Shown here one piece after another: positions 1-44,266 of a DNA stretch of 44,266 nucleotides. Position numbers and translations under genes: made by a program. The notes below the pieces were generated by a model. The model had not been told where the DNA came from. It searched no databases and saw only the letters and a program-made list of their open reading frames with translations. This stretch comes from a virus. The DNA lies in the IMG/VR virus record IMGVR_UViG_3300037672_000170, positions 1 to 44,266 of that record. One strand, 5' to 3'. How positions within the stretch are numbered: position 1 is the stretch's first letter; each line of letters opens with the position of its first letter.

Positions 1-4
1 GTCA

Positions 5-256
5 TCAGTTAACCTCGTGCCATGGGAGTTGACCGTCAAAACCGGCAAGGTCTGCGGCGTCCTGATACTTGTTCCAAAAATCGCTCCATGCCTCCTTGCT
101 CTCTACAAACCCATCAATATCCAACATCGCACAAACCCAGTCATATGCCATATCAAGATCAGCATGGGTGTCATCTACAAAATTTGCCATCTGAACCATC
201 AGGTCATCCCAGGTGGATTGCATTTCAGGGGAGATAGAAAAAATTGGTGTTGCCAT
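5..256 (-). CDS. small hypothetical acidic protein, 83 aa
   Basis: I do not recognise the family. The product is acidic and rich in Trp, Asp and Met, with no membrane segment. It is the last gene visible of the left-hand minus-strand run. The ATG at 256 is preceded by one copy of a 70-base direct repeat that also lies before the 776 gene's neighbour, so both genes share the same leader sequence. The stop TGA lies just inside the window, so the gene is complete. The strand, gene spacing and codon use match the neighbouring phage genes. Confidence 0.65.
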   Translation of the reverse strand: MATPIFSISPEMQSTWDDLMVQMANFVDDTHADLDMAYDWVCAMLDIDGFVESKEAWSDFWNKYQDAADLAGFDGQLPWHEVN

Positions 257-259
257 GGT

Positions 260-329
260 TGGTTGCTTTGTTTGATTGATCTTATCCTAGTCGGTCAGCG
301 ACCGATTCTACGGCGTTGGAGGACAGTTC
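260..329. repeat. 70-bp direct repeat, copy 1
   Basis: This segment matches 532-601 at 69 of 70 positions. It contains the inverted repeat TCGGTC-GCT-GACCGA. On the minus strand it spans from just after the stop of the 328-525 gene to the start of the 5-256 gene. Read in the frame of the second copy it would encode the last ten residues of the 567-776 gene, so it looks like a duplicated gene end plus leader. Confidence 0.9.
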
Positions 330-525
330 AGACGGTGGCATACTGCTCAATCTTGTTCATGATCCAATTCAGTTCATCCACCGACTCGCAATTCTCGCTC
401 AGATTCTCGTAGACTTCATAATCGATCAGATCCCTGTCCAGATAATTCAGGAGAATCCATTGAAGGAATTCTGCCTCGGTTCGCTGCCTGAGGCGAGGTT
501 GCTTCTTCCAGAATTTGAGTCGCAT
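328..525 (-). CDS. small hypothetical protein, 65 aa
   Basis: Unrecognised. It has a basic N-terminus (KFWKKQPRLRQR) followed by an acidic helical body (DRDLIDYEVYENLSENCESVDELN). It lies between the two copies of the 70-base repeat: copy 2 is its leader and copy 1 begins at its stop codon. It probably belongs to the same transcript as the flanking small genes. Confidence 0.6.
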   Translation of the reverse strand: MRLKFWKKQPRLRQRTEAEFLQWILLNYLDRDLIDYEVYENLSENCESVDELNWIMNKIEQYATV

Positions 526-531
526 GAGGTT

Positions 532-601
532 TGGTTGCTTTGTTTGATTGATCTTATCCTAGTCGGTCAGCGACCGATTCTACGGCGTTGTAGGACAGTT
601 C
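532..601. repeat. 70-bp direct repeat, copy 2
   Basis: This is the partner of 260-329 with one mismatch (G/T). It holds the last codons and TGA stop of the 567-776 gene and the whole leader of the 328-525 gene. Because this copy contains real coding sequence, it is probably the parental one. The repeat boundaries would allow deletion of the 328-525 gene by recombination. Confidence 0.9.
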
Positions 602-776
602 CGAAAGTGGATGCCTGATCGCTGTAGAATCCCTCAACCATGGGATCATGGTTCCTCCAGAGTGACTCAACCTTACGGCAGTCCCTGGCAGCATAGAGGA
701 GTTCAGCATCGCTCATAGAAGCGGCGAGAGTCTCCCAATTCTGGAAATCTTCTGCGGTGGCGTGGCGTCTGATCAT
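567..776 (-). CDS. small hypothetical protein, 69 aa
   Basis: The protein has a helical N-terminal part (ATAEDFQNWETLAASMSDAELLYAARDC) and resembles small conserved cyanophage proteins containing an SDxELxY..RD motif; I recall this resemblance rather than having tested it. The open frame extends to 827. I chose the ATG at 776 because AAGGAAG stands at ribosome-binding distance before it and the extra upstream residues look non-coding. Its last ten codons lie in the 70-base repeat. Confidence 0.65.
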   Translation of the reverse strand: MIRRHATAEDFQNWETLAASMSDAELLYAARDCRKVESLWRNHDPMVEGFYSDQASTFGTVLQRRRIGR

Positions 777-835
777 GCGGTCTTCCTTTGACTCCTCTAG
801 AATCCCATACTTCAAGGGATTATGCAAGCATCATT

Positions 836-850
836 TGTTACAGTGTAACA
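836..850. repeat. 15-bp inverted repeat at a gene end
   Basis: TGTTAC-AGT-GTAACA is a perfect inverted repeat covering the stop codon of the 838-1020 gene. The 12-mer TGTTACAGTGTA occurs again, in the other orientation, at 1829-1840. It could be an operator or a weak hairpin. There is no T-run to support a terminator. Confidence 0.6.
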
Positions 851-1020
851 TTTGATCGACCCTCGCTCTCGTCTTCCAGTTGCTCACCAATCGATTCAAC
901 TTTAGTTTCCAAAATGTCCTCATTATCCTCCAAACATTCGTACAGCGTATCATCAAACCATTTGCTTGGGTTAGTGTTACTTTTGATAAATGTGGTGATC
1001 TTATAAATTCGGGGTGACAT
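838..1020 (-). CDS. small hypothetical protein, 60 aa
   Basis: Unrecognised. It has a basic N-terminus (MSPRIYKITTFIKSNTN) and an acidic C-terminal half rich in Glu and Asp. The frame is open to 1083, but the ATG at 1020 lies three bases after the stop of the preceding gene and is the more economical start. The stop codon sits in an inverted repeat (836-850). Confidence 0.55.
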   Translation of the reverse strand: MSPRIYKITTFIKSNTNPSKWFDDTLYECLEDNEDILETKVESIGEQLEDESEGRSNVTL

Positions 1021-1022
1021 AA

Positions 1023-1241
1023 TCAGAGCAAGTTTAATGAGTGTAAAATGTTCTCGGAAACTGTTGTTAGTGCTGATCCACAATATCCAATGACATAAGG
1101 TGCTGAAACCTCGCTATTTGCTTGTGGATCGTAATCAACCTTATCTAACATTCCTCTGATGTGATTGATGTCATCTAGGATGAGTTGTAGATCTTCTTTC
1201 ATCATTTCTGTTTGTTGTAGAACTTGTTTGATTTCGCTCAT
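1023..1241 (-). CDS. small hypothetical protein with N-terminal coiled coil, 72 aa
   Basis: The N-terminal 35 residues are a charged heptad-like helix (SEIKQVLQQTEMMKEDLQLI). The rest is short and polar with two Cys-free turns. It starts three bases after the stop of the 1244-1456 gene and ends three bases before the next start, so the three genes look translationally coupled. The function is unknown. Confidence 0.65.
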   Translation of the reverse strand: MSEIKQVLQQTEMMKEDLQLILDDINHIRGMLDKVDYDPQANSEVSAPYVIGYCGSALTTVSENILHSLNLL

Positions 1242-1243
1242 GA

Positions 1244-1456
1244 TTAAAATCCGTTACTTTCTTTTAGTCTATTCCATTCGTGATCGATCATATCTGCCAT
1301 TTGTGAGAATGTGTCAAACTTGTCTTGTAATCTATCAATATCTGCTCTTAATCTATTTCGGCGATCTTCGATGGTATCTATATCAAAACCATCAGCAGTC
1401 ACCACCGGAGTGTTGATACCTTTGATGATGCGATTCGAGAGAGCAATAGTGTGCAT
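1244..1456 (-). CDS. small hypothetical helical protein, 70 aa
   Basis: The C-terminal two thirds is strongly helical and charged (TIEDRRNRLRADIDRLQDKF), probably a coiled coil. Its gene begins 6 bases after the stop of the 1462-1608 gene. Together with its two neighbours it forms a row of short coiled-coil proteins. The function is not known. Confidence 0.65.
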   Translation of the reverse strand: MHTIALSNRIIKGINTPVVTADGFDIDTIEDRRNRLRADIDRLQDKFDTFSQMADMIDHEWNRLKESNGF

Positions 1457-1461
1457 GAGAA

Positions 1462-1608
1462 TTACTTAGAAAGAATTGCTAATAGTTTACGTTTACGCAT
1501 TAACTCGTTCATACATTCTTGAAGGAGATCAACTTTTCTAAGAGAAGCATCACGCTCGCAGCGAAGATCTTGCAATTGTTTGTTAATCTCATCTCTCGTA
1601 ATTTGCAT
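1462..1608 (-). CDS. 48-aa coiled-coil microprotein
   Basis: The sequence begins MQITRDEINKQLQDLRCERD and continues as one long charged helix ending in KRKLLAILSK. Its ATG overlaps the TGA of the preceding gene (TGATG), a typical translational-coupling junction, and it fills what would otherwise be the only gap in this row. It is probably a real gene; its function is unknown. Confidence 0.65.
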   Translation of the reverse strand: MQITRDEINKQLQDLRCERDASLRKVDLLQECMNELMRKRKLLAILSK

Positions 1609-1766
1609 CAGTAGTGTGCCTCACAATCAGAAACTTCGGACAGGAAGTGATAGATACGACGCATTGCTGCTTGATACATTTGCTCGTCAGATTGCTCCAA
1701 GAATTCGTAACAATATTTGATCCTGTTGTAAGGGTCAGCGAGAAGGTGAGCAACTTTGACGTTCAT
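1608..1766 (-). CDS. small hypothetical protein, 52 aa
   Basis: Helical and Tyr-rich (YNRIKYCYEFLEQSDEQMYQ), unrecognised. The frame is open to 1817, but a promoter-like TTGACC-17-TAGATT overlaps the upstream codons and would place the transcript start near 1785. I therefore use the ATG at 1766. It is coupled to the 1462-1608 gene by TGATG. Confidence 0.6.
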   Translation of the reverse strand: MNVKVAHLLADPYNRIKYCYEFLEQSDEQMYQAAMRRIYHFLSEVSDCEAHY

Positions 1767-1789
1767 GGTGGTTTGCTTGACTGAAGTCA

Positions 1790-1818
1790 ATCTAGTCGAT
1801 TGGACAGGGTAGGTCAAC
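1790..1818 (-). promoter_or_regulatory. putative sigma70-type promoter
   Basis: On the minus strand TTGACC is followed after 17 bases by TAGATT, about 25 bases upstream of the ATG at 1766. The match is good for -35 and partial for -10. Confidence 0.45.
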
Positions 1819-1834
1819 TATCATATGATACACT

Positions 1835-1848
1835 GTAACATATGTTAC
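1835..1848. repeat. 14-bp perfect palindrome
   Basis: GTAACATATGTTAC is a perfect palindrome overlapping the stop of the 1845-2033 gene. It adjoins a 12-mer shared with the inverted repeat at 836-850. It is a possible operator for the transcript starting downstream at about 1785. Confidence 0.6.
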
Positions 1849-2033
1849 CTCGTGCCTAGAATTCTCTCCACGTCTCGCATTATCTGCTTAAAATACATCG
1901 GGTCTGAACTTGTCTTGCTAGTTGTTAGTTTCCTGTTCAGTTGCTGATTGAAGTAAACGTTGTGTTTACCTCTTGTGCGAAGTATCTCAAAACCGTTTGA
2001 TTTGAGATACTTTTTGACTTCACGAGTTTTCAT
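1845..2033 (-). CDS. HicA-like small RNA-binding/mRNA interferase protein, 62 aa
   Basis: The pattern MKTREVKKYLKSNGFEILRT then RGKHNVYF, with basic residues and a C-terminal helix (MRDVERIL), fits the HicA/YcfA double-stranded-RNA-binding fold of about 60 residues. HicA toxins carry a key His in the G-x-H motif, here H24. No HicB antitoxin is recognisable beside it. The gene overlaps the end of the 2030-2230 gene by four bases (ATGA). It may be an orphan interferase or a repurposed RNA-binding protein. The family call rests on motif reading only. Confidence 0.5.
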   Translation of the reverse strand: MKTREVKKYLKSNGFEILRTRGKHNVYFNQQLNRKLTTSKTSSDPMYFKQIMRDVERILGTR

Positions 2034-2230
2034 CCGTGGTTCTCCATAAAATCGTCAAGAGTGTAACCTTCTCCAGTTGATGTCTCTTCGATCAATTCCT
2101 CCAATGAATAACACTCCATTTTCAGGCGATACTCTTCGAGAGTATCATCTTCAGGATTGTAATCATCGTGGCACAGATACTCCCACTCGCGAACTAATGC
2201 ATCAATCAGTTGTTTTTTGGTATACTTCAT
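2030..2230 (-). CDS. small acidic hypothetical protein, 66 aa
   Basis: It begins MKYTKKQLIDALVREWEYLC and continues with a very acidic stretch (HDDYNPEDDTLEEYRLK) and a C-terminal EETSTGEGYTLDDF motif. It looks like a conserved small marine-phage protein of unknown function. The frame is open to 2266, but MKYTKKQ follows the preceding stop by four bases and is the likely start. Being acidic and coupled upstream of the HicA-like gene, it is a candidate partner, though it does not look like HicB. Confidence 0.6.
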   Translation of the reverse strand: MKYTKKQLIDALVREWEYLCHDDYNPEDDTLEEYRLKMECYSLEELIEETSTGEGYTLDDFMENHG

Positions 2231-2234
2231 GATG

Positions 2235-2411
2235 TTAGTTAGTGGCATAAGTTTGGGCGATTGCATCAGTCTTAAACTTTCTGCATAGTTTAAACAAGAG
2301 TTTTAAATCATCCGCAATCACATAACGAAACGAAGATGATTCGATGATAAACTTATCATCCTCCAACCATACTTGTGGGAGTTGTTTTTTGTAGATAGGG
2401 AAGTCATTCAT
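2235..2411 (-). CDS. small hypothetical protein, 58 aa
   Basis: It begins MNDFPIYKKQLPQVWLEDDK and continues with a beta-strand-like IIESSSFRYVIADDLKLLFKL. The ATG overlaps the preceding TGA (TGATG), and the stop is four bases before the next start. The protein is not recognised; coupling on both sides supports it as real. Confidence 0.6.
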   Translation of the reverse strand: MNDFPIYKKQLPQVWLEDDKFIIESSSFRYVIADDLKLLFKLCRKFKTDAIAQTYATN

Positions 2412-2692
2412 CAAACTAACTCCTGCTGATACTGCATCAATTGCTCTTCTGTTGCTTCATCCACTTCATCTTGAATGCACTGATAGATGTAATCAGAATC
2501 ACCAACTTGATAGAAGATACGTGCAAGAACTTCAGGATCTTCTACATTGTTGTCATAATCAATCTCACCATTTTCATCCTTCAAATGACAATCATTCTTG
2601 GTGTAAATCCATGCGGCACACTGTGCATCTTCTCCCTGTTCTTTGATCATACTTGATACTCGGTCTTGAAGTTGCTTGAGAGTGTAATTCAT
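2411..2692 (-). CDS. small acidic hypothetical protein, 93 aa
   Basis: The N-terminus is helical (NYTLKQLQDRVSSMIKEQGE). A central AAWIYTKNDCHL strand and an acidic C-terminus (DEVDEATEEQLMQYQQELV) follow. It resembles small conserved phage proteins of unknown function. It overlaps the 2689-3087 gene by four bases. Confidence 0.65.
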   Translation of the reverse strand: MNYTLKQLQDRVSSMIKEQGEDAQCAAWIYTKNDCHLKDENGEIDYDNNVEDPEVLARIFYQVGDSDYIYQCIQDEVDEATEEQLMQYQQELV

Positions 2693-3087
2693 TTGTAAAG
2701 ATAAGAACCGAAAGGATCAACAGAACTGAAACAATGCTCACGGGCAACATCATCGAGAATGTTGTATCTTGCGTCCTTAACTGGTTGCTTCCATGACGCT
2801 GCTTTGTATACATCGCCAGTCTGCTTATTCACAAAGGAATGGCAAGAACGATTGACGATAATCTTGAAGTATTTCTTACCCTCACTGATCTCAATCTGAG
2901 GCATGTGGGTATCAGTGCCAGCGGTCAACATTTCGATCTTCTCTTGATGATACTCAGGAGAATCATCGTTCATGATACCTTGGTAATGACAATGAATACG
3001 CCAGCGAATATATGCAACACGAATAATTGCTGTATACTCTTCACAATAGTCGGCGATGCGTTCTTGAGTCAGTGAGGTGTTCATCAT
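2689..3087 (-). CDS. hypothetical protein, 132 aa
   Basis: A helical N-terminal third (ERIADYCEEYTAIIRVAYIR) is followed by a beta-rich part with the strand pattern KKYFKIIVNRSCHSFVN and the motif DVYKAASWKQPVKDARYNI. That second part recalls small conserved phage proteins whose body reads 'GDVYKAASWK.PAK.ARGNI', a pattern I remember from T4-like marine phages. The function is unknown. A second ATG is at 3084. Confidence 0.7.
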   Translation of the reverse strand: MMNTSLTQERIADYCEEYTAIIRVAYIRWRIHCHYQGIMNDDSPEYHQEKIEMLTAGTDTHMPQIEISEGKKYFKIIVNRSCHSFVNKQTGDVYKAASWKQPVKDARYNILDDVAREHCFSSVDPFGSYLYK

Positions 3088-3133
3088 GAAAATAGAGAGA
3101 AGATAATGATAACGACGGGCAAGACGTACAGCA

Positions 3134-3361
3134 TCAGCACATCATCGGAGAATAAACATTACGGGAGATAGGATCAAGATTAAAACCGGTAACTTCCCCA
3201 CCTTGTGCAAGACGACTGTGAACCTCGTATTTCATCTCAAGTTTGAGAACTGTGGATACAGACGTTTGACCGTTCTCAAACTTGACTTGCTTAGAAAAAC
3301 GATGCTCACCGCTGCCTTGTGGGTAGAAGTCAACAACGACGCCGTGTCCTGTGATTTGCAT
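3134..3361 (-). CDS. small hypothetical protein, 75 aa
   Basis: A beta-rich polypeptide (QITGHGVVVDFYPQGSGEHR) with several Gly and no membrane segment. A TATAAT lies about 23 bases before its ATG, so it probably heads its own transcript. Unrecognised. Confidence 0.6.
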   Translation of the reverse strand: MQITGHGVVVDFYPQGSGEHRFSKQVKFENGQTSVSTVLKLEMKYEVHSRLAQGGEVTGFNLDPISRNVYSPMMC

Positions 3362-3383
3362 GGGGTTTGTCCGGTACTCTGTT

Positions 3384-3389
3384 ATTATA
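3384..3389 (-). promoter_or_regulatory. TATAAT -10 element
   Basis: On the minus strand, CCCTTATAATAAC stands upstream of the ATG at 3361. No good -35 is seen at 16-18 bases, so this is a weak or activator-dependent promoter. Confidence 0.4.
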
Positions 3390-3402
3390 AGGGATGAATG
3401 GG

Positions 3403-3630
3403 TCAGGCACGACCCACTGGGGTCAGTACGTCAACCGGCACACGGGAGACAGTATATCGACGAATCTGCTGAGAGAATGGACGCCATGCCTCAACTGCCT
3501 CGCTCACCATGCGATCGTGCTGACGATCGGCACCCTTAGCGGTCTTACACTTGCGGCACTTGCGGAAATAGATGATGGGGTGCTGTGGAGACTCCACAGT
3601 GTCGATCATGATCTTGTAAATGGCGTTCAT
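3403..3630 (-). CDS. small basic protein with CxxC, 75 aa
   Basis: The N-terminal MNAIYKIMIDT strand leads into IIYFRKCRKCKTAKGAD, which holds a single C-x2-C pair that might bind metal. A basic helical C-terminus ends in VDVLTPVGRA. The ATG at 3630 is chosen over an upstream ATG at 3663 because AAAGGAACC precedes it at the right distance. Unrecognised. Confidence 0.6.
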   Translation of the reverse strand: MNAIYKIMIDTVESPQHPIIYFRKCRKCKTAKGADRQHDRMVSEAVEAWRPFSQQIRRYTVSRVPVDVLTPVGRA

Positions 3631-3649
3631 CGGGTTCCTTTCACTGAAG

Positions 3650-4144
3650 TTAGTATAAGGCATCCATGAGCGGGTTTGATGCCCTTGTAGACGCTTCTAC
3701 CGCTGTCACACGGTCAGAGAACAATGCTATCAACTGTCTGTATTCTTGATCGGTTTGATATTCTAAGCGTTGTTCTGGTTTGAGCGTGTTACCCATAAGC
3801 ACAGTTCCACCACCTAACCGCCGCTTGCATAGATCTACATTATCTCGCATCAAATCTACTCCATATATGTCATTCAGTGCATCTTGCTCAGTCATACCAT
3901 GATGAAGAACTTTGATCCATTTGATAGCAGTTAGGAACTGCCCATCACCACAAGCAGGATCTAGAACTGTCTTGCCTGGTGCAAACTTAGCAACACCACA
4001 TTTCTTGACCATTCTCAACACCAATCGTGTTGGTGTGAATACTTCTGCTGTCGCTTTGATTCTATACTCGTCTCGATCAATCTCTCCCATATATGTGTGA
4101 TCATCCATGCGTTTCTCTATCTCATCCCATAATTGTTCTGACAT
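3650..4144 (-). CDS. N6-adenine DNA methyltransferase, SAM-binding half (split gene)
   Basis: Motif X-like EVFTPTRLVLRMVKKCG (residues 35-50) leads into motif I DPACGDGQF (62-70), the SAM-binding loop. IYGVDLMRDNVDLCKRRL follows as the motif II region. This is the N-terminal half of gamma-class/Eco57I-like N6-adenine methylases, but the catalytic NPPF motif is missing. That motif is supplied by the gene just upstream (4122-5015), which overlaps this one by 23 bases. The two products presumably assemble into one enzyme. The order is permuted relative to standard gamma-class enzymes. Modification target unknown. Confidence 0.8.
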   Translation of the reverse strand: MSEQLWDEIEKRMDDHTYMGEIDRDEYRIKATAEVFTPTRLVLRMVKKCGVAKFAPGKTVLDPACGDGQFLTAIKWIKVLHHGMTEQDALNDIYGVDLMRDNVDLCKRRLGGGTVLMGNTLKPEQRLEYQTDQEYRQLIALFSDRVTAVEASTRASNPLMDALY

Positions 4145-5015
4145 AAGTTATTTCGGACTGGGTAAGATTAAAGAGGTCACAGATATCATCATCAGATAGT
4201 TTACGATTGATTGGTAGATTTGGCAAGTTGCAGAATACTTTCTCGTTACCAAAACCTGACCATTTTGCTGTCTTCAGAATATATCTCATGAGCAATGTGT
4301 TGAGATTATGTGCCAGATTCTCTCCTGCAATCTTATCAGGGACAGTGATATAGTATGCCATATCTGTGCCTCCTAGTTTACCATCATCATAGAATGGTTT
4401 GGTATATCCACTGCGACTCCACATGACTTTACATCTATCTGCCCAATCTTGTCTTACTTGTGAATACCAGGTCTGTGAGTTGGTGTGTAGTATTGGATAA
4501 ATGTGTGCGTCTGTCTGTTCCTTACTGATGGTATCATTACGATGAATCAACACATTGTGGCACGTCACATAATCATATTCCACCTTAAGATGCTCTGTCT
4601 GTGTGAACATAACCTTACGGTGAATAGACAAGGATCGTTCACACAAATCGTTCGGAAGATAAAAGACGGAACTATCAATGACCTGATGAAATATACTGTC
4701 TTCAGTAACAACTTCTGTTTTTTCCATATCGGCGGCGTTGACGATCATATAGTCAGCGAACGTGCTCCCAACACGAGGAAAATAGGTTTTTGTATCTAAG
4801 TGGAGAAATTTGACTGATTTCTGTTGCAGAATCTTGAGAATCTTAGACGACGGAGATAGAAAACTACTAGGAGAGACCTGTAACAGCGTTCCGCCTGGTT
4901 TTAACCAGCGATCAAACGTCTGACGGGTGAAATCTATCCATAATTTGTGTTGAGTCTTCTTTCGATTGGTTGTGTCCTGAAACGGTGGATTGCTTGCGAC
5001 TATATCAAATTGCAT
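4122..5015 (-). CDS. N6-adenine DNA methyltransferase, catalytic and target-recognition half (split gene)
   Basis: Right at the N-terminus lies the catalytic motif IV in FDIVASNPPFQD, followed by LWIDFTRQTFDRWLKPGGTL and an SPSSFLSPSSKI stretch typical of motifs V-VI in N6-adenine methylases. Residues from about 110 on look like a target-recognition domain (SRSGYTKPFYDDGKLGGTDM). Motif I is absent here and is encoded by the next gene. I use the ATG at 5015; an in-frame TTG lies at 5018. The gene overlaps the end of the 5005-6210 gene by 11 bases, indicating a coupled three-gene operon. Confidence 0.8.
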   Translation of the reverse strand: MQFDIVASNPPFQDTTNRKKTQHKLWIDFTRQTFDRWLKPGGTLLQVSPSSFLSPSSKILKILQQKSVKFLHLDTKTYFPRVGSTFADYMIVNAADMEKTEVVTEDSIFHQVIDSSVFYLPNDLCERSLSIHRKVMFTQTEHLKVEYDYVTCHNVLIHRNDTISKEQTDAHIYPILHTNSQTWYSQVRQDWADRCKVMWSRSGYTKPFYDDGKLGGTDMAYYITVPDKIAGENLAHNLNTLLMRYILKTAKWSGFGNEKVFCNLPNLPINRKLSDDDICDLFNLTQSEITYVRTIMG

Positions 5016-6210
5016 CAACTTTGCCTATATCATCAAGGTAAACATATGTATTAGTAGACGTATTCAACTGTTTACACTTGTTAGTTCTACGTTCACCCCA
5101 ACCAAATGCAGTTCCTTTATCTACTGACTTCTTTCCTCCATTATAAGGCAGTTTACCATTTTTGTCCAGCACAAGATCATCTGGAAATCCATTAGGATAA
5201 TCTTCAATATATGCCCAACATCCATTCTTCTGAAGAGTAAAAGGCATATCCATATGCATAATATATCCTTTCTCATCACGCAAAATATATCTCACACTTT
5301 TTTCATGCTTACTAAAATCAACCCAACTTTCCTCAGAATTAGCACGTTTAATTGCATTTGAGTAATCTTTATCAAACAATGAGCAACGATATTTCTTAGG
5401 ACTTAAAAGAAGAAGTTCTTCTGCTCCATCCATTCCAGTTTGTTTAAGAACACGTTTTTTAATCTTGCTTTGAGGAAGTTTCTCTAATGCACATATCATT
5501 TTTCTAACTGCTTCATGCCCATAAACTTCACAATCATTTTTCCATTCATCCTCGTTATCACTCCACCATAGTCCATCACTACTATACACGTACCGATTCT
5601 TAATTGTATCTAAAACATACTCAAAATAATCATATAATTCTGAGATAAGAAAACCATAACCCATCTCCTCAAGAATCTTATTACGTTTTACTTTGTTAGC
5701 ACCCTTAAACTTATATTTTTTATCTTTAGGATATTTTGGATTATAAAACATGCCGCCTGAACCAGTAGACTCAAATAAAATATTGTTAGGGCATGAGATC
5801 CACGTACCAGAGCAAACCTGAATGCTTGAGAATCCCTTCTCATAATTCTTAAGGGAAACAGATATACTCTCCAGTTCTAAAAAATCTATTGTAAAATCAC
5901 CCTTCTTTCCTAGATTTCTATTCTCTACCTCAGAATTAGTAAAATTAAACTTCTCTTTAGGATATTCTTTTCTTAAGTCATTAAAAATGTTATCAATATG
6001 ATTATCTACACTTTTCTTATATTTGCTGGCATTAAAAGTGTCTATGGATAAATTCCTCACCTCACAATAATCAAGGAACTCTTGATACTTTTCTTCCACA
6101 TCATCATTGATTGCACAATCATTAGTTACAGCAAGTTGCTGAAATCTATAAACAACATAGATTTCCGCAGCATCTTGGATGTGATGTTTTTCTTGTGAAC
6201 CTGCGCCCAT
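5005..6210 (-). CDS. putative PD-(D/E)XK restriction endonuclease, 401 aa
   Basis: Around residues 101-121 the sequence GKKGDFTIDF then LELESISVSLK fits a degenerate PD-(D/E)XK nuclease core: D105 followed by S-L-K121, with an early acidic helix (about E15) as a possible third ligand. A following QVCSGTWIS stretch is also seen in some type II endonucleases. Lower confidence comes from the lack of any family match I can prove. Context supports it: it is translationally coupled to a split methyltransferase. The gene is AT-richer and Lys-richer than its neighbours, consistent with recent acquisition. Alternatives are a host-DNA nuclease or an unrelated protein. Confidence 0.5.
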   Translation of the reverse strand: MGAGSQEKHHIQDAAEIYVVYRFQQLAVTNDCAINDDVEEKYQEFLDYCEVRNLSIDTFNASKYKKSVDNHIDNIFNDLRKEYPKEKFNFTNSEVENRNLGKKGDFTIDFLELESISVSLKNYEKGFSSIQVCSGTWISCPNNILFESTGSGGMFYNPKYPKDKKYKFKGANKVKRNKILEEMGYGFLISELYDYFEYVLDTIKNRYVYSSDGLWWSDNEDEWKNDCEVYGHEAVRKMICALEKLPQSKIKKRVLKQTGMDGAEELLLLSPKKYRCSLFDKDYSNAIKRANSEESWVDFSKHEKSVRYILRDEKGYIMHMDMPFTLQKNGCWAYIEDYPNGFPDDLVLDKNGKLPYNGGKKSVDKGTAFGWGERRTNKCKQLNTSTNTYVYLDDIGKVDAI

Positions 6211-6249
6211 GGTATTAGTTAGAAGAGTGTGATTAGGATAAGGAAAGGA

Positions 6250-6387
6250 TTACTCAAGAACGTAAACGTTTCGAGCGTTGGAATACATGCTTTCGAAAAG
6301 ACGGATAGCATGATGCAAACTTACGGCGGTGATGGTTTTCTCGATGCGATAACCTTCAACCAGACCGGAAACGAGATAATCAGTCAT
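6250..6387 (-). CDS. 45-aa microprotein
   Basis: It begins MTDYLVSGLVEGYRIEKTIT and has a helical C-terminal half ending VYVLE. It overlaps the end of the 6380-6532 gene by eight bases, so it is likely translated from the same transcript. Function unknown. Confidence 0.6.
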   Translation of the reverse strand: MTDYLVSGLVEGYRIEKTITAVSLHHAIRLFESMYSNARNVYVLE

Positions 6388-6532
6388 GATCAGTAGACTC
6401 CTCAAGGTGAAATTCGTACATGAAATAATCGATAGAAATATTGTTTTTCTTGCAAACTTTCTTCATCTTCTTGTACTCATTCTTAGTAACTTCGAAGATC
6501 CAGTCTGCACTCTCAACGGTGATAAGATCCAT
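6380..6532 (-). CDS. 50-aa microprotein
   Basis: It begins MDLITVESADWIFEVTKNEY with a Lys-rich centre (KKMKKVCKKN) and an acidic C-terminus. Its ATG overlaps the stop of the preceding gene (TAATG). Function unknown. Confidence 0.6.
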   Translation of the reverse strand: MDLITVESADWIFEVTKNEYKKMKKVCKKNNISIDYFMYEFHLEESTDHD

Positions 6533-6654
6533 TAGTTAGACTCCTCTAGTTCTTCACAAGCATCGATCAGGGCGAATAATTCATCACGCATGGCATAGAA
6601 CTGCTCCATGGTAAACTCTTCGACTTGCTGGTTGTCTGTGTAAGCGGTGGTCAT
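6532..6654 (-). CDS. 40-aa acidic microprotein
   Basis: It begins MTTAYTDNQQVEEFTMEQFY and ends CEELEESN. A strong Shine-Dalgarno GGGAGG stands five bases before the ATG, and a TATAAT lies about 24 bases upstream, so this is the first gene of a new transcript through at least 6250. Function unknown. Confidence 0.65.
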   Translation of the reverse strand: MTTAYTDNQQVEEFTMEQFYAMRDELFALIDACEELEESN

Positions 6655-6677
6655 GTGCCTCCCTTGATTACCTTTGT

Positions 6678-6683
6678 ATTATA
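6678..6683 (-). promoter_or_regulatory. TATAAT -10 element
   Basis: On the minus strand GCATTATAATAC stands upstream of the 6654 start, just past the terminator at 6757-6782. No clear -35 is seen. Confidence 0.5.
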
Positions 6684-6756
6684 ATGCATTTGAGCGCCAT
6701 ATCCACCCACAGTGGACGGTTCGTGAATTGGTTGTATCGTATGATCAGATACAACA

Positions 6757-6782
6757 AAACCCCGGTAGAATTACCGAGGTTT
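6757..6782 (-). terminator. rho-independent terminator
   Basis: On the minus strand AAACCTCGGTA-ATTC-TACCGGGGTTT forms an 11-bp stem with one T-G wobble and a four-base loop, followed by TGTTGT. The wobble would be an A-C mismatch on the other strand, so it is built for minus-strand transcripts. It closes the KTSC-like gene pair. Confidence 0.8.
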
Positions 6783-6834
6783 GTATGCGAGAGCGTGCGA
6801 ATCGTTAGATATTCAGTTGTCAACCTTTATGCGA

Positions 6835-7050
6835 TTAGACTGCCGCCAAGGCACCAGACTTGCGGGCACCGGCAATCATTTTACCCACAGAACCTTTGCC
6901 TGCGAGAGTGCTTTCCAGTTCAGCACGGAAAGCATTTTGATCTTTTGCCACAAAACCATACTCAGTGTCGCTGGAAATAAACTGAACGCCGACGGCGTTG
7001 TTATCACCGAAGGTGACAGCAGCGATTGAAGAAGAGTTTAGGATTTGCAT
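6835..7050 (-). CDS. KTSC-like small protein, copy B, 71 aa
   Basis: A short beta-rich protein that begins MQILNSSSIAAVTFGDNNAV and has a following EYGFVAKDQ and a conserved GSVGKMIAGAR near the end. The SSSIAAI start, the F-x-SS-x-x-EYGF strand and the C-terminal helix fit the small KTSC domain. It is paralogous to 7097-7312 over its whole length. Both follow strong sigma70 promoters and precede a terminator, so they are probably abundantly expressed early. Biochemical role unknown. Confidence 0.7.
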   Translation of the reverse strand: MQILNSSSIAAVTFGDNNAVGVQFISSDTEYGFVAKDQNAFRAELESTLAGKGSVGKMIAGARKSGALAAV

Positions 7051-7096
7051 GATAAAAAAAGATTAGTTAGATGAAGTGTAAGAAAAGAGAAGGAAA

Positions 7097-7312
7097 TCAG
7101 ACAGCAGTCAGAAGACCTTCACGGCGAGCAGCAGCAATCACTTTGCCGACAGAACCATCGTTTTCGATAGCATTTTGGACAGTGGATTGTACGCTTGCGA
7201 GATCCTTAGCGCGGAAACCGTATTCCTTGTCGCTGCTGGTGAAACGGATGTTTACCATGCTATCATCAGCGAAAGTGATAGCAGCGATGGAAGAAGAACC
7301 GGTGATTTGCAT
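7097..7312 (-). CDS. KTSC-like small protein, copy A, 71 aa
   Basis: It begins MQITGSSSIAAITFADDSMV, has EYGFRAKDL in the middle and GSVGKVIAAARREG near the end, matching copy B. An upstream in-frame ATG at 7333 exists. I prefer 7312 because alignment with copy B starts there and both have the same CTTATC before ATG. A consensus sigma70 promoter lies 67 bases upstream. The pair looks like a tandem duplication followed by divergence. Confidence 0.75.
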   Translation of the reverse strand: MQITGSSSIAAITFADDSMVNIRFTSSDKEYGFRAKDLASVQSTVQNAIENDGSVGKVIAAARREGLLTAV

Positions 7313-7378
7313 GATAAGAAAAGAGGTTGTCAACTGAGTGTCTTTGGTTGCGGCGCATCTCGTTCCGCTGATGTGTGT

Positions 7379-7407
7379 ATTATAGCAGATTGACGGTCAG
7401 TTGTCAA
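7379..7407 (-). promoter_or_regulatory. consensus sigma70 promoter
   Basis: TTGACA and TATAAT are both perfect with a 17-base spacer on the minus strand. It drives the KTSC-like pair. This is the strongest promoter-like sequence in the window. Confidence 0.85.
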
Positions 7408-7464
7408 GTGCTGCTAGTGTGTGGGTTGTGGGTCACGTCTCCGCTTCCCTTGCCTGACTCCTGT

Positions 7465-7492
7465 ATTATAGCAGATTGGTCAGAGGTGGCAA
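7465..7492 (-). promoter_or_regulatory. second sigma70 promoter, tandem
   Basis: TTGCCA-16-TATAAT on the minus strand, with the same CTGCTATAATAC core as the promoter 86 bases downstream. The pair looks duplicated. Confidence 0.7.
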
Positions 7493-7502
7493 GTATCAAA
7501 TG

Positions 7503-7664
7503 TTACTTGGTATCATTTGATGCATTGCTGATCCCTACCGCTGCATCTTCATCGGTATTATCAACACCGATCATCGTCTCATAATAGGTATCATAATCGA
7601 TACCTAGATAACGGGCAAAAATCTCATAATCATCATGAGAGTTGAGATCACGCTGAGTCAACAT
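7503..7664 (-). CDS. small acidic hypothetical protein, 53 aa
   Basis: The product is acidic and Tyr-rich (MLTQRDLNSHDDYEIFARYL). The frame is open to 7709, but that ATG lies inside a promoter-like sequence (TTGACA-17-TAGACT), so a start at 7664 is more plausible. There is no clear ribosome-binding site. Unrecognised. Confidence 0.5.
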   Translation of the reverse strand: MLTQRDLNSHDDYEIFARYLGIDYDTYYETMIGVDNTDEDAAVGISNASNDTK

Positions 7665-7687
7665 GTCAGTCAGAAGGAGGGATGTAC

Positions 7688-7716
7688 AGTCTATAATAGA
7701 ATGAGACATTTGTCAA
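7688..7716 (-). promoter_or_regulatory. putative sigma70 promoter
   Basis: TTGACA followed after 17 bases by TAGACT on the minus strand. The -35 overlaps the stop codon of the 7713-7847 gene, showing how tightly the region is packed. Confidence 0.5.
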
Positions 7717-7847
7717 GCGTAGTGACGTTGTGCTAGTTGCTCGTAACGATCACAGCGCATGTCAATGTCATCATCATATTCTTCCAAAAGATTTTCCAAC
7801 CACTCAAGGTACAGATCTTCTGGATCGTGTAGAATAAGAGAGGACAT
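7713..7847 (-). CDS. 44-aa acidic microprotein
   Basis: It begins MSSLILHDPEDLYLEWLENL and has a DDDIDMRCDRYEQLAQR C-terminal part. Its ATG lies inside the inverted repeat at 7844-7871. It follows the AAA+ gene by 39 bases on the same strand. Function unknown. Confidence 0.55.
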   Translation of the reverse strand: MSSLILHDPEDLYLEWLENLLEEYDDDIDMRCDRYEQLAQRHYA

Positions 7848-7871
7848 GTATACCTGAAGCGATATACATGT
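7844..7871. repeat. 9-bp inverted repeat over a start codon
   Basis: ACATGTATA and TATACATGT flank a ten-base loop. The left arm contains the ATG of the 7713-7847 gene (minus strand), so a folded mRNA would hide the start. An operator is also possible. Confidence 0.6.
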
Positions 7872-7886
7872 ATGTATAACCTCTTA

Positions 7887-8972
7887 TCATTCGTTTACAT
7901 CATCTTCACAATCTCCATCAAGTTTGGTGTAGAGTTGGAGGAAAGATGACTTTGTTTCCTCATCAAAACGATTGAGACACATTTCGACTGCTAGTTGCTT
8001 CTTACCAAAAATAGCATATGCTTTGATGATATGAACAAGACGGCGAGTTGAGATGATCTCATCGATACCTCCATCACGGAATGTCTTGCGAACAATATCT
8101 GCCCAGTCTACAAGATAGACCAAGAACTTCTCAACGTCACCAACAACAGGGATGCTTAGTTCATTACACATAGCACGGAGAATCTTGTTCTCAGTAGCAG
8201 GTGTTGGATATTCTTGCTCGAAGGTGATTGGGAAACGCTCAAGAAATGCCTCGTTAAGTACATTCGTGCCGATGAATCGCCCATCATCAGAACCCTTGCC
8301 CTTGGTATTAGCAGTGGCAATGATAGTGAAACCAGCAGTGGGTTTGATATACTCACCAATCTTCTTCAGGAAGATACCCTTACCCTCCATGATAGATTGG
8401 AGACACAAAATCTTGTTGGATGCCAGATCTACCTCGTCAAGCAGTAACACAGCACCACGCTGTAGTGCCTCAATCACTGGACCATTGTGCCATACTGTCT
8501 CACCATTAACGAGACGAAATCCACCAATTAGATCATCTTCGTCTGTCTCTACAGTGATATTGACACGAATCAATTCTCGGTTGAGTTGTGAACATGCTTG
8601 CTCAACACCGAATGTTTTACCGTTACCAGACATACCTGTAATAAAGACAGGATAGAATGAACGGGATGCAATAACTTTTTTAAGATTGCTGAAGTTACCA
8701 AACTGGACGAAAGTATCATCTTTTTCAGGGATAAGATTCTGAACAAGTCCCTCAGTCTTGTTCACTGATTGCTCTAATTCTTGCTTGACTTCCTCAACAG
8801 TCAAATTCCAATGACCACGAGATACTTTGTACTCATTGAGATACTTAGTGATGGTCTGGTAAGATACACTTGAAGTGTTGCAGTATGCCTTGACCATGTT
8901 AGCATCCAGTTCCGTGCCAAAGGTGTTAACCAAGGCGTCGATGTGTTGTGTGCTGTTCACGGTGCGAGGCAT
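7887..8972 (-). CDS. cobS: CobS/MoxR-like AAA+ ATPase
   Basis: Walker A GMSGNGKT (113-120), Walker B VLLLDEVD (175-182), a sensor-1 type TIIATANT (216-223) and an arginine-finger ERF (245-247) define an AAA+ ATPase of the CobS/MoxR group. The N-terminal 90 residues are helical and family-specific. Cyanophages carry this gene under the name cobS, but here it pairs with a VWA metallopeptidase-like gene, so the cobaltochelatase role is unproven. MoxR-type ATPases usually remodel partner complexes through a VWA protein. AGGAAAGGAAC precedes the ATG and a TATAAT lies 24 bases upstream. Confidence 0.85.
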   Translation of the reverse strand: MPRTVNSTQHIDALVNTFGTELDANMVKAYCNTSSVSYQTITKYLNEYKVSRGHWNLTVEEVKQELEQSVNKTEGLVQNLIPEKDDTFVQFGNFSNLKKVIASRSFYPVFITGMSGNGKTFGVEQACSQLNRELIRVNITVETDEDDLIGGFRLVNGETVWHNGPVIEALQRGAVLLLDEVDLASNKILCLQSIMEGKGIFLKKIGEYIKPTAGFTIIATANTKGKGSDDGRFIGTNVLNEAFLERFPITFEQEYPTPATENKILRAMCNELSIPVVGDVEKFLVYLVDWADIVRKTFRDGGIDEIISTRRLVHIIKAYAIFGKKQLAVEMCLNRFDEETKSSFLQLYTKLDGDCEDDVNE

Positions 8973-8995
8973 GTTCCTTTCCTGTCGATAAGACT

Positions 8996-9001
8996 ATTAT
9001 A
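8996..9001 (-). promoter_or_regulatory. TATAAT -10 element of the AAA+ gene
   Basis: CCATTATAATAG on the minus strand in the short gap before the cobS-like gene. No convincing -35 is seen. Confidence 0.45.
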
Positions 9002-9037
9002 ATGGATAGATGGGGTTCAGATCTATAGCGTGTGCCA

Positions 9038-11158
<2,121 letters not shown>

Positions 11159-11403
11159 CTGTTTCCTGAATATGCTCTAATAATACAGGATCTGACTTAG
11201 TTATGGTCTCTTCGTGGACAGTATATTGACTGTCCCACGGAACACAAATACGGACGGGTCTGCCACTACAATAACCTTCGTCCGATATTTGGAGACAAAA
11301 ATAGCTTGGGTCAACAAAAGCAACCTCCCCAAACATGTCATGGTAACTGACTTTAACGCCTTCCTTAACCTTTGAGTCCATACATAGAACCAAGTTCCCC
11401 ACC

Positions 11404-11434
11404 ATTATAGCACGTTTGTCTACTATGGTGTCAA
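11404..11434 (-). promoter_or_regulatory. sigma70-type promoter
   Basis: TTGACA and TATAAT are both perfect on the minus strand but 19 bases apart. It drives the 11106-11381 and VWA genes. The start of transcription would fall just before the ATG at 11381. Confidence 0.65.
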
Positions 11435-11532
11435 GTCTCAGTGATACTAGACTTTCTTATAGGTCTAAAGATGGCATTTAACGGCGACAGAGTTACTCTA
11501 CATAGTTTATACGAATTTGTCAACCTTTTATT

Positions 11533-12231
11533 ATGAAAGTCACTTGTGTTATTCCTGCCAGAATGTCATCCGGCAGATTTCCTGGCAAACCATTAGCAAG
11601 AATTGCTGGACGTGAGATGGTATTACGAGTGGCAGACATTGCCGCTCAATCTAAACTCATTGATCACATCATTGTTGCTACTGAGGATGAAATTATTAAA
11701 CGACTATGTGAGATAAATGGATATGAATCACGACTCACAGGCAGACATTATACCTGCACTCATCGCGTGGCAGAGGTATCTGAAACTTTGGAAAGTGATT
11801 ATATTATTAATCTACAAGGAGACGAACCACTAACAGACCCTCAATGGTTAGACGATATAATTGCCTTTGGTATTAAAAATGACTGCGACATGGTACAAGC
11901 AGCACGAAATTTAGAACCGGAAGAGATTGAAGATGAAGATGTAGTGAAGATGGTTGTCAACAACGGTGTAGTGACTCACATGATGAGAACACCTGAGATT
12001 ATCACTAACAATATCATTACCCAACTGGGTATTTACATGTATAGAAGAAATGTTATCTGTGATTTTCCTAATCTTGACATGACATTTGTCAAGCATTGGG
12101 GTGGTTTAGATACTATTGGGTTCTGCGGTAAATATAAAGTTACCCCATTTGACTTAAAATGTGGTAAAATAAGAGCAGTTGATCGCCCCTGGCACATTCA
12201 AGAAATCGAGCATGAACTTGCGAAATCCTGA
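11533..12231 (+). CDS. kdsB: KdsB-like CMP-sugar (KDO) cytidylyltransferase
   Basis: CVIPARMSSGRFPGKPLARI is the CTP-binding start of KdsB. HIIVATEDEIIKRLC, HRVAEV and the NLQGDEPLTDP loop follow in family order. KdsB makes CMP-KDO from CTP and KDO for lipopolysaccharide. At 232 residues it is slightly short of the usual 245-250. The conserved SGTDR region reads TCTHR here, so the substrate may be another acidic sugar. The gene starts the plus-strand sugar cassette and overlaps the SIS gene by 20 bases. Neighbours are all on the opposite strand, suggesting an inserted module. Confidence 0.8.
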   Translation: MKVTCVIPARMSSGRFPGKPLARIAGREMVLRVADIAAQSKLIDHIIVATEDEIIKRLCEINGYESRLTGRHYTCTHRVAEVSETLESDYIINLQGDEPLTDPQWLDDIIAFGIKNDCDMVQAARNLEPEEIEDEDVVKMVVNNGVVTHMMRTPEIITNNIITQLGIYMYRRNVICDFPNLDMTFVKHWGGLDTIGFCGKYKVTPFDLKCGKIRAVDRPWHIQEIEHELAKS

Positions 12232-12676
12232 TATCGAAAAAGGTGCGAATATGCTAGAAAAGGCAGATCGTATCGCTATTATTGGTAGCGGTGGTAATCT
12301 TGCCATCGCACAACATGCTGCCTCTGATATTAACAGACACACGGGAAAGTTGTGTCTTGCTCCTGATGCTGTTCATCTTACTGCTGTAGGTGGTGATGAA
12401 ATGTGGAAGGCAAACTGGTTATCATATGCGTCACAGCATTGTGATATGATTCTCGGTATCAGTGCTAGAGCAAACTCTCCAATGATTCGTGATATCGACG
12501 AGTTTGCGTTTGCTATACCTACAGCAGTAATCGCACCAAAGAAGATCAATAGTCCTCACATTGATACTATTGTTGTGCCTGCTAAGACCTACCATGAGTT
12601 TGAGGTCAATGCCCTCTGGACAATCTACATGCTTATGGAGTATAATGGAGTCAAGTTGCCTGAGTTGCCAGAATGA
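12212..12676 (+). CDS. GmhA-like SIS-domain phosphosugar isomerase
   Basis: IAIIGSGGNLAIAQHAASDI corresponds to the GmhA GNGGSAADAQH loop. HLTAVGGDE and ISARANSP correspond to LTAxGND and ISTSGNSP, the phosphate- and substrate-binding loops of sedoheptulose-7-phosphate isomerase. It lacks most of the usual N-terminal helices (154 rather than about 190 residues), so dimer contacts may differ. A start at 12251 is also possible. It is coupled to kdsB upstream and to the HAD gene downstream by ATGA. It probably prepares a phosphosugar for surface glycan synthesis. Confidence 0.7.
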   Translation: MNLRNPDIEKGANMLEKADRIAIIGSGGNLAIAQHAASDINRHTGKLCLAPDAVHLTAVGGDEMWKANWLSYASQHCDMILGISARANSPMIRDIDEFAFAIPTAVIAPKKINSPHIDTIVVPAKTYHEFEVNALWTIYMLMEYNGVKLPELPE

Positions 12677-13029
12677 AACCCGTCAAGGATATTGCCAACA
12701 ATGCTCCAGTGTATTGTTTTGACATTGATGGTTGTTTATGCACTACATCTCCTGATGGTGTTCGTTATGCCGAACCAATTAAATCACGCATTGCTGTAGT
12801 AAATGGTCTGAAAATATCAGGTGCTACGATCTACCTACAGACAGCACGAGGTATGATTACTGCCAATAACAATCAGCAGGAAGCAGATGCTGATGCACGA
12901 GAACTTACTGAGAAACAGTTAAAAGAATGGGGTGTAGAATACGATCAATTGTTTTTTGGTAAACCTAGAGCGATGCATTACATCGATGATAAGGGTTGGA
13001 ATGATAGTGACTTTTTTCGTCAATTTTAA
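12673..13029 (+). CDS. HAD-superfamily phosphatase of glycan loci
   Basis: FDIDGCLCT is the HAD motif I with the nucleophile and general acid aspartates. TARGM is motif II (Thr). GKPRAMHYIDDK gives the motif III Lys and motif IV acidic pair. It is only 118 residues with no cap domain, as in capless HADs of capsule and lipopolysaccharide loci. It likely dephosphorylates a sugar intermediate in the same pathway as the SIS and KdsB-like proteins. The ATG overlaps the SIS stop. The 3' end overlaps the convergent 13026-14000 gene by four bases. Confidence 0.75.
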   Translation: MKPVKDIANNAPVYCFDIDGCLCTTSPDGVRYAEPIKSRIAVVNGLKISGATIYLQTARGMITANNNQQEADADARELTEKQLKEWGVEYDQLFFGKPRAMHYIDDKGWNDSDFFRQF

Positions 13030-14000
13030 ATTATATCGTACATAGCAGTACATCTAGCACTACATTTAATATTATTAAATTTTTTAGTTTTATCTATCAA
13101 CCATAAGTATGCCTCATCATACTCACCAGAATTGACAAAATTGTCATCTGGTAGTAAATTTTTATCCTGTAAATCGTTATATAATTCTTCAGGAGACTTT
13201 AGTGCGTTCAGTCCAAGAAAGTCTCTTGTCAAAAATAATCTATCTTGCTCTGGAAGTTCTGACCACTCACACAAATAGTGGAAGAACTTCTTTTGATTTT
13301 CGTTGAGATAATCATATCCCCATTTGAGATGATTCATGATGCGACAATCACGATCTCTTTCTTTATCTGTCTTAGTTCTATACTTTTCGAGTTTATCATA
13401 TACCACAACATTTTTGCCTAGAAACTCTGCATAAAAAACATCAGTTCCAGGCCAAGGAATATAAACGTGTTCATGACGTAGGAACAATGTCGCCAATGTA
13501 AATTGACGAGTGTTCCTATCAACCATCTGAATCAGTTCACTATCATCAGGTAGAACAAGTTTGTCCCAGTTCTTCCATATATCACACGATCTCCATGGGA
13601 CTAAGAATGTAATTGGTTTTGGTAGTGTATCAATAACCTTCTGAACTGTCTCCCATTCTTCTTCACGAATGGTTACTTGATCATCTCTTGGTAAAAAGAA
13701 TAACGAACCTTTAGGTTTGAAGTTGGTTTCAGTTGCTACTCTACCAAGATCCCATAAAAATGGTGCTGTGCCAAAATATGACGATACTCTATTTGTCTTG
13801 GCAACTTTGTTATAATGGAACTCCGACCAAAAATAAATTTGGTTTGATATGAATGTATCAGTGAAAGAATATATCCAATCATATCTTCCAACTGCTTCTC
13901 TACAAAATCCTGGTTGTATTCCAAAAGAAAAAAAGGTATCTGAGGATAACCCCAGATACCTCACCATAGAATGATGCCACTTGTCAGATTGTTCTGCCAT
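13026..14000 (-). CDS. putative glycosyltransferase-like protein, 324 aa
   Basis: Residues 90-135 (GSLFFLPRDDQVTIREEEWE) and 175-205 (YIPWPGTDVFYAEFLGKNVV) recall the GT-B C-terminal donor-site region, where a surface Asp/Glu and 'YAE-x-LGK-VVVYD' follow a beta strand. The match is partial, so the call is tentative. It lies beside the KDO/heptose-type cassette and after a small fibre-region gene, which fits surface-sugar work. A terminator-like hairpin lies within codons 13-24, so ATG 13967 is an alternative start. No signal peptide or membrane segment is seen. Confidence 0.45.
   Translation of the reverse strand: MAEQSDKWHHSMVRYLGLSSDTFFSFGIQPGFCREAVGRYDWIYSFTDTFISNQIYFWSEFHYNKVAKTNRVSSYFGTAPFLWDLGRVATETNFKPKGSLFFLPRDDQVTIREEEWETVQKVIDTLPKPITFLVPWRSCDIWKNWDKLVLPDDSELIQMVDRNTRQFTLATLFLRHEHVYIPWPGTDVFYAEFLGKNVVVYDKLEKYRTKTDKERDRDCRIMNHLKWGYDYLNENQKKFFHYLCEWSELPEQDRLFLTRDFLGLNALKSPEELYNDLQDKNLLPDDNFVNSGEYDEAYLWLIDKTKKFNNIKCSARCTAMYDII
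13928..13961 (-). terminator. terminator-like hairpin inside a coding start
   Basis: On the minus strand AGGTATCTGGGG-TTAT-CCTCAGATACCT forms a 12-bp stem with one G-T wobble and a four-base loop, followed by TTTTTTC. It is a textbook rho-independent terminator, yet it lies within the first 24 codons of the 13026-14000 gene. It may end fibre-region transcripts or attenuate the downstream gene. Confidence 0.75.
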
Positions 14001-14014
14001 AACGAAAAGTATCT

Positions 14015-14022
14015 GATTTATA
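14015..14022 (-). promoter_or_regulatory. T4-type late promoter
   Basis: TATAAATC on the minus strand, directly after the TGA stop of the 14025-14432 gene and 15 bases before the ATG at 14000. The leader would be only a few bases long. Confidence 0.5.
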
Positions 14023-14024
14023 TA

Positions 14025-14432
14025 TCAGCTACCTGCCCATTCCTTATTTGCACCATCTAGTGTGCGACGTTGATAAGATTTAGTCACTTGCTTGGTGGTA
14101 AGAATACTGTCAACTTCTTCGTCAGTTAGAACACCTTTCTCAAGTAGAACCTGAACAAGTGCTTCTTTAGAAACAGAAACTTTTTCAGTAGTCACTGGTG
14201 TCCAACGATCTTCCTCCGTACGTGGAGTTTCATCGGAGATTTGTCCGAAGTCTCCAGCAATCGCACGACGATATAGTTCACGAGAGTGAGCAACAACGTC
14301 GTCTGGAGTGCATGTATAAGGTAACCAATCTTCATCTAGGGGCATGAAGTCTACCTCTAGATCAATCATATTATGCTCAGCATCGGTCCACTGTGGGTTG
14401 CGAGCACGAGCAATTTCGTAGTTTGTATCCAT
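14025..14432 (-). CDS. hypothetical fibre-region protein, 135 aa
   Basis: Unrecognised. It is acidic, with NPQWTDAEHNMIDLEVDF near the N-terminus and a helical C-terminal half (VSKEALVQVLLEKGVLTDEE). Its size and place next to fibre genes resemble tail-fibre assembly or chaperone proteins of myoviruses, but that is only context. AGGAG lies 13 bases before the ATG. A late promoter begins at its stop codon for the next gene. Confidence 0.7.
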   Translation of the reverse strand: MDTNYEIARARNPQWTDAEHNMIDLEVDFMPLDEDWLPYTCTPDDVVAHSRELYRRAIAGDFGQISDETPRTEEDRWTPVTTEKVSVSKEALVQVLLEKGVLTDEEVDSILTTKQVTKSYQRRTLDGANKEWAGS

Positions 14433-14455
14433 TAGTATTATCTCCTATGGGTGAA

Positions 14456-15274
14456 TTAAGAATAACGCAACCATAGGGTTGCAGAGTAAGCAACCGTGGT
14501 GTTCACAGTTACCGAGTTTACAGTAACGTTAACTGATGCGTTACCACCGACGTTAGTGTTATCACCACCAACATTGACAGATCCACCAACACTAAGGTTA
14601 TCGGTACCTACATTACCAGCAACACCTAGGTTATCGGTACTTACATTACCACCAACACCTAGGTGATTGGTAGGAACAGACATACTACCTTTAGTAGTAA
14701 CGTTAGTGGTGCCAGAACCGCCCTGAACCTGTAATGAACCTGAAGTATTCGTGTTGCCTTGGACGTTACCACTAGACAATGAAGTATTGCCTTGAACGTT
14801 ACCGCCCTGAAGTGAAGCGTTGCCCTGGACGTTACCTCCAGATAGGTTGCCCTGGAGGTTACCCTGGATGTTACCAGAAATGGTACCAGAACCAGAACCA
14901 GAACCTGTACCTGTTCCGGTGTTGACTAGAGCAGCACCCGAGTCATAACCCATACAACGCCAGTTACCCGAAGGTGTGGTTGTATGTGTACGCCCTGTAG
15001 CGTCAGAGTAACGTAGCGAGGAACCCGCTAGAGTAGCACCAGGTGCATACTGTGTGTTACCCGAGGACTGCTGCATGAAAGCATAAGTACCAACATCACC
15101 AACAGAAGCGTTGGCGTTGATGGCGGCAGTCAGAGTAATTGAGGCAGTGTTGATAGCACTGATCCTCTGATTGGAGTCAACCGTAAGAACGGGGACAGCA
15201 GATGATCCACCGTATGTACCGGCAGAGACACTAACTGTCTTGTTTACGTTTGAACCGTCTCCGTATAATGCCAT
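14456..15274 (-). CDS. low-complexity beta-rich tail structural protein, 272 aa
   Basis: The first 100 residues form a conventional domain (LYGDGSNVNKTVSVSAGTYG). The middle and end are Gly/Asn/Val/Ser-rich repeats such as GGNVQGNASL and GVGGNVSTDNLG. The short, period-like strands suggest a trimeric beta-helix or beta-prism shaft. AAGGAG lies 11 bases before the ATG, and a late promoter (15296-15303) precedes it. It is probably a virion fibre or whisker component. Confidence 0.75.
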   Translation of the reverse strand: MALYGDGSNVNKTVSVSAGTYGGSSAVPVLTVDSNQRISAINTASITLTAAINANASVGDVGTYAFMQQSSGNTQYAPGATLAGSSLRYSDATGRTHTTTPSGNWRCMGYDSGAALVNTGTGTGSGSGSGTISGNIQGNLQGNLSGGNVQGNASLQGGNVQGNTSLSSGNVQGNTNTSGSLQVQGGSGTTNVTTKGSMSVPTNHLGVGGNVSTDNLGVAGNVGTDNLSVGGSVNVGGDNTNVGGNASVNVTVNSVTVNTTVAYSATLWLRYS

Positions 15275-15295
15275 TGTGTGAAATCTCCTTAAGTG

Positions 15296-15303
15296 TATTT
15301 AGA
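15296..15303 (-). promoter_or_regulatory. T4-type late promoter
   Basis: TCTAAATA on the minus strand directly after the TGA of the 15304-18111 gene, followed by AAGGAG and the ATG at 15274. Confidence 0.55.
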
Positions 15304-18111
15304 TCAAACTTCTTCCAGCATGAAGCGGAATTTCTTCCCACTTCTTCTGTTAGTGATGTATAAATGCTCCTCACCTTCTTCGATTAGGTAGGAACCCCAA
15401 GTGCCATCGACCGTGTTGACACCTTTTGCTTCGTTGGATAGATCCAAGTCAGAACTGTAGACGTTAGCGAAACGTGTGCCAGAAGCACCAAGATTAATGG
15501 TACCGTTAGCGTTAGGAACAACGTGATCCGATACTGTCATGCCAGCAATCGTAGGACTGGTGCCAAAGACAAGTGAACCAGATCCAGTTTCGTCAGTTAC
15601 AGCAGAACGTAGATTAGCACTTGAAGGTGTGCCAAGGAACGTTGCTACGTTAGAAGCAAGACCAGAAACACCAGAACTAATAGGTAGTCCAGTAGCATCA
15701 GCAAGGTTAAATGCTGGAGTGGAATCACCACTACCTAGTGATACCGTAATACCACCAAACTGTACGCTGCTATTGCTTAGTTTACCGTTAGCAATAGAAC
15801 CTGCTAGTTGAGCATTAGTAATCGTACCAGATAGTGAACTGGTAGGATAGTCAGTAGCATCACTTAGGTCAAATGCTGGAGTAGCATCTGTACCACCTAG
15901 AGTAATTGTTACGCCACCAATACTTGCGCTAGGACTTGCTAACTTAGAGTTGGCAATTGATCCTGCCAACTGAGCATTGGTAATAGTACCACTCAGACTG
16001 CTAGTAGGATAGTCAGTAGCATCACTTAGATCAAAGGCAGGAGTAGAATCAGAAGCACCTAGTGCTAGACTTACGCCACCAAAAGAAACACTGCTATTAG
16101 ATAGCAAGGAGTTGCCAATACTACCAGCAAGTTTACCAGCAGCAATACTACCTGCCAACTGGGCATTAGTAATCGTACCAGTTAGTGAACTTGTAGGATA
16201 ATTGGTAGCGTCAGCAAGGTCAAACGCAGGAGTGGAATCAGAACCACCTAGCGATAGAGAAATACCACCATAAGATACAGTGCTATTGCTCAGTTTGCTG
16301 TTAGCAATACTACCTGCTAGTTGAGCATTAGTAATCGTACCAGTTAAACTGGTTGTAGGTAGTCCAGTAGCATCACTTAGGTCAAACGCCGGAGTAGCAT
16401 CAGCAGCACCTAGAGCAACAGAAATACCACCAAAGGATACACTACTGTTTGCTAGATTAGCATTCGTAATTGCTGTACCGTTCCATACACCAGAGGCAAT
16501 CGTGCCAACAGATGTCAAGGAAGAGCTGACAACACTAGAACCAAGTGTGGTAGCACTCAGAACAGAAGCATCAGCAATCTGGAATGTTTTTCCACTTACA
16601 AGATTGACGTGCTCGGAGAACTCCCACTGATCATTATCATTTTGCCACAGAATAGTGTGGTCAGAGTCTCCCTTCAGGATAACACCACCACCGTTGGCAG
16701 AACTATCAGTAGGAGAAGCAGTAGCACCCAGTTCGATGTGCTTGTCATCAACCGAAATGGTGGTAGAGTTGATGGTAGTTGTCGTACCGTTGATTACGAG
16801 GTCACCAGTGACGGTAAGACCAGCACCAACTACGAAACCACCAGAAACAACTGCATCATCAATTTCCTGTCTGCCAGTGAAAGAACCACCAGAGATAGCA
16901 GGTGAAGAAATTGTAGGTGAAGTGCCAAATACAAGAGCACCAGATCCAGTTTCACCAGTTACAGCAGAACGTAAGTTGCTGCTAGAAGGTGTAGCAAGGA
17001 ACGAAGCAACGCCAGAACCTAGTCCATCAATACCACTAGAAACTGGAAGACCACTAGCATCAGCAAGGTTAAATGCTGGTGTAGAATCGGAACCACCTAG
17101 TGATAGACTTACGCCACCATAAGATACGCTGCTATTGCTTAGTTTACTGTTAGCAATAGAACCAGCAAGCATGGCGTTAGTAACACCAGATGCTTTAACT
17201 CTTACAGCATCGCTACTAACTTCGATAGATGAATCATCAACGCCAACATTTAAGGTAACACTACTACCTAAAGTTAGTGTACCACCACCAGTTAGAGCAC
17301 TACCAGCAGTAACAGTTGCGCTGCTATTGCTTAGTTTATCGTTGGCAATACTTCCTGCCAACTGTGCGTTGGTGATAGTGCCAGTTAGTGAACTAGTAGG
17401 ATAGTCAGTAGCATCACTTAGGTCGAACGCTGGAGTAGCGTCTGTTCCACCTAAAGTAATTGTTACACCACCAATACTCGCACTAGGACTTGCTAACTTG
17501 GAGTTGGCAATAGAACCTGCTAGTTGAGCATTAGTAATCGTACCAGTTAGACTACTAGTAGGATAAGCAGTAGCATCAGATAGGTCGAATGCTGGAGTTG
17601 CGTCAGAAGCACCAAGATCAACCGAGACACCACCAAAAGAAACACTATCGTTAGATAGTTTGCTGTTAGCAATACTTCCTGCCAACTGAGCATTGGTAAT
17701 AGTACCAGTCAGATCGGTAGTGGGTAGATTACCACTGAACGTTGTTGCTGTAAGTGTACCGCCACTGAAGGTTAGAGACCCAGAATCTCCGAGTGCTCCA
17801 TTTGTTCCAGCGACAACAACACGACCAGAAGTAAGGTCAGAAATTTGAGCAGTAGCAGCAGTAAAACCTGCTGAAACTTGTACGGTTGTTGCTTGTACTT
17901 GAGTTAGCGTTGAAATACCAGTAATTCTTTGATTACCAGCAGTTACTTCATCGTATGACAGATCACCTGTTACATTAAGATCACCCGCGACCGAAAGGTC
18001 GCCACTCATTACCACATTTGCGGCAAAAGTAGATATACCAACGTGTGAGGAGAATCCCACAAGACGTTGCTGTACACCACCTGCTTTTGCCAGATCTCTG
18101 GCTCTAGACAT
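15304..18111 (-). CDS. repetitive tail fibre protein, 935 aa
   Basis: The N-terminal part (SRARDLAKAGGVQQRLVGFS) resembles virion attachment ends of marine-phage fibres. Most of the rest is eight copies of a roughly 50-residue unit with the core STPAFDLSDA and TGTITNAQLAGSIANSKL. Two copies of a TGETGSGALVFGTSPTI linker interrupt the repeats. The last 60 residues (VDGTWGSYLIEEGEEHLYIT) match the end of the 18141-20402 protein. Residues near 480-540 hold DDKHIELG, a common fibre beta-repeat. It is a trimeric host-recognition or shaft protein by inference. Repeat copies are nearly identical in places, allowing length variation by recombination. Confidence 0.85.
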   Translation of the reverse strand: MSRARDLAKAGGVQQRLVGFSSHVGISTFAANVVMSGDLSVAGDLNVTGDLSYDEVTAGNQRITGISTLTQVQATTVQVSAGFTAATAQISDLTSGRVVVAGTNGALGDSGSLTFSGGTLTATTFSGNLPTTDLTGTITNAQLAGSIANSKLSNDSVSFGGVSVDLGASDATPAFDLSDATAYPTSSLTGTITNAQLAGSIANSKLASPSASIGGVTITLGGTDATPAFDLSDATDYPTSSLTGTITNAQLAGSIANDKLSNSSATVTAGSALTGGGTLTLGSSVTLNVGVDDSSIEVSSDAVRVKASGVTNAMLAGSIANSKLSNSSVSYGGVSLSLGGSDSTPAFNLADASGLPVSSGIDGLGSGVASFLATPSSSNLRSAVTGETGSGALVFGTSPTISSPAISGGSFTGRQEIDDAVVSGGFVVGAGLTVTGDLVINGTTTTINSTTISVDDKHIELGATASPTDSSANGGGVILKGDSDHTILWQNDNDQWEFSEHVNLVSGKTFQIADASVLSATTLGSSVVSSSLTSVGTIASGVWNGTAITNANLANSSVSFGGISVALGAADATPAFDLSDATGLPTTSLTGTITNAQLAGSIANSKLSNSTVSYGGISLSLGGSDSTPAFDLADATNYPTSSLTGTITNAQLAGSIAAGKLAGSIGNSLLSNSSVSFGGVSLALGASDSTPAFDLSDATDYPTSSLSGTITNAQLAGSIANSKLASPSASIGGVTITLGGTDATPAFDLSDATDYPTSSLSGTITNAQLAGSIANGKLSNSSVQFGGITVSLGSGDSTPAFNLADATGLPISSGVSGLASNVATFLGTPSSANLRSAVTDETGSGSLVFGTSPTIAGMTVSDHVVPNANGTINLGASGTRFANVYSSDLDLSNEAKGVNTVDGTWGSYLIEEGEEHLYITNRRSGKKFRFMLEEV
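15655..17720 (-). repeat. eight-copy coding repeat in fibre gene
   Basis: The gene repeats a unit of about 150 bases encoding SVSFGGVSLALGxxDxTPAF and SSLTGTITNAQLAGSIANSKL. Eight TPAF cores can be counted. Copies differ mostly at synonymous or conservative positions; the two GGTDATPAF copies at about 15.9 and 17.45 kb are the closest. Confidence 0.8.
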
Positions 18112-18137
18112 AGATTATGGACTTATTACTACATCTA

Positions 18138-18145
18138 TATTTAGA
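18138..18145 (-). promoter_or_regulatory. T4-type late promoter
   Basis: TCTAAATA, continued as TAG, on the minus strand. Its TAA is the stop codon of the 18141-20402 gene. It precedes the 935-residue fibre gene. Confidence 0.5.
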
Positions 18146-20402
18146 CTTCGGTGAGGTTGATTTTATACTTTTTGCCAGAACGATTATTAATCATAAAGAT
18201 ATCTTCCTCACCCTCTTGTAGTGTCCAGTCACCCCATGTGCCATCTACAACATTAGGATTAGCATCTTTATTACTCAACTGTAAGTCAGCAGAGAAGATG
18301 TTAGCGAAACGAACTGCTGTAGAACCTAGGTCGTAAGTATTGTGTGCTGCTGGAATAATATTATATGATGTGATATTACCAACTGTAATTGCTGGTGTAC
18401 CAGTTAGACCAGTAGCAGAACCTGCTAGGGTACCGGTGAAGTTTACTGATGTTAGAGTATTTGTATTTGGATTATACTGAAGATCGGTGTCAGTTCTAAT
18501 ATTTTCATTTCCAGTATTTGAGTCAACAATACAGATAAAATGCTGAGCATTTGTATTGTTGGTTGCTGTTAGAGCAACTGTACCAGCAGGGACATTTAGT
18601 AGGGCAGAACCATCAATAGCAGGTAGAGCACCAGTTAGATTCGCCGCAGTTAGACCTGTTAAAAGAGAACCATTACCATCAAAATTAGCTGCGTTGAGTC
18701 GGGCAGCATTTGGATTATAGTAAAAAGCACTATGATATCCTAGTTGACTAGTACCACTAACATCTTCGGAGAAGGCGATGTATCCATCGTTATCGAGACT
18801 GCCCTTATCTGTTAGGACAACTTCTGTGGCACTATCAGCATTACCAGTTACATCACCAGTAATGTTACCATTTACATTGCCAGTAAGAGATCCAACGAAG
18901 TTACTAGCAGTAACAACACCAACATAGTTGGCATCACCATTCTGTAGATTGGTTTGACAGGCAACCGCAGCACCCATAAAACCGTGGTTAGTACACTGAT
19001 AGTATAGGATAGATGGAGTTTCTTGAGTAACATCTAGATCAGTGTAAGCACCAGCAGAACCAGGTGTACCATTAGTTGTTACAGTGTCAGACCATGCTCT
19101 TGCCTTAGCAGCATCATAATAGAAGCGTAGTGGATGACCATTGTTAGTGGAATCATCCTGCTTAAATCTATAAGTCTTGCCAGGTTGTAGGAATAAGAAT
19201 GGAGATTCTGATCCATTGAAGAAATAACCACTGCTAGAACCAGTACCATGATACCTATGACCAGAGGTCTTACTAGCAACACTAACCTCAATATCTACAC
19301 GAGTCTTATCACCAGAATCCTGTAGATAATCGAATCCTGAGAAGGCGTTAGCAGTTACAATACCTGTGACATTGATATTAGTCGAGTCTAGGAATGTTAG
19401 TGTGGAAATACCCGAGTGACTAATGGCACCTAGGAAACCATTGGTATCAGCAAAAAAGCTACCAGCAGTGGTAACTCCAGTAACATCTAGAGTGCTTACA
19501 TATACCTGACCAAGCGTACTTACACCAGAAGAGTTTAGAGAACCATCAAGGAATGCGGTGGCAGTAACAATACCAGCATATACATCACCAGTAATGTTAC
19601 CAGTTACATTACCAGTTACATTACCAGTTAGAGCACCATAGAAATTAGGGGTGCCGATAGAAGTAATACCAACAAATGCATCGGCAGTAGAGATACCCGA
19701 CGTATACATCGTCGTCGAGAATCCTTGTCCGATAGAAGAAATACCGGAGATGTTGATACTAGGGAGATTGCCTGTAATATCAATCTTGGCACGATTTACC
19801 TGTGGTTCACTAACAGATAGACCATTACCAACCTGGATCTGTGCTACATTAGTAACAGAAAGATAAGAACTTGTATCATAAAAATCTAGGTTAGCATCTG
19901 TCAGTTTACCAATAGATGCGATACCTGTTGTGCCTGCTGGGGCAAATACTGTCAGACCAGCACCGACACGAATTGTAGATATACCCGATACTTCTACAAA
20001 ACCTTGACCATCCTCAGCATTAAAGTTAATACGAGGAATCGTAACTGTGGCAACACCAACTAGAGCACCAGAAATATTTCTGTGAGTTGCTACTGCTACT
20101 ACACCATCACCTACAAAGTTAATAATAGCAATAGACCCGCCCATACCAACTGGGGCGAGTCCTTCATCCTCAATAGTAATACCAGACGACACACCGGTAG
20201 GAGCACCACCAGGATTTCCCCATCGCCTCGTTCCATCCGCATCAGCGTATAGAACCTGTCCATTAACGTCAGGTTTATCTAGGTTGGGCTCAAAACTGCC
20301 AGGTAGGACGAAAGGACGATCGCCACCGACAACCTGATTTCTACTGGTCGAGAGACCAGAAAAACTGGTCACCCCAACTCTACCGGATAGCAGTTTAGGC
20401 AT
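18141..20402 (-). CDS. tail fibre protein with cupredoxin-like domain, 753 aa
   Basis: The N-terminus (PKLLSGRVGVTSFSGLSTSR) is the beta-rich attachment type. The centre has short GNVTGNVTGNITGD repeats. Residues 400-480 (about 18965-19205) look like a cupredoxin: GKTYRFKQDDSTNNGHPLRF with H423, then YYQCTNHGFMG with C470, H473 and M476, the type-1 copper ligand pattern of plastocyanin-like proteins. The C-terminal 60 residues (VDGTWGDWTLQEGEEDIFMI) match the end of the 935-residue fibre. The ATG overlaps the stop of the 114-residue gene (TAATG). It is probably a virion surface fibre. Confidence 0.8.
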   Translation of the reverse strand: MPKLLSGRVGVTSFSGLSTSRNQVVGGDRPFVLPGSFEPNLDKPDVNGQVLYADADGTRRWGNPGGAPTGVSSGITIEDEGLAPVGMGGSIAIINFVGDGVVAVATHRNISGALVGVATVTIPRINFNAEDGQGFVEVSGISTIRVGAGLTVFAPAGTTGIASIGKLTDANLDFYDTSSYLSVTNVAQIQVGNGLSVSEPQVNRAKIDITGNLPSINISGISSIGQGFSTTMYTSGISTADAFVGITSIGTPNFYGALTGNVTGNVTGNITGDVYAGIVTATAFLDGSLNSSGVSTLGQVYVSTLDVTGVTTAGSFFADTNGFLGAISHSGISTLTFLDSTNINVTGIVTANAFSGFDYLQDSGDKTRVDIEVSVASKTSGHRYHGTGSSSGYFFNGSESPFLFLQPGKTYRFKQDDSTNNGHPLRFYYDAAKARAWSDTVTTNGTPGSAGAYTDLDVTQETPSILYYQCTNHGFMGAAVACQTNLQNGDANYVGVVTASNFVGSLTGNVNGNITGDVTGNADSATEVVLTDKGSLDNDGYIAFSEDVSGTSQLGYHSAFYYNPNAARLNAANFDGNGSLLTGLTAANLTGALPAIDGSALLNVPAGTVALTATNNTNAQHFICIVDSNTGNENIRTDTDLQYNPNTNTLTSVNFTGTLAGSATGLTGTPAITVGNITSYNIIPAAHNTYDLGSTAVRFANIFSADLQLSNKDANPNVVDGTWGDWTLQEGEEDIFMINNRSGKKYKINLTEV

Positions 20403-20746
20403 TACTTCGCGTTTTCTAGGATGCTAATGATAAGTCTCTGTGTACCGTCTTCATCCTCAGACTTAATCTTAAGGATGTCGCCCGTCTCAAGAACAAGTCT
20501 TCCATCTAAGAAAGACATAGCATCTTGACTAGGGATTTGTGCTTTTTCAATGATAGGTGTATCAACAGAAGATCTGCTATGATATACTGAAAAAGATGTT
20601 ACCGATGTGCCACCACCAACGTTAGAAACGTTGCCATAAATGATAAGTGCGGAAACGCCAGCAGGGCAAGTATAGATACCGACACTACTACCCTTTGTTA
20701 GAGTATGTGTTAGTGTTCGGAATTTATTTAGTGGAATCGCTGCCAT
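20402..20746 (-). CDS. small virion-associated beta-rich protein, 114 aa
   Basis: An all-beta pattern (LTKGSSVGIYTCPAGVSALI) with a conserved-looking VLETGDILKIKSEDE near the end, typical of small jelly-roll tail or head decoration proteins. AGGAGGAG lies just before the ATG, which follows the previous stop with no gap (TAAATG). It sits between two fibre genes and is probably a fibre-associated structural protein. The exact family is not recognised. Confidence 0.7.
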   Translation of the reverse strand: MAAIPLNKFRTLTHTLTKGSSVGIYTCPAGVSALIIYGNVSNVGGGTSVTSFSVYHSRSSVDTPIIEKAQIPSQDAMSFLDGRLVLETGDILKIKSEDEDGTQRLIISILENAK

Positions 20747-23107
20747 TTATTGTGCTCCTCCTAGGGCGATGATTAATGGTGTTAGGGTTGCTTGGATACT
20801 CTTATTAAAAGCATCACCAGTGATAGTTCCTGTCTGTTGATTGATTGTAAAATCATCACCGATCAAGAAGTTGCCTCGTTCATCTGTTGATGTGTGGACA
20901 ACTTTACCACCATTGTCAGACTGAACTTGGTTTTCTGGAATTGTTACACCACCTTGAGATGGTCTTGCTTGAGCAATAGTAACTCCAGTTCCAATATACT
21001 CAAAGGAGTGAGAAGACGCTAGAATTAGCGACTGTCTGAAGAACGGAACGGTAGAACCAACACCAACATTAGCGGGAATTGTTTGGTCTACAGTGATTGT
21101 AGACACGCCCGCAGTAGGCGTAGTAGCACTATTTATAGTGTAATATGTAGGTTCAATTGATATTGTTCCGGTAGCAGTTTCACCTGAAGCAGGTGCTGCG
21201 ATAGTTACAGTTGGACTATCACCATAACGATATTGTCTGCCGGTAGCAAACATATTGACTGCTGTAACTGAACCGAATCCAGAAACAACAGCAACACCGT
21301 CAGCACTGATACCACCAGGACCAGATGGATTGCTAAATGTAACTGCTGGTGGGTTGGTACTAGTATAACCAGAACCAGCAGAAGTTACATTAACTTTCTC
21401 TACATTGTAGAACAATTCTCCAACATAGAATACCTGCCCAGTAAATGGTCTTTGTGTTCCAATACCAGTTACAGTAACAATATCGTTTTCTTCAATCATC
21501 GAGACAGCAAGTGTTCCCGAAAAACCTTCAGTACCAACGCCAGAAGCAACTAAACCTTTATTACCAAAGGAAGAGTTTGAGTTGGTTAGGTCACACTGAC
21601 CACCACTACCACAGAAGATAGCAATATCGTCACAGATCGTAAAGATCGAGACTAACTGAGCATAACCATTGTTGGTGATTGATACACCAATGCCACCCTG
21701 ATTGTATTGTGTATATGAGTCAACAACCATGGACTTGAGTCCATCAGCCTTATTACCATCAATCCTCATACCAAGAGAATTTGGTACGAAGTTGGTACAG
21801 TTTCTAATATAAGGAGACTGAGTTATAACACCAACATACTCAGAACCAATACCAGCAACACCTACCGTAGCAGTAAATGTAGTGGCAGTGGTAGCAGATA
21901 CTGATACAAGTGTGCCTTCTAATGGTTCACCGGAGCGTGGGTGATAATAACTCTTGTTATTGTGATCAGAAGCACAAGTAAACTGTAGACTTGCTGTTGC
22001 GAAACCAACCTGAGTAGCACCTGCTGTAATACCATGGTCGGCAGGAATCGTAACCGTCATGATACCTGCCTTCGGACTGTAATCAGCGAAGGTAGGTGTT
22101 AGTTTAGTATCCCAGTTACCAACAGCAACAGCACCGGCAGCAGCAGATACAAAGGTATGAATGTTCTCTCTTACTGGATGATAAGAGATCATCGCACCGG
22201 TATTAGCGGCACCAATGAACGACATGTTCTGGATAAGAACACCGTTGTCTACATGGAATAGATCCTGTCCAGCATTTAGTGGGATAACCTGAGTGTTTCT
22301 CAGATCATCACCATCAATGGTTACATTATGCTCTAGACTGACAGGGTTGTTCTCTTGATATACACCACCAGCAACACGGATAACATCACCAACTTTGGCA
22401 ATCGCTGCTGCTCCACCAATAGTTCTCTTAGCATTAGAGATCCTTAGACCATCATTACTATCAAGACCATCTTCAGCAACATAGATGATGTTGAGTGTAG
22501 AAGTACCAGCACCAACCCATGATAGTTCACCACCAGGATTAGCACCTAGAACAGATCCGATACCGGCTGTTGATGCCTGTGCGTCTAGGAATGTACCACC
22601 AATCTGAACATAAGTATCACCACCGTCAGGTTTAATCTGGACGCGATACTCTGGTTGTGTGGTACCAACACCTACACGATTTGTACTGGCATCATAATAT
22701 AGTTTACTAGCACCACCAAACTTACCGTTTGCTTGCTTATACTGTACCTGGTGAGTATCACCAGCAGCATTTGTCTCAATATCAGCAAGATCAGTCCAAG
22801 ATACAGCAGTACCAACGGTAATCAGAGACTGACCGTTGGTTCCTGCTACACTATTGCTATCATATAATCTACCTGTTAGACGCATGTCCGTGCGGACATC
22901 TACGTCATAGGCGGGTTGAGTAGAACCAACACCAACCTGACCTGCTGCTACAATACCATCAAAGTTAGCGGTAGTAGCAACATCTAAACCATACTGGGCA
23001 TCAGTTTTGCCAATACCAGTTCGATTATTATCGGCATCGACTATTAAAGCGTCTGTTCCTACTTCCAGACCTTTCTCGATGCCGAACTTCTTATTGACTG
23101 ATGCCAT
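20747..23107 (-). CDS. beta-helix tail fibre or spike protein, 786 aa
   Basis: The N-terminal 180 residues have repeated RTGIGKTDAQYGLDV and RVGVGTTQPEYRVQI units, the attachment-type repeats of marine-phage fibres. Residues 205-300 (IIYVAEDGLDSNDGLRISNA) start a right-handed parallel beta-helix (DUF1565 type), followed by SMSFIGAANTGAMI and similar turns. Two VTSAGSGYTSTNPPAVTF-like GxGY modules lie near 580-640. It is probably a glycan-binding or depolymerase-like adhesin, though no catalytic residues can be assigned. AAGGAG precedes the ATG. Confidence 0.8.
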   Translation of the reverse strand: MASVNKKFGIEKGLEVGTDALIVDADNNRTGIGKTDAQYGLDVATTANFDGIVAAGQVGVGSTQPAYDVDVRTDMRLTGRLYDSNSVAGTNGQSLITVGTAVSWTDLADIETNAAGDTHQVQYKQANGKFGGASKLYYDASTNRVGVGTTQPEYRVQIKPDGGDTYVQIGGTFLDAQASTAGIGSVLGANPGGELSWVGAGTSTLNIIYVAEDGLDSNDGLRISNAKRTIGGAAAIAKVGDVIRVAGGVYQENNPVSLEHNVTIDGDDLRNTQVIPLNAGQDLFHVDNGVLIQNMSFIGAANTGAMISYHPVRENIHTFVSAAAGAVAVGNWDTKLTPTFADYSPKAGIMTVTIPADHGITAGATQVGFATASLQFTCASDHNNKSYYHPRSGEPLEGTLVSVSATTATTFTATVGVAGIGSEYVGVITQSPYIRNCTNFVPNSLGMRIDGNKADGLKSMVVDSYTQYNQGGIGVSITNNGYAQLVSIFTICDDIAIFCGSGGQCDLTNSNSSFGNKGLVASGVGTEGFSGTLAVSMIEENDIVTVTGIGTQRPFTGQVFYVGELFYNVEKVNVTSAGSGYTSTNPPAVTFSNPSGPGGISADGVAVVSGFGSVTAVNMFATGRQYRYGDSPTVTIAAPASGETATGTISIEPTYYTINSATTPTAGVSTITVDQTIPANVGVGSTVPFFRQSLILASSHSFEYIGTGVTIAQARPSQGGVTIPENQVQSDNGGKVVHTSTDERGNFLIGDDFTINQQTGTITGDAFNKSIQATLTPLIIALGGAQ

Positions 23108-23133
23108 CTAAGTAGAACGCTCCTTGTTATTTG

Positions 23134-23141
23134 TATTTATC
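23134..23141 (-). promoter_or_regulatory. T4-type late promoter
   Basis: GATAAATA on the minus strand overlaps the TGA stop of the 1752-residue gene (TTGATAAATAC). AAGGAG and the ATG at 23107 follow. Confidence 0.5.
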
Positions 23142-26100
23142 AAGTGGTACGCATGATGTATGCGAGAGCATAATATGGCGGCAGGTTCTTGTTAGTTCCA
23201 GACTCACCTTGGGAATCGGTTGTATGTCTGTGAGTAGCATCAATAGAAATAAGTCGTCCATCATTCCCTTGATCAGAGTCTTCATTATGATTAACGTTAG
23301 TCTGAGAGAATATGCCAGTAGGAGCAGGTTGAGGATCATTACGGAAAGTTCCTGTTAATGATTTGGCATTGGTGTCGCCTTCATTAATAGTAGAGTCCGT
23401 GGTATGTGAGTGTGTTACAAGTATAGAATCAGCACTACCACCCGTAGCACCAACAGAATATCCACTACCAGCAGCAACTACAAATCTATCTTGTAAATTT
23501 GGAGTTCCATTAGATCCATTACATAATGCCCATCCACCAGGAACAGATCCAACAGAACCTGACCATAGGATAATGCCACCAATAGGTGTAATACCATTAC
23601 CAACAAATGTAGTGGCAGTTACAATACCTGAAGATGTGACATTACCGGTTTGAGTGATGTCACCGTTAACAGTTGCACCTGTAAGTGTAGTGTCACCAGT
23701 AACTTCTAGTTGATCAATCTCATAGTTTTCTGCGGTAGCAGACTTAGAGATAGGACCAAATCTTCTCCAACCACCAGTAGTTCTAACCCAACCTAGATAA
23801 CCACCTGAACCGAACGATGTTCTGAATAGGATGCTATCAACATTGCTGGTTGGTGTGGTATCACCATCTTTAATACCAACATAAACACTCTTACCAACGT
23901 CACCAGATCTGTTACCTCTTAGTAGCAAATCAATGACTTCAGTGTCGGCATTGGACTGAAGACTGGAGTTGACTGTTACACTATTAAATGTAGCATCTGT
24001 TGGGAACTCTGCTTTCTCAACTGTAGTGTCACCACCACTTCTTGGAGGAATGATTGACTTAATTTCACTCGATCCTGCCTCAATCTTGAGTTTACCGATG
24101 TAGAAGTCACCCAGATCATTCATACCAGAGTAGACAATAAATCCACCACGGTGCTGAACAGATTGTGAAATTAGTTCTTCACGAACACTTCTTCTTCTAT
24201 CCTGAACCTGCGGCATCGCAGTAGAATAGTTACCTGGACCAAAACCAACATATTCGAAGGTGTGACCAGAAGCACGCAAGATAGAATATCTTCTAGATTC
24301 GATAGGTAGAACCTTGATCTTCCTTGCGGCGCTGTTGACAGGATGTTCATCAGCGTTTGTGCCCATCACACCACGGATAATCGTGGTAACGTTACTGTTA
24401 GAGACCATTACGATCTCATCATCGATCTGGAGGAAGTCTCCGCGACGTAGATTACCTCTATCAGCAACAGGAACTGTGAATGATGTAGAAGTGGTTGAGA
24501 TACCACTGCTTAGAAGCGATGTGTGCCCTCCATAGATTGGAATACCGCGACCATCTCCTCTTTGATTGATACCCTCACCATGAGCATTTACATTGCTGGC
24601 AGTAAATGATGGTTTCGTAGAATTCTTACCAAAGTCTACAAATAGTTGTGCTCCACTTACTTTATCAGTGATGAAGTGTGTGCCATTATAGAAGGCATCA
24701 GAACCACTAATAACAATACGATCACCACGACGTAGACCAATATCACTGCTTAGTGTTACTGTACCTATACCACTTTCCTTACTATAATCAAGAGCAGTGA
24801 CTGTAGTTGTAACACCAACGTGGTAAACATATCCACCGGACGAAGAACCATCAGCGGACCCGGAGACGGTGAACGTGGTATTGTTTGTAACGCTTTCGAT
24901 TCTTCGTGTTCCGTCATACGCTGTGCTTCCTACACCTACAATTTGTACAGCATCACCAACAGGATTCGCAATATTAGCAACTCCAAGAGTACAATCATCA
25001 CCGGCAGAGTAGTGAGGAATTCCTTGGACTGTTAGTAGATCGTTAACATTATATCCAGAACCCGGGTTGTTAAGAACAGCAGCACTAATCGTGCCAGCAG
25101 CAGCAACAGTTACATCAAGTGTTAGACCTCTACCACTACCACCTTCTGCTCTAACGTTATAATAGAACTCAGCATTACCACTGTTAGCACCAAGGTTAGT
25201 ACCACCAGTTACACTCTGAATACCAGATACACCCCCAAATCCGTGATCTCTATCACAAACAATCGAAAGAGAACCAGACGAGTGTGATGTGCTGGTGATA
25301 GGTACAACAGCACCAGTATCAGACATGAAGGAATCTAGACCTTCGCGAGTGATACTTCTCTGAGGATCATTGGTCTCAACATTACCAATCTCATCACGTA
25401 CAGCATAAGATACCGCAGATTTTGGATCAGCGTTAGGATTATCTCTATCTACTTCTGGGAAGATGTCAATGTCATCTTGACCGAAGTAATAAGTTGTGGT
25501 TGAGAATGGTGATACAGTTGGTTGTGAGATATAACCACGTAGAGTTAGATCGTAGACACCATCCTGTGAACCAGACTTAAACTCTTGGATCTCACTCGAA
25601 GCATGAATCTGGTAACTAGCAGAACCATAGTCACGCTTGACAAAGTATGGAGAGAACGTTCTACCGGCACCGGCAATAGTTCTGTCTTCAAATGTGAATG
25701 GAATACCAGAGTTGATTTCAGTGATAGCACCTGGATCTGTGCTAATACCAATGCTAAATGTTTCGCGATTAGCAACAGCGGTGACCTCAAAGATACCGTT
25801 AAATCCAGAGTTATCAGCACCACCAGTGTTATTGGCAGACTTAAGACGATAGACCTGAACAGTCTGACCAACCTTTAGACTGTGTGGGTTCTCGGCAGTA
25901 ATAACACCAACATTACCAGACCAGGAAGCGTTAATAACGTTAGTCTTACTTCTGAGATTAGTTTCAGATGTTAGAGTATTGTTATCGTTCTGATAGTTAG
26001 TGTCATCAGGTACAGTAGAAGCATCAGCAATACTGAATCCTGCGGTAGGAGCAGAAGCGTATGTTTCCGACTGAGGAATAACAAGTTTTAGACCATATCT

Positions 26101-28398
26101 TCTTTCTAGATTATCTCTACCATCACGCTGTCTGGTGTAGAAAGCGGTCTTTGTCTTAGGTGTAATGTCAGTTTTGTTGGATACGATAATAGCATGGAGA
26201 CTATTACCAGCACCTACGTTTACATACCAACCACCATCATACTGAATTGGGTGACCTGGTTCGCCAGGTTCTTTGCCAGAGACAGTAGATACAATTCGTA
26301 GATCACCACCAAGGTTGTTAACACCACTGATATTTGTACCAGCAATGGCATTATTAAACGTAGAAGAAAGGCGAACCTGATCCGCTGCTAAACCATCAGT
26401 AACAGCAAAGTATTCGCGGTTGTACTCTAGACCATCAGGTAGAGCACCATCTTCAGAATAGACTCGGACTTTCTCACCATTGAGGAACTTATGTTCGTCT
26501 CTTAGTGTAAAGGTGTTACCGGTGATTGAGTTGATACCAGATACTCTACCAACAAAATGTTCCTTATGGGCAGATACTCTTTCAGATGCTGCTGCCTGAG
26601 GAACAGGCATAAGGACTGTAGTAGCAAAACTGGTGTCACCTACACCAACTTCAATAGTTTCACCTACCTTGTTACCAAATACGAATCCATTGATACCTGT
26701 AGGAGGAACATTGGATTTCTGATCATAATCATATAAGTATAGTCTGGTGTTAGCAGCAGTAGAAGTCTTCTCTACGTCTAGTGATAGATAGTTGACCTTA
26801 TTCTGCTTGTCACTGATTCTCTGAGGAACCTGAATCTCAGTAATATAACCTTTATCGTCCTTAAGGAACGCCTCAAATCTACACTTATCTGCTTGTAGTG
26901 ACTTGGCACCAAAGTTAGAGTTAGAGTTGGTGATAGACATATCACCACCAGAATCTGCTAGGAAATGCTTAGCATATCCGATAGCAAAGACAGATACTGC
27001 TTGGATAATACCATTGTTAGATACTCTAACGTGGCAGTTTTCCCAACCAGGTCTATGCTTAGCAAGGGAATCTGTGTGTAGGGATACAGCAGAACCTAGT
27101 GCTACTTGATCTTCCCAAGCACCAGTGGTTGTATTATACTTAACGTATGCGTTGTCGTCCTTGTTTAGTGCGATACCCGTAAACTGGGCAACAACCATGG
27201 ACTTAAATCCAGTTGCCTTCGCACCATCAGCGTGCATACCATTCATGCCGAAGACAGAACGGATAGAGCAGTTAAAGATATAAGGAGAAGCAGAACCTAC
27301 AGTGTCACTCTCAATCTTAACAGCAGGACTCTTGCCAGATAGATTAGGTGTTGCTGTAGATGTAGGAGTGGTAGGTACAGAATAAGTGAACGATGTGTTG
27401 CTTAAAACCTGACTTACAATATAACTGCCATCATAGTCAGCGTCATCAATACCAGTAATTAGGATTGGTGTGCCAACGTTAAAACCATGACTGGTTTGTG
27501 TTACTACTGTAACGATAGGAGTGGCAACATTATCGGTAGGATTAGCACCAGAATAGATGTCACTGATTGTGAGAGCACCTATTTGAGAAATAGCACCTAC
27601 AATACGAGACTCATCGACAGTTGCTTCGAAGTCTTTATTTGCGGGGTAGTTAGGTAGAGCACGACCAGAGTTAGTACCATAACCCAGAGTTAGTTTCTGG
27701 TAGTACATGTCAAGGTCAGTATTACCCTGACCAGAGATCTGGTTTACACCGTCAGCGTACTCAAAGCAAGTGAGTTTATGGTGGGAATAATTTGGAACAT
27801 ATACGTTTGTGGTGTAGTCTCTAAAGATGCGATCATTTGGATCTCCATCAAAGAAACTAAACCCAAAGAAGAAACAACCACCAGTTACACGGAAAATAGA
27901 TGTAGAATCAATAGCGTCATTGTCAGGTTTCGGAACAAACTTAGGTTTGATCTTGGTCTTTCTTAGATCCTGACCGACGATAGAAGTACCACGAGGCATG
28001 ATAACGCCACCGTGAGCACTGTTAAACCTGTAAAGGACATTGTTAGGATCCTGAATATCGAAGTTGGTGCCAACACCAAACTGATCGATAATCGCGGAGG
28101 TCCCATTAACATCAGTTAGTGTACCTGAAGTGTTAATCCTTAAACCTGGACGGTTATCAATATAATGGGTACCCGGAGATACCATAATAGTGGTCTTATC
28201 AAATCGGTCGTTGTTAGCACCGATCTGATATGAGAATCTTGCCGCCTCGATTAAGGCACGCTGAATACTCTTAAATGGACGAGTCCTGGAATTACCAGTA
28301 TTACTAATATCGTCAGTTGCGTCAAGTTCCTCGGGATTGACGTAAATGACGTTGCCAGTAACGTTCTTTAGGAAATTCTCTAATCTGCTTAGCGGCAT
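23140..28398 (-). CDS. giant tail fibre/spike with tail-collar domain, 1752 aa
   Basis: The N-terminus (LENFLKNVTGNVIYVNPEEL) leads into a right-handed beta-helix region (RPFKSIQRALIEAARFSYQI, then VSPGTHYIDNRPG). The middle is a chain of beta domains, including a GSGYNVNDLLTVQG module. The last 170 residues are a phage tail collar domain (GGIILWSGSVGSVPGGWALC, NLQDRFVVAAGSGY, then a YYALAYIMRT end) as in T4 short-fibre and microcystin-dependent proteins. Such proteins form host-contact spikes or baseplate-attached fibres. It follows its own late promoter at 28431-28438. The largest gene in the window. Confidence 0.85.
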   Translation of the reverse strand: MPLSRLENFLKNVTGNVIYVNPEELDATDDISNTGNSRTRPFKSIQRALIEAARFSYQIGANNDRFDKTTIMVSPGTHYIDNRPGLRINTSGTLTDVNGTSAIIDQFGVGTNFDIQDPNNVLYRFNSAHGGVIMPRGTSIVGQDLRKTKIKPKFVPKPDNDAIDSTSIFRVTGGCFFFGFSFFDGDPNDRIFRDYTTNVYVPNYSHHKLTCFEYADGVNQISGQGNTDLDMYYQKLTLGYGTNSGRALPNYPANKDFEATVDESRIVGAISQIGALTISDIYSGANPTDNVATPIVTVVTQTSHGFNVGTPILITGIDDADYDGSYIVSQVLSNTSFTYSVPTTPTSTATPNLSGKSPAVKIESDTVGSASPYIFNCSIRSVFGMNGMHADGAKATGFKSMVVAQFTGIALNKDDNAYVKYNTTTGAWEDQVALGSAVSLHTDSLAKHRPGWENCHVRVSNNGIIQAVSVFAIGYAKHFLADSGGDMSITNSNSNFGAKSLQADKCRFEAFLKDDKGYITEIQVPQRISDKQNKVNYLSLDVEKTSTAANTRLYLYDYDQKSNVPPTGINGFVFGNKVGETIEVGVGDTSFATTVLMPVPQAAASERVSAHKEHFVGRVSGINSITGNTFTLRDEHKFLNGEKVRVYSEDGALPDGLEYNREYFAVTDGLAADQVRLSSTFNNAIAGTNISGVNNLGGDLRIVSTVSGKEPGEPGHPIQYDGGWYVNVGAGNSLHAIIVSNKTDITPKTKTAFYTRQRDGRDNLERRYGLKLVIPQSETYASAPTAGFSIADASTVPDDTNYQNDNNTLTSETNLRSKTNVINASWSGNVGVITAENPHSLKVGQTVQVYRLKSANNTGGADNSGFNGIFEVTAVANRETFSIGISTDPGAITEINSGIPFTFEDRTIAGAGRTFSPYFVKRDYGSASYQIHASSEIQEFKSGSQDGVYDLTLRGYISQPTVSPFSTTTYYFGQDDIDIFPEVDRDNPNADPKSAVSYAVRDEIGNVETNDPQRSITREGLDSFMSDTGAVVPITSTSHSSGSLSIVCDRDHGFGGVSGIQSVTGGTNLGANSGNAEFYYNVRAEGGSGRGLTLDVTVAAAGTISAAVLNNPGSGYNVNDLLTVQGIPHYSAGDDCTLGVANIANPVGDAVQIVGVGSTAYDGTRRIESVTNNTTFTVSGSADGSSSGGYVYHVGVTTTVTALDYSKESGIGTVTLSSDIGLRRGDRIVISGSDAFYNGTHFITDKVSGAQLFVDFGKNSTKPSFTASNVNAHGEGINQRGDGRGIPIYGGHTSLLSSGISTTSTSFTVPVADRGNLRRGDFLQIDDEIVMVSNSNVTTIIRGVMGTNADEHPVNSAARKIKVLPIESRRYSILRASGHTFEYVGFGPGNYSTAMPQVQDRRRSVREELISQSVQHRGGFIVYSGMNDLGDFYIGKLKIEAGSSEIKSIIPPRSGGDTTVEKAEFPTDATFNSVTVNSSLQSNADTEVIDLLLRGNRSGDVGKSVYVGIKDGDTTPTSNVDSILFRTSFGSGGYLGWVRTTGGWRRFGPISKSATAENYEIDQLEVTGDTTLTGATVNGDITQTGNVTSSGIVTATTFVGNGITPIGGIILWSGSVGSVPGGWALCNGSNGTPNLQDRFVVAAGSGYSVGATGGSADSILVTHSHTTDSTINEGDTNAKSLTGTFRNDPQPAPTGIFSQTNVNHNEDSDQGNDGRLISIDATHRHTTDSQGESGTNKNLPPYYALAYIMRTT

Positions 28399-28402
28399 AG
28401 CC

Positions 28403-28410
28403 TATAAATA
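28403..28410 (+). promoter_or_regulatory. T4-type late promoter, plus strand
   Basis: CTATAAATAC contains perfect TATAAATA on the plus strand, 31 bases before the ATG at 28441. Confidence 0.75.
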
Positions 28411-28430
28411 CTGACACCATCTCTTCATGC

Positions 28431-28438
28431 TATTTATA
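28431..28438 (-). promoter_or_regulatory. T4-type late promoter, minus strand
   Basis: Perfect TATAAATA on the minus strand (GGTATAAATAGC), 33 bases before the ATG at 28398. It forms a face-to-face pair with the plus-strand promoter at 28403-28410. Confidence 0.75.
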
Positions 28439-28440
28439 CC

Positions 28441-29148
28441 ATGGCTATTGGTCCTCAGACTAATGCGTTAATTGACTCCTATAAATTAAAAATCAAGCAA
28501 AAACGCGACAATAAAACTCAAATTACAGAATCCAAAAAAGGATACAATATCACGGATTCTGAAGGTGGAACAATTGCACGTATTGAAGACCTCGATGTAG
28601 TCATCAATAGTTTTTCACCTGCTATCAATGGTCTAGACACCGAGGTCTTACGGATAAACGATCTTATCAACGATCAGCAAACTCTCGTCTTTGATCTATA
28701 TACTGGTGCGACACAAGTGGGATGCACCACTCACACTATCACAATGGTAGATAGTCTACGTGATGATGTAAGGGGATATAAGTGGGCTTTCTCTGGTGAT
28801 AATCCGTTCGCAGAATCTAACGCTCTGATCACCAGTGCTAATATTGGGTATGGCACATATACAGGCATCACACAAGTCAGTCTAGGCACATTCTTCGGTC
28901 TAGACTCAACCGAATGTCCTGGATACGCTGCTTCTATCACGGAAGCAGAAACGGTCATTACAACGCTAAGATCGCAACGTACAGGTGTTATAACTCCAGT
29001 TCAGAACTTAAAGGAAGCAAGAGCAGAATATCAACTTCAGAAATATGGATATGATCGAGCTTCAGAACAACTAGATAAAGAAATTTTAGAAGCAGAAGCA
29101 GTAATTACTTCTCTAGAGGGTTCTGATTCTCAGTATTTCTTAGAATAG
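28441..29148 (+). CDS. isolated plus-strand structural-type protein, 235 aa
   Basis: The N-terminal 45 and C-terminal 60 residues are charged helices (KLKIKQKRDNKTQITESKKG; ASEQLDKEILEAEAVITSLE) suggesting coiled coils. The middle is a compact domain with two Cys (VGCTTH, TECPGY). It is not recognised. A perfect late promoter precedes it, so it is probably a virion or assembly protein. It is the only plus-strand gene within the minus-strand fibre and hub block, and its 3' end overlaps a convergent small frame. Confidence 0.75.
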   Translation: MAIGPQTNALIDSYKLKIKQKRDNKTQITESKKGYNITDSEGGTIARIEDLDVVINSFSPAINGLDTEVLRINDLINDQQTLVFDLYTGATQVGCTTHTITMVDSLRDDVRGYKWAFSGDNPFAESNALITSANIGYGTYTGITQVSLGTFFGLDSTECPGYAASITEAETVITTLRSQRTGVITPVQNLKEARAEYQLQKYGYDRASEQLDKEILEAEAVITSLEGSDSQYFLE

Positions 29149-29278
29149 AACTATCCATGGGGTCTTTTTCACCCTTAAGGATAGCATTTGCTCTAATATA
29201 AAAGAAACTGTCGGTTTTATCGGCAGTCTCTAAAGCGTCTTTGACTTTACGCCAATTCTCCAAGGTGTACTTATCCAA
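29105..29278 (-). CDS. small hypothetical protein with non-ATG start, 57 aa
   Basis: The frame encodes DKYTLENWRKVKDALETADK, then DSFFYIRANAILKGEKDPMD. This looks like a real small phage protein, but no ATG or GTG opens it. TTG at 29278 is the only usual alternative, without a clear ribosome-binding site. A frameshift from an ATG in another frame just upstream is possible. Its last 44 bases overlap the convergent plus-strand gene. Confidence 0.4.
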   Translation of the reverse strand: MDKYTLENWRKVKDALETADKTDSFFYIRANAILKGEKDPMDSSILRNTENQNPLEK

Positions 29279-29301
29279 GGATATGGTGCGGAGGATACAT
29301 A

Positions 29302-29448
29302 TTATTTACCTTTTTTCTTTTTCTTTCGGTTTTGTTTATGATTAAACCGGTGATTTTTGTCTACTTCTTTACACCGTCGGATATGAGAAGCAAAATTAAT
29401 TTTATCAAAGCATAAATGCCCGCAAAGCGGACATCTAATTTGAGACAT
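29302..29448 (-). CDS. 48-aa C2HC zinc-finger microprotein
   Basis: It begins MSQIRCPLCGHLCFDKINFA and continues SHIRRCKEVDKN. C6-x2-C9 with H22-x4... C26 makes a C2HC-type finger, followed by a very basic tail (KQNRKKKKKGK). It probably binds nucleic acid. The start overlaps the end of the 29435-29617 gene by 14 bases. The function in the virus is unknown. Confidence 0.6.
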   Translation of the reverse strand: MSQIRCPLCGHLCFDKINFASHIRRCKEVDKNHRFNHKQNRKKKKKGK

Positions 29449-29617
29449 ACACCACTTCGGTGTTCTCTTTGTTTATACGAACCAATCTCAGAAGGTTGAT
29501 GAACTGATCAGGGGTGTCACACAAGATCTCTTTACATGCACCCATGTCACCGTGCATACAGAAGGTACGGTTCAGAACATCTACCTCGATAAGGCTGACG
29601 GTTTCCTTAGAATTCAT
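29435..29617 (-). CDS. small hypothetical protein, 60 aa
   Basis: It contains TVSLIEVDVLNRTFCMHGDM and FINLLRLVRINKENTEV, a beta-helix-beta pattern with three Cys. The start overlaps the preceding stop (ATGA). Unrecognised. Confidence 0.6.
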   Translation of the reverse strand: MNSKETVSLIEVDVLNRTFCMHGDMGACKEILCDTPDQFINLLRLVRINKENTEVVYVSN

Positions 29618-29910
29618 GAAGGTTTGGTTCGTGTTTTGGACTTTCCTATTGTAGCAGGTTTCTGCTGGATTTCCAATGGTGGGGGTGCCAATTCCTGAAC
29701 TGTCACGGTGTAGTATGCTCGCAAGGCACCACCACCACCATTACGAATGATTGCTTTAGTGCCCCACTCAATACGATCAACGTAAAGTTCTTGTGCGGTA
29801 CCGATTGCAGTTAGTTGAATGACCAATGATTCGGCGTCGATTTTGCCACGCCATTCTTCAGGAAACTCAATGATGCCGTCTACAGAGACGACTCCAGATT
29901 CTGTAAGCAT
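29614..29910 (-). CDS. small beta-domain fibre-associated protein, 98 aa
   Basis: The pattern GIIEFPEEWRGKIDAESLVI, then TAIGTAQELYVDRIEWGTKA with a Gly-rich turn and YYTVTVQEL fits the small beta-domain that in many fibre and S74-chaperone proteins reads '(F/L)PexF...y.vqLT.iG...plyV...'. Here it is encoded separately, beginning 31 bases before the end of the S74 protein gene. It is likely a partner of that protein. The C-terminal 25 residues are basic and Pro-rich. Confidence 0.6.
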   Translation of the reverse strand: MLTESGVVSVDGIIEFPEEWRGKIDAESLVIQLTAIGTAQELYVDRIEWGTKAIIRNGGGGALRAYYTVTVQELAPPPLEIQQKPATIGKSKTRTKPS

Positions 29911-30725
29911 GATTCTAAATGTTCAATTCGTGTGTTTTGTTCTTTGATTGCTTCGACTAGAAGTGCTACGAGTTTATCATACTGAACGCCTTTAACGTCC
30001 ATAGCATTGCCGTCGCTATCATCAATCTTAGTATCTATAACAGCTTCGGGAATGACTTTTTCTACTTCCTGTGCTATAAAACCGATTCGTATACCAGGAT
30101 TTTGCCTTTTTTTCTGACAATGATTCCACTCAAATGTAACACCTTGAAGTGCTAGTACTTTAGATAGAGCACTAGTGATTGGTTTCACGTTAGTCTTCAG
30201 TCTGATATCTGAGTGAGTGTGAAGCTCATCTAATGATGAAAAATTATAAGTCCAGTCCCCAAACAGACTTCCAACGCCTGATGGAAGTGAAGTCGCTAGT
30301 GCTGCTGTAATATTCTTAGGTTCTGCTGCGACTTTGCCACCAACCTCAACTGCCGCACCAACACGACTAAACAATCCTATCATATTCTTGATGCCAATCG
30401 CGTTCCAGATGCCAGTATTGTTACTGGCACCAAAGAAGTTGCTTAGACCAAGGTTATTCATATAACCGGTGTGCTGTGTGCCACCAGTTACATCCAGTCC
30501 AAGTGTAGGAATGCTGGGGTTGAATGGTGGGATGGCAGGACCGATGTTGACAACACCACGAGCAAATCCAATGTTAGTGGGAGCACCAAAGAATGCGGTG
30601 CCAGATACTGCTAGTGTGCCAGCAAAAGGATTGAGACCATCTAGGGTAAGCAGTGATTGATCAGTCTTGATAGGAAGACTAGGACCAATATAGATTTTTT
30701 GTGCCGAAATTTCTGGTGATTCCAT
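29880..30725 (-). CDS. tail protein with C-terminal S74 intramolecular chaperone, 281 aa
   Basis: The C-terminal 110 residues match the peptidase S74 chaperone: HSDIRLKTNV with the catalytic Ser172-Lys177 spacing of the K1F endosialidase dyad, then VTFEWN, IGFIAQEVEKVIPEAV and VQYDKLVALLVEAIKEQNTR ending in a coiled coil. S74 domains guide trimer folding and then cut themselves off. The N-terminal 160 residues are Gly/Asn-rich with VSGTAFFGAPTN-type strands. It lies next to the hub spike gene and may be a small trimeric tail part. Confidence 0.8.
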   Translation of the reverse strand: MESPEISAQKIYIGPSLPIKTDQSLLTLDGLNPFAGTLAVSGTAFFGAPTNIGFARGVVNIGPAIPPFNPSIPTLGLDVTGGTQHTGYMNNLGLSNFFGASNNTGIWNAIGIKNMIGLFSRVGAAVEVGGKVAAEPKNITAALATSLPSGVGSLFGDWTYNFSSLDELHTHSDIRLKTNVKPITSALSKVLALQGVTFEWNHCQKKRQNPGIRIGFIAQEVEKVIPEAVIDTKIDDSDGNAMDVKGVQYDKLVALLVEAIKEQNTRIEHLESCLQNLESSL

Positions 30726-31267
30726 CAGTTTAGTAGAATTTGTTCAATTAACATCTCAACAATATCAGCAAGACCAGTAGGAATAATTTTCATCTTCTTC
30801 TCATAGACAATTACTGGATTGCCAGCCACAATATTCATACCTACAGAATGTGACAGGATTTTATTATCTGCTTTGATAACAACATTAGCACCTAGAGCAT
30901 GTAGGTTGTTGTCAGCATCAAGACGAATGTTCTTATTGGAGTTTAATACAATGTTACCGTCATCAGGATCAACAGTCTCCATCGTAATTTTTGCTGCCTT
31001 GAGTGAGAACTCACCCTTACAGGCGACATTGATGTCACCGTCAGAGTAAATGTTCAGTGGACCTTCACCTTGCTGGAAGATATTAGATCCAGTCTCGTTA
31101 GCAACGGCACGAAGTTCCCATCCACCATCCTTAAAGATACGTAGACTAGAACCATTACCAGCAGCAACCTGAACCTGCGACTTACGTGTTATCCTATCGG
31201 CAGTTTGGACACCTACACGGATAAACCCATCCTCAGGATGGTTAAAAATGAGTGGTGGTGATGACAT
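30725..31267 (-). CDS. beta-helical baseplate spike/needle protein, 180 aa
   Basis: Residues 60-140 contain short period strands GDINVACKGEFSLKAAKI, GNIVLNSNKNIRLDADNN and ANVVIKADNKILSHSVG. These are typical of the triangular beta-helix of T4 gp5 C-terminal needles or gp5.4-like tips. The N-terminus has a beta motif (GFIRVGVQTADRITRKSQVQ). Stop and start overlap (ATGA-type) with the gp5-like OB gene upstream, so needle and OB domains are separate polypeptides here. It probably forms the membrane-piercing trimer. Confidence 0.7.
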   Translation of the reverse strand: MSSPPLIFNHPEDGFIRVGVQTADRITRKSQVQVAAGNGSSLRIFKDGGWELRAVANETGSNIFQQGEGPLNIYSDGDINVACKGEFSLKAAKITMETVDPDDGNIVLNSNKNIRLDADNNLHALGANVVIKADNKILSHSVGMNIVAGNPVIVYEKKMKIIPTGLADIVEMLIEQILLN

Positions 31268-33240
31268 CAGTAACTACTTACACAATCTACAACTTTGAGT
31301 ACAGCACTCTGTGGAATGTTGACAGTCTTACTATACTCTTCACGCTTACGGAATTTCATAACCGGACGGATAACAGCGCCAAATCCAGTCGCACTATTTA
31401 TTCTCAATTTAGGCAGAACTTTACAACCAATATCAGACTGAACAATATCAGCACCAACAATTCTACCTTCCTGATCTAGTTGTGGTTTGAGTGTTCCACA
31501 ACCACTTACAATCAAAGAATCCTGATCGTATCCTTTACCAGTGTTGATAACATCAATACCAACGATTTCACCTACAACTTCCTCACCTTCGTTGTCAGCA
31601 GTGGCAGTCTCAGGTCCTAGGTAACCACCTCCAGTGTTGGTAATGATAACGTTAGTAACTCTACCATCTTCCACGACAGCAGTTCCAGTAGCACCACGAC
31701 CGTTATCACAACTGTCAGAGATAGTAACAAACGGTTTCTTAGCATAACCGGAACCAAACTGTGTCATATTTACACCGACAACCTGACCCACCTCATTAAC
31801 GACGGCACGAGCAGCAGCACCAAATCCACCACCGCCAAAGATCTCAATGCTAGGGGCACCACATTTTATAACATTTGTGGGGCAACCACCAACCAATTCA
31901 GCAACAGCACTAGATTTTTCGTCATCAATATCAGGAAATATATTACTAATCATATTGCTGACAGAAGCACCAATGCCTGCTGCTGTTATTCCGTTAGTAA
32001 TATTGATACTTCTCTTAAAGTCAGCAACCGATTTCTTACTAGGTCCGAAGTTTGCTGCCCAATCATATGGTTCTGGTGGACAAATATCATCCTCACAAGA
32101 TAGGAACTTAAGACCCATCTGAACATAACCCATCGCCTTGTTAATGAATCCCATGAAGGTGCCGAGGGGTCCTAGGATGCCTTGGATCGCCTCCATAGCA
32201 GGTCCAATCACGCTTTGGACCTTATCATTGATATTAGCGACTAAACCAGCAATCGCCGCCTCAGCGGCGCATAGAGGCATGTTGACGACCTTGCCAAATA
32301 GTTGATTAAGGAAGTCTTCGATAAGACCCTTAAGTGATTTGACAATTTTTTCGATGATACAGAAGATAGTATCCATTGCCTTAGATATGGCAATATCTTT
32401 TAGCAGACTATCTGGCAACAGGAAGGTAACAATATTCTCAGAAAGTTTTTTAATTTGTTCGAATAAGAACTTACGAGCAAGTCTAATCAGTTGAGCAAAT
32501 CCACTAGCAATTATAGTTGACGAAGCACTAATAAGAGCCGCGACATTATAGATCTCACCAAAAACAGGATCAATAAATCCTTCCTTATATTCTATTAGAC
32601 CATTACCGATAGCAACAACAGATGCCAAGGTTCTGGCAACATCGGACATGAATCCTTTGCCACCCTTACACGATTTTGCCTTGGGAACTATAATTTCTTT
32701 ACCATCAATCGCCGCCTGCTGGGATTCTTTGCCGTCAGGAGTCAAACCATTATTATCTGGCAAACCATTACCGTCTGTTTTCTCACCATCAGTACGACGG
32801 ACAGCTTTGCTAAAGTCTCGATTATAGTTTGCCGATAAGGGTAAAAATCCGGTGGTACCTGCCTGTACAGCATCATCAAATGCCATCAGGTTCTCTTCAT
32901 TTTGCCCAGAAGATAGAGTACCAATAACAATAGGTTGTTGAGCATCATCACCATCTAAGAAGAATCCTATAACGGTCTCTCCACCTTGGATGAAGAAACT
33001 AGATCCTCCAAATCCTTTGCCAGTTCCTAAACTAGGAGGTGTGACAAAGTGTGCCCATGGTAGTTCAGAATCTGGTACTTCAGCGGTAGCAGGATGCTTG
33101 CCAAGGATTCTTACCTTAGCACGATATCCATTAGTATTAGAAGAACCACGCCAAGCAGGATCAGGAGTGACTTGTCCCACAAACCAGTGGAACCCGTCCT
33201 GTCCAATATAATTGATCTTGCTTAAACGTGTTTCAAGCAT
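31267..33240 (-). CDS. gp5-like baseplate hub protein with OB domain, 657 aa
   Basis: The N-terminal 130 residues (HWFVGQVTPDPAWRGSSNTN, then YRAKVRILGKHP, SFFIQGGETVIGFFLDGDDA and PIVIGTLSSGQN) match the OB-fold of T4 gp5 and VgrG-like hub proteins. The T4 lysozyme domain is absent. The middle is helical with hydrophobic stretches (IFCIIEKIVKSLKGLIEDFL). The end has GSGYAKKPFVTISD-type GxGY modules also found in two fibre proteins. It pairs with the separate needle and the GH104-like lysozyme further upstream. It overlaps the 33233-33886 gene by eight bases. Confidence 0.8.
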   Translation of the reverse strand: MLETRLSKINYIGQDGFHWFVGQVTPDPAWRGSSNTNGYRAKVRILGKHPATAEVPDSELPWAHFVTPPSLGTGKGFGGSSFFIQGGETVIGFFLDGDDAQQPIVIGTLSSGQNEENLMAFDDAVQAGTTGFLPLSANYNRDFSKAVRRTDGEKTDGNGLPDNNGLTPDGKESQQAAIDGKEIIVPKAKSCKGGKGFMSDVARTLASVVAIGNGLIEYKEGFIDPVFGEIYNVAALISASSTIIASGFAQLIRLARKFLFEQIKKLSENIVTFLLPDSLLKDIAISKAMDTIFCIIEKIVKSLKGLIEDFLNQLFGKVVNMPLCAAEAAIAGLVANINDKVQSVIGPAMEAIQGILGPLGTFMGFINKAMGYVQMGLKFLSCEDDICPPEPYDWAANFGPSKKSVADFKRSINITNGITAAGIGASVSNMISNIFPDIDDEKSSAVAELVGGCPTNVIKCGAPSIEIFGGGGFGAAARAVVNEVGQVVGVNMTQFGSGYAKKPFVTISDSCDNGRGATGTAVVEDGRVTNVIITNTGGGYLGPETATADNEGEEVVGEIVGIDVINTGKGYDQDSLIVSGCGTLKPQLDQEGRIVGADIVQSDIGCKVLPKLRINSATGFGAVIRPVMKFRKREEYSKTVNIPQSAVLKVVDCVSSY

Positions 33241-33886
33241 CGCGTTCCTTAGAAGTTTTCCAGAAATATTCTGACTGATCGCCTAGACCATCTTGCCTAT
33301 GACCAGACTCAACCTCATAGATCCTGGTAGATACCTTAAAGTCAGGCATCTTGGGTTCTTTGGGTGTTAGACTGTTATCATAGATTCGCATCCTATTGTT
33401 AGGATACAAAGCAAACTGACCATTTTCCAGAGCAATCAAATTGTGAGATTTATGTTCTGCTGGTGTTTCAGCAGTGCTGTAGTCGATCACATCTGGATCA
33501 GGATGATAGTTATCTAAAGTACAAATATATGTACCCTGGATATTACCATAATCCCTAGTATATATCTCATAATCAGCAGAGCCTGTAATTTGCTTGGTAA
33601 TTGCTGTTACTCCATAGTCCATACAGTTCCAGAACTGTAGGTTAGGTAAATCTAGATCAGGACTAGGCAACTCTGGTTTTGATACAAATGCCGTGATTGG
33701 CAATTTGTCATACATTGCCGCATACTCAGGCAAATATGTCTCAAAATAAAACGCACGTCCGGGCACTGACTTTGCCGTAACCCAGACGCCTTCTACAAAC
33801 TCTCCATGTCCGTCTTGATGATCTCTCAAATACTCCTTACGGACATAAACATGTTCACTAGGTAGGTTGCAGATAAGTGTACTCAT
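33233..33886 (-). CDS. hypothetical hub-region protein, 217 aa
   Basis: The protein is beta-rich (PSEHVYVRKEYLRDHQDGHG; AVYWVTAKSVPGRAFYF-type strands) and repeats aromatic and acidic residues. It lies between the gp27-like and gp5-like hub genes, in an operon with one-base junctions, so it is probably conserved and tail-related in this phage group. No known family is recognised and no enzymatic motif is visible. Confidence 0.65.
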   Translation of the reverse strand: MSTLICNLPSEHVYVRKEYLRDHQDGHGEFVEGVWVTAKSVPGRAFYFETYLPEYAAMYDKLPITAFVSKPELPSPDLDLPNLQFWNCMDYGVTAITKQITGSADYEIYTRDYGNIQGTYICTLDNYHPDPDVIDYSTAETPAEHKSHNLIALENGQFALYPNNRMRIYDNSLTPKEPKMPDFKVSTRIYEVESGHRQDGLGDQSEYFWKTSKERDA

Positions 33887-34113
33887 CAGTCTTCATACAC
33901 CAGACATTCTGGTTCCGATGGATTAGCATCACAATATAGTTCTAGTGGAGTAGGATCATGATGATCACCTGCCTCAATTTCTGTCTTGTGATGTTCCGCA
34001 TAATCCTCTAACTCATGCAGTTCGCCCTCAATATGACGACGTTGTTGTGGCGAAGTAGTTGGATCTTCAAGGATTTCTTTGTCCTTAGCGATGTGAGTCT
34101 CGATGTTTTTCAT
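33886..34113 (-). CDS. small acidic helical protein, 75 aa
   Basis: It starts MKNIETHIAKDKEILEDPTT and has a long charged helix with several His (HIEGELHELEDYAEHHKTEI). The C-terminal CDANPSEPECLVYED has two Cys. Its ends overlap both neighbouring hub genes. Possibly an assembly factor; the function is unknown. Confidence 0.65.
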   Translation of the reverse strand: MKNIETHIAKDKEILEDPTTSPQQRRHIEGELHELEDYAEHHKTEIEAGDHHDPTPLELYCDANPSEPECLVYED

Positions 34114-35357
34114 GTTAGTCTTGAATAGGAATCTCGTACAAGTGTCAGACCGGTGAAATCTCCCCCTGTAGAAAACTTATGAGATAATTTTCTGATCATG
34201 TAAAAACCAGACTGCGGAGCAGTTCCATGATCAGTTTTACTCATATTTATTTTAGGAAAAGTACACTTGATTACAAGTCCAACGTGTAACCCAGTGTTCA
34301 TCGGCACTGTGATGTTTAGAGACTGGGAAAATAATGCTGCATATCTGGCAGCTCCCTGTGCTTGATAATAGGATTGATTTTGTGGTGTGTCAAGTTTTCC
34401 GGCACTAGATAGAGCGCCAAAGTCAAGGGTTGATAACATAATTCTACTAGGTCTATCGTCAATCTCAAATGGGATGTTCTCCACCTCATTAGATAACTTC
34501 ATCTGTTTATTGATGCTGTCCCTAAACGTATACTCAAGGAACTCTGGTTTCTTATCAACGATATTAAAGTACCAGTTTGTAGACTTATATTGACCCCTTC
34601 TGAGTTTGGCCATTATATCATGATCTGTTTTCCACTGGGGTTCATTATTGATCCTAAAGTTGCTTGCCTCAGTGTATCCTTCAGCACCTTCTTCATATCT
34701 ATACTCAAATCCAGAAGGATTATTAAATGCGTTATCAATACTAGCAAATCTAAACTTAGTCAGAGTTTCATGGAAAAAATAACCAGCAGATCCAGCAGTC
34801 TTACTATTACTTACAATAGGAATACTCTTTGGACATAGAGATCCAATAGCATGAAATGGACGCTTATAGTTGCCCATGAAATTATAAGCGTTGGAAGTCT
34901 CCTCAATCTCTAGACGATCTTGTGGGATTTCTAGTGTTTCTGTTAGAATCTTCTTAATACTACTGTGAATTTGCCCCTTATATTTGTGATATACACGGGT
35001 AACCTGATTATCTAACGCTGGTTTAGATTCACACTGAATCGTAAATGCTTCCTTTTTGGCAGTGCTGATAATATTCTTGATGTTAGTAATAACAAGAGGA
35101 TATTTCTCGTCAAACTTAATGACTTCACCCTTTGGTAAACTTGGATGCTCTAGTGTTATGAACACACTCATACCACTACGGATGAATGATAATCTGCCAT
35201 CAGTATCCGCTAGATCGATCTCCCAGTGGAAGGAGGAGTCAGAAACATCCTCATAATAAGAAATTAAACCACTCTGCAAGCGGCAATCGATAGGTTCTCC
35301 CTCTTCAGGAACAACCAATAACTCTTTGATTTTATGACCGGACGCAAAGAGTGCCAT
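34110..35357 (-). CDS. gp27-like baseplate hub protein, 415 aa
   Basis: The N-terminal domain (GHKIKELLVVPEEGEPIDCR, then SSFHWEIDLADTDGRLSFI) is the beta-barrel start of T4 gp27/gpD-type hub rings. LTETLEIPQDRLEIEETSNA and YFFHETLTKFRFASIDNAF continue the family pattern. The end (GFYMIRKLSHKFSTGGDFTG) matches the 'L.H.f..g.y.t.l.l.r' close of hub proteins. Size fits (T4 gp27 has 391 residues). It should bind the gp5-like OB trimer and continue into the tail tube. Confidence 0.8.
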   Translation of the reverse strand: MALFASGHKIKELLVVPEEGEPIDCRLQSGLISYYEDVSDSSFHWEIDLADTDGRLSFIRSGMSVFITLEHPSLPKGEVIKFDEKYPLVITNIKNIISTAKKEAFTIQCESKPALDNQVTRVYHKYKGQIHSSIKKILTETLEIPQDRLEIEETSNAYNFMGNYKRPFHAIGSLCPKSIPIVSNSKTAGSAGYFFHETLTKFRFASIDNAFNNPSGFEYRYEEGAEGYTEASNFRINNEPQWKTDHDIMAKLRRGQYKSTNWYFNIVDKKPEFLEYTFRDSINKQMKLSNEVENIPFEIDDRPSRIMLSTLDFGALSSAGKLDTPQNQSYYQAQGAARYAALFSQSLNITVPMNTGLHVGLVIKCTFPKINMSKTDHGTAPQSGFYMIRKLSHKFSTGGDFTGLTLVRDSYSRLT

Positions 35358-37162
35358 TAAGCTGTTGTTTGGGAGAGAGCATCTATAATGTATCTAGCAA
35401 CTTTAGCGTCACTTGGACCAGATATAACTCTGACCCCACCACCAGAACCACCACCACCCATCATTGGTTGTTGGTTTTGTCCTTCCTCAACAGGAAGAAT
35501 CATAGAAACTTTTTCTCCACCACCCAATTTCATATTCATAAGTTGTTCCTGCTCACGATGAATTTGTTCGTTAATCCTATCTTGTAGACTAGGTTTCTTA
35601 GAAGGATTCAGTTGTTGTAGAGCCTGCTGTGGAATACCTTCTGGATATTCTCTCTCCAGTCTCTTCATCAACGATTCCTGTTCAGTCATAGGATTACCCT
35701 GACTGGTTTCTTTTTTAACAGGAGTTGTAGATTTAGAACCAAACTTCTTAGTTGCCTTAACAATGCCTGGTGCTGCTGGGGTTGCTGGGGTTGCTGATTG
35801 ATTTTTAAAAATCATCTCCAGCAGAGTTCTCTGCTGCTGTTCGAGTGAAACACCAGGAGTAGGAGGTTCTTTTGGAGTTGAAATTTTTACTGGTTGTTTT
35901 GGTGCCTTTGGTATAGCGGGTTTTCTCTGACCAAAGGCACCTTTCATACCCAAAACGGATAGGAATGGTGCGATAGTAGCAGGAAGGTTAAAGATACCAC
36001 CTGCCAACTCCATCTGAGACACCGCTCTTTCATTTGATTCTGGCGTCAACTTAGGATTAAACGAGATTCTAGGGGACATATCAGGTCCACCTATCAATCG
36101 ATTAGGAGCAGTAGCACCAACCTTTAGGAATCCAAAATCTGTCATCCTGGATGCTGTCTTTCCAGTCTCTAGATATTCTTTCTGTAGTTCTATCAGAATA
36201 CCATAAAGTTCTTTTGGAATTACTTTGCCAGTGAAACTTGCAACACCATCTAATGCCGCCGCCGTCTCTTCAGGAGTATCTCCTGGTGGTTTACCAGGTT
36301 CTGGTTTTGGACCTTGCTCCCCGAAGAATCCACCATAATCTGTGCCTTTTGGTTCTACTGCTTCTACAGGTTCTGATTCAACATAACATAATGTGTTTAG
36401 TTTTTCTAACTTACCAAGTGCTCTCTCAAAACTATCCAACCCAGTTCCGAATGGCGTCTTCGCCAACATCATCCCAGATCTTTTAGTTTCTTCTATTCTT
36501 CTGGCATCAGCACCAGTAATACTATCAGCAACTCCCGATGCCAGACTACCACCTAGGAGACTGCCTAGGACTCCTCCTATGGCAGCACCAGGGATAGCAC
36601 CAACACCACCGAACATAGCGCCTATAGCGCCTCCTGCCACCGCTCCTGCCTTCATACCACCTAGACCACCTAGCAGTCCTGCTCCCGCTCCTGCGCCCGC
36701 CTGGAGGTTAGTCTGACCAGATCCCTTACGCATGGCAAAATCAACGCCAGCAAACGCAACGTTAAGAGGACCACCAATCCCAGACACTCTACCTTTAGGA
36801 AGGACACCTGGACGACGTAGACCACCTGTAGGGACTCTAACAGATCTAGGTTTACCACCAGGTACCATGGGTTTGGCACCACGCATCCTGCCAAGGGCAC
36901 CACCACCTACCAATGCAGATAGTCCAAGACCACCCAACAATGCGTTAGTTTTATTACCAGAGTCTTGTTCTTTCTGCTTTACAGCATCTATAGCAGATCG
37001 AAATGTTTTTAGTCGTTCTTGTTGATTCTTCTTCCTTTGCTCAAGGATTTTTCTTTGATCACGGTTATTGACAACAGAATTCCTGCCGAAACTATTGGTT
37101 AGTGCCAGAGAAGTTCTTTTTAGTTTTAGTGCTGAACCTAAAAGTTTGTCAATAGGTTTCAT
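35357..37162 (-). CDS. Gly/Ala-rich hub-region structural protein, 601 aa
   Basis: A basic N-terminus with coiled coil (about 30-68) is followed by a Gly/Ala glycine-zipper-like region (153-215, GGVLGSLLGGSLASG). A Pro-rich, poorly ordered C-terminal half comes next. The length equals T4 gp29 (590), the tape measure, and the place beside gp27 and gp26 fits. No residue similarity can be shown, so tape measure is a guess from size, position and the membrane-seeking segment. It is one base away from the lysozyme gene. Confidence 0.6.
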   Translation of the reverse strand: MKPIDKLLGSALKLKRTSLALTNSFGRNSVVNNRDQRKILEQRKKNQQERLKTFRSAIDAVKQKEQDSGNKTNALLGGLGLSALVGGGALGRMRGAKPMVPGGKPRSVRVPTGGLRRPGVLPKGRVSGIGGPLNVAFAGVDFAMRKGSGQTNLQAGAGAGAGLLGGLGGMKAGAVAGGAIGAMFGGVGAIPGAAIGGVLGSLLGGSLASGVADSITGADARRIEETKRSGMMLAKTPFGTGLDSFERALGKLEKLNTLCYVESEPVEAVEPKGTDYGGFFGEQGPKPEPGKPPGDTPEETAAALDGVASFTGKVIPKELYGILIELQKEYLETGKTASRMTDFGFLKVGATAPNRLIGGPDMSPRISFNPKLTPESNERAVSQMELAGGIFNLPATIAPFLSVLGMKGAFGQRKPAIPKAPKQPVKISTPKEPPTPGVSLEQQQRTLLEMIFKNQSATPATPAAPGIVKATKKFGSKSTTPVKKETSQGNPMTEQESLMKRLEREYPEGIPQQALQQLNPSKKPSLQDRINEQIHREQEQLMNMKLGGGEKVSMILPVEEGQNQQPMMGGGGSGGGVRVISGPSDAKVARYIIDALSQTTA

Positions 37163-38775
37163 TAACCGACCGCCTCAGTTGAGTAACTTAGTGCCTGGAT
37201 CATGCGACCTACATCAATATAATCGGGATCAATGTTAGGAGTGCTCGATGTAGGTCCAGCAGCAGAAGCAATAGGTTGCTGTGCTTTAGAACTGGAAATC
37301 GGAACGGGTAGAACACTTACTTCCTCACCCTTACTTTCATTCCTGATCCTCTCAAGATTCTCCTTAAAGATATCACTCGACTGCTGTAGAGTTCTTCCTG
37401 TTTGTCCATACCTAGGACCAAAACTTGCCCAAAGATTATTGAGTTTACGAAGTTCACCCATATCCAATCCGTCATTCGGATTGATTCCACCTTGCCGTGC
37501 TAGCGTAATCGCCATACGATTCTGTAGTTCTGGTGTGAAGACATCAGTCTCTTTAAAGTCACCTCTATCTAGCAAACCCTTCAGAGTTCGTGGCATGAGT
37601 TGGAGGAAACCAGAAGCAGAAGAATTATACTTATCTTTCTTAAATGGGATTGTACCACCACCCAGTCTTTCTGGGATAGCATCATCTCCACCAAGTTTAA
37701 TGGCACTATACAACTCACCAAGGTTCATCTGGGTGAGTTCTGGGACCTTCGCGCCACCATAGACGGTATTATAATCAGCACCTTCTAGTTGACCGATGGT
37801 TTGGAGCATTGCTCTCTCAGGATTTGTCCCTTTATATCCTTGTGGTACAAAAGATGACGGAGGTAGTTTTCTTGGTCCACCATTACCATCATCAGGTGGT
37901 GTATCTTCACCCTTAGGTGTTTTCATGTTTGATTTTGTTTGATCCTGAAGTCCAACCATTCCGGCAAGAATCTTATCAAAACGTGCTGATAAAGAACCAA
38001 ATCTTTTGGTATCTTCTGGTGTAATTGTATTTCCTTTTTGTTGTCGAATTAGATCTGCTCTTCTTTGTTCTGCGTTTGTACCACTTTGGTTCATTGCCAT
38101 GCCGCCCATACCTAGGAGTGCTAGCAGACCTAAACCCATCCCAAGTTTTCCGCCCCCACGAGGCATACGGGGCGCTCCCCCAGGTTTACCTCCACCCAAT
38201 AATACCTTACCCATAACCACTCCAGTAACTATGTTTATAATTTCAGGCAAAAATGCTGTAACAGCAGCACCAGCGTTTACTGCGGCGTCACCAGGACGAC
38301 CTTCTAGTGCTGATTTAATTGCCAGTGCTCCAGCTAAGAGACCTAGTTTAGCACGGATATCAAGGAACGAACCACGTACACTTACTAAACCGTCCTCTTC
38401 CTTCTTTAAAAGTTTCTTTTCTTCAGCACCAATCTGCTTTTGTACTCTAGATTGTTGTCCTATTTGTTGTCTTAGTTGACCAAGGCTCGCATTTACTTGC
38501 TCGAACTCTAGAACCAACTTACCCAATGCCACCGCTGTTTTTGGCGACAATTTATCCGATTCTTCGTTCTTTGCTGATTCTAGTCTTTCATAGGCAGCAG
38601 ACATTCTCTTAGCAAGTGGAGCAACCTGAACTGGTTTACCACTTCTAGGAGTTCTTTTCCCCCCAACCATCGGTGTGATTGCTTGCTGCATCATGGCACG
38701 TCTTACCGCCCCTTGACCAGGGGTGCGAGGCATTCCAAACCCCCGCATAGACATTATTTCTCCGGCTCTAGGCAT
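37162..38775 (-). CDS. tail-associated lysozyme with GH104-like domain, 537 aa
   Basis: Residues 318-470 match the lambda-endolysin-type GH104 pattern: MLQTIGQLEGADYNTVYGG with catalytic Glu331, NSSASGFLQLMPRTLKGLLD, FTPELQNRMAITLARQGG, and LWASFGPRYGQ. The N-terminal 300 residues are basic, with a coiled coil (85-125), a hydrophobic segment (about 143-195) and a Gly/Met-rich part (198-230). The gp5-like protein lacks the T4 lysozyme domain, so this protein probably supplies peptidoglycan cleavage at infection. It abuts the 601-residue gene. Confidence 0.75.
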   Translation of the reverse strand: MPRAGEIMSMRGFGMPRTPGQGAVRRAMMQQAITPMVGGKRTPRSGKPVQVAPLAKRMSAAYERLESAKNEESDKLSPKTAVALGKLVLEFEQVNASLGQLRQQIGQQSRVQKQIGAEEKKLLKKEEDGLVSVRGSFLDIRAKLGLLAGALAIKSALEGRPGDAAVNAGAAVTAFLPEIINIVTGVVMGKVLLGGGKPGGAPRMPRGGGKLGMGLGLLALLGMGGMAMNQSGTNAEQRRADLIRQQKGNTITPEDTKRFGSLSARFDKILAGMVGLQDQTKSNMKTPKGEDTPPDDGNGGPRKLPPSSFVPQGYKGTNPERAMLQTIGQLEGADYNTVYGGAKVPELTQMNLGELYSAIKLGGDDAIPERLGGGTIPFKKDKYNSSASGFLQLMPRTLKGLLDRGDFKETDVFTPELQNRMAITLARQGGINPNDGLDMGELRKLNNLWASFGPRYGQTGRTLQQSSDIFKENLERIRNESKGEEVSVLPVPISSSKAQQPIASAAGPTSSTPNIDPDYIDVGRMIQALSYSTEAVG

Positions 38776-38950
38776 TTTTTGCTTGCTGGTATTCTATTCT
38801 CTGTTTATCGAGATAGTTCTTAAGCATACTAATATAGGTCTCACGTTCCCACGGAATCAAAGACTCAATATCTGAAAGATTCCAGTTGTGGTATTGTATC
38901 AACGAAAAATTCTCTTCCATAAAAGCAGAGATAGTCGTATGATACATCAT
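38768..38950 (-). CDS. small baseplate hub accessory protein, 60 aa
   Basis: It starts MMYHTTISAFMEENFSLIQY and has the motif YHNWNLSDIESLIPWERETY, then a helix (MLKNYLDKQRIEYQQAK). The 'DIE.LIPWER..Y..LL..Y' motif is common in small hub assembly genes right after gp26-type genes in phages. It resembles the second product of tail-chaperone pairs. The ATG overlaps the gp26 stop (TAATG). Confidence 0.65.
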   Translation of the reverse strand: MMYHTTISAFMEENFSLIQYHNWNLSDIESLIPWERETYISMLKNYLDKQRIEYQQAKNA

Positions 38951-39678
38951 TATGCGAAAAAATTTGATAGACCCTCAATTAAAATTTCACTTTCGACCTT
39001 AGTATTAGGATTGACGACAGACCCACGATATGTCAATCTTGGCATTGTGGAGAAAAATCTTTCAATCTCAGCGAACTGAGTTGATGTCATACCTTCTACA
39101 AATGATGTAAGTTCTTTCTTGGTACAATCAGAAGCGGACCATGCCTCTTCTTCGTTATAAATGGTGTCAACACAATCGACTACAGCAGCAAATGCTTTAG
39201 CGATAGCATCATTATCCACAGTTTCAGAAACAAGGAAGTTGTTTTCTACAAACTGTTTTAGTGAAGGATACTTCAAAGTCATTTTCAGACCTTCACCAAG
39301 ATCAATAGACTCACTATGCTCATCAGGAACATCCAATACAATTTCAGATGTATGGATTTTTAATGGAACCTGAGTTTCACCATCGTCAGTACAAGTAACC
39401 AGAAGTTCAACAATCTCACCGACAGATTTGGCACGAATGTTGAGAAATAGGTACTCAAGGTCAAAACTAGGGAGTTCATCAACCTTTACACCACGAGATG
39501 TGATACATGCCTTCAGAACATCTTTTAGAGTATTCTGAATGGTTTTTTCATCACCACTCTCAAGAGCAATTAGCAATGCCTTCTCCTCTTTTACGAGGAA
39601 TGGACGATACTTAACTGCTTTTCCTGTAGAAATTAAATTTAGTTCAAACGTAGGCGTTGAAACCTTCGGTAATGGCAT
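38950..39678 (-). CDS. 26: gp26-like baseplate hub subunit, 242 aa
   Basis: The core (YRPFLVKEEKALLIALESGD, then IQNTLKDVLKACI and LPSFDLEYLFLNIRAKSVGE) is the T4 baseplate family that includes gp26. The C-terminal YPSLKQFVENNF and DEYAWSASDCTKKEL-type segments continue it. It is slightly longer than T4 gp26 (208). It acts in hub assembly. A late-promoter-like element lies between it and the upstream tube-type gene, and the 60-residue gene follows directly. Confidence 0.85.
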   Translation of the reverse strand: MPLPKVSTPTFELNLISTGKAVKYRPFLVKEEKALLIALESGDEKTIQNTLKDVLKACITSRGVKVDELPSFDLEYLFLNIRAKSVGEIVELLVTCTDDGETQVPLKIHTSEIVLDVPDEHSESIDLGEGLKMTLKYPSLKQFVENNFLVSETVDNDAIAKAFAAVVDCVDTIYNEEEAWSASDCTKKELTSFVEGMTSTQFAEIERFFSTMPRLTYRGSVVNPNTKVESEILIEGLSNFFA

Positions 39679-39699
39679 AGATATTCAGTTCAGTGACTA

Positions 39700-39708
39700 T
39701 ATTTATTA
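39700..39708 (-). promoter_or_regulatory. late-promoter-like element
   Basis: TAATAAATA, continued as TAG, on the minus strand. Its first TAA is the stop codon of the 39706-40497 gene. It is placed 22 bases before the gp26 ATG. A weaker match than the TATAAATA sites. Confidence 0.4.
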
Positions 39709-40497
39709 CCCCTGGAAAGGTGTTACTTCTACAGTACGAAATTTACGATTTAGTTCCGATATATTATCTTTGTCACGAGAACCACGATCAATGAAGAAGT
39801 AATCATACTTAAAGGTCATTGTAGTCTTAATCAAGTTAGCAGGTCCGTAGGCAAGTGGAGCAGCAACAATATTCGTAGGGAAAGCGTTCTTCAGTTTATA
39901 CTCAATAAAGTTTGGCTCCCTATTATCATTTGTAGTAGTTTTTTTAAGTCTCTTACCGGGACTTAAAAGGTCATTGCTAAATGCTGTAATGTCAATATCA
40001 CACTTGTAAGTACTAGGATACCTCAACCGTTTATAAGTTGGATTTTCATGAGTGAAAGAGTCTGCGCTATTAAAATTATTATTGAATGTTGGGGAAATAA
40101 ATTCCATCCAAGCATTAAAGACCTCGTTAGTATAATAGTCTTTTTGTGAGTAAAAGGTTAGATTAATATCTGGATATCGTCTATATGTGGCAAAGTGCTG
40201 CGTTACACCTTGTCTCAATCCATCAATAGATTGTGTCGCGAGTTGAGATCCTGGTAGAACTGCTTCAGAACAAAATAATGCTAGGTAATTACCAGCACCG
40301 GAACCTTCAGTCTCAGCGGCAATCAATCCATGCTGTTTAATGAAATCAGACAATCCGGGAGTTTTACCGTTTATATCAATATAAACGTCATATAAGTTAT
40401 TAAACGCTGGAACAGTATTTGTGAATCCGCCTGCCCGCACCAGCTCCTCGGTCTTCAGATAAAATCTATCTTGTTTAAATTTATCCGTAGATGCCAT
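39706..40497 (-). CDS. gp54/gp19-type tail tube initiator or tube protein, 263 aa
   Basis: The sequence ALFCSEAVLPGSQLATQSID, TQHFATYRRYPDINLTFYSQ and EVFNAWMEFISPTFN follows the tube-protein fold pattern seen in T4 gp19 and gp54 ('a..lPg....t........Y....kiP......i.itf..d........F..W'). At 263 residues it is nearer gp54 (320) than gp19 (163). It would nucleate the tail tube on the baseplate. It is divergent from gp4 across a 30-base gap holding a plus-strand late promoter. Confidence 0.65.
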   Translation of the reverse strand: MASTDKFKQDRFYLKTEELVRAGGFTNTVPAFNNLYDVYIDINGKTPGLSDFIKQHGLIAAETEGSGAGNYLALFCSEAVLPGSQLATQSIDGLRQGVTQHFATYRRYPDINLTFYSQKDYYTNEVFNAWMEFISPTFNNNFNSADSFTHENPTYKRLRYPSTYKCDIDITAFSNDLLSPGKRLKKTTTNDNREPNFIEYKLKNAFPTNIVAAPLAYGPANLIKTTMTFKYDYFFIDRGSRDKDNISELNRKFRTVEVTPFQG

Positions 40498-40504
40498 CTA
40501 AATA
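40497..40504 (+). promoter_or_regulatory. T4-type late promoter, plus strand
   Basis: TCTAAATA, continued as G, on the plus strand, 23 bases before gp4's ATG; its first base is shared with the start codon of the divergent tube-type gene. Confidence 0.5.
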
Positions 40505-40527
40505 GAGGATGATTTAATATACTATGT

Positions 40528-40962
40528 ATGTCGTATAAGGGGAAGTTTAGACCGTCGCACCCCAAAAAATACAAAGGCGATCCTACAAGCATCATTTATC
40601 GCTCTCTGTGGGAGTTAAAATTTATGCGATATTGTGATAATAATCAAAGAGTGCTCAAATGGTCATCTGAAGAGATCGTAATTCCATATAAATCTCCAAT
40701 AGATAATAAGTACCACAGATACTTTCCTGATTTCTATATCAAATATGTCAAGTCAAACGGGCAGGTGAAGGAAAGTCTAATTGAGATCAAACCGGCGAAG
40801 CAAGTAAGAGAACCAAGAAAACAAAAACAACGGACTAAGCAATACGTTGCCGAGGTCTACGAATACGCCAAGAATCAGGCAAAGTGGGAAGCAGCAAAGA
40901 ATTTCTGCGACGATAGATTATGGGAGTTTCAGATTTTTACTGAGAAAGAACTTGGAATTTAA
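40528..40962 (+). CDS. 4: head completion nuclease gp4
   Basis: MSYKGKFRPSHPKKYKGDPT is the classic start of gp4. SLWELKFMRYCDNNQRVLKW and YFPDFYIKYV with ESLIEIKPAKQ carry the PD-(D/E)XK-type nuclease core (D, then E-x-K). T4 gp4 (150 residues) closes filled heads before tail joining. Length and order agree. It leads the plus-strand set gp4, LPFYD-protein, gp48-like and gp53, close to the T4 order 4-53. Confidence 0.9.
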   Translation: MSYKGKFRPSHPKKYKGDPTSIIYRSLWELKFMRYCDNNQRVLKWSSEEIVIPYKSPIDNKYHRYFPDFYIKYVKSNGQVKESLIEIKPAKQVREPRKQKQRTKQYVAEVYEYAKNQAKWEAAKNFCDDRLWEFQIFTEKELGI

Positions 40963-41380
40963 GTCACAATTACCAAAATCCAAAGTTGTCACTGATCTAA
41001 CGATCGGTAGTCTTGTGATGTTTAGGTATGACGCTAAAACTGCCAACGAACTACCATTTTACGACAAATGTCCGTTGGTCCTCATCGTCGCTGAAGAAAA
41101 CGAGATCTTCTTCGGTACCAATGTCCATTACTATAAACCAAAAGAACGTGTAGGAATCGTAGACTATCTCCGGGAGGACATCCAAAGCGGCGGAGAAGAT
41201 TACATGGGATTCCTTTTCGGGTCGGCAGGGTTCCATAAATACTTGAAATCTAATGTTAGAAGTTTGTTCCTAGAAGTGGCAGCAGAAGAATGGGGCAAAG
41301 CGTCATTGCTGCCTGCGGAAGAATTTGTACGTAGTTTAGGTGGCGTAGAAGTCCCCATCACCGGAAGGAGTGTTTACTGA
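40952..41380 (+). CDS. conserved T4-like phage protein with LPFYD motif
   Basis: TIGSLVMFRYDAKTANELPF, then YDKCPLVLIVAEENEIFFGT and NVHYYKPKERV follow the pattern 'GsL..F.Y.aKt...LPyYD..PlVl...' found between structural genes of many T4-like phages; the function is unknown. The frame is open from 40847, inside gp4. No ATG lies before the conserved start, so I take TTG at 40952, which follows GAGAAAGAAC; the first ATG (41018) would cut the motif. It joins gp48 by TGATGG. Confidence 0.7.
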   Translation: MEFKSQLPKSKVVTDLTIGSLVMFRYDAKTANELPFYDKCPLVLIVAEENEIFFGTNVHYYKPKERVGIVDYLREDIQSGGEDYMGFLFGSAGFHKYLKSNVRSLFLEVAAEEWGKASLLPAEEFVRSLGGVEVPITGRSVY

Positions 41381-42942
41381 TGGCAAAGAAAAATCCACCT
41401 AAACCATATAAATCTGGTAGCAGTACAGTTGGGTATAGCCTTGAATTCACAACACCAAAATATCCAGGTAAGTTTTTTACAATTGAATATAGTTTGGATA
41501 CTGCTAATGCAGATTTTTTAAATAATAGCAAGATTACATGGCGTTATACGTCAGGTTTTTCCAACCCTTTCGCGGATTTTACTGTACCAGGCAATAATGA
41601 TTTTGATACTATTATAGCAACTCCTGAGGCAAAAAAGGCACTTCATGCCTCACAACTTCGAGCAAAACAGTTGCTTATATCAGAAGGAACTAAAGAAGAA
41701 CAAGAAGCTGCCACTAAAGCGGCGAATAAATCTGGTAATAAAGAAACCTGGAATAATGCTAATGGTCCACAACTCACTAACAATAATTTAAGCACAGTTC
41801 AACCCCCATCAAATTATATTGTAGGAAATTCAAACCCAGCAAAAGTTGAAGGGGCAGATCTACCGATTGGAGTACCAAAAGAAGATGTAGTAGATTTTAT
41901 CAAGTCTATCGTAGGAGATGAAAAAATGATCTCCTTAAAGTATCCAATGGATGCTTTATATGGAAATGGACAAGATTACCTCGCCATTGAGCAGTTTACA
42001 TATAGAGCACCTCAGGGAGATAGTCTAGAAAAGCCAGATTTCATAGGCACCCTTACAAATGGTCTTCAAAGGAATTCTAATTTGAGTGATTATATTGGAG
42101 TCGTTAGACTTCCAATCCCAAACAATCTTTCGATGAGCAATTCTGTTGATTGGGGTGACTCTAGAGTAAATCCTGTCGAAGCAGGTGCTTTCTTCTCAGC
42201 ATTTGACTTGGCAAATGATGGATTAAAGGGAAATGTTGGTAATTTGTTAAGTGGTGCATTTTCAGGGTTTGGAGATTTCTTCAATGCTGTGGGAGATGGT
42301 AAGTTTAGTCCTGGAACAGCACCAGGAACATTGTTATCGGCATTCCTAGCACAGTATGGTTTGGGAAAAATTGGTATTAACGTAGACCCAGCACAGTTTA
42401 TCGCTCGTGGAACAGGTAACACTATCAACCCCAACCTAGAGTTATTGTTTAGTGGTCCGAAACTAAGAAACTTTGCTTTCCAATTTAAGTTCGCACCCAA
42501 CGAAGACACAGAAGCATCGATATGTAGAAAGATTATACGTTTCTTTAAGCAAGGAATGGCAGCAAGGCGAACCGCAGGACAAACACTGTTCTTAGGATCT
42601 CCAAACGTCTTTAGATTGCGATATTTGACAGGCGACAGGAAGACAGGAAAAGATGGTCCGATTCGTGCTTTGCCTAGATATAAGATCTGTGCTCTTACAT
42701 CAACAGAAGTAAACTATGCTCCTGGTGGTCTATATCAGTCATATGAAGATGAAAAAGCAGGTTCTCAACCTACTATCATGAACCTGACGTTGAACTTTAC
42801 AGAACTAACACCAATTTTCGAACAAGATTATAGAATCTTTGATGGTGAGGACGCCGAGGCAAGTAACACAGACTTGTTCGTTAGAGCAGGTGGTGAATTG
42901 GGAGCAATTAACAGAATCAACTCAGAAGACGTAGGTTTCTAA
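41380..42942 (+). CDS. 48: gp48-like baseplate tail tube cap, 520 aa
   Basis: The C-terminal half (PKLRNFAFQFKFAPNEDTEA, then ICRKIIRFFKQGMAARRT, LFLGSPNVFRLRYL and YKICALTSTEVNYAPGG) matches the T4 gp48/marine tail-tube-cap pattern. VVRLPIPNNLSMSNSVDWGD sits in the middle. It is longer than T4 gp48 (364) because of an N-terminal polar extension and a Gly/Phe-rich insert (about 265-320). It caps the baseplate and starts the tube. It abuts gp53 (TAATGG). Confidence 0.75.
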   Translation: MAKKNPPKPYKSGSSTVGYSLEFTTPKYPGKFFTIEYSLDTANADFLNNSKITWRYTSGFSNPFADFTVPGNNDFDTIIATPEAKKALHASQLRAKQLLISEGTKEEQEAATKAANKSGNKETWNNANGPQLTNNNLSTVQPPSNYIVGNSNPAKVEGADLPIGVPKEDVVDFIKSIVGDEKMISLKYPMDALYGNGQDYLAIEQFTYRAPQGDSLEKPDFIGTLTNGLQRNSNLSDYIGVVRLPIPNNLSMSNSVDWGDSRVNPVEAGAFFSAFDLANDGLKGNVGNLLSGAFSGFGDFFNAVGDGKFSPGTAPGTLLSAFLAQYGLGKIGINVDPAQFIARGTGNTINPNLELLFSGPKLRNFAFQFKFAPNEDTEASICRKIIRFFKQGMAARRTAGQTLFLGSPNVFRLRYLTGDRKTGKDGPIRALPRYKICALTSTEVNYAPGGLYQSYEDEKAGSQPTIMNLTLNFTELTPIFEQDYRIFDGEDAEASNTDLFVRAGGELGAINRINSEDVGF

Positions 42943-43607
42943 TGGCATACTTCGATCTATTTCCAGACATTCTTCTACCATCGTTCATTGACAATAGGAA
43001 CTCTTCGTTTGATTTTACCAGAACGAAGAACTTGTTTAAACGTGCCAAAATTAGAGACGACTTCTTCGAGAATGCCACTGTATTTGATAAGTTCAGTATT
43101 AGTGGTGATGACAGACCTGATAATGTCGCCAAAATTCTTTATGATGATCCAGAATTAGACTGGGTGGTCCTTCTCGCAAATAATATTATCAATATTCGCG
43201 ATGAATGGCCTATGAGTGGATATGATCTACAGCGTTATCTTGATAATAAGTACTCTAAAGAGCAACTAGAGGAAATCCATCATTATGAGACCTTAGAACA
43301 AAAGGCGGGTGATGGTAGATTGCTTCTAAGTGGCGGTATGTATGTTGATGAGAACTTCCAGTTTAAGTATTCTTATGGTGGTGTTTCTTATGTGCTTGCT
43401 GGTGGCAGTTTGATTAAAAGCGTATCAAATTATCAATTTGAACTTGAGAGAAATGATGATAAACGAGTAATTTTCGCTCTGAGACCAGAATACCTAAGTG
43501 TCATTTTCGAAGATATGCGTGAGATCATGACTTATACCGATAGTTCACAATATATTGATAATCGCACTAAAAAAGGCGACAATCTAAGAGTATTGTCGCC
43601 TCGCTGA
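42942..43607 (+). CDS. 53: baseplate wedge protein gp53
   Basis: YFDLFPDILLPSFIDNRNSS, then RPDNVAKILYDDPELDWVVL and LLANNIINIRDEWPMSGYDL are the gp53 signature ('IA..lY.dpelyWvil..N.i..p..EWPl'). Length 221 against 196 in T4. It joins baseplate wedges. The last coding bases form the terminator hairpin of the convergent gp32 transcript. Confidence 0.9.
   Translation: MAYFDLFPDILLPSFIDNRNSSFDFTRTKNLFKRAKIRDDFFENATVFDKFSISGDDRPDNVAKILYDDPELDWVVLLANNIINIRDEWPMSGYDLQRYLDNKYSKEQLEEIHHYETLEQKAGDGRLLLSGGMYVDENFQFKYSYGGVSYVLAGGSLIKSVSNYQFELERNDDKRVIFALRPEYLSVIFEDMREIMTYTDSSQYIDNRTKKGDNLRVLSPR
43568..43601 (-). terminator. rho-independent terminator for the gp32 transcript
   Basis: On the minus strand AGGCGACAAT-ACTCTTAG-ATTGTCGCCT is a perfect 10-bp stem with an eight-base loop, followed by TTTTTAG. 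On the plus strand the T-run is missing, so it serves minus-strand transcripts (43691-44266). It lies inside the 3' coding end of gp53. Confidence 0.85.
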
Positions 43608-43690
43608 GTATTCAGTTTATAAAAAACCTACGGGAGATTTTTTGCCGGAGTTTTTTGTCGGCGTTCTGTAGAACTAAAAGTCGATTTTCC

Positions 43691-43960
43691 CTACCAAGTC
43701 TTATGATGTGTATTCACATCACCCTCGACATGGTTGTGGTCTATGGACTCTATGTGAGCATGGTCAACGCTGATATGAGAATCTTCGACAACCTTTACTC
43801 TATAAACAATCTTGGATTGCTTCTTTGTGAAATGCAAGTCAATACGTTTCTTGATATAGTATAGAATAATCAATACGATGAGGAATTGAATACCCTCACT
43901 CCATGACATATTCCATGCTTCATTCAAGTCGAGACCTGCTGCTGCTAGAAGATTCCCCAT
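43691..43960 (-). CDS. small membrane protein with His-rich tail, 89 aa
   Basis: One membrane helix (about 24-36, GIQFLIVLIILYYI) follows a polar N-terminus. The basic KKRIDLHFTKKQ stretch suggests the C-terminus stays in the cytoplasm. The end is rich in His and Asp (DHAHIESIDHNHVEGDVNTH), able to bind metal. It follows the gp32 fragment by one base. It is unrecognised; a holin-like or inner-membrane role is possible but not shown. Confidence 0.6.
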   Translation of the reverse strand: MGNLLAAAGLDLNEAWNMSWSEGIQFLIVLIILYYIKKRIDLHFTKKQSKIVYRVKVVEDSHISVDHAHIESIDHNHVEGDVNTHHKTW

Positions 43961-43961
43961 A

Positions 43962-44266
43962 CTATTCCTCAGCTAAACGTTGGAAGTATGAGAGTGCATC
44001 GTCATCATCGTTAGATGATGCTTTGATGTCAGGTGAATTAAAGTCTGGTTTAGAAGGAACGATACGCTCCTCTTCACGCTGTTGCTGACGGGACTTCATC
44101 ACGACATTTTCCTGCTCATCAAACGTGTCAGGATCAACACGACGACTGGTAGCACTGGGGTTCAGTACAGCGTTCATACGCTTGTCCAGTTCCTCGTAGG
44201 TCTTAAACTGATCTGGTTTAACAAACTCCTCAAGTGAGTGCTGCTTCTTCCAGATTGTTTCCATAG
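43962..44266 (-). CDS. 32: gp32-type single-stranded DNA-binding protein, C-terminal part (runs off window)
   Basis: HSLEEFVKPDQFKTYEELDK, a charged linker and the acidic end SSNDDDDALSYFQRLAEE resemble the C-terminus of cyanophage gp32 (helix plus acidic tail that recruits replication proteins). The frame is open to the window edge and probably continues beyond. The OB fold is not in the window, so the call is by tail pattern only. It shares a transcript with the membrane protein, ending at the terminator inside gp53. Confidence 0.55.
   Translation of the reverse strand, partial: METIWKKQHSLEEFVKPDQFKTYEELDKRMNAVLNPSATSRRVDPDTFDEQENVVMKSRQQQREEERIVPSKPDFNSPDIKASSNDDDDALSYFQRLAEE

What the first reader, a model, noticed from the sequence alone, without database searches (positions are those of the whole stretch)
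3650..6210. Possible phage restriction-modification cassette with a split, order-swapped N6-adenine methyltransferase
The methyltransferase is split: the NPPF catalytic motif is at the start of one gene, and the SAM-binding DPACGDGQF is in the next gene, which overlaps it by 23 bases. In gamma-class enzymes the SAM motif comes first, so the order is swapped, as if circularly permuted and cut. A coupled upstream gene has a GDF...SLK core like a PD-(D/E)XK endonuclease. Phages usually carry orphan methylases, so a nuclease with a methylase would be unusual, perhaps used against rivals or host DNA.
Basis: partly seen in the sequence, partly recalled or inferred. Interest (0 to 1): 0.8.

Follow-up and report, generated by a model that had tools for sequence, protein, structure and literature searches.

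The report
Phage cassette: split methylase plus nuclease
A marine T4-like phage carries three overlapping genes, a likely DNA-cutting enzyme followed by a DNA-methylating enzyme split into two chains in the reverse of the usual order, and dozens of related phages and a few bacteria keep the same trio, so it is probably a real, untested restriction-modification cassette.

Summary
On the minus strand, gene A (401 aa, 6210-5005), gene B (298 aa with NPPF, 5018-4122) and gene C (164 aa with DPACGDGQF, 4144-3650) overlap in that order. Profiles place C on the N-terminal part, and B on the later part, of canonical adenine methyltransferases, so the order is swapped. It is not an assembly artefact: 46 of 48 viral contigs with a B homologue also carry A (the other two are cut), and nine relatives have B and C fused in the same swapped order, never the normal one. 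Bacteria (Curtobacterium, a Limnochordia MAG) carry the trio, and all three genes are under purifying selection. A fused relative folds like CamA, M.TaqI and M.BseCI. The predicted fold of A has a PD-(D/E)XK-like core with invariant E16, D105, K121 and Q131; no library family matches, and HinP1I is only a weak structural hit. Best reading: a Type II-like R-M cassette with a two-chain, circularly permuted gamma-type methyltransferase and an unclassified nuclease. Cleavage, methylation and a shared site are inferred, not shown. Near-identical methyltransferases are paired with very different A proteins, and a cyanophage clade keeps A alone. New variant of a known kind.

The parts
5005..6210 (-). 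Gene A, 401 aa: predicted PD-(D/E)XK-like nuclease (E16, D105, S119-x-K121, Q131), first gene of the cassette
   Evidence: no match in Pfam, PADLOC, NCBIfam or PHROGs
4122..5018 (-). Gene B, 298 aa (297 from ATG 5015): catalytic half (motif IV NPPF) plus a region presumed to be the target-recognition domain of an N6-adenine methyltransferase
   Evidence: NPP[FYW] in 44 of 44 homologues
3650..4144 (-). Gene C, 164 aa: SAM-binding half (motif X-like AEVFTP, motif I DPACGDGQF, YGVDLMRDNV) of the same methyltransferase; overlaps gene B by 23 nt
4122..4144 (-). 23-nt overlap of genes B and C, at the position that is a low-confidence linker in fused relatives
   Evidence: linker 305-312 of the fused L044 model has pLDDT below 50

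Best explanation
A three-gene restriction-modification-like cassette of a T4-like marine phage. B (catalytic plus target-recognition half) and C (SAM-binding half) assemble into one N6-adenine DNA methyltransferase. It descends from a gamma-type (TaqI/BseCI/CamA-like) enzyme by circular permutation to CAT-TRD-AdoMet order, with a break at the linker. It marks phage DNA at specific sites. A is a Mg-dependent PD-(D/E)XK nuclease that cuts unmarked DNA (host chromosome, competing phage or plasmid). Shown here: order, conservation, purifying selection, homology of both MTase halves. Predicted here: folds of A and of a fused MTase relative. Inferred: heterodimer formation, methylation, cleavage, shared site, and biological use.
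For: MTase identity. Permutation: the C-terminus of the fused relatives (profile 349-439) aligns to residues 6-93 of M.BseCI; canonical models match the halves in complementary parts. Split is real and old: 35 of 44 distinct B homologues are split, with 2 changes on the tree, including three bacterial loci from different phyla. Linkage: 46 of 46 uncut B loci have A beside them, in three layouts (A-B-C, fused BC-A, convergent in Curtobacterium). Nuclease: fold and invariant residues, with HinP1I top of the PDB list (weak). Selection: dN/dS about 0.06-0.17 for A, B and C.
Against: A has no significant sequence match and only a weak structural match to any known restriction enzyme, and its active site reads SxK rather than D/ExK. 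Cyanophages P-RSM6 and S-SZBM1 and related contigs have A with no such MTase in the whole genome or long contig. No A-specific avoided site was found in them. MTase halves that are 92-99% identical are paired with A proteins only 43-44% identical, which is odd if both must read the same site.
Confidence: 0.62

Rival explanations
1. Two linked but functionally separate tools: an orphan-type split methyltransferase that protects phage DNA from host restriction, and a nuclease A that degrades host DNA or trims phage DNA with its own specificity not matched to the MTase.
For: A alone in a cyanophage clade; the split MTase without A nearby in S-CAM7, Bellamy, ACG-2014f and a Curtobacterium plasmid; A is swapped freely next to near-constant MTases.
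Against: Adjacency in every uncut B locus and in three layouts, plus bacterial copies, argues for a joint function. The lone-A clade is sister to A+D+MTase loci and nested among A+MTase loci, so partner loss is a plausible origin (SH-aLRT 87).
Confidence: 0.23
2. A is a methylation-dependent (Type IV-like) or nicking nuclease that acts on DNA marked by B+C or by others, for example for host takeover or DNA processing.
For: A PD-(D/E)XK-like core is compatible with many nuclease roles; some loci have an extra gene D between A and B.
Against: Nothing specific supports methyl-dependence; a phage that marks its own DNA and cuts marked DNA would harm itself.
Confidence: 0.08
3. The split and swapped order is an assembly or frameshift artefact, or a decaying enzyme.
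For: One locus (L053) has a broken B.
Against: The same order in dozens of contigs, three bacterial genomes, a plasmid and cultured phages; dN/dS about 0.06-0.17; catalytic motif intact in 44 of 44.
Confidence: 0.01

Closest known systems
Gamma-class N6-adenine methyltransferases (M.TaqI, M.BseCI, CamA; Pfam N6_Mtase/Eco57I)
   Same: Fold of a fused relative, motif IV NPPF, motif I DPACGxG, motif-X-like EVFTP; C-part aligns to residues 6-93 of M.BseCI
   Different: Order CAT-TRD-AdoMet instead of AdoMet-CAT-TRD, and two chains
Beta-class amino-MTases
   Same: Linear order CAT-TRD-AdoMet (class order recalled; classes reviewed in PMC3874165, permutation in PMC1282579)
   Different: Sequence motifs are gamma-type (NPPF, DPACGxG) and library hits are to gamma-type families
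Naturally permuted or bisected C5-MTases (M.BssHII, M.Alw26I group; bisected enzymes cited in PMC5944983)
   Same: Nature permutes and splits DNA MTases near the TRD boundary and fragments complement (PMC5944983)
   Different: Those are cytosine-C5 enzymes; here an adenine-type enzyme is both permuted and split
Virus-encoded R-M systems of chloroviruses and marseilleviruses (PMC7253447)
   Same: Virus carries nuclease plus MTase; used there against host DNA or rival viruses
   Different: Eukaryotic viruses, different enzymes, functions tested there and not here
T4-like phage pairs PKO111 gp114/gp115 and PSD9_103/102; fused ZPAH1 QQG33829
   Same: Overlapping split halves in the same swapped order (Tevens) or one swapped fusion (ZPAH1)
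   Different: The Teven catalytic half is fused to a LEM-3-like GIY-YIG domain (PF22945, E 3e-15) instead of having gene A

Membership tests
Type II restriction-modification system | Nuclease gene next to a DNA methyltransferase gene as a heritable unit | tested here: met
   46 of 46 uncut B loci carry A; also in bacteria. That A is a nuclease is itself a prediction.
Type II restriction-modification system | Nuclease cuts the site that the methyltransferase protects | not testable with these tools
   Needs enzymes or methylation calls; the indirect site-avoidance test was uninformative
Type II restriction-modification system | Every genome with the nuclease also has its modification partner | tested here: inconclusive
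   Met for the window's own cassette; P-RSM6 and S-SZBM1 have A and no homologue of this MTase, but another kind of protection there was not excluded
Gamma-class amino-MTase | Motifs NPP[FYW] and DPxCGxG with AdoMet-MTase fold | tested here: met
Gamma-class amino-MTase | Order AdoMet - catalytic - TRD, AdoMet and catalytic parts in one chain | tested here: not met
   Catalytic half in B, AdoMet half in C; fused relatives keep the swapped order
Beta-class amino-MTase | Order catalytic - TRD - AdoMet | tested here: met
Beta-class amino-MTase | Beta-type sequence motifs and family match | tested here: inconclusive
   Significant family hits are to gamma-type or general adenine MTase models; no dedicated beta model test was run
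PD-(D/E)XK nuclease | Core beta hairpin with D and K, followed by further strand and helix | tested here: met
   Model pLDDT 88.8: strands 88-92, 106-110, 116-122, 130-135, helix 139-145 with D105, K121, Q131; a prediction, and geometry was not measured
PD-(D/E)XK nuclease | Acidic residue two before the lysine | tested here: not met
   S119 is conserved at that place; some restriction enzymes depart here too (recalled, not tested)
PD-(D/E)XK nuclease | Significant sequence or fold match to a known member | tested here: not met
   best PDB hit HinP1I at E 0.25

The most novel reading that the evidence does not exclude
A family of mobile R-M systems, shared by lytic T4-like phages and bacteria, whose methyltransferase is a heterodimer made by circular permutation and fission of a gamma-type adenine enzyme, and in which a new nuclease family is exchanged like a cartridge around a conserved methyltransferase and serves as the phage's own weapon against host or rival DNA.
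Probability: 0.35. Interest if true: 0.75.

Novelty: new variant of a known kind. Interest (0 to 1): 0.6.

Why it matters
Phage methyltransferases are usually read as passive shields. A conserved nuclease-methyltransferase cassette in marine T4-like phages would mean that such phages carry an active restriction weapon, as some giant viruses do (PMC7253447). The two-chain permuted enzyme gives a directly testable natural case of permutation plus fission in adenine methyltransferases, and gene A would be a new restriction-enzyme family. In the cultured relatives seen here these genes are annotated as hypothetical or plain methylase.

Tried and rejected
Library searches of A (Pfam, PHROGs, PADLOC, NCBIfam, PDB sequences) gave nothing. 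Site avoidance: CCGG is absent from six lone-A cyanophage genomes or contigs (0 against about 407 expected), which first looked like the site of A; seven of nine control cyanomyoviruses without A also lack it and it holds no adenine, so it was dropped. GACGTC, GTCGAC, GACN3GTC and CCAN5TGG are depleted in controls too. The search for related loci with A as a single sequence found nothing; the alignment did. A search of 396 genomes of the Curtobacterium phylum found A only in the starting genome, so it is rare in bacteria. S-MbCM6_046/047 was checked as a further split pair and rejected: 047 is not a SAM half. Assembly artefact rejected. Structure prediction of B and C as two chains was not possible; a fused relative was folded instead.

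Full report
Observation. The window is a 44,266-base virus record of IMG/VR type with T4-like tail genes (baseplate hub and lysozyme, baseplate tail-tube cap, tail fibres) and a porphyrin-biosynthesis type auxiliary gene, so it belongs to a T4-like myovirus.

The methyltransferase. C matches N6_Mtase at the front of the profile and B matches Eco57I at its back. B alone matches a Type II MTase model of 432 positions from 130 on. In fused relatives, profile positions 349-439 align to residues 6-93 of M.BseCI. So the swap is a circular permutation relative to gamma-type enzymes, giving CAT-TRD-AdoMet, which is also the beta-class order. Permutation of DNA methyltransferases as such is known (PMC1282579, PMC5944983; classes in PMC3874165). 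The AlphaFold2 model of the fused L044 protein (pLDDT 85, pTM 0.83) hits CamA, BrxX, M.TaqI and M.BseCI (E down to 2e-10, sequential alignments with modest TM around 0.3-0.4, as expected for a permuted chain). The low-confidence stretch 305-312 lies where the split genes are cut.

Relatives. One viral scan with B found 48 loci. A is beside B in 46 and the other two are cut by the contig end. Most are A-B-C; nine distinct loci have B and C fused in the same order, and three of these have A downstream. In no locus does C precede B. In about ten distinct loci an extra gene D of about 375 aa sits between A and B. Bacteria: a Limnochordia MAG (A-B-C), Curtobacterium ammoniigenes (B-C with A convergent), a proteobacterial MAG (B-C, no A). 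On the B tree (44 rows, quick search, many weak forks) split against fused needs two changes. NPP[FYW] is intact in 44 of 44 and dN/dS is about 0.06-0.17 for A, B and C.

More distant, the same permuted design occurs without A nearby: split in S-CAM7 and in a Curtobacterium plasmid, with an extra gene between the halves in Bellamy; halves about 100 kb apart in ACG-2014f; one fused chain in Aeromonas phage ZPAH1; and split with a GIY-YIG domain on the catalytic half in Klebsiella phage PKO111.

The nuclease. A has no library match. Its model is confident (pLDDT 88.8, pTM 0.84), with the strand-strand-strand-helix arrangement of a PD-(D/E)XK core and invariant E16, K103, D105, K121, Q131 and SGT 134-136 (S119 conserved in place of the acid). 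The PDB search gives HinP1I first but weakly (E 0.25, prob 0.20); viral predictions give only uncharacterised phage proteins. I call it a probable nuclease, not a member of a known restriction-enzyme family.

Is it R-M? For: linkage in several layouts, spread to bacteria, joint purifying selection. Against: a cyanophage clade, including P-RSM6 and S-SZBM1, has A and no such MTase; on the A tree it is sister to loci with A+D+MTase (support 87) and lies among A+MTase loci, so loss of the partner is a plausible but unproven origin. Further, A is exchanged around nearly constant MTases: L016/L032 A 44%, B 92%, C 99%; L022/L019 A 43%, B 96%, C 97%; L028/L038 A 34%, B 92%, C 79%. Either diverged A proteins keep one site, or the specificities are not tied. 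I could not decide by site avoidance.

Mechanism, with steps marked. B and C encode the two halves of one enzyme (homology: shown; assembly: inferred). It methylates adenine (inferred from NPPF and family). A cuts DNA (inferred from predicted fold and residues). Methylation protects from A (inferred from linkage). Use against host or rival DNA (inferred by analogy with chloroviruses and marseilleviruses, PMC7253447).

Verdict. A real, conserved arrangement that the libraries and open papers searched here do not describe; REBASE and subscription literature could not be searched. New variant of a known kind, interest 0.6.

Noticed in passing
L127-L164 (lone-A cyanophage genomes and contigs) and controls L176-L183: CCGG is entirely absent from most T4-like cyanophages tested, with or without gene A (0 of about 630 expected over 13 genomes, contigs or partial genomes), but present in ACG-2014f (149 of 192 expected), partly in Sf-FS3 (8 of 53) and at the expected level in the window (52 of 50). 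Cause unknown.
   Followed up: partly
L014:4884-6011, L032:4790-5917 and similar loci: An extra gene of about 375 aa sits between A and B in part of the loci; the members scanned have no significant Pfam or PHROGs match. By eye it resembles ParB-like N-termini (unverified).
   Followed up: partly
L003:2524-4459 (Klebsiella phage PKO111 gp114/gp115); L007:2506-4471: Teven phages carry a LEM-3-like GIY-YIG domain fused to the NPPF half, overlapping a separate SAM half: a second kind of nuclease plus split swapped methyltransferase.
   Followed up: partly
L166 and L171 (ACG-2014f, record positions 35890-36264 and 135350-136216): The two halves of a permuted methyltransferase lie about 100 kb apart in one phage genome.
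   Followed up: no
L182:35954-36373 (S-MbCM6_047): Annotated as methyltransferase, but its sequence (DFMVASTGAKIQVKRHTK) looks by eye like a small PD-(D/E)XK nuclease, overlapping a methyltransferase gene: possibly another cyanophage R-M pair.
   Followed up: no
L185:4001-5357 (Curtobacterium plasmid D40): Split permuted methyltransferase on a plasmid, with no gene A in the 8.9-kb stretch searched.
   Followed up: partly
window 11533-12231 (+) and 7887-11158 (-): A gene that reads like CMP-KDO synthetase (by eye) and a CobS/CobT-like AAA plus VWA pair (the AAA gene matches PHROG 249 porphyrin biosynthesis).
   Followed up: partly
L053:1803-2722: Gene B is broken into two ORFs in this contig; decay or sequencing error.
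   Followed up: no
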